64,000 nucleotides of DNA, from the NCBI GenBank assembly GCA_019636555.1, contig JAHBXH010000001.1, forward strand, positions 1,116,001-1,180,000, given 5' to 3'. Both the position numbers and the translations under genes were made by a program. Positions 1-64,000 of this stretch are shown piece after piece (position 1 is the first letter of the stretch; each line of letters opens with the position of its first letter). This DNA comes from Phycisphaeraceae bacterium. GTDB lineage: Bacteria; Planctomycetota; Phycisphaerae; Phycisphaerales; UBA1924. Below the pieces are notes generated by a model, which was not told where the DNA came from, did no database searches, and saw nothing but the letters and a program-made list of their open reading frames with translations.

Positions 1-5
1 GCCTT

Positions 6-692
6 ATGCGCCTGTACGCTCGAGTCGTTCAGCGGGTGCGGGTGGAGGGGCGTCAATACATTCCGAACCAGATCCACGCGGGTCCGCTCATCGTGGTTTC
101 CAATCACACCGCGGGCGCGGATATTCCGATTCTTCAGAGCCTTTGCCGCTTCGAGATCCGCTGGATCATGGCGCGCTCGATGCAAATCGAGAGTCTGCAG
201 TGGTTCTGGGAGTGGGCGAATGTGATCGGCGTCGATCTCGGTGCGCGCGACACGACTGCGATCCGCGAAGCGATGCGCCACGTCGTTTCCGGTGGCGTTC
301 TGGGCATCTTCCCCGAGGGCGGGCTCGAGCGGCCGGCGCGCCAGATCATGCCATTCCAGCCGGGTGTCGGCCTGCTCGTCAAGAAAACCGGCGCGCGCGT
401 GTTGCCGATCCTGATCGAAGGAACACCACAGGTCGAACCGGCGTGGGCGAGCCTGTGGCGCTTCGGGCGGGCGCGAGTCCGTGCGTTCCCGATCATCGAC
501 TATTCAAAATCTGGGCTGAGCGCGAGCGAGATTGTTCAGGACCTGCAGCGCCGCTATGAAGAGTGGTCGGGCTGGCCTTTGAATCCGCGCGGACCCAAAC
601 CGGAACGAACCTCAAAGGCCGGCACATGCGATGGCATCAGCACGGCCACGGTCCCGGTATCCGAAGTCCGCTCCGCCCGAAACGCGGCATGA
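6..692 (+). CDS. 1-acyl-sn-glycerol-3-phosphate acyltransferase family protein (PlsC-like), possibly 5'-partial
   Basis: Membrane-associated acyltransferase that would transfer a fatty acyl group to lysophosphatidate or a related acceptor in phospholipid synthesis. The family HX4D motif is visible as NHTAGADIP near residues 33-41, and the second signature FPEGG lies near residue 98. The usual family length is about 200-250 aa, so most or all of the domain is here. The ATG is only 6 bases from the window edge and no ribosome binding site can be judged, so the true start may lie outside. The C-terminal 40 residues are low complexity. Substrate is unknown; glycerolipid acyltransferase is the family-level assignment. 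Confidence 0.8.
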   Translation: MRLYARVVQRVRVEGRQYIPNQIHAGPLIVVSNHTAGADIPILQSLCRFEIRWIMARSMQIESLQWFWEWANVIGVDLGARDTTAIREAMRHVVSGGVLGIFPEGGLERPARQIMPFQPGVGLLVKKTGARVLPILIEGTPQVEPAWASLWRFGRARVRAFPIIDYSKSGLSASEIVQDLQRRYEEWSGWPLNPRGPKPERTSKAGTCDGISTATVPVSEVRSARNAA

Positions 693-804
693 ATCTGCTG
701 GATCATCCGTGCCATCGCTGCGAAATCAGGTGTTCGCCGCAGAGCGATCTGCGAATTCTGGCCGTCAATTTGGTGCCCGTCGCCGCTCTGATCACCGCTC
801 TGGA

Positions 805-854
805 TTTCACCCTTCTTCTTTGTTCTTTGTGTCCTCTGTGACTCTGTGGTGAAA
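805..854. repeat. Pyrimidine-rich intergenic repeat with short inverted ends
   Basis: The gap between the acyltransferase and pyrD (693-902) contains a stretch of CTTTGT / CTCTGTG units bounded by TTCACC and GGTGAA, so the ends can pair. Its composition is clearly unlike the flanking DNA. Strings of this type recur between genes in many environmental bacterial genomes; that statement is from general knowledge, and only one clear copy is seen in this window. No gene is apparent in the rest of the gap. Confidence 0.45.
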
Positions 855-902
855 TTCCAATCGTCGGGTCCGGCGCTCTGTGCGAGATTCGGCGAACGCG
901 GA

Positions 903-1979
903 CTAGCGCGCCGGTAATTTCACCGCGCCGACCAACTCGGAAATATTCGTTGCTCCCTGATCCGAGACCCACCTGCTCAATCCCTGCGCGATCTTCTTGG
1001 GCGCGCGTGGGTCCACAAATAGAGCCGTGCCGATGCCGATCGCGCTCGCGCCGGCCAGCACAAATTCCGCGGCATCCTCCCAATTCATCACGCCGCCAAG
1101 CCCCACGATCGGAGTCTGAGTCTGTTTGCAGATGCCGCGGTACGCATCGTGCACCAGCTTCACCGCGATCGGGTGAATCGCGGGCCCGCTCAAGCCTCCC
1201 GTGACGTTCGACAGCCGCGGCTCGCGCGTGCGCACGTCGATTGTCATCGCCGGAACCGTGTTCGCAATCACCATCGCGTCGGCGCCCGGCCGCTGATTCG
1301 GGCCCGCAGGTCCCGCGCCGCTCTCGATCGCTCCGCGGCAGATCGCGACGACGCCGGACTCTCTTTTCGTCGCATATCCCATCACAGCCGGAGAAATCTT
1401 GACGAACAGCCGCGTCTTCTTCAGCACCGGACGAATCGCGGAGATCAACTCGCGCAGCAGCCCGGGCTCCGCACCGAATTCGCACCCGTGCTTGACGTTC
1501 GGGCAACTGACGTTCACTTCGACCGCCGGAATCGCGGCAACTTCATCCATCGCCGCCGCGACCGCGACGTAGTCATCCACGCTGAACCCCGAAATCGACC
1601 CGATGATGATCGGCTTTTCCGAAGCCCCCTCCCTGAGGGAGGGGGTTGGGGGAAGGGAGTGTCTTCCGCCAGCTGAAACTCCCGCAAACTCTTCAATCCT
1701 CGGCACGATCTCGCTCTTGAACCGCTCAAGCCCCACATTCGCCAGTCCGATCGCGTTCATCATGCCCGCGCGGTGCTCGATGATCCGCCATGTCGCGTTC
1801 CCTTCGCGCGGCTCGCGCGTGATCGACTTCGTCACGATCGCGCCAATACCGCCCGTCGGGGAGAGGTCCGTTACTTCCGCAAGTTCATCGACATAGCCGC
1901 AGGTGCCGGCGGCGAGGACGAGGGGCGATCGCAATTCCATCCCTGCGATCGCGATTGAAATTGCGATTGGTTTGCTCAT
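903..1979 (-). CDS. pyrD: Dihydroorotate dehydrogenase, class 1
   Basis: Cytosolic FMN enzyme oxidising dihydroorotate to orotate in pyrimidine synthesis. The N-terminus (GMELRSPLVLAAGTCGY) matches the family start, and the active-site region reads NVSCPNVKHG; Cys as catalytic base marks class 1 rather than the membrane class 2 enzymes, which use Ser. The C-terminal FMN phosphate-binding part has VGLGGVMNWEDA. About 14 extra residues (HSLPPTPSLREGASEK) sit near residue 110, just before the IIIGSISG strand, and coincide with a perfect DNA palindrome at 1625-1645. The insertion stays in frame, so the protein may be functional. The start ATG overlaps the opposite-strand ATG of the next gene. Class 1A versus 1B cannot be decided; no pyrK is adjacent. 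Confidence 0.9.
   Translation of the reverse strand: MSKPIAISIAIAGMELRSPLVLAAGTCGYVDELAEVTDLSPTGGIGAIVTKSITREPREGNATWRIIEHRAGMMNAIGLANVGLERFKSEIVPRIEEFAGVSAGGRHSLPPTPSLREGASEKPIIIGSISGFSVDDYVAVAAAMDEVAAIPAVEVNVSCPNVKHGCEFGAEPGLLRELISAIRPVLKKTRLFVKISPAVMGYATKRESGVVAICRGAIESGAGPAGPNQRPGADAMVIANTVPAMTIDVRTREPRLSNVTGGLSGPAIHPIAVKLVHDAYRGICKQTQTPIVGLGGVMNWEDAAEFVLAGASAIGIGTALFVDPRAPKKIAQGLSRWVSDQGATNISELVGAVKLPAR
1625..1645. repeat. Palindromic repeat inserted in frame inside pyrD
   Basis: Ten-base arms (CCCCCTCCCT and AGGGAGGGGG) flank a single central G, followed by a further G-rich stretch to about 1660. On the pyrD strand it reads through as PPTPSLREG-like residues. Small palindromic elements tolerated inside reading frames are known in other bacteria (for example Rickettsia palindromic elements). 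Assigning this copy to such a class is inference from its shape and position. Confidence 0.6.
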
Positions 1980-2433
1980 GGACGACCAACCGTATCATGA
2001 CTCCGTGCGCGAGGTGACGTGTCCGGTTTGCCAGTATGGGTTGACCGCGCTCGTCGATCGCGGCGGCGATCTTGTTGTCTGTCCCGAGTGCGGACTTCGG
2101 TCGACGGCACGCAACCTTCTGAAGCCCCGTCATCTCGTCTTGCGCGTTCGACGGAGCGACATCCTGGCTCCGGTCGGGCTTGCCGCTGCGATTGGCATCG
2201 TTGCGTGGTTGATCCCCTCGGTGATGGACTCGCCGTTCGGAGTGTTCGTTGCGTTTCTCGGTCCGATGTTTCTCATCGCGACCATGAGTTTTCTCCGAAT
2301 GCGCGAGTATCGGTCGCGCCCGGGCTATTGGTCCAGCTTCTGTCGGGCGGTCGCCTTTCGCTCGATGCTTGTGTGGGCAATCTGTATGGTGGCGGCAACC
2401 GTGGGTATCGTGGCATTGATCTTGGCTTCGTGA
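1978..2433 (+). CDS. Small zinc-ribbon membrane protein (copy 1 of tandem pair)
   Basis: Uncharacterised protein of about 151 aa. A zinc ribbon lies at the N-terminus (CPVC near residue 14 and CPEC near residue 34), followed by three hydrophobic segments around residues 60-80, 86-105 and 130-150, so a cytoplasmic or surface zinc knuckle attached to an integral membrane part is likely. Homology with the protein at 2603 is visible around the YHDS/YHQT segment and both CxxC pairs. The ATG at 1978 overlaps the pyrD start codon on the other strand; a GTG at 2005 is an alternative start. No function is assigned. Confidence 0.65.
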   Translation: MDDQPYHDSVREVTCPVCQYGLTALVDRGGDLVVCPECGLRSTARNLLKPRHLVLRVRRSDILAPVGLAAAIGIVAWLIPSVMDSPFGVFVAFLGPMFLIATMSFLRMREYRSRPGYWSSFCRAVAFRSMLVWAICMVAATVGIVALILAS

Positions 2434-2479
2434 ATCCAAATGGTCTTTGTCTATGCGGTGCCTCGAGGCCGGGAGGTCT

Positions 2480-2598
2480 TGCCTCGGATCACCCAATCCG
2501 AAAACATGGGTTAGGTCCGTCTGCTCATCGACATGGAGCAGCCTTCACTCGGCAACGCCTATGCCCAGGCGGGTCGCCATCGCGACGAAAGCAACTGA
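2480..2598 (+). pseudogene. Decayed 5' fragment of the TPR-YggX gene
   Basis: This gap segment aligns with the start of the intact gene at 3136. From 2533 the frame encodes SLGNAYAQAGRHRD, identical over those 14 residues to the intact protein, and 45 of 55 bases match. Upstream, PRITQSENM parallels AQRIAQFENM, but a stop follows the shared ENM. Another stop ends the relic at 2598. Its offset from the preceding zinc-ribbon gene (about 39 bases) equals that of the intact pair (3097 to 3136). It is therefore a leftover of a tandem duplication, not a functional gene. Confidence 0.75.
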
Positions 2599-2602
2599 AG
2601 TT

Positions 2603-3097
2603 GTGAACAACAAGTTCGTCGCGACGAAAACGTATCATCAGACTCCGGTGAGCGAACGAGTCTGTCCACATTGCGGATACGACCTGCGCGAGCAGTTCAA
2701 GCGCGACGGCGATCCAGTTGTCTGCCCCGAGTGCGGCAAATCAGTTCGGTCTGAGGATTGCCTGATTCCCAAGGTCTTTTTTTGGCGCGTTCCCGTTCTG
2801 TGCGTCGCTATCCCGCAAACCTTGGCCATGTCGACCATGTTCGGTTTGCGGGGCGAATATGCCGCTGGGATCCCACTCTTTGTTTTTGGTGCGGGCGTCA
2901 TCGGAGTCGTCGCGGCTTCCATTACGGGCGCCGCGCGGACGTGGAATCGCATCGGCGAGCGCGTCCCCCGCGGCAGGCGGATCGCATGGACGACCGCGGC
3001 AGTACTTGAGAACGGTTTCGCTGCGGGAGTGACAGCGTTTGCTTTGATGTTTCCCTTCATGGTGATCGCTCTGATCTGGCGTGAAGCGACCAAGTGA
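2603..3097 (+). CDS. Small zinc-ribbon membrane protein (copy 2 of tandem pair)
   Basis: Uncharacterised protein of about 164 aa with an N-terminal zinc ribbon (CPHCGYD near residue 17 and CPECGKS near residue 38) and hydrophobic segments around residues 58-75, 86-106 and 138-158. It is a diverged paralogue of the protein at 1978, sharing the CGYDLR / CQYGLT region. The GTG at 2603 is the first plausible start after the relic; it has no clear ribosome binding site and the true start could be slightly downstream. It ends immediately before the TPR-YggX gene and may be co-transcribed with it. Confidence 0.65.
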   Translation: MNNKFVATKTYHQTPVSERVCPHCGYDLREQFKRDGDPVVCPECGKSVRSEDCLIPKVFFWRVPVLCVAIPQTLAMSTMFGLRGEYAAGIPLFVFGAGVIGVVAASITGAARTWNRIGERVPRGRRIAWTTAAVLENGFAAGVTAFALMFPFMVIALIWREATK

Positions 3098-3135
3098 TGG
3101 GCGAATGCATTGCCGCGTCGCGCGTACCCTCCGGT

Positions 3136-3762
3136 ATGGACATCGCCCAGCGCATCGCCCAGTTCGAGAACATGGTCCAGGCCGATCCGACCAACGACAT
3201 GGCGCACTACTCCCTCGGCAACGCCTACGCCCAGGCAGGTCGTCACCGCGACGCCGCCGAGAGCTACGTCCGCTGTTTCCGAATCAACAAGGACATGTCA
3301 AAGGCCTATCAGCTCGCCGGCGCCGAGTTCATCGCCTGCAATGACAAGCCGCTCGCGACCGAAGTCCTGAAAGAGGGCTACACCGTCGCGGCGCAGCGCG
3401 GCGACTTCATGCCGAAGAAAGCTATCGGCGACTTGCTCAAGCAGCTCGGCGAAACGCCGCCGGAAGTCGCGGGCGCGAAGGCCGAAGCCGCGATGCCCGA
3501 AGGCACGTTCGTGTGTAAGAGAACCGGTCGCCCGGGCAGCAAACTCCCGCGCCCGCCGTTCAAGGGGCCGGTCGGGAACTGGATCTTCGAGAACATCTCG
3601 GCCGAAACCTGGCGCGAGTGGATCGGTCAGGGAACCAAAGTCATCAACGAACTCCGGCTGGATCTCTCACGCGACGATCACGCCGAGACGTACGACCAGC
3701 ACATGCGCGAGTATCTCGGGATCGACGAGGCGCTGCTGCGTGAGTTGGCGGCAAAGGCGTAA
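3136..3762 (+). CDS. TPR repeat protein fused to an Fe(2+)-trafficking (YggX-like) domain
   Basis: A 208-aa cytosolic protein with two parts. Residues 1-95 form TPR-like helices (AHYSLGNAYAQAGRHRDAAE and the following repeats). Residues 120-198 match the YggX/Fe(2+)-trafficking family: FVCKRTGRPGSKLPRPPF, GNWIFENISAETWREW, INELRLDLS and HMREYLGID. YggX protects Fe-S proteins and helps labile iron handling under oxidative stress; it is normally a stand-alone protein of about 90 aa. The single Cys at residue 127 corresponds to the conserved family Cys. The ATG at 3136 is preferred; an in-frame GTG at 3094 overlaps the previous stop. The fusion suggests the domain is delivered to a partner by the TPR part, which is inference. 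Confidence 0.85.
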   Translation: MDIAQRIAQFENMVQADPTNDMAHYSLGNAYAQAGRHRDAAESYVRCFRINKDMSKAYQLAGAEFIACNDKPLATEVLKEGYTVAAQRGDFMPKKAIGDLLKQLGETPPEVAGAKAEAAMPEGTFVCKRTGRPGSKLPRPPFKGPVGNWIFENISAETWREWIGQGTKVINELRLDLSRDDHAETYDQHMREYLGIDEALLRELAAKA

Positions 3763-3774
3763 GCCCAAAGCGAA

Positions 3775-3946
3775 GAGAACGCGGAGCACGCAGAGTTGGC
3801 GGAGGTTCGCGGAGTCGGAACTCAGAAATGAGTTCGGGTGCTCGTACCTGAACGTCGTCCTCTGTTCCGACCTCCATCGCGTTGTTTATGCCATTCTCGC
3901 CTTTCCCTCCGCGCCACTCCGCTCACTCGGCGCACTCCGCGTTCTC
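3775..3946. repeat. MITE-like element with 29-bp imperfect terminal inverted repeats
   Basis: Bases 3775-3803 and 3918-3946 are reverse complements at 24 of 29 positions, both ending in the GAGAACGCGGAG / CTCCGCGTTCTC sequence. The 114-base interior has no plausible gene. A short non-autonomous palindromic element fits best. It fills the gap between the TPR-YggX gene and the HTH-like gene (3763-3991). Confidence 0.55.
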
Positions 3947-3991
3947 TCCATTCCCCGACGTCCCGCCCCGACTCGCTCATACGCTTCGCCC

Positions 3992-4294
3992 ATGCGCCGC
4001 GGCCAATCTCATCGCCCCAACGACCACGATCCTGAAGCGTTCAGCAAGCAGCAGTTGCTCGATGCCGCGGACATCTCCTCGAAGACGTTCGATGCGATCC
4101 GCAAGGCATCGCGCGTGCGCGGTCCTGGCCACGGCGGCCTGAACTGGATGTTCAGCCGCGCCGAGATCGAGGCGATCATCAAGAAGGCCGAAAGCGGCAC
4201 GTTCACCGAGCGCGGACCCGCCGCGGCAGAAGCGTGGAGGCTTCTATTGCAGAACGGTGCGCCGAGCGAAGACTCAGAGGATGAATTCGAGTAG
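3992..4294 (+). CDS. Small protein with a possible helix-turn-helix
   Basis: A 100-aa soluble, charged protein. Residues 18-60 (FSKQQLLDAADISSKTFDAI, then a Gly/Arg loop and WMFSRAEIEAII) resemble the organisation of MerR-type or excisionase-type helix-turn-helix domains: a helical pair followed by a basic wing and a further helix. The C-terminal tail is acidic (SEDSEDEFE). The open frame extends upstream into the repeat element, and the ATG at 3992 is chosen because similarity to a folded domain begins just after it. DNA binding is a guess from pattern only. Confidence 0.5.
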   Translation: MRRGQSHRPNDHDPEAFSKQQLLDAADISSKTFDAIRKASRVRGPGHGGLNWMFSRAEIEAIIKKAESGTFTERGPAAAEAWRLLLQNGAPSEDSEDEFE

Positions 4295-4305
4295 ACCGTC
4301 GCGAA

Positions 4306-4848
4306 CTACTTGGGCGCAAACGGATCATCTTTTTCATCGTTGACACCAAGCGCTTGGTGTCCGAGATTGCCTTGCTTGATCGCTTCCTGCAGCAGCGACT
4401 TTGCTTCTTCGGTCTTTCCCGCGGCGACCGCCTCTTCGAGGCTGATCAGTGTCTTCAGCACCGAAAGCAGGTCGGTGCGGTAGTCGCGTTTCATTTTTTC
4501 CTTCGCCGCGTCATCTGCCGCCTTCGCCAAAATATCGTTCGGCACGGGAAGACCCTTTGCGATGATGCATCCCCGCTCCATCTCGTTGATCAGCGTCAGG
4601 TTTTCGTCTTTCTTCGAGACATCGCCGATCTGCGGCTCGAGCCTTTCGAGGTTTCGGCCCATGATCTTCATGGCGCCCTCGACGCTGATCCGGCGCTCGC
4701 CTTGAGGCCGCCCTTCCGGTCCTCCCGGTTGACGGGGGCGCTGACCCTCCTGCGCCGGCTGCTCGGCGCGGGCGAGTGAAACGGATGAATCGCCAGGACC
4801 GGCGAGCGAGGCGAGCGAAAGGCAAACGGCAGTCGCGATCGAAAGCAT
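4306..4848 (-). CDS. Cytochrome b562-like exported protein
   Basis: Exported 180-aa protein: signal peptide over residues 1-28, a Pro/Gly/Arg-rich linker to about residue 52, then a helical domain. The domain follows the cytochrome b562 pattern: the first helix has EGAMKIMGRNLERLE, aligning Met60 with the heme-ligand Met7 of E. coli b562, and the last helix has NLGHQALG, aligning His164 with His102. The middle RDYRTDLLSVL also resembles the family. If both ligands are used this is a periplasmic b-type heme electron carrier. Heme binding is inferred from the two aligned residues. It is divergent from the Gly-rich exported protein at 5005. Confidence 0.6.
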   Translation of the reverse strand: MLSIATAVCLSLASLAGPGDSSVSLARAEQPAQEGQRPRQPGGPEGRPQGERRISVEGAMKIMGRNLERLEPQIGDVSKKDENLTLINEMERGCIIAKGLPVPNDILAKAADDAAKEKMKRDYRTDLLSVLKTLISLEEAVAAGKTEEAKSLLQEAIKQGNLGHQALGVNDEKDDPFAPK

Positions 4849-5004
4849 GGAACCTCCAGAAGGGCGTGGCGGGGGCGCGAGTGTAAAAAGGCTGCCAGTC
4901 TACCCCCGGGGCCGGCCACCTACAGCGCTCGATCTGCAATACTGGTTCGGTCCCCGCGTTCTTGGTGGGTCGAAGTGATGGAAAATCCTCTACGGAGAGA
5001 ATCA

Positions 5005-5841
5005 ATGAAGTACGGCAGGATGGTCGTATGCGGCATCGCGGCGAGCGTGCTCTCGATGGGCGCGCTGGCGCAGGATCAGAAACCCGAGCAAGGCCCCGGT
5101 CAGCGCGGGCCCGGCCAACGCGGACCCGGCGAGGGTGGCCCGCGTCAGGGTGGGGGCGGAATGGGTGGCATGGGCGCGCGCCAGCTGAGCCCGGAGCGTG
5201 CGGCGGCGGCATGGAACGCGGAAGCGACCGGCGTTGCTTCCCGTGTCGGACTCAACGCCGAACAGACCAAAGCGACGGTGGCGGCGTACGTCGCGGCGCG
5301 TGAAAGCCAGCGCGCGATCGGCGACAAGACGCGCGAAGAGATGATGCAGAAGGCGCGCGACGAGGGGCCGAACCCCGAGATGATGCGCGACATGATGAAG
5401 AAGATTGAAGAAGTGAACGCTTCCGAACGCGAGAAACTTCAGCAGGCGCTCACGACGGCGATCGGCGCCGATGCGACCGCCAAGGTCATGCCTTCGCTCG
5501 GTCTCTTCAGCCGCCAGTGGGACAGCGTCGTCGATGTGTTCTCGACCTTCAAGCTCGAGTCCGCGGCAAACCAGACTGGTCTGAACGCGATCGAGGAATA
5601 CGCGATTTCGAATGCCGCGGCGCAGGCGAAGATGCGTGAAATGCAGGCGAACCGCGATGCCGAGGGCGGCCAGCCGGACCGCGAGGGCATGCGTGCCGCG
5701 GCACAAGAGGGACGGCAGAAACTCATCGATGCGATGAAGCCGATCCTCAACAAGGAGCAGCTCACCAAGCTCGAAGAGGCGATGCCGGGCGCTGGCCGCG
5801 GCGGACCGGGCGGTGGCCGTCGCGGCGGGGGCGGCTCGTAA
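5005..5841 (+). CDS. Exported protein with Gly/Arg-rich termini, unknown function
   Basis: A 278-aa protein with a signal peptide (residues 1-22, cleavage after GALA), a Gln/Gly/Pro-rich segment to residue 60, a helical central region to about residue 250, and a Gly/Arg-rich tail. The central region has LNAEQTKATVAAY and LNKEQLTKLEEAM, reminiscent of the LTxxQ-type helices of Spy/CpxP-like periplasmic proteins, but this is weak. A GGAGAG ribosome binding site at 4994-4999 supports the ATG at 5005. Its neighbour on the opposite strand is another exported helical protein with a similar linker composition. No function is assigned. Confidence 0.7.
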   Translation: MKYGRMVVCGIAASVLSMGALAQDQKPEQGPGQRGPGQRGPGEGGPRQGGGGMGGMGARQLSPERAAAAWNAEATGVASRVGLNAEQTKATVAAYVAARESQRAIGDKTREEMMQKARDEGPNPEMMRDMMKKIEEVNASEREKLQQALTTAIGADATAKVMPSLGLFSRQWDSVVDVFSTFKLESAANQTGLNAIEEYAISNAAAQAKMREMQANRDAEGGQPDREGMRAAAQEGRQKLIDAMKPILNKEQLTKLEEAMPGAGRGGPGGGRRGGGGS

Positions 5842-5863
5842 GCGACTCATACTCTGAGAAACG

Positions 5864-5889
5864 AAAAAGCCCCGAGTCCGGGGCTTTTT
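5864..5889. terminator. Bidirectional Rho-independent terminator
   Basis: An 11-bp perfect stem (AAAAAGCCCCG paired with CGGGGCTTTTT) with a 4-base loop lies between the convergent ends of the gene at 5005 and infC. The T tract on one strand and the A tract before the stem let it work in both directions. Confidence 0.9.
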
Positions 5890-5912
5890 CTTGTGCTGAT
5901 TGCGAAGCAAAC

Positions 5913-6650
5913 TCAATCTTCGTCGTGATCGTCCTGCGCGTTCTGTGCCGCGACCTGGGCTTCGAGTTCTTCCATGCTCTTTTCTTCTTTGACTTTTTCA
6001 CCGCGTGCGATCGCCGCGGCCTTTTCCTTCTCGAGCTTGCGCTTGAGCGCATCGATCTTTACGCGATCGGGCGCGACGATGATGCTCGCCTGCTTGCCCA
6101 TCCAGCGCGGCGTCTGTTCGATCTTGCACACGTCGGCGAGCGCATCGGCAACCTGGCGCAGATTCTGAAGGCCGAGGTCGCGGTGAGCGATCTCGCGACC
6201 CTTGAACTTCTGCGTCACCATCACCTTGTGGCCGTCGATCAGGAAACGCCGGCTTTGCTCGATGCGGATCTGAATATCGTGCTCGCCGATCTTGACCGAG
6301 CGGCCGAGGCGCACTTCCTTCATTTCGGTGGACTTGGATGCGGCCCGCGTCTTCCGAGCTTTCTGCGAAAGCTCGTACTTGTACTTGCCATAGTCCATGA
6401 TTTTGCACACCGGCGGGCGTGCATCGGGCGAGATCTCGACGAGGTCGAGCCCGAGTTCCTGCGCTCGTTTGAGCGCATCAGGAGTTTCGAGTACTCCCAA
6501 CTGCTCTTCTTCCGGCCCGATCACGCGGATGGGCGAGAAGCGGATCATGAAATTCACACGTGTCCGGATGACCGGACCGCTGTCGCGACTGAATCGACCG
6601 AATGCGATGGGAAACCCTCCTGGTAAAGTTGGCGCCGGTCGTGCTGACAA
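5913..6650 (-). CDS. infC: Translation initiation factor IF-3
   Basis: Binds the 30S subunit, prevents premature 50S joining and checks the initiator codon-anticodon pair. Both domains are recognisable: the N-domain (IRVIGPEEEQLGVLETPDAL, DLVEISPDARPPVCKIMDYG) and the C-domain (KEVRLGRSVKIGEHDIQIRI, KVMVTQKFKGREI). A charged C-terminal tail of about 40 residues extends beyond the usual end. The frame opens with TTG at 6650, preceded by GGGAG at a spacing of about 10; shorter starts at the GTG before NFMIRF or the ATG at 6548 are possible. Non-ATG initiation of infC is known in E. coli, where it supports autoregulation. rpmI and rplT, often downstream of infC, are absent. Confidence 0.92.
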   Translation of the reverse strand: MSARPAPTLPGGFPIAFGRFSRDSGPVIRTRVNFMIRFSPIRVIGPEEEQLGVLETPDALKRAQELGLDLVEISPDARPPVCKIMDYGKYKYELSQKARKTRAASKSTEMKEVRLGRSVKIGEHDIQIRIEQSRRFLIDGHKVMVTQKFKGREIAHRDLGLQNLRQVADALADVCKIEQTPRWMGKQASIIVAPDRVKIDALKRKLEKEKAAAIARGEKVKEEKSMEELEAQVAAQNAQDDHDED

Positions 6651-6798
6651 CCGGGAAACACTCCCGATCTTGCACGCCGCTTCTAAAAAAACAAACGCAA
6701 CTTCCTCTGGCCCGGAATCCTAACAGATCACGGCCTCGGAAGCAACGTCCGAACGTCCGGATTGCGCGAAATGAGCGGTATTTCAGGGAGAAATCGGC

Positions 6799-8403
6799 TC
6801 ATCCGCGCATGAGCAAAATGATGTTGAAGCCCACACTCACGACGAGGCTGACGATGAGCCCGAGCACCAGATACGGGTTCGGCGTCCGGCGCGCCGACAT
6901 GCGATCTTGGGGGATGAACGCTTCGGCCGCGTGCTCGGCTTCGACGAGCGCCGAGATGTCTTCCTGCGGCAGGACATCCTTGTGCGCCAGCGGAGGCGAC
7001 TCCTTGCGTCGCACCGCGCGCAGATCGATGAGCAGATCCTTGCACGACTTGTACCGTGTGCGCGGGTCCTTGGCCATCATCATCTCGATGATCTCGGAGA
7101 TGCCCGCGCTGAGTTTGGGGTTCACGTGGTCGGGCGGAACGAGCTCGGACTTCAGATGTTTGTGCATCACGGCCGACGGGTTCTTGCCGTCGAACGGCAC
7201 GGTTCCCGCGACCATGTGATAGAGCGTGGCGCCGAGCGAATAGATGTCCGCCGCGGCGGTGATGTTCACTTCGCCCCGGATCTGCTCGGGGCTGATGTAG
7301 TACGGCGTGCCGAACGCTTTGCCCGCTTCGGCCTCGGCCATTTCTTTGTCGTTCATCGCGCGGGCGAGGCCCATGTCGGCCAGTTTCGCGACGCCCTCGC
7401 GCGTGATCATGATGTTCTTGGGCTTGACGTCGCGGTGGATCAGGCCTTTTTCGTGCGCGTGCTGGAGCGCCTCGGCGATCTGGATGATGACATCGATCGC
7501 TTCGCCCTCGGGGTAGCGCTTGTGCTTGACGATGTCGTCGAACACGGTGCGCCCGTCGACAAACTCCATGACGAAGTAGTGGAACTCGCCCGACTTGCCG
7601 ACGTCGTAGGCCTGAACGATGTTCGGGTGATTGAGCGCCGCCGCGGCGCGGCCCTCGGCGTAAAAGCGCTCGATGAACTGCGGGTTGCTGCTGAACTTGC
7701 GGGGCAGGATCTTGATCGCGACGACACGATCGAGGCTGAGCTGCTTGGCCTTGTGCACAGTCGCCATCGCGCCCGCGCCGAGCTTGCCGAGGAACTTGTA
7801 GCCGGCGATCTTCTGTCCGCTCCGCTCGGCTTCGAGCTGCTGCTTGAGACGCGCGAGCTGGCGCTCCGTCGCGTAGCGGTTGTTGACCAGCACGTGCATG
7901 AGCGACGCCTGGTTCTGCTCTTCCGACTGGTTCTGGCGCACCATCGCGAGACAGTGCTCGACTTCTTCGGAAGTCGCGAGTCCCGCATCGACGACCATGC
8001 GCGCCACGAGCGTGTCGACATTTGTGCCGCCCTTGGCAACTTCCTGGAGGTCGCTCTCGATCGACTGCACGGACGGCGCCGGGCCTGGGTCTTTCGCGAC
8101 CAAGTGAGGGGTCGCCCCGGGATCACCTGCCTTGGAGCCCATACGCGCGGTGTCGCCGGACGAGCCGGCGCGGCTGCCGCTAAGCGGGTTGGTATCTCCC
8201 GCGTCGGGCTTGAGAGGGATGGAACCGGAATTGTCGGTCACAGAATGTCGTCCATGTCCATTCGAGGTCGCCGCATGACCATTCGTAGTCAACGCATCCC
8301 GGCTCAACGTTTCTCGGCGAATAACCGGGTTATCGGCCGGAAGAATAGCGGGAATTGGCCGACCTGCCGGTTCCCTGCGATTTGGATCAAAATTCGACAT
8401 CAT
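6799..8403 (-). CDS. Membrane-anchored Ser/Thr protein kinase (PknB-type)
   Basis: About 534 aa. Residues 1-110 are a Ser/Gly/Asp-rich region; then comes a helical region with repeated EEVEHCLAMV-like segments, a kinase domain and a single membrane helix near the C-terminus (YLVLGLIVSLVVSVGFNIIL). Kinase motifs: Gly-rich loop GKLGAGAMATVH, VAIKILP lysine, catalytic loop HRDVKPKN, and TPYYISPEQ in the activation segment. The metal-binding motif reads DMG instead of DFG. Unlike most PknB relatives, the kinase lies on the N-terminal side of the only membrane helix and almost nothing is outside. The frame stays open into htpX; the ATGs at 8403/8400 are the credible starts. Confidence 0.88.
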   Translation of the reverse strand: MMSNFDPNRREPAGRPIPAILPADNPVIRRETLSRDALTTNGHAATSNGHGRHSVTDNSGSIPLKPDAGDTNPLSGSRAGSSGDTARMGSKAGDPGATPHLVAKDPGPAPSVQSIESDLQEVAKGGTNVDTLVARMVVDAGLATSEEVEHCLAMVRQNQSEEQNQASLMHVLVNNRYATERQLARLKQQLEAERSGQKIAGYKFLGKLGAGAMATVHKAKQLSLDRVVAIKILPRKFSSNPQFIERFYAEGRAAAALNHPNIVQAYDVGKSGEFHYFVMEFVDGRTVFDDIVKHKRYPEGEAIDVIIQIAEALQHAHEKGLIHRDVKPKNIMITREGVAKLADMGLARAMNDKEMAEAEAGKAFGTPYYISPEQIRGEVNITAAADIYSLGATLYHMVAGTVPFDGKNPSAVMHKHLKSELVPPDHVNPKLSAGISEIIEMMMAKDPRTRYKSCKDLLIDLRAVRRKESPPLAHKDVLPQEDISALVEAEHAAEAFIPQDRMSARRTPNPYLVLGLIVSLVVSVGFNIILLMRG

Positions 8404-8570
8404 GTCGCGAGACTCCGCCCATCGCGCCGGGGCAAAAAGCTGCGACCATTCCGCCACGATGAAGAGGCGTCCTCGGGCCTCTCTATTGATGCCATACGCA
8501 ATCGGAGAGCGTTCGGTTTCCGGCGGCGGACCCCGGGTCGGTGGCCTTTTCAGTGGTTCCTTGCGGGCCG

Positions 8571-9401
8571 TTACATCCGGGACAAGGCGGCAACTCGCGC
8601 TTCGGTCGGAGGATGGCTTGCAAAGAGATTGAGGAGCGAATTGCCGACGAGCGGCTCGACGATGAACATGCTGTTCTGCGCCGGGTTGGGATTCCGCATC
8701 GGGATCCGCTGGCTGTACGCATCGAGCTTTTGGAGTGCCGCGATCAGACCGCGCGGCGAGCCGGCGATCAGCGCGCCATCGTGGTCGGCGACGAACTCGC
8801 GGCTCCGGCTGATCATCGCCTTGATGAGCGCAGCGCCGACGGCGGCGAGAATGATGGCAAGGAACGCAAGCAGCGGGTTGGTTCCTTCCCGGCCTCGTCC
8901 GCCGAGCAGAAAACCCCACTGCGCCACAAACGCGAGAACACCAGAAATCGTTGCCGCAATGGTGCTTGTGAGCGTATCGCGGTTCTTGATGTGCGCCAGT
9001 TCGTGTCCGATCACGCCCGCCAGTTCATCGCGATTGAGCAGCTGCAGCGCGCCCTGGGTGACCGCGACGGCGGCTTTGCTCGGGCTTCGCCCGGTCGCGA
9101 ATGCGTTGGGCGCGTCGTGCGGGCAGATGTACACGCGGGGCATCGGCAGCCCGGCTCGACGGCTGAGATCTTCCACCATGGGATAGAGCTCGCCTCCATT
9201 CTCGCGCGTGACTTCCCTCCCCTGCATCGAAGCGATCGCGATCTTGTCCGAAAAGAACCATGCGCCGAAATTCGTGATCAGGCCGAAGATCAGCGCGATC
9301 GTGAGTCCCTGCTGCCCGTAGAAACTACCCACAAACAGAAAGAGCCCCATCAACCCGCCGAGAAGAACCGCAGTCTTGAAGTTGTTGGCGAATCGAACCA
9401 A
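8571..9401 (-). CDS. htpX: M48 family membrane zinc metalloprotease HtpX
   Basis: Inner-membrane protease of protein quality control that cleaves misfolded membrane proteins. 276 aa, the usual length. Two N-terminal membrane helices (residues 8-55) precede the HELAH zinc motif near residue 130; two further hydrophobic segments follow, and the glutamate ligand region reads SREFVADHDGA. The start is TTG at 9401, supported by a perfect AGGAGG six bases upstream; a nearby ATG at 9406 is in another frame. The kinase gene lies 167 bases downstream on the same strand. Confidence 0.93.
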   Translation of the reverse strand: MVRFANNFKTAVLLGGLMGLFLFVGSFYGQQGLTIALIFGLITNFGAWFFSDKIAIASMQGREVTRENGGELYPMVEDLSRRAGLPMPRVYICPHDAPNAFATGRSPSKAAVAVTQGALQLLNRDELAGVIGHELAHIKNRDTLTSTIAATISGVLAFVAQWGFLLGGRGREGTNPLLAFLAIILAAVGAALIKAMISRSREFVADHDGALIAGSPRGLIAALQKLDAYSQRIPMRNPNPAQNSMFIVEPLVGNSLLNLFASHPPTEARVAALSRM

Positions 9402-9699
9402 GTCATGCCTCCTGCTCGCGCACTTCTCGTGCGCGTGTTATGACACTGTGCATACGGCTTGCCATTTCGCCGGTTCTCGGGCGAAGCCGCCAGCGGGCCT
9501 GAAGTGATTTTCCGGTGTGGCGGCGACTCGGAGATGCCCTCCGCGGAGGGTTTTCCTAACAAAACGCTGCCAATTTGACGGTTGGAACGACCGTACCGGT
9601 GCATTCGATCGGTCGTCACTCCGACTTTGCGTCACGTCCGGTAACTATTCGCATCGAAATTGAAGGTGGGGTATCCTTCAACCTGCTGCGGCGAGGCTT
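9402..9699. promoter_or_regulatory. Divergent intergenic region between htpX and the 3D-domain gene
   Basis: No gene is seen in these 298 bases. They hold a GC palindrome followed by TTTT on the plus strand (about 9539-9556) and a 7-bp inverted repeat (TTGAAGG 9660-9666, CCTTCAA 9675-9681) just upstream of the 3D-domain gene start. Promoters for both divergent genes must lie here, but no convincing -35/-10 pair could be chosen. Confidence 0.35.
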
Positions 9700-10488
9700 G
9701 TGACCACTCACGAGTTTCGACGGACATCCGCGGGTCGCGTGGAGCGCGCGACAACGGTCTGGGGCTGGATGCCCCAAGGAATCGAAGAAGTGAAGACTCG
9801 AACGGATGTCCGGACGCTATCTCCTTGGCGCGTACAGGGTTGGCGAATTGCGCTGCGGTTTGGGATTTCGGCGGCTGCCGCGGTTTCGTTGCTTGGACTG
9901 ACCGCGTATTCGGCGGTGCTGGCGAAGGAAGCTCGCTCGGCGCAGCCGCTCGCCGCGATCGAAGTGATCAACGCGGACGCACCTTCGGGCCCGCTCCCGT
10001 CCCAGCAGCGCGCGGAGTCGCCCCAAAAAAATCAAGTTTCCGACGATCGTGCGACGGATCGGCGCGCCGAGGCTCATCCGGCCACCAAGATTTTCCCTGC
10101 GGGCACGCGTTTTTTTGACGGCCGCCCGGTCCGCGCGGCCCGGACGATCGAGATGGTCGTGACGGCGTACAGCCCGGACGGGCGTTCGTGCGGTTCATTT
10201 GCCGATGGCATGACCGCCACGCTGCACCACGTTTCGACGAACGGCACCAAGCTCGTCGCGGCCGATCCGAAGCTGCTGCCGTACGGAGCGCTCCTCACGA
10301 TCCCGGGATACGACGCCGGGAATGTGGTGCCGGTCCTCGATTGCGGCGGTGCGATCAAGGGCAACAGGCTCGACGTGCTGTTTCCCACCCACGAAGAGGC
10401 TCGCAAGTGGGGCGTGCGCAAGATCAAGGTGACGGTGTGGGACTACGCGGACGGGCTTCCTCGCGAGAATCCGCGAAAGAAGCGATAA
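9700..10488 (+). CDS. 3D (three-aspartate) domain protein, predicted cell-wall-associated
   Basis: 262 aa with one membrane helix around residues 50-75 that anchors the rest outside the cytoplasm. The C-terminal domain (residues 145-250) has the 3D-domain pattern: EMVVTAYSP, LVAADPKLLPYGALLTIPGY, VLDCGGAIKGNRLDVLF and WGVRKIKVTVWD, with Asp residues in the ADP, LDC and RLDV positions. 3D domains share the double-psi barrel fold of the lytic transglycosylase MltA and occur in resuscitation-factor-like wall proteins, so peptidoglycan cleavage or binding is likely. The GTG at 9700 has GCGAGG upstream; an internal ATG at residue 24 is also possible. Confidence 0.8.
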   Translation: MTTHEFRRTSAGRVERATTVWGWMPQGIEEVKTRTDVRTLSPWRVQGWRIALRFGISAAAAVSLLGLTAYSAVLAKEARSAQPLAAIEVINADAPSGPLPSQQRAESPQKNQVSDDRATDRRAEAHPATKIFPAGTRFFDGRPVRAARTIEMVVTAYSPDGRSCGSFADGMTATLHHVSTNGTKLVAADPKLLPYGALLTIPGYDAGNVVPVLDCGGAIKGNRLDVLFPTHEEARKWGVRKIKVTVWDYADGLPRENPRKKR

Positions 10489-10539
10489 GCGGATTTGTAC
10501 CTGCCGAATTTGTTGCGATGGTTCGCGTAGGGTTGCGGC

Positions 10540-11526
10540 GTGCTGATCACGCCCGCGATCTCGCCGCCCCGCAATCTCGAGGAATTGCTTCCTCCCGGTT
10601 TGGCCGCGAAGATCGACCGCTTGGACATCTTCAGCCGCCGGGTGTTTGCGGGGAAGTTGCCGGGCGAGCGTCGGAGCAAGCGACGGGGTCGGAGCGTTGA
10701 GTTCGATGATTTTCGCCCTTATGTCGCGGGCGATGACCTGCGGCACGTCGACTGGAACATCTACGGGCGATTCGAGCGGCTGATCATCAAGCTCTTTCGC
10801 GAAGAGGAAGATCTCGCGCTGCATCTGATTCTCGACGCGTCGGCCTCGATGGGCGCCGGTGCGGAGCCGCCACGAGCCGGTGAGGCAGAGATTCCGAGCA
10901 AGGCGCTCTACACGCACCGTTTGGCGATGGCGCTCGCCTATGTCGGACTGGTCAAGAACAACAGAGTGTCGGTCGCGACGTTTGGCGGCGCCGCACCCAG
11001 ACACGGGATTCGGCCGGTTCGGGGGCGTACCAGTCTGCGTCGGATTTCGGAGTTCCTGATCGAATCGCTGAAAGCCGGATCGGCCACGCGGGCGCCGGAC
11101 TTCAACGCGGACATCCGCGCTATCGCGGCGCGACTCGCGGGGCGGGGCATCGTCGTTCTGATTTCGGATTTGCTGGCCCCAGACGGAATCGCGGGCGGGA
11201 TTGCCTCCCTCGGTGCCGCGGAATATGGCGCGCTCGATGCGTATTGCCTGCAGGTTTTATCACCATCTGAGATCGATCCGACGCAGGGCGCCACGCTCGG
11301 GCTGACTGGCGATCTTCGATTGACCGACATCGAATCGGCGCGCGGCCTCGAGGTGACAGTTTCTCCTGCGGCGATCGCACGCTATCGCGAGAAGTTTGCC
11401 CGGTTCGTGGCCGATTGTCGAGGGGCGTGTCGCTCGCGCGGCGTCGCGCACTTTCTCGTGCCGACAGATACACCGATCGATCGGTTGGTGATCGATTCGC
11501 TTCGGCGGGGCGGGATGATGCGCTGA
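10540..11526 (+). CDS. DUF58 domain protein with von Willebrand A-like fold
   Basis: 328 aa, cytoplasmic. The DUF58 signature is clear: SKRRGRSVEFDDFRPYVAGD followed by RHVDWNIYGR. A VWA-like half follows, with the metal-site motif DASASMG near residue 100. Such proteins usually sit with MoxR-type AAA ATPases and membrane VWA proteins and are thought to help assembly of surface or respiratory complexes. No moxR is adjacent here, so the partner is elsewhere or absent. The start is a GTG. Confidence 0.85.
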   Translation: MLITPAISPPRNLEELLPPGLAAKIDRLDIFSRRVFAGKLPGERRSKRRGRSVEFDDFRPYVAGDDLRHVDWNIYGRFERLIIKLFREEEDLALHLILDASASMGAGAEPPRAGEAEIPSKALYTHRLAMALAYVGLVKNNRVSVATFGGAAPRHGIRPVRGRTSLRRISEFLIESLKAGSATRAPDFNADIRAIAARLAGRGIVVLISDLLAPDGIAGGIASLGAAEYGALDAYCLQVLSPSEIDPTQGATLGLTGDLRLTDIESARGLEVTVSPAAIARYREKFARFVADCRGACRSRGVAHFLVPTDTPIDRLVIDSLRRGGMMR

Positions 11527-11626
11527 AAAGCTTGATTGCATGTGCCGAGAGGATTCATCCGCGAATGAAAAGCGTCGGTCGGCGGCGAATCCGGATTCCC
11601 TGTAGAGTGTTCGGACAGGGGGCGCC

Positions 11627-13993
11627 GTGGATCAGTCCGAAGCGAACAACCCGACCCGGAGAACCGAGGGCGAGGCCCCGACCTCGCCGATCGACTCGCC
11701 GGTGCCGCAGGCGCCATCGGAGTTCGCTCCTTCGGCGGCGCGCGCCCACGTGCCCTTCATGATGCCGGTCCAGATCGCGGGCTATCGGATTATCCGCCTG
11801 ATCGGCGCGGGCGGAATGGGCTTGGTGTATGAGGCCGAGCAGGAGGCGCTCCAACGGCGCGTCGCTCTCAAGCTCATGCAGCCCGGCGCGGTGAGCAACG
11901 AAGCGCTCGCGCGCTTCGAAGCGGAGGCGAGGGCGCTTGCAAGGCTGCGGCATCCCGGGATCGCTCAGGTCTTTGATACCGGGGTGTACCGTCCGGACGG
12001 GCACGACGCATCGATTGTTCCGTTTCTCTCGATGGAGCTGGTGGTCGGGAGCGTCACGCTCCAAGAATTCGCCGAGCGATCCGACGTTGATCTCGAGACA
12101 AAGCTGCGGGTGATGATCGAAGTGTGCGGAGCGCTCGAGCACGCGCACGATGCGGGTGTGGTGCACCGAGATCTAAAGCCATCGAACATTCTCGTGAATC
12201 CGAACCAAGGCGAGCCGGCCGAAGACGGGTCGCGGATCAAGATCATCGACTTTGGAATCGCCAAGCTCCTGGGCGACGGCTCGCGGACGATCACTTCGCA
12301 CGGTCAAATCGTCGGCACGCCGAGCTACATGGCGCCGGAACAACTCGGCCACGGCCAGGTTGACAACCGGTCGGACGTTTATTCGATCGGTGTGATTCTC
12401 TATCAGTTGTGCACCGGAAGGCTGCCGCTGGCGGTGCCGCGCGGGCTGGATCGCCAGAATCTCGAGCGCGCGCTGTTCGAGACGACACCCGCGCTGCCGC
12501 GGACGCTGGATCGGCGATTGCAGGGCGATCTCGAAACGATCATTCTCAAGTGCCTGCAGAAGGCGCCGCTCGAGCGTTACCAGTCAATCGGAGAGTTGCG
12601 AGCGGATCTGGAGGCGTTTCTCTCGGGCGACCCGATCCGGGCCACCCGGATCGGAAGATTGGAGCTGGCGCGCAGGGCGATCGGGAGATTCTCGGCACGC
12701 CAGCCGCTCGCGGCGTTTGCGATGTGCGTCGGTGGGGCGCTTCTCATCTCGATGTTTCTGGTGTTCCCCGCAATCAGCAACTGGTCGGGGGTCGCGCGGT
12801 GGTATTCGAACCTGGTGGTGAAGGCGGCGCCGGCGGAGGGAATGCTGCCGTCGCTCCGGGATGTCCGCGTGATCGCGATCGACAACGAGACCGACTTTGA
12901 AGCGATCGCGACCCGGCAGCACGTCGAAGGGGTCTCGAACGGCGACATCAAGTCTGTGCGGCTCCTCCATGCCGAAGTCTTGAAGAAACTGGCGGCGAGC
13001 ACTCCTCGTGCGGTAGCGATCGACGTGATGTTTCTGCGTCCAACTCCGTTTGACAAGCCGCTGCTCGAGTCGATTCACGAACTGAGAAACAAGGGCGTCG
13101 GTGTCGTGCTTGCGAGCCCGTCGTGGTCTTTTTCGGATGAGGGCGAGGTGGCGATCGCGCCCGAATTCGCGGCTTCGGCGTGGTCCGCTCCCCCGACAGG
13201 CGGATTTGTTGGCGAGCATTGGGCGATGGATCTGGCCCTTGTGCGCCCGGAAAAGGAAATCGTTCCCGGGTTCTCTCTGCTGGGGTTCGCGGCGTGGCGG
13301 GAACCCGCGGCAGAAGTCGCCATCGCGATTCGGGATGACATCGCGGAGGTTCGCTACTTCAAACCGGGGACCCAGAGACGCGCGACCCTGCGCTCGCCGG
13401 ATCGGCTGCGATTCTCGGGGCTACAGCACCCCGACGTTGCGGATCCGGCGCGCGGGATCGAGATCGGAGATGTCATACCGGCAACGATCGTGCCGCTCCC
13501 GATCGGCGCGCTCGAAGATTGCACGATTTCGATGCAGAAGTTTTTCGCGATGTCGGACGGCGATCTGCAACGCGAGTTTTCGGGGCGGCTCGCGGTGATC
13601 GGGAACGCTTCAGACGCCGGTGGCGATATCCAGGAATCTCCGAAGGGGCTGAGCGTGCCCGGCGTCTGGACGAACGCGGCGACGATCCAGCAATTGTTGC
13701 GCGAAAAGATGATCGATATTCCGAACACGAGCGTTGTGTGGCTCGTCGGAGCGGGCCTGGCGCTTGTGGGCGCGTGCGCCGGCTTCTGGTTTTCGAGCAC
13801 ATGGCGCGCGATTGTGCTGATTGGAACATTGACGCTGATCGCCATATGTGTTAGCGTTTTGATGTTGCGAACGGGAGGGATCTATTGGAATCCTCTTCCC
13901 GGGATCGCGGCCGGGTGGTTGGGCTGCGGGTTTGCGCTGATGGTGACGCATGATCGGCGTCGGTCTACGCGCGGCCTGCTGAGGAGTAGTTGA
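11627..13993 (+). CDS. Ser/Thr protein kinase with C-terminal CHASE2 sensor domain
   Basis: 788-aa membrane receptor kinase. Order: disordered N-terminus to residue 45; kinase domain to about residue 330 (IGAGGMGLVYEAE, RVALKLM lysine, HRDLKPSN, IIDFGIAKLLG, SYMAPEQ); a membrane helix near residues 365-390; an extracytoplasmic CHASE2 domain containing VRVIAIDNETDFEAI and RAVAIDVMFLRP; then three closely spaced helices at the C-terminus. CHASE2 domains sense unknown extracellular cues and are usually linked to adenylate cyclases, histidine kinases or Ser/Thr kinases. All kinase residues look intact. The GTG start follows GGGGG. The exported protein at 13995 begins 2 bases after this stop, implying an operon. 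Confidence 0.92.
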   Translation: MDQSEANNPTRRTEGEAPTSPIDSPVPQAPSEFAPSAARAHVPFMMPVQIAGYRIIRLIGAGGMGLVYEAEQEALQRRVALKLMQPGAVSNEALARFEAEARALARLRHPGIAQVFDTGVYRPDGHDASIVPFLSMELVVGSVTLQEFAERSDVDLETKLRVMIEVCGALEHAHDAGVVHRDLKPSNILVNPNQGEPAEDGSRIKIIDFGIAKLLGDGSRTITSHGQIVGTPSYMAPEQLGHGQVDNRSDVYSIGVILYQLCTGRLPLAVPRGLDRQNLERALFETTPALPRTLDRRLQGDLETIILKCLQKAPLERYQSIGELRADLEAFLSGDPIRATRIGRLELARRAIGRFSARQPLAAFAMCVGGALLISMFLVFPAISNWSGVARWYSNLVVKAAPAEGMLPSLRDVRVIAIDNETDFEAIATRQHVEGVSNGDIKSVRLLHAEVLKKLAASTPRAVAIDVMFLRPTPFDKPLLESIHELRNKGVGVVLASPSWSFSDEGEVAIAPEFAASAWSAPPTGGFVGEHWAMDLALVRPEKEIVPGFSLLGFAAWREPAAEVAIAIRDDIAEVRYFKPGTQRRATLRSPDRLRFSGLQHPDVADPARGIEIGDVIPATIVPLPIGALEDCTISMQKFFAMSDGDLQREFSGRLAVIGNASDAGGDIQESPKGLSVPGVWTNAATIQQLLREKMIDIPNTSVVWLVGAGLALVGACAGFWFSSTWRAIVLIGTLTLIAICVSVLMLRTGGIYWNPLPGIAAGWLGCGFALMVTHDRRRSTRGLLRSS

Positions 13994-13994
13994 C

Positions 13995-14789
13995 ATGGAA
14001 AGCGGGAAACACGTGGCTTTGGGTCGCGCGCTGCTCGGTGGGCTGGCCCTGGCGGCAGCGGGGGCGGCGCTCTGGAGCTGCGAAGTGGCGAGTGCGCAGG
14101 CGCAGAACGCCGAAGCTCCCGAACACGTTGACCCGAGCTTCAACACCGGCGCGTGGACCGCGGAGAGCCCCGACGGCGTCGTCAGCATCACGCCGGACGG
14201 GAGCTACTGGATATCCAAAGTTACGCGCGGAGAAGATCCCGGGTACCAGCGCCAGGTCACCCGTTTCAAGGCGAATCGGACCGCGAAAAACCAGCCTTCG
14301 TCGCAGTACTTCGTGCGAGTGACAGGACGGCAGAGCAACGGGAATTTGGTGAATTTCAATCCTCGTCCTCGTATGCTGAAGCGCCCCTACGAGGCCAAGC
14401 CGAAATCGATCCCGGAAGAGCAGCCCAAGCCGCTCGATGAAGACACGAACGAGATGGGCTTGGTGATGCCCGACGAAGGAACGGCGGTCCTCAACGGCAC
14501 CGCTCCGATCATCGGCGTCAAAAAAGCGACGGTCGCGTCGGCCGGAACCACCTTCGCCATCGAGGCCACTTCGACGAGTTGGCTGCTGAAGGTCATCGCT
14601 GCTGATGCGGAAAACCCGGTGGAGGTTTTCTTCCCGGAATCGAATCAGCGCCCGAGGGCTTTTGCAGTTGGCGACTGCGTTCGCTACCAAAATGATGCGA
14701 CGCTGCCGGCGCAAGGGGTACTGGAAAACAGCGCTGCCTGCGATGACTTGTTGGCCTACGCCAACTGGATACTCCAGCAAACGCCGTAA
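13995..14789 (+). CDS. Exported protein co-transcribed with the CHASE2 kinase
   Basis: 264 aa with a signal peptide (residues 1-36, ending at VASAQA). No family is recognised with confidence. Residues 175-240 (KKATVASAGTTFAIEATSTS, then VEVFFP and AFAVGDCVRY) vaguely resemble the FecR domain arrangement, a beta-rich domain whose genes often accompany CHASE2 receptors. Two Cys near the C-terminus (GDCVRY and SAACDD) could form a disulfide. GGAG lies 8 bases before the ATG. Its immediate coupling to the receptor kinase suggests a periplasmic ligand or sensor partner; this is inferred from context only. Confidence 0.65.
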   Translation: MESGKHVALGRALLGGLALAAAGAALWSCEVASAQAQNAEAPEHVDPSFNTGAWTAESPDGVVSITPDGSYWISKVTRGEDPGYQRQVTRFKANRTAKNQPSSQYFVRVTGRQSNGNLVNFNPRPRMLKRPYEAKPKSIPEEQPKPLDEDTNEMGLVMPDEGTAVLNGTAPIIGVKKATVASAGTTFAIEATSTSWLLKVIAADAENPVEVFFPESNQRPRAFAVGDCVRYQNDATLPAQGVLENSAACDDLLAYANWILQQTP

Positions 14790-14806
14790 TCGCGCAAGCT
14801 CCGGAC

Positions 14807-16525
14807 TTACTTGCCGAGTCGATACGCCAGCTCCGCGTACTCGCTCATAGGCCGATTGCTGTTGAACTGGCTGCCGTTGAGCGCGATGGCATGTCGCATC
14901 ACCTGTGTCCACATCGCGCGATCGTGGTAGTACATCGGAAGGATATCGTTTTCGAGGTGTTTGTAGATCGAAGCCGCGTCTTCTTCGGGAGGAGTCGCCG
15001 CGTGTGCCACAGCGTTCACCTCGAATGAATCGCGGCCGATGGTCCATCCGGTGACGCCTTCGACACAGCCCTCGAGCCACCATCCATCGGCGGTCGAGAG
15101 GCTCGGTACGCCGTTGAGCGCCGCCTTCATGCCGCTGGTCCCCGACGCCTCGAGCGGAATGACGGGATTGTTCAGCCAGAGATCGACTCCGCTGACGAGA
15201 TGCTTGGCAAGCGTGATGTCGTAGTTTTGGATGAAAACGCCCTGGATTCCGGGGGCGAGTTCTCGCAGGCGCTCGACGATCCGCTGGATGATTTCCTTTC
15301 CCTGGAAATCCTTTGGATGCGCTTTGCCCGCATAAATGATCTGGATCGCTCCGGCCTTCGACACAATGAACCGAAGGCGATCGAGGTCGGAAACGAGGAG
15401 GTCGGCGCGCTTATACCCGGTTGCACGTCGCGCAAAGCCGATGGTGAAGACATCTTCCTTCATTTTCGCGCCGGTCTGCCTATTCACGAGTTCGATGAGT
15501 CGGCGCTTTGCCGCGGCGTGCGCCGAAGCGATTGCGTCGTCGGGAGCGAAGAGCGCGCGGCGGATGGCCCGGTAGTCGGCGCGCCAGTCGGGGCAATGCT
15601 TGTCGAGAATCGCCTGAATCTCGGGCGAGGCCCATGTCGGGGCGTGGATCCCGTTGGTGACGTAATCGATTCGGGCGCCCGGGAACATCTCGCGGCTGAC
15701 TTCGGCGTGCCGGCGCGCGACCGCGCTGGTAAAGCGGCTGTAGTAGAGCGCAAGGCGCGTCATGTTCAGTTGGTGATTCTGGACGTACGGAGCTCCCTCG
15801 TGAATCGCCGACTGTTCGCCGAGCACTTCGAAGACCATATCGAGGGGGAATTGGTCGTGGCCCGCCGCGACGGGTGTGTGTGTGGTGAACGCGCACGCCC
15901 TCCTGGTCGCGGCGATCACTTCCGGGTCGGCGGGAGTTGTCTTTCGCTTGTACGAATACTCCGCGAGCAGTTCAACGGTGACGAGCGCGCCGTGCCCTTC
16001 GTTCATGTGGTAGGTTTGGATGTCGGCGCACCCGAGCGCCCTGAGCATGTAGATCCCGGCGATTCCGAGCAGCCCTTCCTGCGTGAGGCGGTGGCGTTGA
16101 TCGCCGCCGTAGAGCGCGTCGGTGATTTGCCGATCTTCGGGCTCGTTGTCCGGCACATCGGTGTCGAGAAAATAGACCGGAATTTCCGCCCCTTTGGGGT
16201 GAGTCGGCTTGACGGTGTACTTCCAGGCCTGCACCGTGACCTTGCGCCCGTTGAGCTTCACAACCACACGCGGCTGCTGGAGTTCCAATCGATCGGCGGG
16301 ATTCCAGCGAACGGGAGCTTCCCTCTGCACGCCGGTCGAGTCAATGGTCTGATCGAAGTAGCCGGCCCGATGCAGGAGTGTGATTCCCACGACCGGCAGG
16401 GCGAGATCAGCGGCGGACCGGAGCAGATCCCCGGCGAGGACTCCGAGGCCTCCGGAATAGGTCGGAACCTTGGGGTCGACCCCGACTTCCATCGAAAAAT
16501 ACGCGACGCGAGCTGTCTCTGGCAT
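14807..16525 (-). CDS. glgP: Alpha-glucan phosphorylase (GT35), short form
   Basis: PLP-dependent enzyme releasing glucose-1-phosphate from glycogen or maltodextrins. 572 aa, matching the shorter bacterial type rather than the 800-aa animal type. Motifs: AYFSMEVGVDPKVPTYSGGL at the N-terminus, HMNEGHGA, FTTHTPVAAGHD, YVTNGIH, FARRATGYKRADLL and the PLP-lysine region EASGTSGMKAALNGV near residue 485. GGAGG sits just before the ATG. It converges with the exported protein at 13995 with a 17-base gap. It has no glycogen-synthesis neighbours here. Confidence 0.93.
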   Translation of the reverse strand: MPETARVAYFSMEVGVDPKVPTYSGGLGVLAGDLLRSAADLALPVVGITLLHRAGYFDQTIDSTGVQREAPVRWNPADRLELQQPRVVVKLNGRKVTVQAWKYTVKPTHPKGAEIPVYFLDTDVPDNEPEDRQITDALYGGDQRHRLTQEGLLGIAGIYMLRALGCADIQTYHMNEGHGALVTVELLAEYSYKRKTTPADPEVIAATRRACAFTTHTPVAAGHDQFPLDMVFEVLGEQSAIHEGAPYVQNHQLNMTRLALYYSRFTSAVARRHAEVSREMFPGARIDYVTNGIHAPTWASPEIQAILDKHCPDWRADYRAIRRALFAPDDAIASAHAAAKRRLIELVNRQTGAKMKEDVFTIGFARRATGYKRADLLVSDLDRLRFIVSKAGAIQIIYAGKAHPKDFQGKEIIQRIVERLRELAPGIQGVFIQNYDITLAKHLVSGVDLWLNNPVIPLEASGTSGMKAALNGVPSLSTADGWWLEGCVEGVTGWTIGRDSFEVNAVAHAATPPEEDAASIYKHLENDILPMYYHDRAMWTQVMRHAIALNGSQFNSNRPMSEYAELAYRLGK

Positions 16526-16613
16526 GTGGCCTCCGTGCCGGAAAGGGCGAAGTGTACCGCTTCGCCGGGCCGACGCGATCGCGTATGCTCGGAAACCCGG
16601 ACCATCCCGACGT

Positions 16614-19376
16614 ATGCCCGACCCTCGTGAAACGCCCGCGATGCAGCAGTATTACCGCTTCAAGAAGCGGCACGAAGGCTGTGTTTTGTTGTTTCGCATC
16701 GGCGATTTCTACGAGATGTTCGACGATGATGCGGTTGCCGTGAGCAAGGCGATCGGGCTCACGCTGACGCAGCGGACCGCGGGTGTGCCGATGGCGGGCG
16801 TGCCTCATCATCAGCTTGAGACGTATCTCAAGAAGTTGATCGACAAGGGGTTTCGCGTCGCGGTCTGCGAGCAAACGGAACTCGCGGAAAACGCCAAGGG
16901 CGTGATCCAGCGCGACGTGACGCGCGTGCTGACGCCGGGAACGCTCGTGGACGGGCCGCTGCTCGACGACGGCGCCGCGATCAAACTCGCGTCGATTTTC
17001 TTTGTCGGGAGCGGAGACGATTCGGATGCCGCGATCGCCGTTGTGGATGCATCCACCGGCCAATTCAGTCTTGTGCACGCGAGCGGCCAGGCGGGCGGCG
17101 CTGCGATCATCGACGAACTCATGCGGCGGAGCGTGCGCGAGTTGCTCTACGCGGCGACCGCCGACGGAGCGATTCCGCCGCGCGTGAAGCAGTGTCTGGC
17201 GGCGCTTGGAATCAGCGGCACGCCGCGGCCTTCGTGGCAGTTCCGCATGGAAGAGGCTCGGGGCGCAATCACCGGTCACTTCAAAGTGAAGTCTCTCGCG
17301 GGTTACGGAGTCCGCGATGACGATCCGGCGGTCTGCGCGGCGGGCGCGATTCTTCGGTATCTACTGGAAACGCAGACACCCGGCGCAGAGGATGGAAAGC
17401 AATCAACGGGCCGGGGCACGCTTTCTCACCTGCGTCCGCCGACGCTGGATCTGCCGGGCGACTCGATGATTGTGGATGCGGTGAGCTTGCGAGCGCTCGA
17501 GATCGAGCGTGTCATCCGCGCGGCGCCCGGGGGTTCCGAGGGCGGGCTCGAAGGTTCCTTGCTTGGCGTGTTTCTCACCGGACCATCAGGAGGCGTTTGC
17601 CGCACGGCGATGGGCAAACGCCTGCTGCGAGAGTGGCTGTGCCGCCCGGCGTGCCGGCGCGAAGTGATCGAGAAAAGGCACGGCGCCGTGGCGGCATTGT
17701 GCGAAGATCGACGGCTGAGCGGCGAACTTCGTGAATTGCTTTCGGAACAGCCCGACGTCGCGCGGATCGCGGGGCGGGTGGCGCTCGCGCGTGCGACGCC
17801 TCGGGATCTGGTCGCGCTCGCGAAAGGGATCTGCCGCGGTCCGGCGGCGCTGGAACGGATCAGCTCGGTGCCGGCACTTGCCCAGAGCGCCGACTCACTC
17901 GCGCGGGTTGGGGAAGTGCTTGCTCAAATCGGGAAGCAAATCGTCGCGAGTTGCAACGATGAAGTTCCGGGGCACCTGCGCGAAGGCGGGCTTATCAAAG
18001 ACGGTGTCGATGCGGAGCTTGATGAGGCACGCTCGCTTCAGAAGGATGCGGGCACGTGGCTGGTCGAGTATCAGGAACGCTTGCTCCGCGAGCACTCGCT
18101 CCCCGGCCTCAAAGTCGGATACAACAAAATCTTCGGATACTACATCGAGTTGACGACATCGCAGGCCAAGCAGGCGCCCGCCGCGTTCACTCGAAAGCAG
18201 ACGCTGAAGAACGCCGAGCGCTACATCACGCCCGAGCTGCACGAATTCGAGCGCAAGGTGAGCACGGCCGAAACGAGAGCGCTCGCGCGCGAGCGGGAAT
18301 TGTTTGACTCGATGTGCGCGTCGGTCGCCGCGAAGCTCGCCGCACTTGCCGTATACGCCGACGCGATCGCGGAAGTCGATGTCTTGCTCGGCTTTGCGGA
18401 ACATGCGGTGCGCGCCGGGTGGGTGCGCCCCGAAATGAGCGATGAAGGCACGCTGGTAATCCACGACGGGCGGCATCCGGTGCTGGAGCGCTCGCTCGGG
18501 CGCGACTTTGTTCCCAACGACGTCGAGATCGGCGCCGCCGAAGCGCCGGCGATGGCGCTCATCACTGGGCCGAACATGGCGGGCAAGAGCACGTTCATCC
18601 GGCAGGTCGCCCTGATCACGCTGCTCGCGCACGCGGGCAGCTTCGTGCCGGCGGCACGTGCGACGATCGGACTCTGCGATCGGATCTTCACACGCATCGG
18701 CGCCGACGACGCGCTCCACGCCGGCCAATCGACCTTCATGGTCGAGATGACGGAGACGGCGAACATTCTGCATCACGCGACACCGAAGTCGCTTGTCATT
18801 CTGGACGAAATCGGGCGCGGCACGAGCACGCTCGACGGCCTTTCGCTCGCGTGGGCGATCACCGAATTCCTTGGAAACAAGGGCTGCCGCACCCTCTTCG
18901 CGACGCACTACCACGAACTGACCGACCTGGCGGAACGCGATGATCTGGGCATGTCCGGGCGGATCCGCAATCTGCACGTGGCGGTGCGCGAGTGGCCGCT
19001 CGATTCGGATTCGAGCCCGGGCGGAGAGACGCAGATCATCTTCCTTCATCGAATCCTGCCCGGAAAGACCGATCAGTCCTACGGCATCCACGTCGCGAGG
19101 CTGGCGGGCCTGCCTCAGTCGGTGGTGGGGCGTGCGCGGGAGGTTCTGGCGAGTTTCGCCGTGCATCACGGGCTGGGCGAAACGATGGCGAGCGCGAAGG
19201 GGGCCGTTTCTGCTTCCGCCTCGAACGGACAGCTCGCGCTTTTCACCGAGTATCTGCATCATCCGGCCGTCGGCGAACTCCGCGAGTTGAAGCTCGATTC
19301 GATGAGCCCGATGCAGGCGTTTGATGCGCTCCGGCGGCTTCAGCAGTCGGTCGAAAAAACCTCGGCGAGCAAGTGA
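16614..19376 (+). CDS. mutS: DNA mismatch repair protein MutS
   Basis: Mismatch recognition ATPase. 920 aa. The mismatch-probing motif appears as GDFYEMF near residue 31, followed by connector, lever and clamp domains and the ABC-type ATPase with Walker A GPNMAGKST near residue 656, STFMVEMTE, the Walker B region LVILDEIGRGTSTLDG and ATHYHELT. It is slightly longer than E. coli MutS (853 aa). The frame opens further upstream, but ATG 16614 (or 16641) precedes the first conserved residues. The mutL partner is not in this window. Confidence 0.96.
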   Translation: MPDPRETPAMQQYYRFKKRHEGCVLLFRIGDFYEMFDDDAVAVSKAIGLTLTQRTAGVPMAGVPHHQLETYLKKLIDKGFRVAVCEQTELAENAKGVIQRDVTRVLTPGTLVDGPLLDDGAAIKLASIFFVGSGDDSDAAIAVVDASTGQFSLVHASGQAGGAAIIDELMRRSVRELLYAATADGAIPPRVKQCLAALGISGTPRPSWQFRMEEARGAITGHFKVKSLAGYGVRDDDPAVCAAGAILRYLLETQTPGAEDGKQSTGRGTLSHLRPPTLDLPGDSMIVDAVSLRALEIERVIRAAPGGSEGGLEGSLLGVFLTGPSGGVCRTAMGKRLLREWLCRPACRREVIEKRHGAVAALCEDRRLSGELRELLSEQPDVARIAGRVALARATPRDLVALAKGICRGPAALERISSVPALAQSADSLARVGEVLAQIGKQIVASCNDEVPGHLREGGLIKDGVDAELDEARSLQKDAGTWLVEYQERLLREHSLPGLKVGYNKIFGYYIELTTSQAKQAPAAFTRKQTLKNAERYITPELHEFERKVSTAETRALARERELFDSMCASVAAKLAALAVYADAIAEVDVLLGFAEHAVRAGWVRPEMSDEGTLVIHDGRHPVLERSLGRDFVPNDVEIGAAEAPAMALITGPNMAGKSTFIRQVALITLLAHAGSFVPAARATIGLCDRIFTRIGADDALHAGQSTFMVEMTETANILHHATPKSLVILDEIGRGTSTLDGLSLAWAITEFLGNKGCRTLFATHYHELTDLAERDDLGMSGRIRNLHVAVREWPLDSDSSPGGETQIIFLHRILPGKTDQSYGIHVARLAGLPQSVVGRAREVLASFAVHHGLGETMASAKGAVSASASNGQLALFTEYLHHPAVGELRELKLDSMSPMQAFDALRRLQQSVEKTSASK

Positions 19377-19425
19377 TCCGGCGCGAAAACGTATCCGCGT
19401 TGTGCCGAGCGTGCGATAATCCGGC

Positions 19426-20283
19426 GTGCTCCGGCTCACCAATCTCCGAAAGTCGTACGGCAATCTGATCGCCGTCGACGATGTTTCGCTCGAAGTGCGA
19501 AGGGGTGAAGTCTTCGGGTTGCTCGGTCCCAACGGCGCCGGCAAGAGCACGACGATCGGCATGTGCGTCGGTTTGATCACCCCCGATTCCGGAAGCGTCG
19601 AGATCGAGGGTGCGGGTTCGCCCACGCAGGAAAGCGCGCGTGCTCACCTGGGCGTCGCGCCGCAGTCGCTCGCGATCTATGACGAACTCTCGGGCGCGGA
19701 GAACTTGTCGGTGTTCGGCCGGCTCTACGGGCTTGGCGGGCCCCAACTGAGTGATCGCGTTCATCGCGTGCTCGATCTGGTCGGCTTGCTGCCTCGAGCA
19801 ACCGATCGGGCCGGAACGTACTCCGGCGGCATGAAGCGGCGGCTCAACCTTGCCGCGGCACTGATTCACGAACCGCCGATTCTGCTCCTTGATGAGCCGA
19901 CCGCCGGAGTCGATCCGCAGAGCCGCAACAACATTCTCGATACCGTGCGTGAGCTGGCGCGAGCAGGCAAGACGATCATCTACACCACGCACTACATGGA
20001 AGAGGCGCAGAAACTCTGCGACCGCGTGGGGATTATCGATAAAGGAAAATTGCTCTGCGTCGGCGCCGTGGATGAGCTTGTCTGCGCGCACGGGGGACGG
20101 AGCATCGTCCGCATCGAGCGCTCGGACAAGCACGAGCAGATCGAGACCGATGCGCCGCTGCGTGAAATTTCCGGCGTGCTCGCGGGCGCGCCGGCGGCGG
20201 AGCCGGTGACCGGCATCCACATCGAACGGCCAAATCTTGAAAGCGTCTTTCTGAATCTGACGGGAAGGAGCCTGCGCGACTGA
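19426..20283 (+). CDS. ABC-2 type transporter, ATP-binding subunit
   Basis: 285 aa. Walker A GPNGAGKST near residue 33, signature YSGGMKRRLNLA, Walker B ILLLDEPTAGVDP and switch His in YTTHYMEEA. A C-terminal segment beyond the nucleotide domain is typical of drug, polysaccharide or lipid exporters of the ABC-2 family. Its stop overlaps the ATG of the permease by one base (TGATG), so the pair is translationally coupled. GTG start. Substrate unknown. Confidence 0.93.
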   Translation: MLRLTNLRKSYGNLIAVDDVSLEVRRGEVFGLLGPNGAGKSTTIGMCVGLITPDSGSVEIEGAGSPTQESARAHLGVAPQSLAIYDELSGAENLSVFGRLYGLGGPQLSDRVHRVLDLVGLLPRATDRAGTYSGGMKRRLNLAAALIHEPPILLLDEPTAGVDPQSRNNILDTVRELARAGKTIIYTTHYMEEAQKLCDRVGIIDKGKLLCVGAVDELVCAHGGRSIVRIERSDKHEQIETDAPLREISGVLAGAPAAEPVTGIHIERPNLESVFLNLTGRSLRD

Positions 20284-21599
20284 TGGGCGTGACCGCCGGA
20301 ATCAAAGCGATGTGGGCGATCGCGTGGACCGACGTGAGACTCTTGCTGCGCGATCGTGCCGCGGCGTTCTTCACGTTCGTGTTTCCAATCATCTTTGCGA
20401 TCTTTTTCGGGCTGGTTTTCGGCGGCGATGCGAAGAAAGGGAAAATCGAGATCGCTGTGGCGCAGCTCGACAAGGGGGCGCTCGCCTCGGACTTCGTCAG
20501 CAATCTTCAGAAGATGGATGGGTTCAACGTCACGCTCGCGGACTCGGAGATAGCTGGTGAGAAGCTTGTCCGCGAGGGAAAGGTGTCCGCTTGTGTCGTC
20601 GTGCCTCAGGGATTCGAGAAGGGGTTTGAGAATCTGTTTGCCAGCGGCAAGGGGCCGGAAGTTCCGGTGCTGATCGACCCATCCAAATCGGGCGAGAACG
20701 GGCTGTTGCAGGGAAGGCTCATGGAACAGAGCTTCATGATGATGGCAAAGTCGTTCTCGCAGCTCGATCGCTTGAAAAAGCAATTGCAGCAGGCGCGCGA
20801 CATGATCGCGAAGTCGAAGGACGTCGATCTCTCGCGCAAGCTCATGTTCGGGACGCTCTTTCAGAACGTCGAGACGTTCGTGAACGATGCGAACAAGCCC
20901 GGTGAGGACGGCAAGCCCGCCATCAGCGAGAATTCGATGTCCGGTTTCAGCCCGATGCAGTTGGACATCAAGGACATTCGGAGGCAGCGCAATCTACCGA
21001 CGAACGCGTACGAGGTGTCGCTGCCTCAGGGGATCGTGTGGGGGCTCATGGGCTGCGTGACCGCGTTTGTTTCGACGCTCGCGCGCGATCGGCAGCGCGG
21101 CACGCTCCTGCGGCTGCGCTGCGCACCGCTCACGCGCTGGCACATCATCGGGGGGAAGGCGATCGCCGGTTTCTGGTCGTGCATGCTCGTGCAGTGGCTG
21201 CTGATCGGGATTTTCGCGATGTTCTTTCACGTGGCGCTGCCCAATCCGCCGCTGCTCGTGCTCGCGACCGTCTTTTCGGCGTGCGCGTTCGTGGGCGTGA
21301 TGATGTTCCTTGCCGTGCTCGGGCGCTCGGGCGAGGGTTCTGCGGGCTTCGGCCGCAGCGTGATCCTGATCATGGCGCTGATCGGGGGCGGCACGTTGCC
21401 GGTGTTTTTCATGCCGGCGTTCATGAAGCCGGTGAGTATGGCGAGCCCGTTCAAGTGGTCGGTTGATGCGATCGAGTGTGCGACGTGGCGCGGCACGGGC
21501 CTGGAAGGAATGACTTTGCCTCTGATCGTGCTCGCCGGCGTCGCCATTGGCGGCTTTGTGCTCGGATCGCTGTTCTTCCGCAGGGCGATGCGGGAATAG
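20283..21599 (+). CDS. ABC-2 type transporter, permease subunit
   Basis: 438 aa. One N-terminal membrane helix (residues 28-48), a large extracytoplasmic domain of about 200 residues, then five or six helices at the C-terminus, which is the ABC-2 membrane layout of YhgE/DrrB-like exporters. The loop before the helix cluster carries ARDRQRGTLLRLRCAPLTRW, the conserved family coupling region. It pairs with the ATPase at 19426. Confidence 0.9.
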   Translation: MGVTAGIKAMWAIAWTDVRLLLRDRAAAFFTFVFPIIFAIFFGLVFGGDAKKGKIEIAVAQLDKGALASDFVSNLQKMDGFNVTLADSEIAGEKLVREGKVSACVVVPQGFEKGFENLFASGKGPEVPVLIDPSKSGENGLLQGRLMEQSFMMMAKSFSQLDRLKKQLQQARDMIAKSKDVDLSRKLMFGTLFQNVETFVNDANKPGEDGKPAISENSMSGFSPMQLDIKDIRRQRNLPTNAYEVSLPQGIVWGLMGCVTAFVSTLARDRQRGTLLRLRCAPLTRWHIIGGKAIAGFWSCMLVQWLLIGIFAMFFHVALPNPPLLVLATVFSACAFVGVMMFLAVLGRSGEGSAGFGRSVILIMALIGGGTLPVFFMPAFMKPVSMASPFKWSVDAIECATWRGTGLEGMTLPLIVLAGVAIGGFVLGSLFFRRAMRE

Positions 21600-21629
21600 C
21601 GGATCGGCCCGACGTAAACTTGTCCGTTC

Positions 21630-21703
21630 GGGCGGGTAGCTCAGTTGGCTAGAGCATTCGCTTTACACGCGAGAGGTCCAGGGTTCGAGTCCCTGCCTGC
21701 CCA
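21630..21703 (+). tRNA. tRNA-Val (anticodon TAC)
   Basis: 74-base cloverleaf. A 7-bp acceptor stem pairs GGGCGGG with CCTGCCC (one G-T); the D loop has AGCTCAGTTGG, the anticodon loop reads TTTACAC, and the T arm has GGTTCGAGTCC. Discriminator A at 21703; CCA is not encoded. Confidence 0.97.
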
Positions 21704-21709
21704 TTGATG

Positions 21710-21762
21710 AGGCACTCGGCACTAGGCATCGGGCGCTAGAAAAGCCGGGCACTAGAACTGCT
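21710..21762. repeat. Short GGCACTAG-type direct repeats
   Basis: Between tRNA-Val and waaA there are four variants of the unit GGCACTAG/GGGCGCTAG/GGGCACTAG in about 50 bases. Such decayed short repeats look like slippage-derived or repeat-element debris. No function can be assigned. Confidence 0.4.
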
Positions 21763-21776
21763 CCTGTGTCGCCAAA

Positions 21777-23042
21777 GTGAACGCGATCGATCTCTTTTAC
21801 ATCACCGGCGGGGCAATCGCGTCTCCGTGGCTATTGCGCAAGCAGCGCTCCGGTTGGAAAGAGCGGTTCGGCCATGTTGAATCGCTTCCTCCGAAGAAGC
21901 TGCCGCGCTTGATGATTCACGCGGTTTCGGTCGGTGAAGTGAACGCGCTTCGCCACTTGCTTCCGTTGCTCACTGCTTCTTCGAACGGAGCGGGCGTCGA
22001 CATCGTTGTGACGGTCGGGACCGACACGGGTCTCGCCCGCGCGAAGGAACTCTTTTCCAAGTACGCGACGGTGCTCCGATATCCGATCGATTTGTCTTCG
22101 AGCGTCCGGCGCTTTCTCGATGCGGTCCGCCCCGATGCGGTCGCGCTCGTCGAACTCGAGGTCTGGCCGAACTTCATCAAGGAATGCACGAGGCGGCATA
22201 TCCCAGTCGCCGTCATCAACGGTCGCCTGAGCGAGCGATCTTTCAAGGGGTATCGCAAGCTCAAGCCAGTGATCGGTCCGACATTCTCTCGCCTCGCGCA
22301 GGTTGCCGTGCAGGACGAAGATTACGCGGCACGATTTTCGCAGATGGGCGTGCCGCAGGATCGCATTCGCGTCACCGGTACGATGAAGTGGGACGCCGCG
22401 GCGGTGCCCGAGACTCCGGGCGCGCCGATTCCAGGCGCCGAGAAACTCGCGGCCGAATTCGGGATCGATCGCAACCGTCCGCTCATCGTCGCGGGAAGCA
22501 CCGGGCCGGGGGAAGAAGAACTGCTCCATCACGCGTGCCCGGGCGGAGCGCAATTGCTTTGCGCGCCTCGCAAACCCGAGCGTTTCGACGAAGCCGCTGC
22601 GGCGCTCCCGAATTGCGTGCGACGCTCCGCGACGAAGAACAGCAAGCCTCCCGCGCCGGGTCGCGACCGGTTCCTCCTTGACACTATCGGAGAACTCCGT
22701 CTCGCGTATTCTCTCGCTGATGTCGTCGTCATCGGGCGCTCGTTCTTCAATCTCTTCGGGTCCGATCCGCTCGAGCCCGCGGCGCTGGGCAAACCGCTGG
22801 TCATCGGCCCGCGCTACGGAGATTTTCAGAACGTCGTCCAAACGCTCGATCGTGCGGGAGCCATTCGGATCGTTCAGCCCGGTGATCTTTCCCGTGTGCT
22901 CGCGGGTCTCCTGGGCGACCCAAACGATCGGGAACAACTTTCTAAATGTACCCGCGAAGCGGTGCTCGCCAACAAGGGAGCGAGCGCCAGGAACGCCGAG
23001 ATGCTTTTTTCCTTGCTCCCGGCGACGCGGCAGGCCCGGTAG
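21777..23042 (+). CDS. waaA: 3-deoxy-D-manno-octulosonic acid (Kdo) transferase
   Basis: Inner-membrane enzyme that adds Kdo to lipid A precursor, supporting a Gram-negative type outer membrane. 421 aa, the family length. Motifs: WKERFGH, the HAVSVGEVNA segment, VELEVWPNFI, VINGRLSERSFKGYRK and GTMKWDAA in the N-terminal half; ADVVVIGRSF and PLVIGPRYGDFQN in the C-terminal GT-B half. The usual membrane anchor is short and only weakly hydrophobic (residues 3-18). GTG start. It is flanked by tRNA genes and has no lipid A neighbours. Confidence 0.92.
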   Translation: MNAIDLFYITGGAIASPWLLRKQRSGWKERFGHVESLPPKKLPRLMIHAVSVGEVNALRHLLPLLTASSNGAGVDIVVTVGTDTGLARAKELFSKYATVLRYPIDLSSSVRRFLDAVRPDAVALVELEVWPNFIKECTRRHIPVAVINGRLSERSFKGYRKLKPVIGPTFSRLAQVAVQDEDYAARFSQMGVPQDRIRVTGTMKWDAAAVPETPGAPIPGAEKLAAEFGIDRNRPLIVAGSTGPGEEELLHHACPGGAQLLCAPRKPERFDEAAAALPNCVRRSATKNSKPPAPGRDRFLLDTIGELRLAYSLADVVVIGRSFFNLFGSDPLEPAALGKPLVIGPRYGDFQNVVQTLDRAGAIRIVQPGDLSRVLAGLLGDPNDREQLSKCTREAVLANKGASARNAEMLFSLLPATRQAR

Positions 23043-23191
23043 CGGGCCGCATTTGCCGGTTTTCTGATCCGCCGCAATTCCCAATTCGCGGGCTGACGCG
23101 TACCATTACCTCTTGGCCCCGAACCGGACACGTACGGCATTGCCGCGCAGGTTCCATCGGGACAGGCGGGGAAACTTACCCCGAATCAATC

Positions 23192-23264
23192 GAGGGCGTA
23201 GCTCAGTTGGTAGAGCAGCGGCCTTTTAAGCCGTAGGTCCAGGGTTCGAGTCCCTGCGCCCTCA
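23192..23264 (+). tRNA. tRNA-Lys (anticodon TTT)
   Basis: 73-base cloverleaf. The acceptor stem pairs GAGGGCG with CGCCCTC; D arm AGCTCAGTTGG, anticodon loop CTTTTAA, T arm GGTTCGAGTCC. Discriminator A at 23264; no CCA encoded. The helicase frame opens only 30 bases downstream. Confidence 0.97.
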
Positions 23265-23293
23265 TTGCTCCGACGAAGGAGCGCGACACGGAT

Positions 23294-26200
23294 GTGCTTC
23301 GACTCGCTCGCGCGGCGTCGGAAGGAGAAGGGTTGCTCCACGTATTTCACGCGGCATGGACGGCAGGACAAACGGAGGCCTCCGCCGGCCCGATGCTTCA
23401 CATCTGGGGCGAAGACGGCGAAAAGATTTCCAGTCTTTCTCAAGGTGTCACAGGGGGGCATCCGCTCGCGCTCGATCTGAGTGCAATCCGCTCGCGCCTT
23501 GGATCGGCGTTCGCTGAGGAGGCCGTTCCGGCATCGGTCATCAAACTCGCCCTCCCGAGCTTTGCCGGAAGTGTTCAGCCCAGCTCACATCTGGCACGCG
23601 CCATGGGGCATCGCGCCGAGGGCCTGCTCAAGCTCGAGACCATCGCCGTGCCGTCGATTGCGGTCAGCCCGCTGCTCGCGCCGGTTGCGCTCGATTCGCT
23701 GCTGGACGAAACGCCGCGAGAAAACGGAACGGCGAACGGCGAGAAGACAGATCTCATCGGCGCATCGGTGGTGTTCTTCGGTGCCGCGACGCGGCTTGTG
23801 CGCAGTCTGCTGGCGCAGCAGCGGTTTGTTCCGATGGTTTCACAGCACGGTATCGGCGGCGCCGGAGATTTCCGAGGACTCTGGCAGCCCTGGCTGAGCG
23901 ATGAAAAAACCGCCGAGCGGGTCGCGGCGCTCGTGCGCGGCATGCCGGCGATCGCGCGAGCCGGTGTCGATTCGTTCGATCACCAGCCTTGGCCGATCGT
24001 GGAGGATTTTCTGTGGCGCGTGCTCGATGCGCAGTGCCGCGCCACGCTGACGCGCGAAGACTTCTATTCGTCGGTCGGCGAGAAAGACGCTTCGACCGAC
24101 CTTCACGTGGCGTGGCTGCAGGCTCTTCTTGCGGGGAGTAACTCCGTTCCGGCGACGAATGTCCGGGGCCAGGAGCTCGCGCGCCGTGTGCGTCAGTGGA
24201 TCGGTGGACTTGAAGAACGCGGAGCCAGTTCGGCGTGGCGGTTGATGCTCAAGCTCAACGAGCCGATCCCCGAGGAAGGCGAGGACGATGCGCAGTGGGC
24301 GCTCACGTTCCACGTGCAGAGCGTCGATCGCCCGGCGCTCGTCGTCGATGCGACGGATCTGTGGGCGCTGACCAGTGACTCGATGACGATCGAGGGGAAA
24401 CGCATCGATTCGCCTCAGGAACTCCTGCTGGGTGAACTCGGCCGAGCGAGCCGGATCTACAACCGCCTGGAAAAAGCGCTCGAAGACTCCGAGCCGGTAA
24501 GCGTCGAACTCTCGACGCGACAGGCGTATCAGTTTCTCCGCGAATTCGCGCCCGTGCTTCAGGAACAGGGTTTCGGCGTCCAGACGCCCGATTGGTGGGA
24601 TTCACCTCTCGCCAAACTCGGTGTTCGCCTCCGTCTCGACAGCGATTCGATGTCCGAAGTGATGGGCCAGAGTTCGGGGACGTCGAGCACCGCCTCCGCT
24701 CCGACTCTGGGAATGGGAGCGCTGGTTCGATACCGCTGGGAGATCGCGCTCGGGGATACCACCCTCTCGCTTTCGGAATTCGAGAAGCTGGCTTCCCGCA
24801 AGAGCCCGCTGGTCAAGGTCAATGGCCGCTGGATCGAGGTGCGCCCCGAGGATGTACAGAGCGCGATCAAGTTCGTGCGCGAGAATCCGGGCGGCGAGAT
24901 GAAAGTCGCCGATGCGCTCCGCATCGCCTACGGCAGCGATCCGCGCGAGACGGGCGTCCAGATCACCGGCCTCGAAGCGACCGGCTGGGTCGCGGCGCTC
25001 ATGAACGCCGAGGCCGCGACGCGCCAGCTCGAAACCATCAAACCGCCCGAGCGCTTTCATGGCACGCTCCGCCCATATCAGGTTCGAGGCGTTTCGTGGA
25101 TGGCGTTTCTCGAGCGTATCGGCCTGGGCCTTTGCCTGGCCGATGACATGGGTTTGGGAAAAACAATTCAGTTGCTCGCGCTCATGGCGTTCGAGCGCGA
25201 GCAGATGAACGCGGCGATCGCCGCGGCGCCTCCGGGTTCGCCCCGACCCGTCATGCAGCCGACGCTGCTGGTTGTGCCCATGTCGGTCGTCGGAAACTGG
25301 ATGCACGAGACCGCGCGGTTCTGCCCCGAACTGACCGTGCTCACCCATCACGGCGCCGATCGGCTGAACGAAGAAGCGTTTGTCGAGAAGGCACGCGCCA
25401 GCGACATGGTGATCACGACCTATTCGCTCGCGCACCGCGACAAGGAGCTGCTCGGCAAGGTGCAGTGGGGGCGACTCGTGCTCGACGAAGCGCAGTACAT
25501 CAAGAACCCGGGCGCGAAGCAGAGTCAGGCCGTTCGATCGATTGCCGCGGATCGGCGCGTCGCACTGACGGGCACGCCGGTCGAAAACCGCTTGAGCGAG
25601 CTGTGGTCGATCATGGACTTTCTGAACCCCGGGTATCTTGGCTCCGCGGGGAGTTTCCGGCAGCGCTTCGCCGTCGGGATCGAACGCTACCGAGACCGCG
25701 CCAAGCTCGAGCAACTCAAGGGGCTCGTGCGGCCGTTCATTCTCCGACGCCTCAAGAGCGATCCGACTGTTGTCGCTGATTTGCCGGAAAAAGTCGAGAG
25801 CAAGGAATACTGCCCGCTCACCAGCGAGCAGGCGACGCTTTACGAGCAGTGCGTGCAGCGCATGCTCACCGAAGTCGAGCGGAGCGAGGGCATCCAGCGC
25901 CGCGGTCTGGTTCTCTCGGCGCTCATCAAACTTAAGCAGATCTGCAATCACCCGACTCAGCTTCTCAAGGACTGGCAAGACGGAAGCCTCAAACCGCCTG
26001 CGATGGACCGCAGCGGCAAGTGCATTCGCCTCATCGAGATGCTCGACGAAGTGCTGGCGGAGGGCGATCAGGCGATCGTCTTCACCCAGTTCCGCCAGAT
26101 GGGCAACCTGCTCAGCGCGATGCTGCGTCATCACCTCGACCGCGAGGTGCTCTTCCTGCACGGCGGCACGACGCAGAAGGACCGCGTACAGATTGTCGAA

Positions 26201-26560
26201 GATTTCCAGCGCGCCGACGGCAAGAACCCGATCCTGCTTATCAGCCTCAAGGCCGGCGGCGTCGGCCTCAATCTCACCGCCGCGAGCCATGTTTTTCACT
26301 TTGATCGCTGGTGGAACCCCGCAGTCGAGAACCAGGCGACCGACCGGGCGTACCGCATCGGTCAGACACGCACCGTGCAGGTGCACAAATTCGTGGTCCG
26401 TGGCACGCTTGAGGAGCGCATCGATCAGATGATCGAATCCAAGACCGAATTGGCCGAGAACATCATCGGGTCGGGGGAGCGCTGGCTCACCGAACTCGAT
26501 ACATCGCAGCTGCGCGAGCTTCTGACGCTCCGCAACGACGCCATTGTGGACGAGGTGTAA
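23294..26560 (+). CDS. SNF2-family DEAD/DEAH-box helicase
   Basis: 1088-aa ATP-dependent DNA translocase. The N-terminal 550 residues contain the helicase-associated region typical of bacterial SNF2 proteins (YQFLREFAPVLQEQGFGVQTP near residue 410, and FEKLASRKSPLVKVNGRWIE). The motor follows: motif I ADDMGLGKTIQLL near residue 616, motif II DEAQYIKN, motif III LTGTPVENRLSELWS, and in the second lobe HGGTTQKDR, LLISLKAGGVGLNLTAA and QATDRAYRIGQTR. All catalytic motifs are intact. The chosen GTG follows AAGGAG at a rather long distance. It forms an operon with the SWIM-domain gene 3 bases downstream. Confidence 0.92.
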   Translation: MLRLARAASEGEGLLHVFHAAWTAGQTEASAGPMLHIWGEDGEKISSLSQGVTGGHPLALDLSAIRSRLGSAFAEEAVPASVIKLALPSFAGSVQPSSHLARAMGHRAEGLLKLETIAVPSIAVSPLLAPVALDSLLDETPRENGTANGEKTDLIGASVVFFGAATRLVRSLLAQQRFVPMVSQHGIGGAGDFRGLWQPWLSDEKTAERVAALVRGMPAIARAGVDSFDHQPWPIVEDFLWRVLDAQCRATLTREDFYSSVGEKDASTDLHVAWLQALLAGSNSVPATNVRGQELARRVRQWIGGLEERGASSAWRLMLKLNEPIPEEGEDDAQWALTFHVQSVDRPALVVDATDLWALTSDSMTIEGKRIDSPQELLLGELGRASRIYNRLEKALEDSEPVSVELSTRQAYQFLREFAPVLQEQGFGVQTPDWWDSPLAKLGVRLRLDSDSMSEVMGQSSGTSSTASAPTLGMGALVRYRWEIALGDTTLSLSEFEKLASRKSPLVKVNGRWIEVRPEDVQSAIKFVRENPGGEMKVADALRIAYGSDPRETGVQITGLEATGWVAALMNAEAATRQLETIKPPERFHGTLRPYQVRGVSWMAFLERIGLGLCLADDMGLGKTIQLLALMAFEREQMNAAIAAAPPGSPRPVMQPTLLVVPMSVVGNWMHETARFCPELTVLTHHGADRLNEEAFVEKARASDMVITTYSLAHRDKELLGKVQWGRLVLDEAQYIKNPGAKQSQAVRSIAADRRVALTGTPVENRLSELWSIMDFLNPGYLGSAGSFRQRFAVGIERYRDRAKLEQLKGLVRPFILRRLKSDPTVVADLPEKVESKEYCPLTSEQATLYEQCVQRMLTEVERSEGIQRRGLVLSALIKLKQICNHPTQLLKDWQDGSLKPPAMDRSGKCIRLIEMLDEVLAEGDQAIVFTQFRQMGNLLSAMLRHHLDREVLFLHGGTTQKDRVQIVEDFQRADGKNPILLISLKAGGVGLNLTAASHVFHFDRWWNPAVENQATDRAYRIGQTRTVQVHKFVVRGTLEERIDQMIESKTELAENIIGSGERWLTELDTSQLRELLTLRNDAIVDEV

Positions 26561-26563
26561 CCG

Positions 26564-27697
26564 ATGTCCACAGTCCCCAACTCCGGATCGACGCCGCCGC
26601 AGCGCCCCGCCTCACCCGGCGCGCCCGTGACGCCCGGCCAGCCACTTCGCCCGGGCGTGCCGCCGTCGCTGCAGACGCCTCGTCCGCAGCCGTTCACCCG
26701 CGCGCCCAAGCCGCTTCCCTTGAAACCTCGTCGCGTGCGCGGCGGAATCAAGATCACAAGTGCCGAGCAGGCTTCTCTCTGGTCCGAGAGTTGGGCGGCG
26801 CAGCGCTGGGTGCGCATCATCGAGCAGGCAGCGCCCGGAAAGCGCGCCGTCGATGGACTCGAGTACGCGTCGCTCGGACAAACCAAGACTCTTATCGTCG
26901 AGCCCGCGTCGCTTGTTGCGAGCGTGCAGGGCCGCGCCGAGCGTCCCTATCAGGCAAAGTTGCATATCGAACCGCTGAGCGCTGAGCAGTGGGAAAAGGT
27001 AGTCGGCGTCATGACCGATCAGGCGGTCTACGCGGCAAAGTTGCTCGCGGGAGATCTGCCTTCCAACATCGAAGATGTCTTTGTTCCTCTCGGCTTGAAG
27101 TTGTTTCCGACCGAGGCATCGGAAGTGACTTTCTCGTGCACGTGCGCCGATTTTCAGGCCGACGACCGCGCACGAAACGCAAAGAAAGCCGCGGGCGAAG
27201 CCCCGGGCCCGGTCCTCTGGTGCAAGCACGGCGCATGCGCCGCGTATCTCCTTGCGCAGAGACTTTCGGGCGATCCGTTCGTGATGTTCAAACTCCGCGG
27301 GCTCGACGGCCAGGAGTTGCTCGAGCGATTGCGTCACAGCCGCGCAATCGCGAATTCTTCGAAGACCAATCCGTCGGTCTATGCAGGACGAGTGCCGGGA
27401 GTGTCCGACGCCGGACAAGTTGAGTTCGAGGCGACGCGCGACTTCTGGGAATTGCCCGCGGGTGTTCAGGAGCTCGAAGCCCCGATCGAACCGCCGCCTG
27501 TGAGTCATCCACTTCTTCGCCGACTCGGCCCGAGTCCTTTGACGGGCGCCGCCAAAAGCGGCGGCGATGCGCCTTCGGCCTTCCCGCTCGTCGGGCTCTT
27601 GGCTTCCTGCTACGAAGTGATCAGTGAGGCCGCGATCCGCGAAGAGCGCGGGCAGCCGCTATCCGCTGCCGCGGATCAATCGGGCGAACAACCCTGA
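26564..27697 (+). CDS. SWIM zinc-finger protein
   Basis: 377 aa. A SWIM-type zinc site (CxC...CxH) is visible as FSCTCADFQ near residue 191 and VLWCKHGACAAYLLAQRL near residue 222. The N-terminal 55 residues are Pro-rich and disordered. SWIM domains bind DNA or proteins and in bacteria often accompany SNF2 helicases, either fused or, as here, in the next gene. It starts 3 bases after the helicase stop with GAGGTG as ribosome binding site, so the two products probably act together on chromatin or DNA repair substrates. The exact role is unknown. Confidence 0.85.
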   Translation: MSTVPNSGSTPPQRPASPGAPVTPGQPLRPGVPPSLQTPRPQPFTRAPKPLPLKPRRVRGGIKITSAEQASLWSESWAAQRWVRIIEQAAPGKRAVDGLEYASLGQTKTLIVEPASLVASVQGRAERPYQAKLHIEPLSAEQWEKVVGVMTDQAVYAAKLLAGDLPSNIEDVFVPLGLKLFPTEASEVTFSCTCADFQADDRARNAKKAAGEAPGPVLWCKHGACAAYLLAQRLSGDPFVMFKLRGLDGQELLERLRHSRAIANSSKTNPSVYAGRVPGVSDAGQVEFEATRDFWELPAGVQELEAPIEPPPVSHPLLRRLGPSPLTGAAKSGGDAPSAFPLVGLLASCYEVISEAAIREERGQPLSAAADQSGEQP

Positions 27698-27763
27698 GCG
27701 TCGGTCTTGGATTGCGAATGCGGGCCGGTCGAACTCCGCATTGACAGGCACCGTAGCTGCCCG

Positions 27764-28036
27764 ATGCTCTTCATGGTCCTCGAGCTCTTCAAGTCCGGCA
27801 AGGCAGACGAAGTGGGGGCGCGATTCAAGTCTCGGGGCAGGATGATGCCGGACGGCGTCAAGTATCACGGAAGTTGGCTCGAACCCGCCAGCGGCAAGTG
27901 CTTCCAGGTCATGGAGTCTCCGAGCCGGGCCCAGATTGACGAGTGGATCGGCCATTGGTCCGATCTCGTCGATTTCGAGGTCATCCCGGTCGTGACGTCG
28001 GCCGAGTACTGGAAAACAAAGGAATCCACGGCCTGA
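27764..28036 (+). CDS. DUF3303 domain protein
   Basis: 90-aa soluble protein. Its layout matches the DUF3303 family: MLFMVLELFKSGKADEV at the start, GVKYHGSWLEPASGKCFQVM in the middle and WIGHWSDLVDFEVIPV near the end. These are small ferredoxin-like alpha/beta barrel proteins of unknown function. The frame opens 57 bases earlier, but similarity begins exactly at this ATG. Confidence 0.85.
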   Translation: MLFMVLELFKSGKADEVGARFKSRGRMMPDGVKYHGSWLEPASGKCFQVMESPSRAQIDEWIGHWSDLVDFEVIPVVTSAEYWKTKESTA

Positions 28037-28149
28037 TCTGGGCCGGCCTGACCGGACCCGAACTGGACTTCAATCTGCTTCGGGGGTTGGACCCAGATGG
28101 GCCGCGCTCCCTAGACTTCTCCTCACTTTGGAGCCGACCGTGACGGACG

Positions 28150-28345
28150 CCAGCCGGGAAACCGGAACAAGGCCGAGGCGCGGTTCGGGGCTTTCCCATC
28201 GCGGCTGATGGAAAGTCCAGCTCCCGACCCGAAGCTCGCTTCGGGCAATGTTGCCGCGGCTTCCGCACCTTGCGATTTTCTCGCCGGGGACGGGACCGCG
28301 AATGGTCCGTCCGCTGGTCGTCTCCGGCTCAAACGAGCCGGTGAG
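28150..28345. other. Hairpin-rich non-coding stretch, possible structured RNA or terminators
   Basis: No gene is seen between 28037 and 28400. Five successive hairpins can be drawn: CCGG-GAAA-CCGG (28154-28165, a GNRA loop), CTTTCCCATC with GATGGAAAG (28191-28215, one bulge), CCCGAAG-CTCG-CTTCGGG (28228-28245), GGACC with GGTCC (about 28292-28308), and CCGGCTC-AAAC-GAGCCGG (28324-28341). Short stems are common in GC-rich DNA, so this is only a candidate. None is followed by a good T tract. tRNA-Gln begins 60 bases downstream. Confidence 0.3.
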
Positions 28346-28400
28346 CATGCAAGGAGTCTTTGTCGGGAGTCACACCACCAGACCGCAGCAAGCGAATTTC

Positions 28401-28471
28401 TGGGCGATGGTGTAACGGTAGCACAGCAGATTTTGGTTCTGTTTGTCAAGGTTCGAATCCTTGTCGCCCAG
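28401..28471 (+). tRNA. tRNA-Gln (anticodon TTG)
   Basis: 71-base cloverleaf. The acceptor stem pairs TGGGCGA with TCGCCCA; the anticodon stem GCAGA/TCTGT encloses loop TTTTGGT; T arm GGTTCGAATCC. Discriminator G at 28471; CCA not encoded. Confidence 0.95.
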
Positions 28472-28514
28472 CTTCCCTTTTCGGGCTTGCGCTTCGGGCG
28501 CTGCCAGCACAACG

Positions 28515-29327
28515 ATGAGCAATTCATCCAACAACTCCGCTCCTTCCGCCATCATCCTCGCCGCCGGAAAAGGCACGCGGATGAAGAGCGATCTGCCCAA
28601 GGTCGTGCATCCTGTGGGCGGACGGCCCATGGTGTGCGCCGTTGTGGATGCGTGCCTCGCGGCGGGCTGCAAGCGCATCGTCGCCGTGGTCGGATACAAA
28701 CAGGAAGACGTGCGTGCGGCGCTCAAGGGTTACGACATTGAATTCGCGGTGCAGGAGCCGCAGTTTGGTACGGGCCACGCCGTGCAGTGCGCCGAAGAGA
28801 TTTTCAAGAGCGCTGGGTATCCCGGCGACACGTTTGTGCTCTGCGGCGACGGCCCGCTCATCCGCCTCGCGACCCTCGAAAAAGTCCTGAAGCGCCATCG
28901 CGAAAAGCACGCGAGCGCGACGCTCGCCACCGCAGTGCTCGACGATGCAACCGGTTACGGGCGCATCTGGCGTGACAGCGACGGCCGCTTCAAGGCGATC
29001 GTCGAGCAGAAGAACTGCACGCCCGAGCAGCTCGCGATCAAGGAAGTCAACCCGTCGTACTACTGCTTCAACACCGCCGATCTTTTCCGGGCGCTCAAAG
29101 GTGTGACGCGCAACCCAGTCAGCGGCGAGTTCTATCTGACCGACACGCTGAGCCTTTTGCTCAACGAAGTGAAGACCGTCGAAGTCATCGAGGCCGTGCC
29201 GCCCGAAGACGTCCTCAGCATCAACACGCTTGAAGACCTCGCGAAAGTGGACGCGATCTATCGCAGCCGCCCCGCGATCAAGCCGTCACAGCCGACGCAA
29301 CCCCTCGCGAGTGGAGCACATCGATGA
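28515..29327 (+). CDS. UDP-GlcNAc pyrophosphorylase-like nucleotidyltransferase (GlmU N-domain only)
   Basis: 270-aa cytosolic enzyme. The nucleotidyltransferase signature AIILAAGKGTRMKSDLPKVV is at residues 12-31, and QEPQFGTGHAVQ, LCGDGPLI, GYGRIWRD and EVNPSYYCF follow the GlmU order. It would make UDP-N-acetylglucosamine from UTP and GlcNAc-1-phosphate. The left-handed beta-helix acetyltransferase half present in GlmU (about 200 more residues) is missing, so acetylation must be done by another protein. The stop overlaps the prs start (ATGA). Preference for GlcNAc-1-P over another sugar phosphate is inferred. Confidence 0.85.
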   Translation: MSNSSNNSAPSAIILAAGKGTRMKSDLPKVVHPVGGRPMVCAVVDACLAAGCKRIVAVVGYKQEDVRAALKGYDIEFAVQEPQFGTGHAVQCAEEIFKSAGYPGDTFVLCGDGPLIRLATLEKVLKRHREKHASATLATAVLDDATGYGRIWRDSDGRFKAIVEQKNCTPEQLAIKEVNPSYYCFNTADLFRALKGVTRNPVSGEFYLTDTLSLLLNEVKTVEVIEAVPPEDVLSINTLEDLAKVDAIYRSRPAIKPSQPTQPLASGAHR

Positions 29328-30307
29328 ATCACGGCGCGAACGGCGATCTCAAGATTTTCGCGGGCCGCTCCAGCCGCGTGCTCGCCGAGCGCATGTGCGC
29401 CCATCTCAAGATGGATCTGGGCGCGTCGCACACAGTGGTCTTCCCCGACGGAGAGTTGCTCGTCAAGCTCGAAGAAGATGTCCGCGGACGCGACTGCTAC
29501 GTCGTCATCTCGACGTGCGCTCCTGTCAACGACAACCTGATGGAGCTGCTGACCTTCGTCGACTGTTTGCGGCGCGCTTCCGCGGCACGCGTCACTGTCG
29601 TCACGCCGTATTTCGGATACGCCCGACAGGACCGCAAGGACGAGGGCCGCGTCCCGATCACCGCGAAGCTCGTCGCGAATCTCATCACCGCGGCGGGAGC
29701 CGATCGCGTGCTCGCGGTCGATCTTCACGCGGCGCAGATCCAGGGCTTCTTCGACCTGCCGGTCGATCACCTTTCCGCGACGCCGGTCTTCCTCGAATAT
29801 TTCGCCGGAATCCGCAAGGAACTGGGCGACCTTTGCCTCGTGAGCCCCGACGTCGGCAATGTCAAAGTGTCCGAAGGAATGGCCAACCTGCTCGGCGGCG
29901 ATCTCGCGATCATCAACAAGCGCCGCCTCAGCGGCTCGACCGTCGTCACCGGCAACCTCATCGGTTCGGTCGAAGGCAAGACGGTGCTGATGTTCGACGA
30001 CATGATCTCGACCGCGGGCACGGTAATCGAAGCGGCCAAGCTCGTGATGAGCCGCGGCGCCAAGCAGGTGATCGCCGCCGCAACCCACGGCGTGCTCGTC
30101 GGCCCAGCGATCGAGCGCCTCTCGTCCGATCAGATTTCAAAGGTGGTGGTGACGAACACCATCTCGCAAGTCGATCGAAGCGATGCGCTCAAGGGAAAAC
30201 TGGTCGAACTCTGCGTCAGCAAACTGCTGGGCGAGGCGATCAACCGGATTCACAACAACCAGTCGGTTTCCGCGCTCTTCCAGAAGAACGCCGGAACCAA
30301 GAGATAA
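29324..30307 (+). CDS. prs: Ribose-phosphate pyrophosphokinase
   Basis: Makes PRPP from ribose-5-phosphate and ATP for nucleotide, His and Trp synthesis. 327 aa. Motifs: FPDGELLVKLEEDVRGRDCY, the flexible loop PYFGYARQDRKDEGR near residue 101, VDLHAAQIQGFFD, and the PRPP-binding loop LMFDDMISTAGTVIEAA near residue 224. The regulatory signature is complete. It follows the GlmU-like gene with overlapping stop and start, an arrangement (glmU-prs-rplY-pth) common in bacteria. Confidence 0.97.
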   Translation: MNHGANGDLKIFAGRSSRVLAERMCAHLKMDLGASHTVVFPDGELLVKLEEDVRGRDCYVVISTCAPVNDNLMELLTFVDCLRRASAARVTVVTPYFGYARQDRKDEGRVPITAKLVANLITAAGADRVLAVDLHAAQIQGFFDLPVDHLSATPVFLEYFAGIRKELGDLCLVSPDVGNVKVSEGMANLLGGDLAIINKRRLSGSTVVTGNLIGSVEGKTVLMFDDMISTAGTVIEAAKLVMSRGAKQVIAAATHGVLVGPAIERLSSDQISKVVVTNTISQVDRSDALKGKLVELCVSKLLGEAINRIHNNQSVSALFQKNAGTKR

Positions 30308-30354
30308 ACCAAACACAAGCAGGACCAGTGCGATAGATCAGAAAGGATCGAGAA

Positions 30355-31131
30355 ATGCTCCAGAAAGCCCCCCTCCTCAAAGCCCAGAATCGCGACAAGA
30401 CCGGAAGCCGCTACTGCCAGCGCATCCGTTCAAGCGGCCAATTGCCGGCCATTGTTTACGGACACAAGCAGGACCCTGTCGCGATCACCCTCGACTTCAA
30501 AGAAGCAATCAGCCACTTCACCAAGGGCGAGAAGATCTTCCGCCTCGGCTTCGACGGCTCGAAGGAGAAGGACGGCGGCCAGGTCGTCCTGCTCAAGGAT
30601 CTCCAGTTCGATCACCTCGGCACGAACATCGTTCACGCCGACTTTGCCCGCGTTGATCTCAACGAGCGCATCCGCACCCGTGTTCCGATCCACCTCATCG
30701 GTGAGGCGAAAGGACTCAAGACCGCCGGCGCGATCCTGATGCACCCGACAAACGAAGTCGTTGTCGAATGTTTGGTCACCGAGCTGCCCGAGTTCCTGGA
30801 AGTCCGCATCGACGAACTCGATGTCGATCAGCAGATCAGCGCCTCGCAGGTCAAGCTGCCCAGCGAGAGCATCAAGATGATCACCGACTCGCACGCGATC
30901 GTCGCGCAGATCGTGATCCAGCAGGAAATCGTTGTCGGCGAAGCGACCGCCGCCGAAGGCGGACCGGCGGAGCCCGAGGTCCTTACTGCCAAGAAGGCCG
31001 AGGGCGAAGAAGGCGCTGCCGCTGCCAAGGGTGCTGCACCCGCCAAGGGCGCTGCGCCCGCTGCCGCCGGTGCGAAGGCTGCTGCTCCTGCCAAGGACGC
31101 CAAGCCCGCCGCTGGAGCACCCAAGAAGTAA
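30355..31131 (+). CDS. rplY: 50S ribosomal protein L25/general stress protein Ctc
   Basis: Binds 5S rRNA in the large subunit. 258 aa, the long (Ctc/TL5) form with an N-terminal 5S-binding domain (GSRYCQRIRSSGQLPAIVYG) and a second beta domain (VRIDELDVDQQISASQVKLP). The last 60 residues are an Ala/Lys/Pro/Gly-rich tail. AAGGA precedes the ATG at proper spacing. Confidence 0.95.
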   Translation: MLQKAPLLKAQNRDKTGSRYCQRIRSSGQLPAIVYGHKQDPVAITLDFKEAISHFTKGEKIFRLGFDGSKEKDGGQVVLLKDLQFDHLGTNIVHADFARVDLNERIRTRVPIHLIGEAKGLKTAGAILMHPTNEVVVECLVTELPEFLEVRIDELDVDQQISASQVKLPSESIKMITDSHAIVAQIVIQQEIVVGEATAAEGGPAEPEVLTAKKAEGEEGAAAAKGAAPAKGAAPAAAGAKAAAPAKDAKPAAGAPKK

Positions 31132-31136
31132 TCGAC

Positions 31137-31859
31137 ATGAAGCTCATCGTCGGCCTCGGCAATCCCGGTCCCGAATACGCCAAAACGCGGCACAACGCCG
31201 GGTTCGTGGTCTTGGACCGCCTTGCCGACACGCACGCCAAGGGTGTGGGGGGGGGCGCGATTCCCAAATCGCGATTCCAGGCGATGACCGTGGAGGCCGA
31301 CATCGGTTCGGAAAAATGCGTGTTCATGAAGCCCATGACCTTCATGAACCTTTCCGGACGAGCGGTGAGCGAGGCGATTCGCTTCTTCAAGCTTCAACCC
31401 GCGACCGATCTGCTTGTGGTTGTCGACGATTTCTACCTCCCGGTAGGGTCGATCCGCATCCGCGAAGCGGGTGGAACGGGCGGGCACAACGGGCTCTCCA
31501 GCATCGACCAGGCGCTCGGCAACGGTCTCTACCCACGCGTCCGTGTCGGTGTCGGCGAGCGTCCTTCCGGCGGGAAGCCCGCGAATTGGGATCAGGCGGA
31601 CTACGTCCTCTCCAAGTTCGCGGATGACGAGTGGTCGGACATGCAACCGGCCTTCGATCGTGCCGCCAAGGCATCGGAAACTTTCGTTCGGCGCGGCCTC
31701 GCGGCGGCAATGAACGAATTCAACGGAAACGCCGAGGCGCACCGCGCGCGACAGGCAGGCAAAGTCGGCCCCGACGGCGCGAAACCCGCGCCGGGCGCGG
31801 CCTCAAATCAGAACCCATCACCAGCCTCATCACAGGCCTCATCTCAGAAAGTGGAGTGA
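31137..31859 (+). CDS. pth: Peptidyl-tRNA hydrolase
   Basis: Releases peptides from prematurely dropped peptidyl-tRNA. 240 aa. GLGNPGPEYAKTRHNAGF at residues 5-22 holds the conserved Asn and catalytic His; PMTFMNLSGRAV, the catalytic-Asp segment VDDFYLPVG, and GGTGGHNGLSSI follow. A run of nine G (31247-31255) encodes part of a Gly loop after residue 36. About 45 C-terminal residues form a Ser/Ala/Pro-rich tail not found in most Pth proteins. It starts 5 bases after rplY. Confidence 0.96.
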   Translation: MKLIVGLGNPGPEYAKTRHNAGFVVLDRLADTHAKGVGGGAIPKSRFQAMTVEADIGSEKCVFMKPMTFMNLSGRAVSEAIRFFKLQPATDLLVVVDDFYLPVGSIRIREAGGTGGHNGLSSIDQALGNGLYPRVRVGVGERPSGGKPANWDQADYVLSKFADDEWSDMQPAFDRAAKASETFVRRGLAAAMNEFNGNAEAHRARQAGKVGPDGAKPAPGAASNQNPSPASSQASSQKVE

Positions 31860-31864
31860 CTCAC

Positions 31865-32299
31865 ATGCCCGGCAAGCGAATCTATCAGTACGAAGCCATG
31901 TTCCTGTTCGGCCAGTCGACCGCGGCGGACCTCGCGGGTTGCGTGGCCCACCTCAACGAGATCTTCCAGCGCGCGCAGGCCGAGATCATCGCGATGCGCA
32001 AGTGGGATGATCGCCGTCTTGCCTACGAGATCGCCGGCCAGAAGCGCGGCACGTACATCCTCGTGTACTTCAAGGCTCCCAACGAGTCGATGCTCGGCTT
32101 CGATCGCGATTGCAATCTCTCGGAAAAGCTCCTGCGTCACTTGCTCATCCGCGCCGACCACATGACCGTCGAGCAGATGCAGGCCGCCGATGGCCGGCGC
32201 GAGCTCGAACTCGAAGCCAAGATGCGGGCCGAAAAGCCGCAGACTTCCGAGCCGACTGCTGAGCCGGTCGCTGCCGCAGCGGAAGGCGAACCTGCCTAA
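31865..32299 (+). CDS. rpsF: 30S ribosomal protein S6
   Basis: 144 aa. The RRM-like fold is recognisable: IYQYEAMFLFGQ, AEIIAMRKWDDRRLAYEI, KRGTYILVYFKAP and LRHLLIRADHMT. The C-terminal 35 residues are a Glu/Ala-rich tail. It begins 5 bases after pth and is followed by ssb and rplI, as in the usual rpsF-ssb-(rpsR)-rplI order; rpsR is missing here. Confidence 0.96.
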   Translation: MPGKRIYQYEAMFLFGQSTAADLAGCVAHLNEIFQRAQAEIIAMRKWDDRRLAYEIAGQKRGTYILVYFKAPNESMLGFDRDCNLSEKLLRHLLIRADHMTVEQMQAADGRRELELEAKMRAEKPQTSEPTAEPVAAAAEGEPA

Positions 32300-32393
32300 T
32301 TCTGCCGCCCGAATCGGGCTTGCGGATCGGGCCGAATCCTAGTATGATCCAAACGGCCCGTGCGGGCTCCGCACGGAAACGGGGAGTAATCAC

Positions 32394-32882
32394 ATGGCTG
32401 GAAGCTACAACCGAGTTTTGTTGATGGGGAATCTGACGCGCAATGTCGAGCTTCGCGCCGTCGGAGGCAGCGGATCGCAGGTCGCCAACGTCGGCCTCGC
32501 GGTGAACCGAAACTACACGACCGCGAGCGGCGAGAAGCGCGAGGAGGTCACCTTCATCGACTGCGAAGCCTGGGGGAAAACCGCGGAAATCATGGCGAAG
32601 TACCTCTCGAAAGGCCGCCCTGTGTTTATCGAAGGTCGCTTGAAGCTTGATCAGTGGGACGACAAGGACACGGGCAAGAAGCAATCAAAGCTGAAGGTCG
32701 TCGTCGAGAGCTTCCAATTCGTGGACAGCAAAGCGAGCGGGGGTGGTGGGGGTGGTGGGGGTGGTGGGGGTGGGAGTGCGTCGTACTCGGATGACGACAG
32801 TCAGCCGCAAGTGAACACCCGAGCTCCCGGCCGGCCGGCGCAGAATGCAGCGCCGATGGGCGACGACGACATTCCGTTCTAG
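32394..32882 (+). CDS. ssb: Single-stranded DNA-binding protein
   Basis: 162 aa. OB-fold with NRVLLMGNLTRNVELRAVG, FIDCEAWGKTAEIMAKYLSK and PVFIEGRLKLDQW. A linker of nearly pure Gly around residues 116-127 is encoded by a 9-base tandem repeat (32739-32774), then an acidic tip ending DDDIPF, the canonical partner-docking tail. GGGGAG precedes the ATG. Gap to rpsF is 94 bases. Confidence 0.97.
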   Translation: MAGSYNRVLLMGNLTRNVELRAVGGSGSQVANVGLAVNRNYTTASGEKREEVTFIDCEAWGKTAEIMAKYLSKGRPVFIEGRLKLDQWDDKDTGKKQSKLKVVVESFQFVDSKASGGGGGGGGGGGGSASYSDDDSQPQVNTRAPGRPAQNAAPMGDDDIPF

Positions 32883-33013
32883 TATTCAGGCCCGGCGCGG
32901 CATTCGGCCCGAACCGGGCATGACAATTTCAGATTTCGCGTTGGGGCAGTTCCGGCTTGTTGTCGCGTCCTGCTCCTAACTCCACCCGGGTCACCGGGCG
33001 AAAGGACAGCGGC

Positions 33014-33721
33014 ATGAACAAGAACGTCAAACTTCTTCTGACAGACAACGTTGAAGCCCTCGGCATCGTGGGCGATGTGGTGAACGTGCGTACCGGCTAC
33101 GCCCGGAACTTCCTTCTCCCTCGCAATCTTGCGACTCAGCCGAGCGAAGAGAAGATCAAAGCGCTCTCCGCCAAGCGGGCCGAGGCGGAAAAAATGCTCG
33201 CGGAACAGCGCAAGCAGCGCGAAGCGCTTAGCGAGAAGCTCGAGGGCGTCGAGGTGCATCTCACGCGATCCTGCAACGATCAGGGCATCCTGTACGGGGC
33301 GATCTCGCAGCAGGACATCTCGGGCGAGCTCAACAAGATGGGGCACGCGGTCAAGCCGCGCGACGTCCGGCTCACGCAGTCGATCAAGCGCATCGACAGC
33401 TACGACGTTCACATCAAACTCGACAGCGATCTGGACGCAACCATCAAGCTCTGGGTTGTGTCGGATCGCCCGCTCGACCTGAAGAAAGACCAGCCCAGCG
33501 AGGCCGCAGCATCGGCGCACGCGACGCCGGCCGACGCCGCGGCGGTCGAATCCAAGCCCGAAGGAAAGAAGAAGGGCAAGAAGGACGAAGCCGGCGACGA
33601 CGCCAAGGCCGAAAAGCCCAAGACCGGATTCGGGAGCAGCGAGAAGGCGCCGAAAGCGGAGGCTGCCAAGCCCGCCAAGGTCGAAGCGAAAGAAGGAAAG
33701 AAGGCCGCGAAGGCCAAGTAA
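33014..33721 (+). CDS. rplI: 50S ribosomal protein L9
   Basis: 235 aa. The N-domain reads KNVKLLLTDNVEALGIVGDV and GYARNFLLPRNLA; a connecting helix and C-domain follow to about residue 150. The remaining 80 residues are a Lys/Ala/Glu-rich extension absent from the 149-aa E. coli protein. AAGGA ribosome binding site. Last gene of the cluster, closed by a strong terminator. Confidence 0.96.
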   Translation: MNKNVKLLLTDNVEALGIVGDVVNVRTGYARNFLLPRNLATQPSEEKIKALSAKRAEAEKMLAEQRKQREALSEKLEGVEVHLTRSCNDQGILYGAISQQDISGELNKMGHAVKPRDVRLTQSIKRIDSYDVHIKLDSDLDATIKLWVVSDRPLDLKKDQPSEAAASAHATPADAAAVESKPEGKKKGKKDEAGDDAKAEKPKTGFGSSEKAPKAEAAKPAKVEAKEGKKAAKAK

Positions 33722-33749
33722 GCCGGGGGTTCAAACAGTTTGTGCAATG

Positions 33750-33777
33750 AAAAGGCCCCCGGCATCGGGGGCCTTTT
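33750..33777 (+). terminator. Rho-independent terminator after rplI
   Basis: AAAAGGCCCCC and its complement GGGGGCCTTTT frame a short loop and are followed by further T (to 33780). It closes the plus-strand cluster and, by its A tract, may also stop the converging minus-strand operon. Confidence 0.92.
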
Positions 33778-33804
33778 TTTCACATCAGGTTTTCAACGCG
33801 ACTC

Positions 33805-35640
33805 TTAGCGCTGCTCAATATCCATTTTGACCGGCGGAATGAACTTGGCGATCAGCTTATTGCCGACTCCCCAGCCGACGATTTCGGTTCCCTTGCTTGG
33901 TGCGAAGATGAGCTTGAGTTTCTGATCCGGGCGGCTGCGAGAAACGCTGGGCAAGTCGCCCGACACCGACTGGATTGGCTCACCGATGATGTAGCGGATT
34001 CGCACTTCCTGCGGATCCTGATAAACGAATCCAACCGCGTCGTAGCGGATGCCATTGGAATCAATCACGAACGGCGACGCGGGAACCGAAGTGTCGATCG
34101 CTGCCTCGCGCGCCGCAGAGCCGGTCAACCCTGCCTCGCCCCGCTCGTATCCCGCGTCAACCATGAGAAGCGCGACCTGATCGGGCGGTGCGAATCGATC
34201 GACGCGGAGGTTCTGATCCACGCCTCGGTTCTGCGTGTCCTTCGGTGAGAGCAAAGTTGTGCCGCTGACGATTCGTCCGTTTGTGACCGTGATGCTCGAT
34301 CCGAGGGTGCCATCCTGCAGAACCAGCCCGATCTGATTGGTCGGAGAAACGCCGGTGGAATTCGGGTCGGTCCCTCCCAGAGTGACAGTGACCGCTTTGC
34401 TCTCATCCAGAGGCTTCTGAGACTTGCCCGAAGTGAGCTGGCCGGCGGCGATCAGCGAATCGCGCTTCTGGCGGCTTTCGAATTCCACAGGCTTGAGCTT
34501 CTCGTCGGCAGGATCGAAGCGCACGCGCGTTCCCTTCACGACGATCGCAATCGGGGTCTGGTCCGCGGGCACCATGAATTCAAAGGCCCAGTTCGATTCC
34601 GAATCACCCCCGAGCGAGGCGAGGAATGTCCCCTTTGCGTCGTATCGGAAGCGTGCGATGGCGGTTTTGCCCGCTTCGGCCTTGCTGACCACGGCATTAG
34701 GAAACACAAAGTGCGTCTCGCCCGCGCTGTCCTCGGTCAGAAGATAAACCTGCCCGTTGCCGATGATGACCTGTCCGCTGGTTCGCTCCTTGGCTCCCGC
34801 GCGGAACTTGACGATCACACCGTGCAGCTTCGCATCTTTGCCTGGGGCTTCGCCGTTAAACAGTTTGACACCTTGGGGTGTGCGATCGAAGCCGTCAGCC
34901 CGCAGGTCGTTGGCGTCTCCCTGTGGGGCCGCTCCAGTCTTGGGCGATGCTTCGGGCGCCTTCAACTTCGCCGGATCGAGCACGTACCGGCCGATGATGT
35001 CGAAGTCTTTCCGCTCGAGCGAAGTTCGCGCCGTTCCGTCCAGGTAACTCGCGCGCGCGCTCGCTTCAAAGACCGCCGGATCCGGATTCCAAACCGCCAG
35101 CGGCTCCGGGCTTGAAAACGAGCCGCGGCTGAGGCGTGAGTAGAGACCGCTCGTCAGCCGATCGGTCGGCACCCAAAGCGACGAGCCGCGCTGGACGTTG
35201 CCTGCGGCGTCGCTCGAGATTGCTTCATAGCCCCAAGCGCTGGAGCCGATCCGCATTCCCGAAAGCGTGAGAACACAGATGCCCGACACGATCACCCCGG
35301 AAACGACGCCGAAGAGAGAGCCCACGATCCAGTCGCTGGTGGGCGAGAATTTCAGATTCTTCCTGATGAGTGAATCCGTGACCGCCCGGAAGACGAGCAA
35401 AGCAAGGAAGAACGGGATCGCGAGTCCTGCGCCCCACGCGATGTCCGCGAGCAGCGAACTCATGCCGCGGGTTCCCGCCGAGCCGATCAGCCACGTCGCG
35501 ATCGGCTCCCACAGCCCGAAGGCGATTGCGCCCGCGAACACGACGCACATGCAATTCAGCAGCGAGGAAAAACCGCCTCGGGCGCCCCAGGCGTAGGCGA
35601 CGCCCCCGAGAATCGCGATGGCGAGAACATTCATGATCAT
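33805..35640 (-). CDS. CvpA-like membrane protein with a large C-terminal domain
   Basis: 611 aa. The first 160 residues have four membrane helices (residues 3-20, 28-48, 66-87, 104-128) in the CvpA/colicin V production arrangement. The remaining 450 residues are soluble, beta-rich and of no recognised family; they contain QVYLLTEDSAGETHFVF and a region with YERGEAGLTG. CvpA proteins are normally about 160-200 aa, so this is an unusually long member. GGAGG precedes the ATG. It ends an apparent minus-strand operon after the GspE-like gene (24-base gap). Confidence 0.6.
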   Translation of the reverse strand: MIMNVLAIAILGGVAYAWGARGGFSSLLNCMCVVFAGAIAFGLWEPIATWLIGSAGTRGMSSLLADIAWGAGLAIPFFLALLVFRAVTDSLIRKNLKFSPTSDWIVGSLFGVVSGVIVSGICVLTLSGMRIGSSAWGYEAISSDAAGNVQRGSSLWVPTDRLTSGLYSRLSRGSFSSPEPLAVWNPDPAVFEASARASYLDGTARTSLERKDFDIIGRYVLDPAKLKAPEASPKTGAAPQGDANDLRADGFDRTPQGVKLFNGEAPGKDAKLHGVIVKFRAGAKERTSGQVIIGNGQVYLLTEDSAGETHFVFPNAVVSKAEAGKTAIARFRYDAKGTFLASLGGDSESNWAFEFMVPADQTPIAIVVKGTRVRFDPADEKLKPVEFESRQKRDSLIAAGQLTSGKSQKPLDESKAVTVTLGGTDPNSTGVSPTNQIGLVLQDGTLGSSITVTNGRIVSGTTLLSPKDTQNRGVDQNLRVDRFAPPDQVALLMVDAGYERGEAGLTGSAAREAAIDTSVPASPFVIDSNGIRYDAVGFVYQDPQEVRIRYIIGEPIQSVSGDLPSVSRSRPDQKLKLIFAPSKGTEIVGWGVGNKLIAKFIPPVKMDIEQR

Positions 35641-35664
35641 GCGAAAACCTCCGAACGGATCAGA

Positions 35665-37410
35665 TCAGGCCTTGGGTTTGGCGGGTTGCTTGGTCGCCGG
35701 CTGCGCACCGGGAGCCGCGGATTTGGTGCCGTCGGCGGTGATGCGAAGCACCTCTTCGACGCTCGTGACGCCGTCGATGGCTTTTCGCAGTGCGGCCTGT
35801 TGTATCGAAGGCAGGCCGCCCTTGCGCAATTCGGCTTTGAGCCCCGCCCAGTTCTGAGAGCGGATCATTTCCCGCGCCGATTCGTCGATGTTGAAGACCT
35901 CGAACGCGCCGTCGCGCTGCAGATAGCCCGATCCCTGACAGACAGGGCACGTCTCCGGCTTGTTCTTCACCAGAACCTCGCCGCCCTTTTTGAACAACTG
36001 CTTCACCCTGTCCGGCGGAAGGCCGAGTTTCTTGAGCACGTCGGGCGACGGCTGGTACGCCTGCTTGCAGTTGATGCACAGTTTGCGGAGCAGCTTCTCC
36101 GACATGACCCCCTGAATCGTCTTCGCCGCGACGTCGGCGTCGCCGATCAGCCGAACCCACGTCTGAATCGCGCCGATGGCGCTGTCCGCGTTCAGCCCCG
36201 CGTAGACGCGGCACTTGTCGGGATCGGCCTTGACGATCTCCTTCGCCGTCTGCGGGTCGGGGACGCTCGCGACGCCGACAATGTCGGGGTCGCGCCGCAG
36301 AATCGAGCGCACGAGCGTTGCGTAGTCGGGGCCTTCCGACATCGCGTCCCATTTGTTCTGCCGGATGCCCTCGAGCGCGTCCTCGATTTCAATTTCCACC
36401 GTCTGCACGTTGTTGGTATACGCGTCGTGCATTTTCATGACCGTGTACAACGCGGTCGTGAGCCCGCCTTGCGGCGGGGCGCTGAGCAAGACGACGCCGC
36501 CGCGCGTGGTGGACCAGGCGCGCACGATCTCGATCTGCTCAGGTGTCCATCCGATCTGCTCCGGAGTCTTGCGCACCTGCGCTTCGGGATCGATCAGAAT
36601 CGTGAGTTTCTGGCCCGATTGCCCGCCCGAGGTTTCGATGTGAAGCTTGTTCTTCGTCGCGCCGCGCTCCACGGTGAGATCGGCGGACTGTTTCTTGCGA
36701 CGGTCCGCGACATCGAGCTTCGCGGCGGATTTCCAGAAATCGATCAGTTTGATCCCCGCCGCCGCGGGCATCGTCTCGCCCGGCACTTTGACCCCGTCCA
36801 CATTGAAAACGGTCTGGTACGACTCTTTCGAGCCCGGCACGATTTCGATGCGCGCCGAACGGATATCGAGCGCCTTCATCACAATCGCTTCGCCCGCCAG
36901 CCTGACCTCGAAATCCGGCGAGTCGGTCGCGGGGATGTCCACCGCCGACTTGTCGATCCTGCGGAACGTGAGAACCGACGTACCCGCCTTCCCTTTGACT
37001 TTCTTTTTCCCCATTCCCTCGGTGAGGCTGGCGATCTTGGAAAGTTCGAAGGAGACTTTGCCGCCTTCGGGCACACGTTCGTCGCGGTTCGCGACGACGA
37101 CGTACGCCACGACGCTGCTGGCGAGAATGAGGCTGAACACAACGAAACTGACGAGCCACGTCAGCGAACCGCCCTCTCCCAGCGAGGGCATGAACATCAC
37201 GGCGAGGAGCGCCAGGAGCGCCGCGGCGCAGTGGATGTAGTTCCACATCTCCCGCTCAAGATAAAAGCGTGCCGCGTGCTTGTCGCACACGGTTGAAACC
37301 GCCCACGCCCATGCGAGCAGGGGAAACAGAAACAGCACCGGCTTCCACCAGCTCACGAGCGTGAGGGCGTCTGCAAGCGTCAGAATCAAAGCGTTCGTCT
37401 CAAAGCCCAT
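35665..37410 (-). CDS. Membrane-anchored GspE/PilB-family protein with degenerate ATPase motifs
   Basis: 581 aa. Three or four membrane helices lie in residues 1-107, a GspE N-domain-like region follows, and then the secretion-ATPase domain. The domain is recognisable from QIEIVRAWSTTRGGVVLLSA, RSILRRDPDIV, SEKLLRKLCINCKQAY and the second zinc pair CPVCQGSGYL (residues 445-491). The P-loop GPTGSGKTT is replaced by APPQGGLTT (311-319; the Lys is Leu), Walker B VGEIRD by VASVPD (380-385), and the His box TLHTN by GLNAD. ATP hydrolysis is therefore unlikely and a scaffold role is suggested. No pilin, PilC or secretin genes are nearby. GGAGG precedes the start. Confidence 0.85.
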   Translation of the reverse strand: MGFETNALILTLADALTLVSWWKPVLFLFPLLAWAWAVSTVCDKHAARFYLEREMWNYIHCAAALLALLAVMFMPSLGEGGSLTWLVSFVVFSLILASSVVAYVVVANRDERVPEGGKVSFELSKIASLTEGMGKKKVKGKAGTSVLTFRRIDKSAVDIPATDSPDFEVRLAGEAIVMKALDIRSARIEIVPGSKESYQTVFNVDGVKVPGETMPAAAGIKLIDFWKSAAKLDVADRRKKQSADLTVERGATKNKLHIETSGGQSGQKLTILIDPEAQVRKTPEQIGWTPEQIEIVRAWSTTRGGVVLLSAPPQGGLTTALYTVMKMHDAYTNNVQTVEIEIEDALEGIRQNKWDAMSEGPDYATLVRSILRRDPDIVGVASVPDPQTAKEIVKADPDKCRVYAGLNADSAIGAIQTWVRLIGDADVAAKTIQGVMSEKLLRKLCINCKQAYQPSPDVLKKLGLPPDRVKQLFKKGGEVLVKNKPETCPVCQGSGYLQRDGAFEVFNIDESAREMIRSQNWAGLKAELRKGGLPSIQQAALRKAIDGVTSVEEVLRITADGTKSAAPGAQPATKQPAKPKA

Positions 37411-37531
37411 GCAGGCCTCCGTCCGGCGGTTTGCCGCCGGAAACCCGGAAAGTACCCGCCGATCGACGGCGACCGTCGGGGGAGGACAAGGATAACACGC
37501 GCCGGGACGAATTGCCCGCTGCTCGAACCCG

Positions 37532-38689
37532 TCACTTGAGCTTCTTCAACATCATGTTGAGTTCGTCGACGTTCGGGCTGGTTTCCTGAGCAACCCGGAG
37601 GTGGATGTATTCCTGCTCGACCAGCTTCACCAGCGAACGGTTGAAATCGACCATCCCCTGCTGCTCGGCTTCCACGCTCTTGAGGTACTCACGAAGTTCG
37701 CCCTCGCGAGCCTCCAGAATGAACTTTCGGACGACGCCGTTGTTCACCAGAATCTCGAGCGCCGGGATGCGGGCGATTTCCGGGTGGAGTGTCGGCAGAA
37801 GCTTTTGATAAACAAACGCCCGCATCTGATACGCGAGGATTCGGCGCACCGCATCGACCTCTTCCTGTTCGAAGAGCCCGTAGATGCGGCTGAACGTCTG
37901 CGTCGTACTCGAAGCGTGGATCGTCCCGAACACCAGGTGTCCGGTCTCGGCGGCGTGCAGGGCGGCTTCAAAAGTTTCCTGGTCTCGCATTTCGCCGACC
38001 AGCACGATGTCCGGATTTTCGCGCACGAGCGCACGCAGCGCAATCTTGAAATCCAGGCAATCGAGCCCGATCTCGCGCTGGTTGATCGTCGCTTTCTTGT
38101 CTTCGAAGATGTATTCGATCGGGTCTTCGATCGTGACGATGTGGACGCTCTTGCGCTCGTTCACATAGTCGAGCATCGACGCGATCGTGGTGGATTTGCC
38201 CGATCCGGTCACGCCGCACAGGAGCACGATGCCCTGGGGCTGCATCGAGACCTCCGCCATGATCGGCGGCAGATAGAGATCCTCGAATTTGCGGATCTTG
38301 CTCGTAATGAGTCGGGCAGCGACCGACAGCTTGCCGCGAGCCTGGAACAGGTTCACGCGGAATCGGTTCTTCGCGTCGTAGTCGTACGCGAAGTCGACCG
38401 AGCCGAACTTGTGCAGGTCGGCGATCTGCTCCTCGTCGAGAATGTGCTTTGCGATCTCCCAGAATTCCTCGCGCGAGACCGGCTCGCAATCGAGCGGCTT
38501 GAGCGCGCCGCGGAGGCGAAGCTTCGGCACCTGATCGGACTTCATGATCAGGTCGGAGGCTTCGAGCTTGATCGCGGCCTGGAGAAACTTGCCGAAGCGC
38601 GTCGCGTGCGGATCGTGTTTCTGATCGGGCATCGAAGCGATGTGACCGGTTGGTGAGGAATCGGTCACGGTGTCGGTGGAAAGGGTCAT
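37532..38689 (-). CDS. pilT: Type IV pilus retraction ATPase PilT family protein
   Basis: 385 aa from the chosen ATG. Intact hexameric ATPase motifs: Walker A CGVTGSGKSTTIAS, Asp box TIEDPIEYIFEDKK, Walker B NPDIVLVGEMRDQET and His box LVFGTIHASSTTQ. The N-domain has KLEASDLIMKSDQVPKLRLRG, the PilT-type start. It would disassemble type IV pilus filaments and power twitching. The open frame runs 318 bases further upstream, but similarity starts near this ATG, which GGGGAG precedes; a second ATG lies at 38632. The degenerate GspE-like gene follows on the same strand after 121 bases. Confidence 0.9.
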   Translation of the reverse strand: MTLSTDTVTDSSPTGHIASMPDQKHDPHATRFGKFLQAAIKLEASDLIMKSDQVPKLRLRGALKPLDCEPVSREEFWEIAKHILDEEQIADLHKFGSVDFAYDYDAKNRFRVNLFQARGKLSVAARLITSKIRKFEDLYLPPIMAEVSMQPQGIVLLCGVTGSGKSTTIASMLDYVNERKSVHIVTIEDPIEYIFEDKKATINQREIGLDCLDFKIALRALVRENPDIVLVGEMRDQETFEAALHAAETGHLVFGTIHASSTTQTFSRIYGLFEQEEVDAVRRILAYQMRAFVYQKLLPTLHPEIARIPALEILVNNGVVRKFILEAREGELREYLKSVEAEQQGMVDFNRSLVKLVEQEYIHLRVAQETSPNVDELNMMLKKLK

Positions 38690-39006
38690 GGGCGAAGGAC
38701 TCCCCGGTGAAGCGGCGCCGGCCGAAAGGTGAGACCCGCCGTCTCCCTTCGGGCGCGAGCCCTCTTCCCTTCCGGGAACGTTGGACCCGCGAGCCGACGC
38801 GTGCGAAGTTGTGCCGCTCAAAGAATACCTCCATCGCCCGCCCACGAGAAGGCGCGGGACGACACAAATAGCCGGTGGTTTCGACTGACTCCCCGCCCCC
38901 GCCAACGGCTTCGATTCGCTTCCGGCGGGCGCGGTGTTGCAAAAAGCGGCGATTCCGAAGAAATCGCTTGCGCGCCGCGCTCCATGCGGCGCAAGCAAAG
39001 AAAACA
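38690..39006. other. Non-coding region between the sigma factor gene and pilT
   Basis: Both neighbours are on the minus strand, so this holds the pilT leader and promoter. A strong stem (GCTTGCGC at 38966-38973 with GCGCAAGC at 38989-38996, extended inside by GCCGC/GCGGC) lies next to the sigma gene terminator. The open frame extending through this region is judged a shadow of the pilT frame. No other feature is seen. Confidence 0.4.
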
Positions 39007-39024
39007 CCCCGGATTCCTCCGGGG
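39007..39024 (-). terminator. Rho-independent terminator of the sigma factor gene
   Basis: CCCCGGA and TCCGGGG form a 7-bp stem with a 4-base loop. Read on the minus strand it is followed by TGTTTTCTTTG. It lies 35 bases beyond the end of the sigma gene. Confidence 0.75.
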
Positions 39025-39058
39025 CGTGTGAAAACTCTGTACGGGCCGGTGCCGCAGG

Positions 39059-40273
39059 TCAGTTTTGCGAAGCCTGCATGAACGCGTACTTGAGCTCCGC
39101 CGCTTCCAGCGAAAGCGGAGCCGCGATCGCGCCCTCTCCCGAGGCCTGCTCGCCTTCCAAGGGTGGAAGTTCGGTCGGCTTCATACCCAGGAAGTTGATC
39201 TCGAGCTGGCGCTTGATCTTCTCCATGGCCTTGTTCTGGATCTGGCGCACGCGTTCCTTCGTGACGCCGATGATCTGCCCAACCTGTTCAAGGGTCATGG
39301 GCTTCTCGTCCTCGGTCTTGTGCTCAAGCCCGAAGCGATGCTCGATCACCGTGCGCTCCACGTCGGTGAGCTCCGCGCGGTTCTCCATGACGATGCGCTT
39401 GACCTCTTCCGCAGCGTCCTTCTCGAACGTGAACCGCTTTGTCTCGAGGAAGTTGGACTTCTCGAGCTTGGGGTCAAAGTCCGTCGGGAATCGCTGGCGG
39501 TACTTGCTCAGCTTCATGCCCTGCCGGCTGAACGCCTTGAGGATGGCGCGGCAGGCGTACGTGCTGAACTTGTAGCCACGCCCCGCATCGAATTTGTCGA
39601 CGGCGCGGAGCAGAGCCATGTTGCCTTCGCTGACGAGGTCGGCGAAGTCCACTTCGCTCATGCGTGTGCGCTTGGCCATTGCGAGCACCAGAGCGAGGTT
39701 CGTTTCGGCGATCTGCTCGCGGATGCGCTCGCTCTTGCGGTGCCAACGAAGGATCTCGTCGGCCTGCTCGGGGCTGGGCAGACGCGAAGCGCGGGTCCAC
39801 ACTTCCTGCTGCAGCTTCCACACGCGGTAACGCGCGTAGTTGAACTGATGGAAGAGCACGCGCTCTTCGGCGCCGGTGAGGATGACCTGCTGCGCACTCT
39901 TGACGGTGCGCGTGCGCGACGTGCTGGACAAGTCGTCCATCACCGGGTGGTACCAGGTGGTGTCGGGCTTCTGGATATCCGGAGCCTCGTCGTAGATCTT
40001 GCCGAACGCGCCCTCTTCGTAGAAGACGGGGCTGTCGATGAAATCCTGCTCGACCGAAAGGATCGTCGCCAGGAGGCGCTCGTCCTCGGTGCTCAAACGC
40101 TTGCGCACCACCGCCTTGCTCGCGGGCTTCGCGAGCGCATCGACCACTTTGGCCGCGCGCTTGCCGGCCTTGGGTGCTTCCGGTGCCGTCGCGGCGACCG
40201 AAACACCTGCCCGGTTGCGTCGCCGGACCTGCTCCAGCGGCCCGACGCTCCTTTTTTCTCCAAGCTGCTTCAT
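39059..40273 (-). CDS. RNA polymerase sigma-70 factor, primary (RpoD/SigA) type
   Basis: 404 aa. Region 2 is unmistakable: NLALVLAMAKRTRM, DFADLVSEGNMALLRAVDKF, GYKFSTYACRAILKAFSR. Region 4 has LTDVERTVIEHRFGLE, TLEQVGQIIGVTKERVRQIQ and KAMEKIKRQL. Region 3 contains the DFDP segment. Compared with E. coli RpoD, region 1.1 is missing and the N-terminus is a basic, Ala-rich 60-residue segment. The minus-strand ATG at 40273 is preceded by AGGAAGG; the frame stays open upstream without similarity. Whether it is the housekeeping or a group 2 factor cannot be told. Confidence 0.88.
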   Translation of the reverse strand: MKQLGEKRSVGPLEQVRRRNRAGVSVAATAPEAPKAGKRAAKVVDALAKPASKAVVRKRLSTEDERLLATILSVEQDFIDSPVFYEEGAFGKIYDEAPDIQKPDTTWYHPVMDDLSSTSRTRTVKSAQQVILTGAEERVLFHQFNYARYRVWKLQQEVWTRASRLPSPEQADEILRWHRKSERIREQIAETNLALVLAMAKRTRMSEVDFADLVSEGNMALLRAVDKFDAGRGYKFSTYACRAILKAFSRQGMKLSKYRQRFPTDFDPKLEKSNFLETKRFTFEKDAAEEVKRIVMENRAELTDVERTVIEHRFGLEHKTEDEKPMTLEQVGQIIGVTKERVRQIQNKAMEKIKRQLEINFLGMKPTELPPLEGEQASGEGAIAAPLSLEAAELKYAFMQASQN

Positions 40274-40877
40274 GGCAACCTTCCTAACCCACGGAGGCCC
40301 GTGGGCCGTCCTTGTTTCCATCCGGGTCCAACTGCTCCCGGGCTTGCATCCATCCCTCATGAATCCGAAGACGACACAGTCTTCGGATTCCGCTCGCGAC
40401 CGCCGAGTTCCCGCCAAAATCGCGAGTTCTCGGAATTCACAGAACAATGACGCCTTTGTTCAGCGCGCCAGTGCCCTGTATACGCCTCAAAACTCTCCGA
40501 AGTTCCTCTTTCGAGAAGCCGGAGCCCGTTCAATGTCGCCCGACACACACACCCTCGCGAGCATCGCTCGCTTGAGCTTCGCCGTGAAACGTCACGCCTT
40601 TGAAAACGCCCCGACGCTGCCGCCCCGCCCCAATGCGGTTTCTGCTTCCCTGTTCTTTCCCGGTTCCGGCGATATCCCCGCCGGATCCCGCACGCTTTCG
40701 CCGCAGGAACCCCGATTTTACAGGAATTTCGGCCCGCTGCCAAGCGATGCGACATGTTATCCACATGTAAAATCAAATTAGGCATTAGTTTGGTATTAAA
40801 ACCCGTTTATCGCAGGGCCGCGGGGCACAAGAGTGGCTACAACGTCACTTCAACCATCCGCAAATCTCTGGAGTTTC
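40274..40877. promoter_or_regulatory. Divergent intergenic region with a consensus DnaA box
   Basis: This 604-base gap separates the minus-strand sigma gene from sodB. Between 40741 and 40810 the sequence becomes AT-rich, likely the sodB promoter area. A perfect DnaA box TTATCCACA lies at 40757-40765, framed by two ACATGT palindromes (40752-40757 region and 40763-40768). Only one such box is seen, so an origin is not supported. Open frames crossing the gap on both strands show no family likeness. The sigma gene would have a long untranslated leader. Confidence 0.4.
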
Positions 40878-41522
40878 ATGATGCCATTCACCCTTCCCGC
40901 TTTGCCCTTCGACAAAAGCGCTCTCGAACCCCACATCGATGCCATGACCATGGAAATCCATCACAGCAAGCACCACAAGGCGTACGTGGATAACGCGAAC
41001 AAGGCACTCGAAGGCACCAAGTTCGCCGACATGGACCCGGTCGCCGTGATCAAGTCGCTCGGAGACATCCCGGAAGACAAGCGCGGCGCGGTGCGCAACA
41101 ACGCCGGCGGCCACGTGAATCACTCGCTGTTCTGGCAAGTCATGGCGCCGGCGGGCAAAGGCGGCGGCGGTGAGCCCACTGGCGCGCTCGCCGCGGCAAT
41201 CACCAGCGCGTTCGGCTCGTTCAGCGCGTTCAAAGAGAAATTCCAGGATGCCGGTGCGAAGCGCTTCGGCTCCGGTTGGGCGTGGCTCTGTGTCATGCCA
41301 GGCGGGAAGCTGGAAGTCTGCTCGACGCCGAATCAGGACAACCCGCAGATGGGCAAGGCGATCGCGGGCTGTGACGGCACGCCCATCCTCGGGCTCGACG
41401 TGTGGGAGCACGCGTACTACCTCAAGTACCAGAACAAGCGCCCGGATTACATGGCCGCGTGGTGGAACGTGGTGAACTGGGCGAAGGTGGCTGAGAACTA
41501 CACGAAGGCCGGCGGCAAGTAG
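40878..41522 (+). CDS. Superoxide dismutase, Fe/Mn family
   Basis: Converts superoxide to oxygen and hydrogen peroxide. 214 aa from ATG 40878 (ATG 40881 is equally good; GGAG lies just upstream). Metal ligands are in place: [15 protein letters not shown] (first His), [10 protein letters not shown] (second His), and [18 protein letters not shown] (Asp and third His). The RFGSGWAWL segment is typical. Metal preference cannot be read with confidence. No signal peptide, so cytosolic. Confidence 0.96.
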
Positions 41523-41588
41523 TCGCCGAAGGGTCAATAGGATGTCGGCCCGTGCTGTCGCGCAAGTGTTGTTCGGCAGCGAAGTCTC

Positions 41589-43049
41589 ATGAAGCGCTTT
41601 CTCCTCACGATCTTCCTCATGACACCCATCATCGCCGTTGCGTCGCTCATGTACTACTTCGCCCTCGGGGTTGCCAATCCCGACAAACAGATCGCGCACG
41701 TGCCGCGGGTCGGGGCGGGCGCGGGCACGACGGGCGGTGCCAACGCCATCGGCGAGTTGATCGCGGGCCACAAAGCGACGGGCGAGACGCGCGAGGCGGC
41801 AGCAGAGGCGAAGGCGAACGAAGCCGCGGCGGACATGGTGAAGCCCGAGAGCCTGCCCCAGGGGTTCGTCATCGTCGTGGATGACCCTTCGAAACTTGCA
41901 AGCCTCACCAGCCCGATCTACATCGCGGGCACGTTCAACGGCTGGTCGGCGGGCGACACCAAGTTCAAATTGACTCCGCAGAGCGACATGCGATGGCGCA
42001 TCGAGTTTCCGAAGTGGACGGGCGGGAGCGAATTCAACTTCAAGTTCACGCGCGGCAGTTGGGAGCTCGAGGAACTCAAGGAAGATCTGACGCCCCCGAC
42101 AAACCGTGCGTTGCCCTTGGTCGATGCGAGCAAGCTTGCGCCCGGCGAGAAGCCGGTGATCGAATTCACCGTTCCCAGATGGGGCGACCAGAAGCCGGAT
42201 TACAAGAAGCCCGAGGACGCGAACGATTCCTACGCGCCCAAGCAGATCACGGGCGACTACAGGCGTATGCAGGTCGCGGGCGCGCCGTTCGGGCAGGCCA
42301 ACGCGCAGCGCGAGTTGACGGTGTGGTTGCCGCCGGGATACGAGGCGGGCGTGAAGGCCGGCAAGAAGTTTCCGGTTCTCTACCTCTTCGACGGACAGAA
42401 CCTGTTCCAGAAACACTCGGGCGTGCCGGATGAATGGCGCGTCGACGAGACGGCGAGCGAAATGATCAAGGCGGGAAAGATCGAGCCGCTGGTGATCGTC
42501 GGGATTCCGAACGCGGGCGCCGCGCGAATCCGCGAGTACATGCCGGTGAAGGCGCTCCCGAATGTCGAGCCGGGCGCCAGCGAGTTCATCGCGTGGCTTG
42601 CGGATGAAGTCGTTCCGCGGGTGCAGAGTTTATTTGCGGTCGAATCCGATCCGTCGCGCGTCGGCGTGGGGGGCAGCTCGCTCGGCGCGGTGATCGCTCT
42701 CGAAGCGATCAATCAGCACCCGGAGCTGTTCGGGCTCGCGCTGCTCGAGAGTCCGGCTCTGCGCGCGGGGAACCCCGATGCGTGGAATACCTGGCTCAAG
42801 CAACTGCAGCACTGGCCGAAGCGCGCGTTCGTGGGCGTCGGCACCCGCGAACTCGAAAAGGAGCCCGCGACCGACCCGGACAACGTCGCGTACGTGCAGT
42901 CGGCGATTGCGCTCCAGGCGTTCATCAGCACGCACTCGGGGCTGCAGGCCAGCAAGGTGATGGTGCAGCCCGACGCCGTGCACAACGAAACGGCGTGGGC
43001 GAACCGGCTGCCGGATGCATTGCAGTTCTTGTTCCCGCCAGCCAAGTAG
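41589..43049 (+). CDS. Esterase of the enterochelin-esterase/Fes type with a starch-binding-like domain
   Basis: 486 aa. An N-terminal membrane helix (residues 4-26) anchors or exports it; an immunoglobulin-like carbohydrate-binding domain follows (IYIAGTFNGWSAGDTKFKLT, EFNFKFTRGSWELEEL; residues 95-180), then an alpha/beta-hydrolase domain. Hydrolase motifs: ELTVWLPPGYEAG, FPVLYLFDGQNLF, the nucleophile elbow VGGSSLGAVIA near residue 360 (Ser in GGSSLG), and a C-terminal His in AVHNETAW. The arrangement resembles Fes/acetyl xylan esterase relatives; the substrate, an ester on a sugar or siderophore, is unknown. Confidence 0.82.
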   Translation: MKRFLLTIFLMTPIIAVASLMYYFALGVANPDKQIAHVPRVGAGAGTTGGANAIGELIAGHKATGETREAAAEAKANEAAADMVKPESLPQGFVIVVDDPSKLASLTSPIYIAGTFNGWSAGDTKFKLTPQSDMRWRIEFPKWTGGSEFNFKFTRGSWELEELKEDLTPPTNRALPLVDASKLAPGEKPVIEFTVPRWGDQKPDYKKPEDANDSYAPKQITGDYRRMQVAGAPFGQANAQRELTVWLPPGYEAGVKAGKKFPVLYLFDGQNLFQKHSGVPDEWRVDETASEMIKAGKIEPLVIVGIPNAGAARIREYMPVKALPNVEPGASEFIAWLADEVVPRVQSLFAVESDPSRVGVGGSSLGAVIALEAINQHPELFGLALLESPALRAGNPDAWNTWLKQLQHWPKRAFVGVGTRELEKEPATDPDNVAYVQSAIALQAFISTHSGLQASKVMVQPDAVHNETAWANRLPDALQFLFPPAK

Positions 43050-43091
43050 TTTCAATCGGAACTCCCTGATAGCCCGCTCGTACAGCATCGG

Positions 43092-43577
43092 GTGCGGATT
43101 CACTGGAACAAGGTCTATCGAGCCTTTCCCGAATTGGATCGGTTCGACGATCGCCAATGCGTTGACTTCATTCGGTTCGCCTCTGAAAAATTCTGGGTTT
43201 CGCGCGTGTTCTACACAATTGTCGGTGTGGCTTTCTGCATAACGCTCCTCATCGCGCTGCTTGTCGGCGAGAATTTCCTGCTCCGGAGCGTTCTGTTCCC
43301 GAATCGCGCCGTTCAAATTCGATCGAACAGTTTCGACGTTTGGCACGCGATGGCGGTTGGGGTGTGCGTGTTCGCAACATTGCTTTGCGGGCTGTACATC
43401 CGCGATCGGTGGCTGAGGTGGGCCGTTTCGACGCAGATAGTCGCCGCGCGCTGTCTCAACTGCCAATACTCACTGCTCGGGCTGATTGTGGAGAACGGAG
43501 AAGTTCTCTGTCCGGAATGCGGGCATCGAACCGATCTCGCGGCGCAGGGACTAAAAGCAGAAGAATTGCTGGCCTAG
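43092..43577 (+). CDS. Small membrane protein with C-terminal zinc ribbon
   Basis: 161 aa. Two membrane helices (residues 38-60 and 83-105) are followed by a zinc ribbon, RCLNCQYSLLGL and VLCPECGHRTDL, near the C-terminus. The ribbon pattern resembles the two proteins at 1978 and 2603 but its order relative to the helices is reversed. GTG start. Its TAG stop is the last three bases of the target duplication made by the adjoining insertion sequence, so the reading frame is unharmed. Function unknown. Confidence 0.7.
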   Translation: MRIHWNKVYRAFPELDRFDDRQCVDFIRFASEKFWVSRVFYTIVGVAFCITLLIALLVGENFLLRSVLFPNRAVQIRSNSFDVWHAMAVGVCVFATLLCGLYIRDRWLRWAVSTQIVAARCLNCQYSLLGLIVENGEVLCPECGHRTDLAAQGLKAEELLA

Positions 43578-44860
43578 CAGGCTGTTGAAGAATCCCGCAA
43601 AGCCCGCGCAACCGGAAGTTTCCGGCGTGCGAAGATGAGGGCATGAAGGGCACACCCGGTCGGCAGGCGGCGATCTACCACACGTTCAACGTCGAAGATT
43701 TGATCGAGACTGGCCATCCGCTGCGGCCGATCAAGCGGATGGTGGACGCGGCGCTCGCGGAGATGACCCGCACGTTTGCCGCGGCGTACAGCAGCCTCGG
43801 GCGGCCGGGCATCCCGCCCGAGACGCTGCTCAAGGCGCTCCTGCTGCAGTGTCTCTACACCATCCGGTCCGAACGCGAGCTGTGCAGGCGTCTGAAGACC
43901 GACCTCCTCTTCCGCTGGTTCCTGGATTTGCAGCCATCGGACGAAGTGTTCGACCACTCGGTCTTCACGCACAACCGCGACCGGCTGGCCGAGCACGGCA
44001 TCACGAGGAAGTTCTTCGAGCATGTGGTGAAGCAGGCGATCGATGCGGGATTGACCAGCGACGAGCACTTCACGGTGGACGGCTCGCTCATCCAGAGCCA
44101 CGCCTCGCTCAAGAGCCTGAAGAGGATCGAACGCGAGGCGTCGGACAAAGACGACGATGGACCATCGGGACGCAACCCATCGGGGGACTTCAAGGGCGAG
44201 CGGCGGACCAACGCGACGCACGCCAGCACGACCGACCCGGAGGCGAAGCTCTACAAGAAGGGGAATGGGGTGGGAGCGTTCCTCTGTCACTCGGGCCATG
44301 CGCTCACCGAGAACCGGCACGGGCTGGTGATGAGCGTGCGGGTGGATGAAGCCAACGGCACGGCCGAGCGTGCCGGCGCGCTGGCGATGCTCGATCATGT
44401 CGAGTGCCGGCACGGGGTGCGTCCATCCACGCTGGGTGCGGACAAGGGGTACGACGCGGGGGCGTTCCTGCTGGCGCTCGAGGAGCGCTGGATCCGGCCG
44501 CACGTGGCGATCAAGGAGGGGAAGATCGACTGGGCGAGCACGCGTGCGGACGAGGGAACCTGGGCGAGATGGTTCGTCCGCGGCGAACGACGGAGCGCCG
44601 CGTTCAAGAAGAGCCAGCGACGAAGAAAACTGGTGGAGGAGTTCTTCGGATGGGTCAAGACGGTGGCGGGGATGAGACGGGCCAGGCACGTGGGACGCGA
44701 GAAGATCGGGCAGTGCTTCGAGCTCGCCGCCGCGGCGTACAACCTGGTGCGGATGCGGAAGCTGCTGGCGGCGTGAGCGGTGCGGGAAACCAGCCAGCAG
44801 GAACGATGCCGCCGGGGAAGTGCTCAAATCGCCGGCAATCGGCCGTTGTTCAACAGCCTG
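43578..44860 (+). mobile_element. Complete IS5-family insertion sequence (1283 bp)
   Basis: Inverted ends match at 14 of 15 positions (CAGGCTGTTGAAGAA on the left, CAGGCTGTTGAACAA as the reverse complement of the right). A 4-base duplication CTAG flanks it at 43574-43577 and 44861-44864, the CTAR-type target typical of the IS5 group. One transposase gene lies inside. Intact ends and an unbroken gene suggest a recent insertion. Confidence 0.92.
43643..44776 (+). CDS. IS5-family DDE transposase
   Basis: 377 aa. The N-terminal domain has RPIKRMVDAALAEM, GRPGIPPETLLKALLLQ and RELCRRLKTDLLFRWF. DDE residues: Asp in FTVDGSLIQSHAS near residue 150, Asp in LGADKGYDAGAF near residue 270, and Glu in KLVEEFFGWVKT near residue 333. 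Full length and uninterrupted, so probably active. GAGGG precedes the ATG. Confidence 0.94.
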   Translation: MKGTPGRQAAIYHTFNVEDLIETGHPLRPIKRMVDAALAEMTRTFAAAYSSLGRPGIPPETLLKALLLQCLYTIRSERELCRRLKTDLLFRWFLDLQPSDEVFDHSVFTHNRDRLAEHGITRKFFEHVVKQAIDAGLTSDEHFTVDGSLIQSHASLKSLKRIEREASDKDDDGPSGRNPSGDFKGERRTNATHASTTDPEAKLYKKGNGVGAFLCHSGHALTENRHGLVMSVRVDEANGTAERAGALAMLDHVECRHGVRPSTLGADKGYDAGAFLLALEERWIRPHVAIKEGKIDWASTRADEGTWARWFVRGERRSAAFKKSQRRRKLVEEFFGWVKTVAGMRRARHVGREKIGQCFELAAAAYNLVRMRKLLAA

Positions 44861-44940
44861 CTAGCGCGATTCGCGGCTGACAAGGTCCATCTTGAAGCCC
44901 CGGGGGGGCGTCATTGCCAAGACCGTCAAACGACGAATTG

Positions 44941-45921
44941 CTACTCGCACAACAACGTGTTGTACGCGCCGATGAACAAGACGAAGTCCGAGTCGTCCAC
45001 AGTGCCGTCGTGATTGAAATCCGACGGGCAACCCTCGGGCATCGCGGGATCGTCACACACAAGGAGGTTGTACGCCGCCGCGAAAATCACAAAGTCCGAG
45101 TCTTCTACGAGGCAATCGTGATTCAGGTCGCCCGTGCAGTTGGGGCAACCCACGGCCGAGGCATGCGAGAGCACTTCGGAAGGTGAGAGTACACGCTGAT
45201 AGAGGGCCAGCTCATCGAGCGTTCCCGAGAAAAATCGAGTGAAGTTGCCGGCTTTCTGAATGCGGAACTTGCTGGAAGTAATCGCCGGAACCAGTGGGCC
45301 CAGCAGAAGCTCGTCCTGAGTCATCGCGACAGGGTTGCCGTTGATGTAGTACGCCGTTCCCGTCATCGAATCGTTGATTCCGCCCGCAGAGTTTCGCGTC
45401 CACACGAGGTGATACCACGTGTTCTTTTGAATCCGCTGCACGGTGCGAAGCCCGGTGTTGTAGAAGCCGGCGTAGAGAATGTCCCAGTCGTTGTTGCGGA
45501 GGGAAAACCAGGCGCTTGTCCCGGTCGTGTTGCCACCCCAGAACAGCATCGGCGCCCAGGTCGAAGCGAGTCCGTCCATGCGAACGATCGCCTCGACTGA
45601 AAACGTCGGGTTGCCGAGAAGGGCCGCGGGAACAGTTGAATTCGACTCGATGTACGGCTGCGTCGCGGCATTGAAGCCGACGCCGGAATCTCCCGAGGCG
45701 GTCGGTTGGTTGAGCAAAACGCCGCTGAACGGCGTCGCGTTGTACGGCGCTCCGAGCGAGCCGTGGTTGACGATCGTCGTCGAACTCGGCGACTCATTGA
45801 ATCGGTACCAGAGCGAGGGAGCGCTCGCCTGCACCTGCGACGCGAATCCATCCGGTGCGGCAAGCGCCGCCAAACCGAACACGAAGCCAGTCGCAGCGCC
45901 GAAGACGATCCATCTGTTCAT
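44941..45921 (-). CDS. Exported LamG-like protein with dockerin-like calcium repeats
   Basis: 326 aa. Signal peptide (residues 1-28), a concanavalin/LamG-type beta sandwich (residues 30-250: NPTFSVEAIVRMDG, NTWYHLVWTRNS, FSGTLDELALYQRVLSPSEV), then two EF-hand-like loops: GDLNHDCLVEDSDFVIFAAA and SDFNHDGTVDDSDFVLFIGA. The duplicated D-x-N-x-D-x...DxxD segments resemble type I dockerins, which are common C-terminal modules of Planctomycetota extracellular proteins. Probably a secreted or surface carbohydrate- or protein-binding protein. GGGAG precedes the ATG. Confidence 0.82.
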   Translation of the reverse strand: MNRWIVFGAATGFVFGLAALAAPDGFASQVQASAPSLWYRFNESPSSTTIVNHGSLGAPYNATPFSGVLLNQPTASGDSGVGFNAATQPYIESNSTVPAALLGNPTFSVEAIVRMDGLASTWAPMLFWGGNTTGTSAWFSLRNNDWDILYAGFYNTGLRTVQRIQKNTWYHLVWTRNSAGGINDSMTGTAYYINGNPVAMTQDELLLGPLVPAITSSKFRIQKAGNFTRFFSGTLDELALYQRVLSPSEVLSHASAVGCPNCTGDLNHDCLVEDSDFVIFAAAYNLLVCDDPAMPEGCPSDFNHDGTVDDSDFVLFIGAYNTLLCE

Positions 45922-46003
45922 GGAGTGACTCCCGTTGCCGCGCGCGAGTGTATCGATGGCGGTGACGGAAGCCGCATGAAATCTTCTTGAAAGCAGCCGT
46001 TCG

Positions 46004-47338
46004 CTACGCGTTTTTCAAAACCACCACCGGCTTGTACGTCCCGCCCAGCACCTTCTTGCTGTCCGCCTGCAGCCACTGCTCGAGCACGCCCGCGTACACG
46101 CTCCGGAAGTCGATGAGATACTTGAGGTCGCCCTGATCGAGGTCGGTCAGCGAGGGATGATTTCCAATGACGCCGGAGCGCACCATCGGGCCGAAGAGGA
46201 ACATGGGCGCCGCGGTTCCGTGATCGGTGCCGCCGCTGGCGTTCTGCGCGACACGCCTGCCAAACTCGCTGAAGCTCATGGTGAGCACGCGCGAGTCGTT
46301 GCCCTGCGCCTTGAGATCGGCGTAGAAAGCCTTGATCGAATCGGAGAAGTTCGCGAGCAGATTGCCGTGACGACCCTGCGCGCCGCCCTGGCCGCTGTGC
46401 GTGTCGAAGCCGCCAAGCGTGACGTAATACACGCGCGTCTTGAGCCCCGCGCGGATCATCGCGCCGACCATCTGCAACTGGCGGCCGAGTTCGTTGCCCG
46501 GATACGTCACGAGGCTCTTCTGCGCGACCGCCTTTCGGATCTTGTCGCTGCTGATCTGTGCATCGAGCGCGGTGCGCATCAGGAAATCGGCGTTGGTATC
46601 GCCGGACGATTCCGCCGAGACACCGCGCCGGTTCAGTTCGTGGTATGGCTCGCGCAGCGCCTCGTGGATGTCTTCGCCCGACCAGCGGAAAAGATCGGCG
46701 GATTCGAAACTGACGGGCTTGGTTGCACGCCCCTGCAGAGCGAGCGGCGCTGTTCGTCCGATTGCGATCGGGGGCTCGATCGCGACCGCGGGTTTCTTGC
46801 TGCCGTCGGGCTTGCCGCTCTCGCCCTTGCCGTAGCCGCAGCACTCGCTGTCGATGTAGCGTCCGAGCCAGCCGTCGCCGGTCGCGTCGCGCTCGGCGGT
46901 CTGCCAGATATCCATGCTCTTGAAGTGCGAGCGATCGGGGTTCGGGTATCCAACGCCCTGCACGACGGTCGCAAGCCCGTTGTCGTAGAGGTCTTTGAGC
47001 GCGGTCATGCGCGCGTGCAAACCCACGCCTTCTGCGCCGGAGAGTTTGAGCGCTTCGTTGGGCTTGATGCCGATGCCCGCGCGAGCTTTGTAGTACGCGT
47101 CCATCCCGTAGGGGACGACTGTGTTCAGACCGTCGTTGCCGCCGCCGAGTTGGACGACGACGAGGATGCGATCTTCGTTGACGCCCGGCGTGCTCGAAAG
47201 CCCATCGGCGAGCATCCCCGCCATCGCGTCCGCGGATGAACCCAAGAACGCCGGGATCGTCCACGCGGTCGAAGCGAGCGTAAGACCGCCGTACAGGAAC
47301 TTGCGGCGGGTGAAGGCGTGTGAGTTGTGCAGGTCCAC
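46004..47338 (-). CDS. DUF1501 domain protein (exported by Tat)
   Basis: 444 aa. A twin-arginine signal (TRRKFLYGGLTLASTA) begins at residue 9. The DUF1501 sulfatase-like fold is recognisable from LVVVQLGGGNDGLNTVVPYG, GLHARMTALKDLYDNG, VTLGGFDTHSGQ and MSFSEFGRRVAQNASGGTDH. The family belongs to the alkaline phosphatase superfamily. It is almost always encoded next to DUF1800, as here (92-base gap). The GTG at 47338 is chosen because GGAG lies seven bases upstream, although the frame extends further. Confidence 0.9.
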   Translation of the reverse strand: MDLHNSHAFTRRKFLYGGLTLASTAWTIPAFLGSSADAMAGMLADGLSSTPGVNEDRILVVVQLGGGNDGLNTVVPYGMDAYYKARAGIGIKPNEALKLSGAEGVGLHARMTALKDLYDNGLATVVQGVGYPNPDRSHFKSMDIWQTAERDATGDGWLGRYIDSECCGYGKGESGKPDGSKKPAVAIEPPIAIGRTAPLALQGRATKPVSFESADLFRWSGEDIHEALREPYHELNRRGVSAESSGDTNADFLMRTALDAQISSDKIRKAVAQKSLVTYPGNELGRQLQMVGAMIRAGLKTRVYYVTLGGFDTHSGQGGAQGRHGNLLANFSDSIKAFYADLKAQGNDSRVLTMSFSEFGRRVAQNASGGTDHGTAAPMFLFGPMVRSGVIGNHPSLTDLDQGDLKYLIDFRSVYAGVLEQWLQADSKKVLGGTYKPVVVLKNA

Positions 47339-47355
47339 GTCAATTCTCCAAAGAG

Positions 47356-47425
47356 CCAAAGGGCCACAGAGCCAAAGCGCCAAATCAGAAACGTCCGAAT
47401 CGGCCCGTTCCATTTGGCCCTTTGG
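47356..47425. repeat. Inverted repeat between the DUF1800 and DUF1501 genes
   Basis: CCAAAGGGCCA (47356-47366) and TGGCCCTTTGG (47415-47425) are perfect 11-bp complements. The left side also carries other GCCAAAG units. In the transcript this would be a hairpin just upstream of the DUF1501 ribosome binding site, able to reduce or separate translation of the two genes. Confidence 0.6.
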
Positions 47426-47430
47426 TCATT

Positions 47431-49047
47431 TCAACACAGCTGATACTCCGGCATCGCGGTAATCAACAGGAGGTAACCGATCACGAGTTCGCGGGTGACG
47501 CTGCCGCCGGTCTTGGAGGCGAGCGACTCGAGCGCTTCCTTCGATTGTGCCGGCGCGTTTCCGATGGTTAGCCGCAGCAAGTAGTCGGATACCGCGGTCG
47601 GGTCTTTTTCGCTTCCCGGGCTGGCCTTGGCCATCTCTGAGAGCAGCGGCATGGGATCGAACTTCATTTCGTCGGCGTTGGCGTCGTAGCCGCGCGGCTT
47701 CTTGCCGGTCAGCAGGAACGCCATGATGTTCTGGCGCACGAACATCGTGCTGGTGTTGATCCACGAGCGCCCGCCGTCCCATCCCTTCACGCTCGGCGGG
47801 AAAAGCAGATTCTGGCCCATCAGATCGAGCGCATCGTTCAGGATCGAGAGATCACGCACCGGCGTGTCGAGCGAACGGACCGCGCCGACCACGAGCTGCG
47901 TGGGTCCCTTGATCTGCTCGTTCATGTTCTTCGGGTCGTAGAAGTGCTGGCTCAGGAAGAGCCGCTTCAAAACCGGCTTGATCTCGTAGCGAGAAGAAGC
48001 GAAGGTGGAAGCGAGATCGCGGAGCGCCTGCTGCTGGGGCGCCGGAAGATCCTCGTACTTCGCGCGCTCGAGCGGCGGCAGTTCGGCGCAGAAGAAGCTG
48101 TAGAGCTTGCGCGTGACGAAGCGCGAAACTCCGGGCTGCTCGAGAATAATCCTCACAAAGGCGTCGCCATCGAACGTGCCCGTTCGACCCAGAATTGTCT
48201 TCACGCCCCCGTCGTGGTTGTTCTTCTGGTAGACGAACTCGTCGTCTTTGAAGGTGTAGCCGGTGAGCGCGCGCGCTCCTTCTTTGATGTCGTTCTCGCT
48301 GTAGCCACCGATACCCAGGCTGAACAACTCCATGATTTCGCGCGCGAGATTCTCGTTCGCCTTGCCCTTGCGGCTCGTGTCGTTGTTCAGATACTTCAGC
48401 ATCGCCGGATCGCGGATGACACCGTAGAGAAGGTCGCCGAAATTGCCCGTCGCGTGCTTGCGGAACAACTGGTTCTGCAAGTACATGTGGTAACTGTTCT
48501 CGATGTTGCGATAGCTGGTCGCAAAGTGTCCGTGCCAGAAGAGCACCATGCGCTCCTCGAGCGGCCGGGGTGTCTCGATCATGCGTTTGAGCCACCAGCG
48601 CTGCACCTCGCCGATCTGCTGGCGATCTTGCCCCTGGCGACGCTGCTGCTCGACGCGAATCTTCGCGAGGGCGTCCTCATCCTGCTTCTGGCGCGCCTGC
48701 TGCTGCGCCTTGCGCTCTTCGGCGGTTGGCTCGCGCAGTATGTTGCGATCGAAGAGATCGGACCGAGGCGTATCGCTCGGCGCGTTGGCCGGATCAATCA
48801 CGTACTCGACGGCTTTCGTCGGTCCCCAGCTCGCAAGAGTCTGGATCTGCGCCGGGGTCCCGCCGAACCCCGCGCGCCAAAGGAGATGGCGGGCCTGTTC
48901 ATACCCGAAATCCCGCGGGGCGATCGGCGACATCGAACCGGTCATCGTCTTTTCCGTGGGTCTGGAAGGCGAGCGCACTTCCGCAGAAGGTGACCTTGCG
49001 GGACGATCGTCCGCGGTTGAGCCTGTGGATTTGGGTGCATCGGGCAT
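47431..49047 (-). CDS. DUF1800 domain protein
   Basis: 538 aa. Family motifs: ARHLLWRAGFGGTPAQIQTL near residue 52, MVLFWHGHFATS, LARE-IMELFSLGIGGYSENDI-type segment, RALTGYTF, and SLDTPVRDLSILND. The N-terminal 40 residues are polar, so no classical signal is seen. The role is unknown; the pair with DUF1501 is widespread in Planctomycetota and some Proteobacteria and may act in an envelope-associated process. GAGGG precedes the ATG. Confidence 0.9.
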   Translation of the reverse strand: MPDAPKSTGSTADDRPARSPSAEVRSPSRPTEKTMTGSMSPIAPRDFGYEQARHLLWRAGFGGTPAQIQTLASWGPTKAVEYVIDPANAPSDTPRSDLFDRNILREPTAEERKAQQQARQKQDEDALAKIRVEQQRRQGQDRQQIGEVQRWWLKRMIETPRPLEERMVLFWHGHFATSYRNIENSYHMYLQNQLFRKHATGNFGDLLYGVIRDPAMLKYLNNDTSRKGKANENLAREIMELFSLGIGGYSENDIKEGARALTGYTFKDDEFVYQKNNHDGGVKTILGRTGTFDGDAFVRIILEQPGVSRFVTRKLYSFFCAELPPLERAKYEDLPAPQQQALRDLASTFASSRYEIKPVLKRLFLSQHFYDPKNMNEQIKGPTQLVVGAVRSLDTPVRDLSILNDALDLMGQNLLFPPSVKGWDGGRSWINTSTMFVRQNIMAFLLTGKKPRGYDANADEMKFDPMPLLSEMAKASPGSEKDPTAVSDYLLRLTIGNAPAQSKEALESLASKTGGSVTRELVIGYLLLITAMPEYQLC

Positions 49048-49167
49048 GCGAATTCCCTCGGGCCTCTCCAGCCTAACGCATCGGTCCAGAACCGATTGCG
49101 GGGTTCACCAGGGGTGTGTCGGCCATGTGCGGGCCTGATAACAGCGCATCAATCGAACGGTCGCTGT

Positions 49168-50586
49168 TCAGGCCGCGACCACCGAACCGACCGGCGCTCT
49201 GCCCGCTTTTGGAGAAAGCGCCCTTCCGGACAGCATCATGATGGTCGTGATGGCAAGCAACAAGGCGCCGTTTGCTTGATGTGATGTGCGCAAGAGCACC
49301 TCGGGAATCGATTCCGGCCGCAGCCCGGCTCCGCCCAGGTAAAAAGTCAGCCAACCGAGAAGGAACTGCAGCCCGACGCACGCCGCGGCGAGCAACCCGA
49401 TCCGGCGCACGAACTTCTGAACCGGCGCATCGGAAGTCCGCATGCCGCCGGCCGCAAACGCCGCCAGCAATACGAAGATGACAACCAGGACGGAAAAACC
49501 CATGTGCGTCCACAGCGCGTGCGCCGAACGGGTGTGCCGGTAGATCGCGCCGAAGACAAGCTGGAGAATGGTCGAGTGCATCGCGGCGGCGGAAAAAATC
49601 CGAAACGTCCGCGGCTTCACGCCGGTGTGGCCGAGTCGGAGTGTTCCTGCCGAGACGGCGCTCTTGGCTCGCTGGTAGAGCGGACTCAGAAAAACAGCCA
49701 TGGCGACGAACAGGCAGAATACGACCTGGGCGAGAATGCCATGGAAAACGCGCGACCACTTGGCGTCCTGCGATGCTTCGACACTGCCCTGCAAAACGCG
49801 GATTCCGCCCAGTATTCCCTGTGAAATCACGAGCGCCAGGAGAACAAGCGAAAGCACCTTCACAAATGGACGCTTCTCATGCAAAAACACGAGCGCGCAC
49901 AGCGCGATCGCCGTGAGCCCGATCAGCGCGCCGAACAAGCGGTGGCTGTGCTCGAGATAAACGGACGGCGCCGCGCGCGGACCGATCGGATAGAGGAACA
50001 TGTTGCTGCCATAGGTGTTGGGCCAGTCGGGCACCGCCATGCCCGAGTTGCTGCTCGTAACCAAGCCTCCCACGATCAGCAGCGGCACGACGGCGATCGC
50101 CGCCACGAGTCCGAATCGACCGAGCCAGCGACGGCGGATTGCTTCAGAATCGATCGCGCGATGCCGCGGCCGACTGAGCAGTTTGCCGATTGCTCCGCCC
50201 ACCAAGCCGAGAGTCGCTCCGAGAACGAGAAAGCCGGCCGCCATGAGCAGCGCACCGGGTTTGAGGGACGCCTGTTCCATCGCGCCCGCGACGGGTTGCT
50301 CCACCAATTTCGAGCCCAAGATGAATAACCCGAGGAGCGCGCTCAAAAACCCGGCACCGGCCGAGGCGGCTATTGCCTCGCCCAAGGTTCTTCCTTCTCT
50401 GCCAAAGACCCGGGCGCAGACGATGAGGGCAAGCAGCCAGGCCGCAAGTATTGCTGGCACCGAGACTTGCTCGGAAATTCCCAACCAGGGCAGGTGCGTG
50501 ACAAACCACGTCCACCAGACGACGACGGTGGCAATAAACGCGTCGGTCAGAATGTTCGGCCGCAGGAAAGTGCGAAGGGCGTTCAT
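49168..50586 (-). CDS. ctaA: Heme A synthase (CtaA/COX15) with an N-terminal membrane extension
   Basis: 472-aa membrane enzyme converting heme O to heme A for the caa3 oxidase. The catalytic part starts near residue 150 (WLGRFGLVAAIAV, GGLVTSSNSGMAVPDWPNTYG) and contains the heme-ligand His motifs LEHSHRLFGALIG, RVFHGILAQ, TRSAHALWTHMG and RTSHQANGALL. About 150 extra residues with four membrane helices precede it, while typical CtaA is 300-360 aa. GGAG before ATG 50586 makes this start better than one 27 bases upstream. It is divergent from the actA-coxA operon, whose product needs heme A. Confidence 0.9.
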   Translation of the reverse strand: MNALRTFLRPNILTDAFIATVVVWWTWFVTHLPWLGISEQVSVPAILAAWLLALIVCARVFGREGRTLGEAIAASAGAGFLSALLGLFILGSKLVEQPVAGAMEQASLKPGALLMAAGFLVLGATLGLVGGAIGKLLSRPRHRAIDSEAIRRRWLGRFGLVAAIAVVPLLIVGGLVTSSNSGMAVPDWPNTYGSNMFLYPIGPRAAPSVYLEHSHRLFGALIGLTAIALCALVFLHEKRPFVKVLSLVLLALVISQGILGGIRVLQGSVEASQDAKWSRVFHGILAQVVFCLFVAMAVFLSPLYQRAKSAVSAGTLRLGHTGVKPRTFRIFSAAAMHSTILQLVFGAIYRHTRSAHALWTHMGFSVLVVIFVLLAAFAAGGMRTSDAPVQKFVRRIGLLAAACVGLQFLLGWLTFYLGGAGLRPESIPEVLLRTSHQANGALLLAITTIMMLSGRALSPKAGRAPVGSVVAA

Positions 50587-50777
50587 CGATGCTCCAGTGA
50601 GACTGAGTCTCAACTAAACAATCCGAACGGACCTGACTTGACCAGGCGCGATGAATGCGAAGAAATTGCTGTTCTACCGGAAAAGAGCCGGTCAGGACGA
50701 TTCTACGCTGGTAGGTCTTGGTTCAGGTTTTTCCCCCGCGATCGTTATCACAAGCCCAATTTGTGGGAGGACACGAG

Positions 50778-51476
50778 TTGTCAGTCCTATTTCCCAAATG
50801 GTTTAACGCGTTCCCAACCGCCGCAGCGGTCGCCGGCGCCGGCCTGCTCGCGACTGCGATCGGCGGATTCTGGTACTACGCGACACCCAAATTCTGGGTC
50901 GTCGGATACCAACCTATCCAGCCGGTCGAAGCGTTCAGCCACCAGCTCCACGCCGGCCGACTCGGAATGGACTGTCGCTACTGCCACACCAAAGTTGAAG
51001 TCTCCGCGGAAGCCAACGTTCCGAACGTTGCGACATGCTACGGATGTCACGCGGAGCAGCGGCTCGCGGCGTGGAGAACGCAGCGCGTGCAACTGGTCCG
51101 AGAGGCTTACGCGAAGGACCAGTCGATCGAGTGGCGCCGCATTCACAAGCTGCCGGACTATGTTCGAAACTTCCCGCACAATGCGCACCTTGCCGCGGGA
51201 GTTTCGTGCTTTTCGTGTCACGGACAGATCACGGCGATGCCGGTCGTGCACCAGGTGCAGCCGCTCTCGATGAGCTGGTGTCTTGATTGCCATCGCGATC
51301 CGGACTCCCGGCTGGTGCCGAAAGATCGTGTCACGCAGTTGGTCTGGGTCGAAAAATTCCTCGAGAATCGAGGGCTCGGCGGCGGCTCGAGTTCCACGCA
51401 GCAGCCGACGTCGGGCGATGTCGTTCACTCTTTGACGCGCCAGCCCCCGCAGGGCTGCGGCGCTTGCCACTACTAG
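50778..51476 (+). CDS. actA: Alternative complex III subunit A, pentaheme cytochrome c
   Basis: Membrane-bound multiheme cytochrome of alternative complex III, passing electrons from the quinol site. 232 aa. One N-terminal membrane helix (residues 10-32) then five CxxCH sites: CRYCH, CYGCH, CFSCH, CLDCH and CGACH, the last two residues from the end. Five hemes match the known family. The start is TTG at 50778, decided by GGGAGG at 50765-50770; an upstream in-frame GTG or ATG has no such site. First gene of the respiratory operon, divergent from ctaA. Confidence 0.93.
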   Translation: MSVLFPKWFNAFPTAAAVAGAGLLATAIGGFWYYATPKFWVVGYQPIQPVEAFSHQLHAGRLGMDCRYCHTKVEVSAEANVPNVATCYGCHAEQRLAAWRTQRVQLVREAYAKDQSIEWRRIHKLPDYVRNFPHNAHLAAGVSCFSCHGQITAMPVVHQVQPLSMSWCLDCHRDPDSRLVPKDRVTQLVWVEKFLENRGLGGGSSSTQQPTSGDVVHSLTRQPPQGCGACHY

Positions 51477-51531
51477 TTTGATTCGCGAAACGCGCGGGGC
51501 ACGCAGCCGCGCGAAGTCACAAGGACCTCGC

Positions 51532-55319
<3,788 letters not shown>

Positions 55320-55323
<4 letters not shown>

Positions 55324-56885
55324 CGACACTGCATCCCGATGAAGCTGCCGCCCGCCGATTGGCCGGGCTCGCAAGCGGCGAACTGCCGACGTATCCCGTG
55401 CCGCCCGGCACGGGCGATGGATCGCTTGTGGATGATCCGGCGGTCCGCGCACCGCTGGTTCTCAACAACCGCTCGTTCCACGACATCACGGAGATCGTGT
55501 GCGGCTACGCCGAGAAGCCGCCCGGAAAGTGGTGGCTGCCGGTCTTTGGCATGACCTTCACCATCGCGCAGATCGGTGCGCTCTTCATCCTCTACCTGAT
55601 CATCACCGGCATCGGCGCGTGGGGTCTCAACAACCAGGTCGACTGGGCCTGGGATATCACCAACTTCGTCTTCTGGATCGGTATCGGTCACGCCGGAACG
55701 CTGATCTCGGCGATCTTGTGCCTGCTCAAGCAGAAGTGGCGCACGGCGGTCAACCGCAGCGCCGAAGCGATGACCATCTTCGCGGTTATCTGCGCCGCGA
55801 CATTCCCCGGCATCCACATCGGCCGCCAGTGGATGGCGTGGTTCCTCCTGCCGATCCCCAACAGCAACGCCATCTGGCCGAACTTCAAGAGCCCGCTTTT
55901 GTGGGACGTGTTCGCTGTCAGCACATACGGCACGGTTTCCCTGCTGTTCTGGTATATGGGCATGATCCCCGATTTCGCGACGCTCCGCGATCGGGCCGAC
56001 TTGCGCCTCCGCCGCAACGGCGAGGGTCCGCGCGTGCTTCCCTTCCTGCCGCTGCGGACCGACACAATCCGCGCGTACGTGTACGGGTTCCTCGCGATGG
56101 GGTGGCGCTTCAGCAGCCGCCACTGGCATCGGTACGAAGTCGCGTATCTTGTGCTCGCGGGCATCAGCACCCCGCTGGTGTTGAGCGTGCACTCGATCGT
56201 TTCGTTCGACTTCGCCACGTCGATCCTGCCCGGCTGGCACACGACGATCTTCCCGCCCTATTTCGTTGCTGGCGCCATCTTCGGCGGCTTCGCGATGGTG
56301 CTCCTGCTCCTGATCCCGGCGCGTGAGCTCTTCCCCAACATGAAGGACCTGATCACGCTCCGCCATATCGAGAACATGGCGAAGGTGCTCCTGGCGACCG
56401 GCATGATCGTCGGTTTTGCCTATTCGATGGAATTCTTCATCGCCTGGTACAGCGGGAACGAGTACGAATCGTTCCTGTTCACCAACGTCCGCGCACGCGG
56501 GCCCTACGCGTGGGCGTACTGGACGATGATCTTTTGCAACGTCGTCAGCCCGCAGGTCTTCTGGATCCGGTTCTGCCGCCAGAGTGCGCTCATCGTGTTC
56601 ATCGTCTCGATCTTCGTGACGATCGGCATGTGGTTCGAGCGCTTCGTGATCATCGTCACGAGCCTTCACCGCGCGTTCCTGCCGGGCGAGTGGAGCATGT
56701 TCTGGCCGACCGCCGTGGACATCGGCATCTTCGTCGGCTCGTGCGGCATATTCCTGACCCTCTTCCTCCTGTTCCTCCGTTTCCTGCCTGTCTTCGCGAT
56801 GGCCGAAGTCAAGGCGGTTCTGCCTCAAGCCAGTCCGCATCATCACCCCGAAGGTGGACACGGTCACGGAAAGGACGGTCACTAA
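55320..56885 (+). CDS. actC: Alternative complex III subunit C, NrfD/PsrC-like quinol-binding membrane protein
   Basis: 521 aa with about ten membrane helices in the NrfD layout. [17 protein letters not shown] precedes the first helix; [17 protein letters not shown] and [12 protein letters not shown]-like segments follow. Subunits C and F are the quinol-interacting membrane parts of complex III. The C-terminus is His-rich ([15 protein letters not shown]). GTG start at 55320 overlaps the actB stop (GTGA). Confidence 0.94.
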
Positions 56886-56888
56886 GCC

Positions 56889-57458
56889 ATGGCGAAGCAA
56901 CGCAAGGTTTATGTCACCGAGAGCGGCGAAAACGTGTACGGCGTGATTGCGGAGTTCGCGACGCCGGCGGATATCTACCACGCCGCCGAGAAAGTGCGAG
57001 ACGCCGGATACTCGCAGTGGGATGTGTACGCGCCATTTCCGATTCACGGCATCGATGAGGCGATGGGTCAGAAGCGCACGAAGCTTCCGCTTGCCTGTGC
57101 ACTGATCGGTCTTGCCGGCGCCGGTCTCGGCTTCCTGATGCAGTATTGGATGAGCGGCGTGAACTACCAGCTCGTCGTTCAGGGAAAACCCTACGGCCCA
57201 TGGGAGCCCTTCGTTCCGATCACCTTCGAACTCGGCATCCTCTTCACCGCCTTCTCGGCGCTGATCTGCATGCTCGCGTTCAACGGTCTGCCCCGGCACA
57301 ACCACCCGCTCCTCAGGAAGGAGCGCTTCCTTTCCTGCAGCGACGACACGCTGGCGATCTGCATCGAGAGCGCCGACGACAAGTTTGATCCGGATCAGAC
57401 TCGTGCGATGCTCGAACGTCTGGGCGGCAAAAACATCGATCTGGTCGAAGGTGACTGA
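56889..57458 (+). CDS. actD: Alternative complex III subunit D (DUF3341)
   Basis: 189 aa. Cytoplasmic N-domain (VYGVIAEFATPADIYHAAEK, YSQWDVYAPFPIHGID) then two membrane helices (residues 68-88 and 112-133) and a soluble C-terminal tail. This is the DUF3341 pattern of ActD. It starts 3 bases after actC. Confidence 0.93.
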   Translation: MAKQRKVYVTESGENVYGVIAEFATPADIYHAAEKVRDAGYSQWDVYAPFPIHGIDEAMGQKRTKLPLACALIGLAGAGLGFLMQYWMSGVNYQLVVQGKPYGPWEPFVPITFELGILFTAFSALICMLAFNGLPRHNHPLLRKERFLSCSDDTLAICIESADDKFDPDQTRAMLERLGGKNIDLVEGD

Positions 57459-57481
57459 CTCACGAATCCACCGAGCAACGG

Positions 57482-58324
57482 ATGAACATGAACAACGATC
57501 TGAAAATCACCGGAAGCACGCTCGCGATCGCCGCGGGAGTGCTCGCCGCGCTCGGCGCGCAGGGCTGCCGGGGGGACCGGAGCGAGAAGCCTCCGCATCA
57601 GTTCTTCCCCGACATGGACGATCAGCCCAAGTGGGCACCGCAGGCCGAGACCCCGTTCTACGCGAACAAGCGCACGATGCGTGAAACACCCGCGAACGTC
57701 GTCGCATTCGGGCGCGTGGATATCACGGGCGATCAGTCGTGGGGCAAGCCGTGGGCGGAACAGCGCGTCGCCCTCCTTCGCGACGGCGAAGAGGTGTACT
57801 TCGGCACCAAGGGCATGAACGCCGACGGCACGGTCAACTACGTCGACAGAATCCCCGCCTCGATCGCGGTCACCCCCGATTTCATCAAGCTCGGACAAAC
57901 CAAGTTCAACATCTACTGCTCGGTCTGCCACGGATTCGACGGCTCGGGGAAGGGCATGGTCGGTCAGGCCTGGTCCTACGCACTCCCCAATTTCTTCGAT
58001 GACAAGTACAAGGACGTGAAGCAGTACACCGGCAAAGACGGCTACATCTTCCACACGGTGCGCTACGGCGTGACGACCAACGGCGAACAGAAAATGCCGC
58101 CCTACGGACACGCACTCGACGAGATGCAGGCGTGGGCCGTGGTCGCCTACTTCCGAACGCTCCAGGAATCGCGCGCCGTGCCGCTCTCGGACGTTCCCGA
58201 ATCCGAGCGCCCCGCCCTCGAAGAAAAGCTCCGCGCTGCCGCGATTCCTGCTTTCGCTCCGGCAGCACCACCGGCCGCGCCCGCCGAGCAACCGACACCG
58301 CAACCTCAGGGAGGTGGCAAGTGA
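57482..58324 (+). CDS. actE: Alternative complex III subunit E, monoheme cytochrome c lipoprotein
   Basis: 280 aa. Lipoprotein signal with lipobox ALGAQGC (Cys near residue 29), so membrane-tethered on the outer face. A single heme site CSVCHG lies near residue 143; the likely Met ligand is in the KMPPYGHAL segment near residue 205. The C-terminus is Pro/Ala-rich. It overlaps the GTG of actF by four bases. Confidence 0.93.
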   Translation: MNMNNDLKITGSTLAIAAGVLAALGAQGCRGDRSEKPPHQFFPDMDDQPKWAPQAETPFYANKRTMRETPANVVAFGRVDITGDQSWGKPWAEQRVALLRDGEEVYFGTKGMNADGTVNYVDRIPASIAVTPDFIKLGQTKFNIYCSVCHGFDGSGKGMVGQAWSYALPNFFDDKYKDVKQYTGKDGYIFHTVRYGVTTNGEQKMPPYGHALDEMQAWAVVAYFRTLQESRAVPLSDVPESERPALEEKLRAAAIPAFAPAAPPAAPAEQPTPQPQGGGK

Positions 58325-59610
58325 GTTCCATCGCAGCACACGAGCACGAGACCGTGCTCCACGACGATCATTCGTACGACCATCTGCTGCGCGACAGCAA
58401 CGTCCGCATGAGCGGCGGCGGCAGCCTCTCCACGCTCTTCGTCATCGTCGCCGTTGTCGGTCTTGGCGCGGCGATCGGCAGCGGATTCATGTCGGGAGGC
58501 AAGCTTCACGCGCTCGCCAGTCTTCAGATGGCCGCGATGGGTTGCCTCGCAATCTGCCTCGGCGGCATGTTCTTCACCCTCGCCATGCACTTGTTTGCCG
58601 CGGGATGGTCCGTCACCCTGCGCCGCCAACTCGAGAACCTCATGGTTCTCGCGCCCGTGATGCTCATCGTCGCGTCGATCGTCCCGCTCTACGACATGTT
58701 CCTCGGCGATGGCACGCTCTATCTCTGGATGAGCCAGAAATACAAGAGCAACATCATTCTTGAGGAAAAGCATTCCTATCTCAACAACACGTTTTTCCTC
58801 GTCCGCCTCGCACTCTACTTCGTCGTCTGGACGATCATCGCGATGCAGCTCTCGGGCTTTTCGCGCAAGCAGGACGAGAACGGCGACAAGTGGCTCTCCA
58901 ACAAGGCTCGTTTCACGAGCGCCTGGGGCATGCTCGCCTTTGCACTGACGACCGCGTTTGCCGCGTTCGATCTCCTGATGTCGATGGACTTCCGCTTCTT
59001 CAGCACCATGTGGGGCGTCTACTACTTTGCCTCCGCCGCCTTCAGCGGCGTCGCGGCCCTCGTGCTGATCGTCGTTCCCCTGCGACGCGCCGGCAAGCTC
59101 GAGGGACTCGTGACCTCCGAGCACCTGCACGACGTCGGCAAGCTCATGTTCACCTTCACGGTGTTCTGGGCCTACATCGCCTTCAGCCAGTACTTCCTCA
59201 TCTGGTACTCAAACGTTCCCGAAGAAACGGCCTGGTATTTCGTCCGCAAGCGCGACGGCTGGCAATACGTCTTCTTCCTGCTCGCCATCGGACACTTTGT
59301 TGTGCCGTTCCTCATCCTGCTCTTCCGCGGCGTGAAGCGTTCGCCCACGGCACTCGCGTTGGTCGCCATCTGGATGCTGTTCATCCACTTCACCGACATG
59401 TTCTACATCGTCCGCCCCATGGTCACGACGCGAACGAGCGAAACCATGGCTCTGTCGCCCCTGAGCGGCATCTGGATCGATCTGTGCGCGGTGCTCGGCA
59501 TGGTCGGTCTGCTCGGCTTCTTCCTGAGTCGCCGCGTGGCGTCTTTGGCTTTGATCCCGCTTCGTGATCCGAGGCTTCCCGAGGCGATCTCCCACAAGAA
59601 CTACATCTAG
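58321..59610 (+). CDS. actF: Alternative complex III subunit F, membrane protein
   Basis: 429 aa with about ten membrane helices. NrfD-like: HLFAAGWSVTLRRQLENLMV, FDLLMSMDFRFFSTMWGVYY, YIAFSQYFLIWYSNVPEETA and LILLFRGVKR. The GTG at 58321 is decided by GGGAGG just upstream and by conservation beginning soon after; a longer open frame upstream overlaps actE and is not used. Confidence 0.93.
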   Translation: MSSIAAHEHETVLHDDHSYDHLLRDSNVRMSGGGSLSTLFVIVAVVGLGAAIGSGFMSGGKLHALASLQMAAMGCLAICLGGMFFTLAMHLFAAGWSVTLRRQLENLMVLAPVMLIVASIVPLYDMFLGDGTLYLWMSQKYKSNIILEEKHSYLNNTFFLVRLALYFVVWTIIAMQLSGFSRKQDENGDKWLSNKARFTSAWGMLAFALTTAFAAFDLLMSMDFRFFSTMWGVYYFASAAFSGVAALVLIVVPLRRAGKLEGLVTSEHLHDVGKLMFTFTVFWAYIAFSQYFLIWYSNVPEETAWYFVRKRDGWQYVFFLLAIGHFVVPFLILLFRGVKRSPTALALVAIWMLFIHFTDMFYIVRPMVTTRTSETMALSPLSGIWIDLCAVLGMVGLLGFFLSRRVASLALIPLRDPRLPEAISHKNYI

Positions 59611-59717
59611 TCTTTCAACTCCTACGAAACCCCATTGGGGCTAGAATATTCCGTTTGACAGCAGTTTTTCCGGTTTGGCAGTAATTGCATTTGGACGTCT
59701 GGCAGCGAGGTTTTTCT

Positions 59718-60083
59718 ATGTCGAGCCACGAACCACACGGACACGCTGACGCGTGGCATCACCACACGCTGGCTGAGGGCATTCCGCAGCACGAGCACGC
59801 CGCGACCGTCAACACCACCAACACGTTTGTGGTGCTGCTCGTGATCTTCGGTTTTACCGCGGTCTTCATTCTCGTCACGGTCCTCTACTTCAACGTCACC
59901 GTGCGCCAGGTGCAGGAAGCACGAGTCGAGACGATCGGCGGCGCCCAGCTCTACAACGTGATGAAGAGCCAGATGGAAACGGATCTTTCGACGTTCGGCG
60001 TTGTTGATCCGGCGACCAAGACGGTTCGAATCCCGGTCGATCGCGCGATCGATCGGGTCGTCAAGCGGTATCAGCAACGGTAG
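59718..60083 (+). CDS. Small single-span membrane protein of the complex III locus
   Basis: 121 aa. His-rich N-terminus (HEPHGHADAWHHH), one membrane helix (residues 34-58), and a soluble C-terminal region with VDRAIDRVVKRY. Sequence family unknown. Position between actF and sco suggests an accessory subunit of the complex or of the oxidase, similar to small extra subunits found in other alternative complex III clusters. GCGAGG precedes the ATG. A 107-base gap with TTGACA at 59655 separates it from actF, so a separate promoter is possible. Confidence 0.6.
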   Translation: MSSHEPHGHADAWHHHTLAEGIPQHEHAATVNTTNTFVVLLVIFGFTAVFILVTVLYFNVTVRQVQEARVETIGGAQLYNVMKSQMETDLSTFGVVDPATKTVRIPVDRAIDRVVKRYQQR

Positions 60084-60101
60084 TTTTCTGGAACGAATTC
60101 G

Positions 60102-61139
60102 GTGTTCGCACAGCGTCACCAGCTTCTCGCCCTTGTGTCCGCCACCGCGATCATCGCGGGCGGCGCCTCCGCGCAGATCGCGCGGACCTACGACCCCTCA
60201 AAGTCCGGCGTGGCGCCCGCGACCGGCGCGACGACGTCCGGGCTCGACACCGACCAGAAGGTCGGCGCATTCGTTCCGATGGAATTGCGCTTCACGAGCG
60301 CCGAAGGCAAAGAGGTCCGGCTCGGTGATCTGTTCGATCTCGAAAAAGGCACGGCGGCTTCCGGCGGCAAACACCGGCCGGTGCTCGTCACGCTGGTGTA
60401 TTACGACTGCCCGGTTGTGTGCAGCGCAACGATGGATAAGCTCGCCGGCGCGTTTCGCCGGCTCGACTACAAAATCGGCAAGGACTTCAAGGTCGCCTAC
60501 TTCAGTTTCGATTCGACCGAGACGGCCAAGCGGGCGATGCAGGTGAAGGAGTCGTACGTTCTCGGCAACTACCCGGAAGGTCTCGGCGACAACGGAAAGA
60601 TGAATCCGCTGGTGGCCGACAACTGGAATTTCTTTGTCGGGACGGCCGCCGCAAACCGCGAACTCGCCAACGCGCTCGGATTCAAGTATCGGGTGGCGGA
60701 CAACGGCCAGTTTGCCCACTCGTCGGTCTTCATGATTCTCACGCCCGACGGGAGGATTTCCCGGTACCTGTCGCCCTTCCTGGGCGATGACAAGGCGTTG
60801 GCCGAACAGATGAAGCTGGCGCTGCTCGAAGCATCGGACGGGAAGATCGCCAAGGGTGTCAGCGAATTGATGATGAGCTGGTGCTTTATGTACGACCCGA
60901 AGGCGGGCGCGTACACGCTGCAGGCGATGCGCGTCATGAAATTCGGCGCGATCGTCTCGATCGTGGCGGTCGGCTCGCTGATCGCGGGGCTGATGTTCAT
61001 CGATCGCGCGCGTCGCAAGCGCCCGCAACCGGGGAGCGAAGGGCGGGCGGTTCAGGACAATCGAATCGTTGAGAACGGCGGAGAGGAGCTTCGCGCGCCC
61101 GGCTCCGGCCCGGCGCAAGGGACTTCCTTCTCTTCCTGA
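60102..61139 (+). CDS. SCO1/SenC family copper chaperone
   Basis: 345 aa. Exported by an N-terminal signal (residues 1-25) and held by a C-terminal helix (FGAIVSIVAVGSLIAGLMFI). The thioredoxin-like domain carries YYDCPVVCSATM near residue 105, the copper-binding CxxxC, and a distal His in QFAHSSVFMILTPDG. It delivers copper to the CuA site of CoxB, encoded by the next gene. GTG start. The C-terminal tail resembles no other module. Confidence 0.93.
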   Translation: MFAQRHQLLALVSATAIIAGGASAQIARTYDPSKSGVAPATGATTSGLDTDQKVGAFVPMELRFTSAEGKEVRLGDLFDLEKGTAASGGKHRPVLVTLVYYDCPVVCSATMDKLAGAFRRLDYKIGKDFKVAYFSFDSTETAKRAMQVKESYVLGNYPEGLGDNGKMNPLVADNWNFFVGTAAANRELANALGFKYRVADNGQFAHSSVFMILTPDGRISRYLSPFLGDDKALAEQMKLALLEASDGKIAKGVSELMMSWCFMYDPKAGAYTLQAMRVMKFGAIVSIVAVGSLIAGLMFIDRARRKRPQPGSEGRAVQDNRIVENGGEELRAPGSGPAQGTSFSS

Positions 61140-61160
61140 GTATGACTACGGAGTGACGGT

Positions 61161-62372
61161 GTGCTGAAGACATTGACAAACAGCTGGACCACCACGCTCG
61201 CCGAAAGCCCGCAAGGGCTGTGGGCGAACGGCTGGCGATGGTTCTTTCAGAATTTCGGCGTCAACGAGAACGCCAAGCTCACCGACAAGCTCTTCATGGA
61301 GATCTTCTGGATCGGCGTCGGCTGGTTCATCTTCCTGATGGCGATCATGGTCTATTGCGTGGTGAAGTATCGGCGCCGCCCCGGGGTCCCCGCGCCGTAC
61401 AGCCCCTCGCACAACACGCCGCTGGAGCTCATCTGGACGATCATCCCGTGCTTCTTCCTGTTCTACATCTTTCTTGAAGGCTTTCACGTGTACATCGACA
61501 AGCTTGTCGCTCCCGGCGATGCGCTCCAGATGACGCTGACCGCCAAGAAGTGGGACTGGACGGTGACCTACCCGAACGGCGCATCCAGCCCGGAGCGCAC
61601 GCTCATCGGCCCGGACAGCACCCAGTTCGGCGGCGAGAACGGTTCGCCCGGGGCGCGGCCCGTGCCGATCTTCTACATGCCCGCCGACGTGCCGGTTCAT
61701 CTCAACATGATCAGCCAGGACGTCATGCACTCCTTCTGGGTGCCCGACTTCCGCGTGAAGTTCGACGTCTTCCCCAACCGCTACACGACCTACTGGTTCC
61801 AGGCCAAGGGGCCCGATGCGGAATCGAACACGCTGCGGGACTCCACGGGCAACGACATCGTGACGGCCCAGGGCGAGAAAGTCCGCTACGTCGATCACTT
61901 CATCTTCTGCGCCGAATACTGCGGCGACCAGCATTCTGAAATGCTCGGCATCATCCGCGTGGTTCCAATGGCTTACTACCTCGCCAAGGTCGAGGAGTGG
62001 AACATCGAGGGCAAAACGCCCGAGGAAATCGGCAAGCTCGTTTACCAGTCGCAGGGCTGCAGCGCGTGCCACACGCTCGACGGCAGCAAGGGTGCCGCAC
62101 CCACCTGGAAGGACCTCTACGGAAGCCAGCAGCCGACGAACCAAGGTTCGGTCCTGGCCGACGACAACTACATCCGCGAGTCGATCTACACGCCGCAGGC
62201 AAAGATCGTCGACGGCTACCCGTCCAACATGCCCATCTACACCACGGCGCAGATCGACGAGCGCCGCCTGCAGGGCCTCTTCGCGTTCATGAGAAGCATC
62301 AGCAAGCACGCTCCCGCTCAGGCAACGCCCGACGCGACCAAGAGCGAAGCACCCGCCACCGAGAAGAAGTAA
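61161..62372 (+). CDS. coxB: Cytochrome c oxidase subunit II with fused cytochrome c domain
   Basis: 403 aa. Two membrane helices (residues 48-72 and 95-112), a CuA domain and a C-terminal cytochrome c. CuA ligands: [15 protein letters not shown] (two Cys, His, Met). Another CuA His is in [15 protein letters not shown]. The heme site is CSACHTLDG near residue 300 with a Met in the NMPIY segment. The fusion marks a caa3-type oxidase that takes electrons directly from complex III. GGAG precedes the GTG start. Confidence 0.95.
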
Positions 62373-62400
62373 GCAGCCGGGATCAGAATCGAGGCACGTT

Positions 62401-64000
62401 ATGACGACCATTGACAATTCCAGAGCACACGAACTCGGAGGGAGCGGGGGCCACGGCCACCACCACGAGGGGAGTTACCTCACGCCCAAGGGCGGGTTCT
62501 TCGCGACCGTGTGGGACTGGGCGACCACCGTCGATCACAAGAAGATCGGCGTGATGTACCTTGTCGCGGTTTTGTTCATGTTCTTCCTGGGAGGGCTCGC
62601 GGCGATCGCGGTTCGGACAGAGCTGCTCGACCCTGTGCGCACGATCACGGTGCAGGCCGTGGACGCGCAAGGCAAACCGCTCGTCGATGCCGACGGAAAG
62701 CCGGTCATGAAGACCGAGATCGTCGGCCAAACCCTTGCGCGATGGCTCCCGCCCAAGGACGAGAACAAACTCGGCTCGGTCGATTACGGCAACCAGCTCT
62801 ACAACCGCGCGTTCACGTTGCACGGCGCGATCATGGTCTTCATGGTGATTATCCCGAGCATCCCCGCCTCGCTCGGAAACTTTTTCATCCCGCTGATGCT
62901 GGGCGCCAAGGACGTCGCCTTCCCCAGGCTGAACCTGCTCAGCTGGTACATCTACGTGACGGGTTCGATCTTTGCGGTTTGCTCCATCATTCTCGGTGGC
63001 GTGGACACCGGCTGGACGTTCTACACGCCGTATTCGACGACCACCGATCCCGATCACGCGAACGTCGTGCTGATGGTGCTCGGCGCGTTCATCCTCGGGT
63101 TCAGCTCGATTTTGACCGGCCTGAACTTCATCGTGACCGTGCACAAGCTGCGGGCGCCCGGCATGGGCTGGTTCGACATGCCCCTGTTCATCTGGGCCAT
63201 GTACTCGACGAGCATCATCCAGGTCCTCGCGACCCCCGTGATCGGAATCACGCTGCTCCTGCTCTGCTTCGAACGCATGTTCAGGATCGGCATCTTCGAT
63301 CCGTCGCTCGGCGGCGACCCGGTCCTCTACCAGCACTTCTTCTGGTTCTACAGCCACCCGGTGGTATACGTGATGATCCTGCCCGCCTTCGGCGTGATCA
63401 GCGAAATCATCCCGGTCCACTCCCACAAGAAGATCTTCGGGTACCGCGCGGTCGCGTTCGCGTCGCTGGGCGTGGCGCTCGTCAGCTTCCTGGTCTGGGG
63501 CCACCACATGTTCGCCAGCTCCGGCGAACTCGGCGCCACCGTCTTCTCCGCGCTCACCTTCCTCGTCGCGATTCCGACGGCCGTCAAGGTGTTCAACTGG
63601 ATCGCGACCCTCTACAAGGGCTCGATCGCTCTCACGACGCCGATGCTTTACGCGCTGATGTTCCTCTTCCTCTTCTCGATCGGCGGGCTCACCGGCCTGC
63701 CCCTCGGCGCACTGGCGACCGACCTCCACCTGCACGATTCGTACTTCGTCGTCGCGCACTTCCACTACGTCATGATGGGCGGCACGATCATCACCTTCGT
63801 CGCCGGGCTGCACCACTGGTGGCCGAAGATGTTCGGCAAGATGTACAACCAGTTCTGGGCCAACGTCGGCGCCTGGACCGTCTTTGTCGGCTTCAACCTG
63901 ACGTTCTTCACGCAGTTCTTCCTCGGAACGCAGGGCATGCCGCGTCGATACGCGAGCTACGTCGATGAATACCACACGCTGCACGTGTGGTCCACGGTCG
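62401..64000 (+). CDS. coxA: Cytochrome c oxidase subunit I, A2-type, 3'-partial
   Basis: Open to the window edge (533 codons seen). Catalytic subunit of the caa3 oxidase: heme a ligand His141 in [10 protein letters not shown], CuB ligand and Tyr in [13 protein letters not shown] (residues 316-328), CuB pair WGHHMF (H368, H369) and heme ligands [12 protein letters not shown] near residue 446. The Glu of the A1-type XGHPEV motif is replaced by Val, with YSHP in front, which marks the A2 subtype known from Rhodothermus. About 50 residues (79-129, [17 protein letters not shown] onward) are inserted between helices 1 and 2. GAGG precedes the ATG. Confidence 0.96.

Follow-up and report, generated by a model that had tools for sequence, protein, structure and literature searches.

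Our analysis indicates that the class Phycisphaerae retains a membrane-anchored member of the PilB/GspE family whose ATP site has been lost, and from comparison of the sequences we are highly confident that this protein is a conserved pseudo-ATPase. The gene was found in a stretch of 64,000 nucleotides (contig JAHBXH010000001.1 of a Phycisphaeraceae bacterium; hereafter the window), together with the features listed in Table 1. Judged by its sequence and predicted structure, the product, called here pseudo-PilB, is a PilB/GspE family member by fold which lacks the catalytic features that define the family (PMC5424180, PMC10191384) and fails as an ATPase on that account.

Table 1. Features of the window, with positions counted from its first nucleotide.
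Feature	Positions	Strand	Remarks
CvpA-like membrane protein	33805..35640	-	4 TM helices and a beta-rich domain of ~450 aa; begins 24 bp past the pseudo-PilB stop; own GGAGG
Putative pseudo-PilB/GspE	35665..37410	-	3 TM helices (aa ~22-109), N2D (~161-275), degenerate C-terminal ATPase domain, tetra-Cys zinc site (C445, C448, C488, C491)
Degenerate His box	36184..36204	-	aa 403-409 (YAGLNAD)
Degenerate Walker B	36256..36279	-	aa 378-385 (VGVASVPD)
Degenerate Walker A	36454..36480	-	aa 311-319 (APPQGGLTT)
Intact PilT-family ATPase	37532..38632	-	GVTGSGKST, VLVGEMRD, GTIHAS; TIGR01420, 376.7 bits vs cut-off 319.1
377-aa ORF	43643-44776	+	transposase-like by eye only

The pseudo-PilB frame is open over 581 aa, with a GGAGG motif 5' of its ATG. 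Residues 170-556 match positions 10-370 of the 370 in the Pfam T2SSE profile (PF00437; E 6.8e-41, 140.6 bits against a cut-off of 24.9). The AlphaFold2 model (mean pLDDT 89) has the N2D domain and the C-terminal RecA-like fold of the PilB/GspE family, and among PDB entries Foldseek matches it best to Geobacter PilB and Thermus PilF (TMt about 0.85). No N1 domain could be recognized. The scores on TIGR02533 (162 bits, cut-off 630) and TIGR02538 (153 bits, cut-off 676) remain below equivalog level, as is likewise the case for an intact relative (L172, 447). Hydropathy and the structural model agree on three N-terminal helices (about aa 22-48, 53-72 and 79-109), so that of the 'three or four' given in the preliminary description only the lower number holds.

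Seven intact full-length GspE/PilB paralogues are encoded in the same genome, with the motifs GPTGSGKTT, VGEIRD and T[LV]H[TA] (e.g. TLHTN). Comparison with these paralogues confirms the loss of Walker A, Walker B and His box noted previously: the window protein has APPQGGLT where Walker A requires GxxxxGK[ST], Ser382 in place of the catalytic Glu of Walker B, and GLNAD at the His box. The Asp-box Asp and both Arg fingers have disappeared as well, which the preliminary description had not reported. The Arg-finger positions, set with moderate certainty by alignment and residue spacing, are occupied by His257 and Leu272, whereas intact membrane orthologues of other planctomycetes have Arg at each (16/16 and 16/16). 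The DPDIV segment and both CxxC pairs do survive in an intact frame, as had been stated, and with them all four zinc Cys and the Asp-box Glu (Glu339). A misalignment of the motifs can be ruled out, as the P-loop is anchored by Gly316 and Thr318 and the fold is preserved in the model. Nor can the state of the P-loop be an error of sequencing or of reading frame, as it is common to 96 orthologues.

A protein search of 60 relatives gave a match in every genome, nearly always the pseudo-PilB gene at full length with its helices. The exceptions were fragments at contig ends and two genomes (G012 and G060) whose best matches score like canonical GspE. At the scale of the class, a profile search gave a strong match in 198 of 198 genomes. 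Motifs were read in 96 orthologues, 59 from the order and 37 from the rest of the class. The Walker A Lys is absent from all 96, against its presence in 16/16 intact membrane orthologues, a contrast well beyond chance; most proteins of the order have Arg at this position, most of those in the other orders Leu or Val. The His-box His persists in a single class orthologue (0/59 in the order, 1/37 in the rest of the class; 16/16 in the intact orthologues), the Asp-box Asp in three of the 96 (15/16 in the intact orthologues) and the Walker B Glu in 40, while both Arg fingers are mostly lost. No class orthologue has more than three of the six catalytic residues. Gly316 and the Asp-box Glu are invariant (96/96 each), the P-loop Thr/Ser after the Gly is also retained, and the tetra-Cys set is present in 57/59 proteins of the order and 37/37 of the others. 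In two members of the order (L041:5219-6934 and L057:6349-7269) most of the zinc Cys have gone as well, and the zinc site is thus not absolutely required. Just after the P-loop helix, His328 is nearly fixed (92/96) at a position occupied by Ile, Leu or Val in intact proteins, which suggests that this residue may have gained a role.

Pairwise omega (NG86) lies between 0.05 and 0.13 for most genus pairs and reaches about 0.2 for the most distant, rough values since dS is near 1. Together with the class-invariant residues, this is the pattern of a gene which, as far as sequence comparison can tell, is under strong purifying selection across the class. Relaxed selection was not seen, and homologues sharing the degenerate P-loop are under constraint, as expected if the protein is a pseudo-ATPase. 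This reading, already put forward in the preliminary description, is strengthened by the conserved degeneracy, the low omega and the retention of fold and zinc site.

None of the 96 class orthologues read has an intact P-loop; this motif is intact in more distant orthologues with the same helices, which probably preserve the ancestral state. In a phylum-wide search of 294 genomes, no more than five further families had full-length orthologues with the helices. Three of them have an intact P-loop, Walker B and His box, and in the remaining two (L184; L186 and L187) these motifs are degenerate. When the motif columns were removed before tree building, the class came out as a single clade (SH-aLRT 99) with the intact orthologues outside it, and the other degenerate sequences as a second (SH-aLRT 100). 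The tree does not settle how these clades and the main intact group branched from one another, and one or two catalytic losses would fit. As orthologues with an intact P-loop in other planctomycete lineages carry the same helices, the ancestor was probably an active membrane-anchored PilB motor which died in Phycisphaerae. The helices thus predate the catalytic loss and were not 'gained' by a degenerate protein, as first suggested. A second degenerate T2SSE protein, soluble and 434 aa long, is encoded at L188:2713-4014 on the minus strand (SGPPNSGLTTTT, zinc Cys retained), beside metabolic genes (DHDPS, TPP enzyme) and in a genome which also has an intact membrane PilB. Short matches similar to it are present in several genomes of the same family.

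The pilT frame remains open to 39007, and homology starts near the ATG at 38632. An intact PilT lies upstream of pseudo-PilB in 73 of 88 class loci (46/52 in the order, 27/36 in the rest of the class) and in 10 of 18 loci outside the class; it is not adjacent in 15/88 and 8/18, respectively. Four genomes of the order without this adjacency have a PilT of 76-81% identity elsewhere. The CvpA-like gene is a more constant neighbour than PilT: it lies downstream of pseudo-PilB in 96 of 97 loci of the class and in at least 16 of 19 outside it, and no other gene recurs as widely in the neighbourhoods scanned. The protein of the window reaches 22.1 bits on PF02674 (curated cut-off 29.3). Its beta-rich domain is modelled with confidence by AlphaFold2, and a fold search of the PDB with the model of the protein gave no meaningful match; homologues outside the class are short, of the size of the membrane part alone. 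In locus L100 the gene order is PilT, intact GspE (583 aa, GPTGAGKT), pseudo-PilB and CvpA-like. The four GspF/PilC genes of the host genome are all outside the window.

As the ATP site is lost, the gene is held by selection and a working pilus motor gene is usually adjacent, pseudo-PilB is probably a structural docking part rather than a motor. We suggest that it may be a membrane-anchored, nucleotide-independent platform or adaptor, in the first place for the adjacent PilT, with the CvpA-like protein as its membrane partner. From the sequences and gene order considered here, we would give this proposal an even chance, and the specific role of PilT platform an even chance at best. The idea of a membrane platform for PilT, already present in the preliminary description, is made plausible by the adjacency of the two genes, although the CvpA-like gene accompanies pseudo-PilB even more faithfully. 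By homology a ring is assumed, in which the subunits of pseudo-PilB would be joined by their N2D and C-terminal domains and which the helices would fix to the inner membrane. The loss of most Arg-finger contacts across subunits counts against a ring, and the loci in which no PilT is adjacent count against a partnership with PilT. Such a ring would not cycle through nucleotide states, and the ATP-driven work would have passed in Phycisphaerae from the ancestral membrane PilB to PilT or another motor. The strongest candidate is PilT, given its adjacency, its co-occurrence and the precedent of Vibrio cholerae, in which an ATP-dead PilT still supports PilU-driven retraction (PMC6821130, PMC6762196). 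The Asp-box Glu coordinates Mg in PilB (PMC5424180), and its conservation with that of the P-loop Gly and Thr/Ser could allow some residual ligand binding.

The main rival to a PilT platform is a membrane signalling protein, in which a PilB-like ring frozen in a nucleotide-free state would report pilus or envelope status without docking a motor. We consider this rather unlikely, although it has a precedent in Myxococcus xanthus, where PilB with a mutated Walker A continues to signal for the production of exopolysaccharide and the apo protein has been proposed as the active state (PMC5544727). The downstream partner, integral to the membrane and bearing a large beta-rich domain, would also suit such a role. 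However, no signalling gene accompanies pseudo-PilB with any consistency; the genes that do recur beside it encode PilT and the CvpA-like protein. Alternatively, pseudo-PilB could join an intact GspE/PilB paralogue in a hetero-oligomer and be its non-catalytic subunit, comparable to rings in which some subunits are dead. The seven intact paralogues of the genome and the GspE inserted in L100 would be in line with this, but L100 is the only such case among the loci scanned, and class members have mostly lost the Arg fingers by which one subunit would act in trans on the active site of the next, which makes a mixed ring improbable. Even less probable is an ATPase that remains active although the Lys of its P-loop is replaced by Arg, Leu or Val. 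The P-loop does retain a Gly and the Thr/Ser after it, the Asp box retains the Glu that binds Mg, and Arg, common in the order, is a conservative change. Nevertheless, the other orders mostly have Leu or Val, and the losses extend to the Walker B Glu, the Asp-box Asp, the His box and the Arg fingers. The P-loop stretch is also more variable (pN/pS 0.255) than the zinc and C-terminal part, the tightest of the protein (0.063). Finally, the lost motifs could be those of a decaying pseudogene, a possibility close to nil and ruled out by open frames throughout the class, low omega and class-invariant residues.

Returning to the platform, one could go further and suppose that Planctomycetota have a separate membrane machine, distinct from a pilus, which is composed of PilT, the dead membrane PilB and the CvpA-like protein. 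PilT would drive this module on a membrane-fixed dead ring; the module would have no dedicated pilin, PilC or secretin, and the ATP-burning role would have moved from the membrane ring to the soluble motor. This broader scenario is speculative and, in our opinion, unlikely.

PilB/GspE proteins are regarded as ATPases by definition and are named accordingly by annotation pipelines, and here a whole bacterial class retains one without an ATP site. Orthologues with an intact site in other lineages of the phylum allow a direct comparison with the dead form, a natural test of what a PilB ring may contribute apart from ATP hydrolysis. Our data also draw attention to a gene group of Planctomycetota, made up of PilT, membrane PilB and the CvpA-like gene, which is widely conserved and undescribed. 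Our searches of the open-access literature yielded no account of a naturally dead PilB/GspE, of a pilus pseudo-ATPase or of this gene group.

Pseudo-PilB shares the N2D and C-terminal fold, the tetra-Cys zinc site and the Asp-box Glu with the PilB/GspE ATPases (PF00437; PDB 5TSG/5TSH for PilB, 5OIU for PilF, 1P9R for EpsE). In contrast to these soluble proteins, it has three N-terminal membrane helices and lacks the catalytic residues and a recognizable N1. Also close to it are the membrane PilB-like proteins of other planctomycetes (L169-L183 and L185), for which no description was found in the literature searched. Orthologous by tree and gene order, they have the helices, the zinc site and the downstream CvpA-like gene, but their P-loop (e.g. 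CGPTGAGKST), VGEIRD and His box (TVHA) are intact and they are presumably active ATPases. PilU and TfpB, as auxiliary motors, exemplify a second family member which aids the main motor, as pseudo-PilB would; both are, however, catalytically intact. With the Walker-mutant PilT of V. cholerae acting via PilU, pseudo-PilB would share the principle of an ATP-dead family ring that supports an active paralogous ring. The dead PilT is an engineered laboratory mutant of a soluble motor, whereas pseudo-PilB is natural, class-wide, membrane-anchored and of the PilB type.
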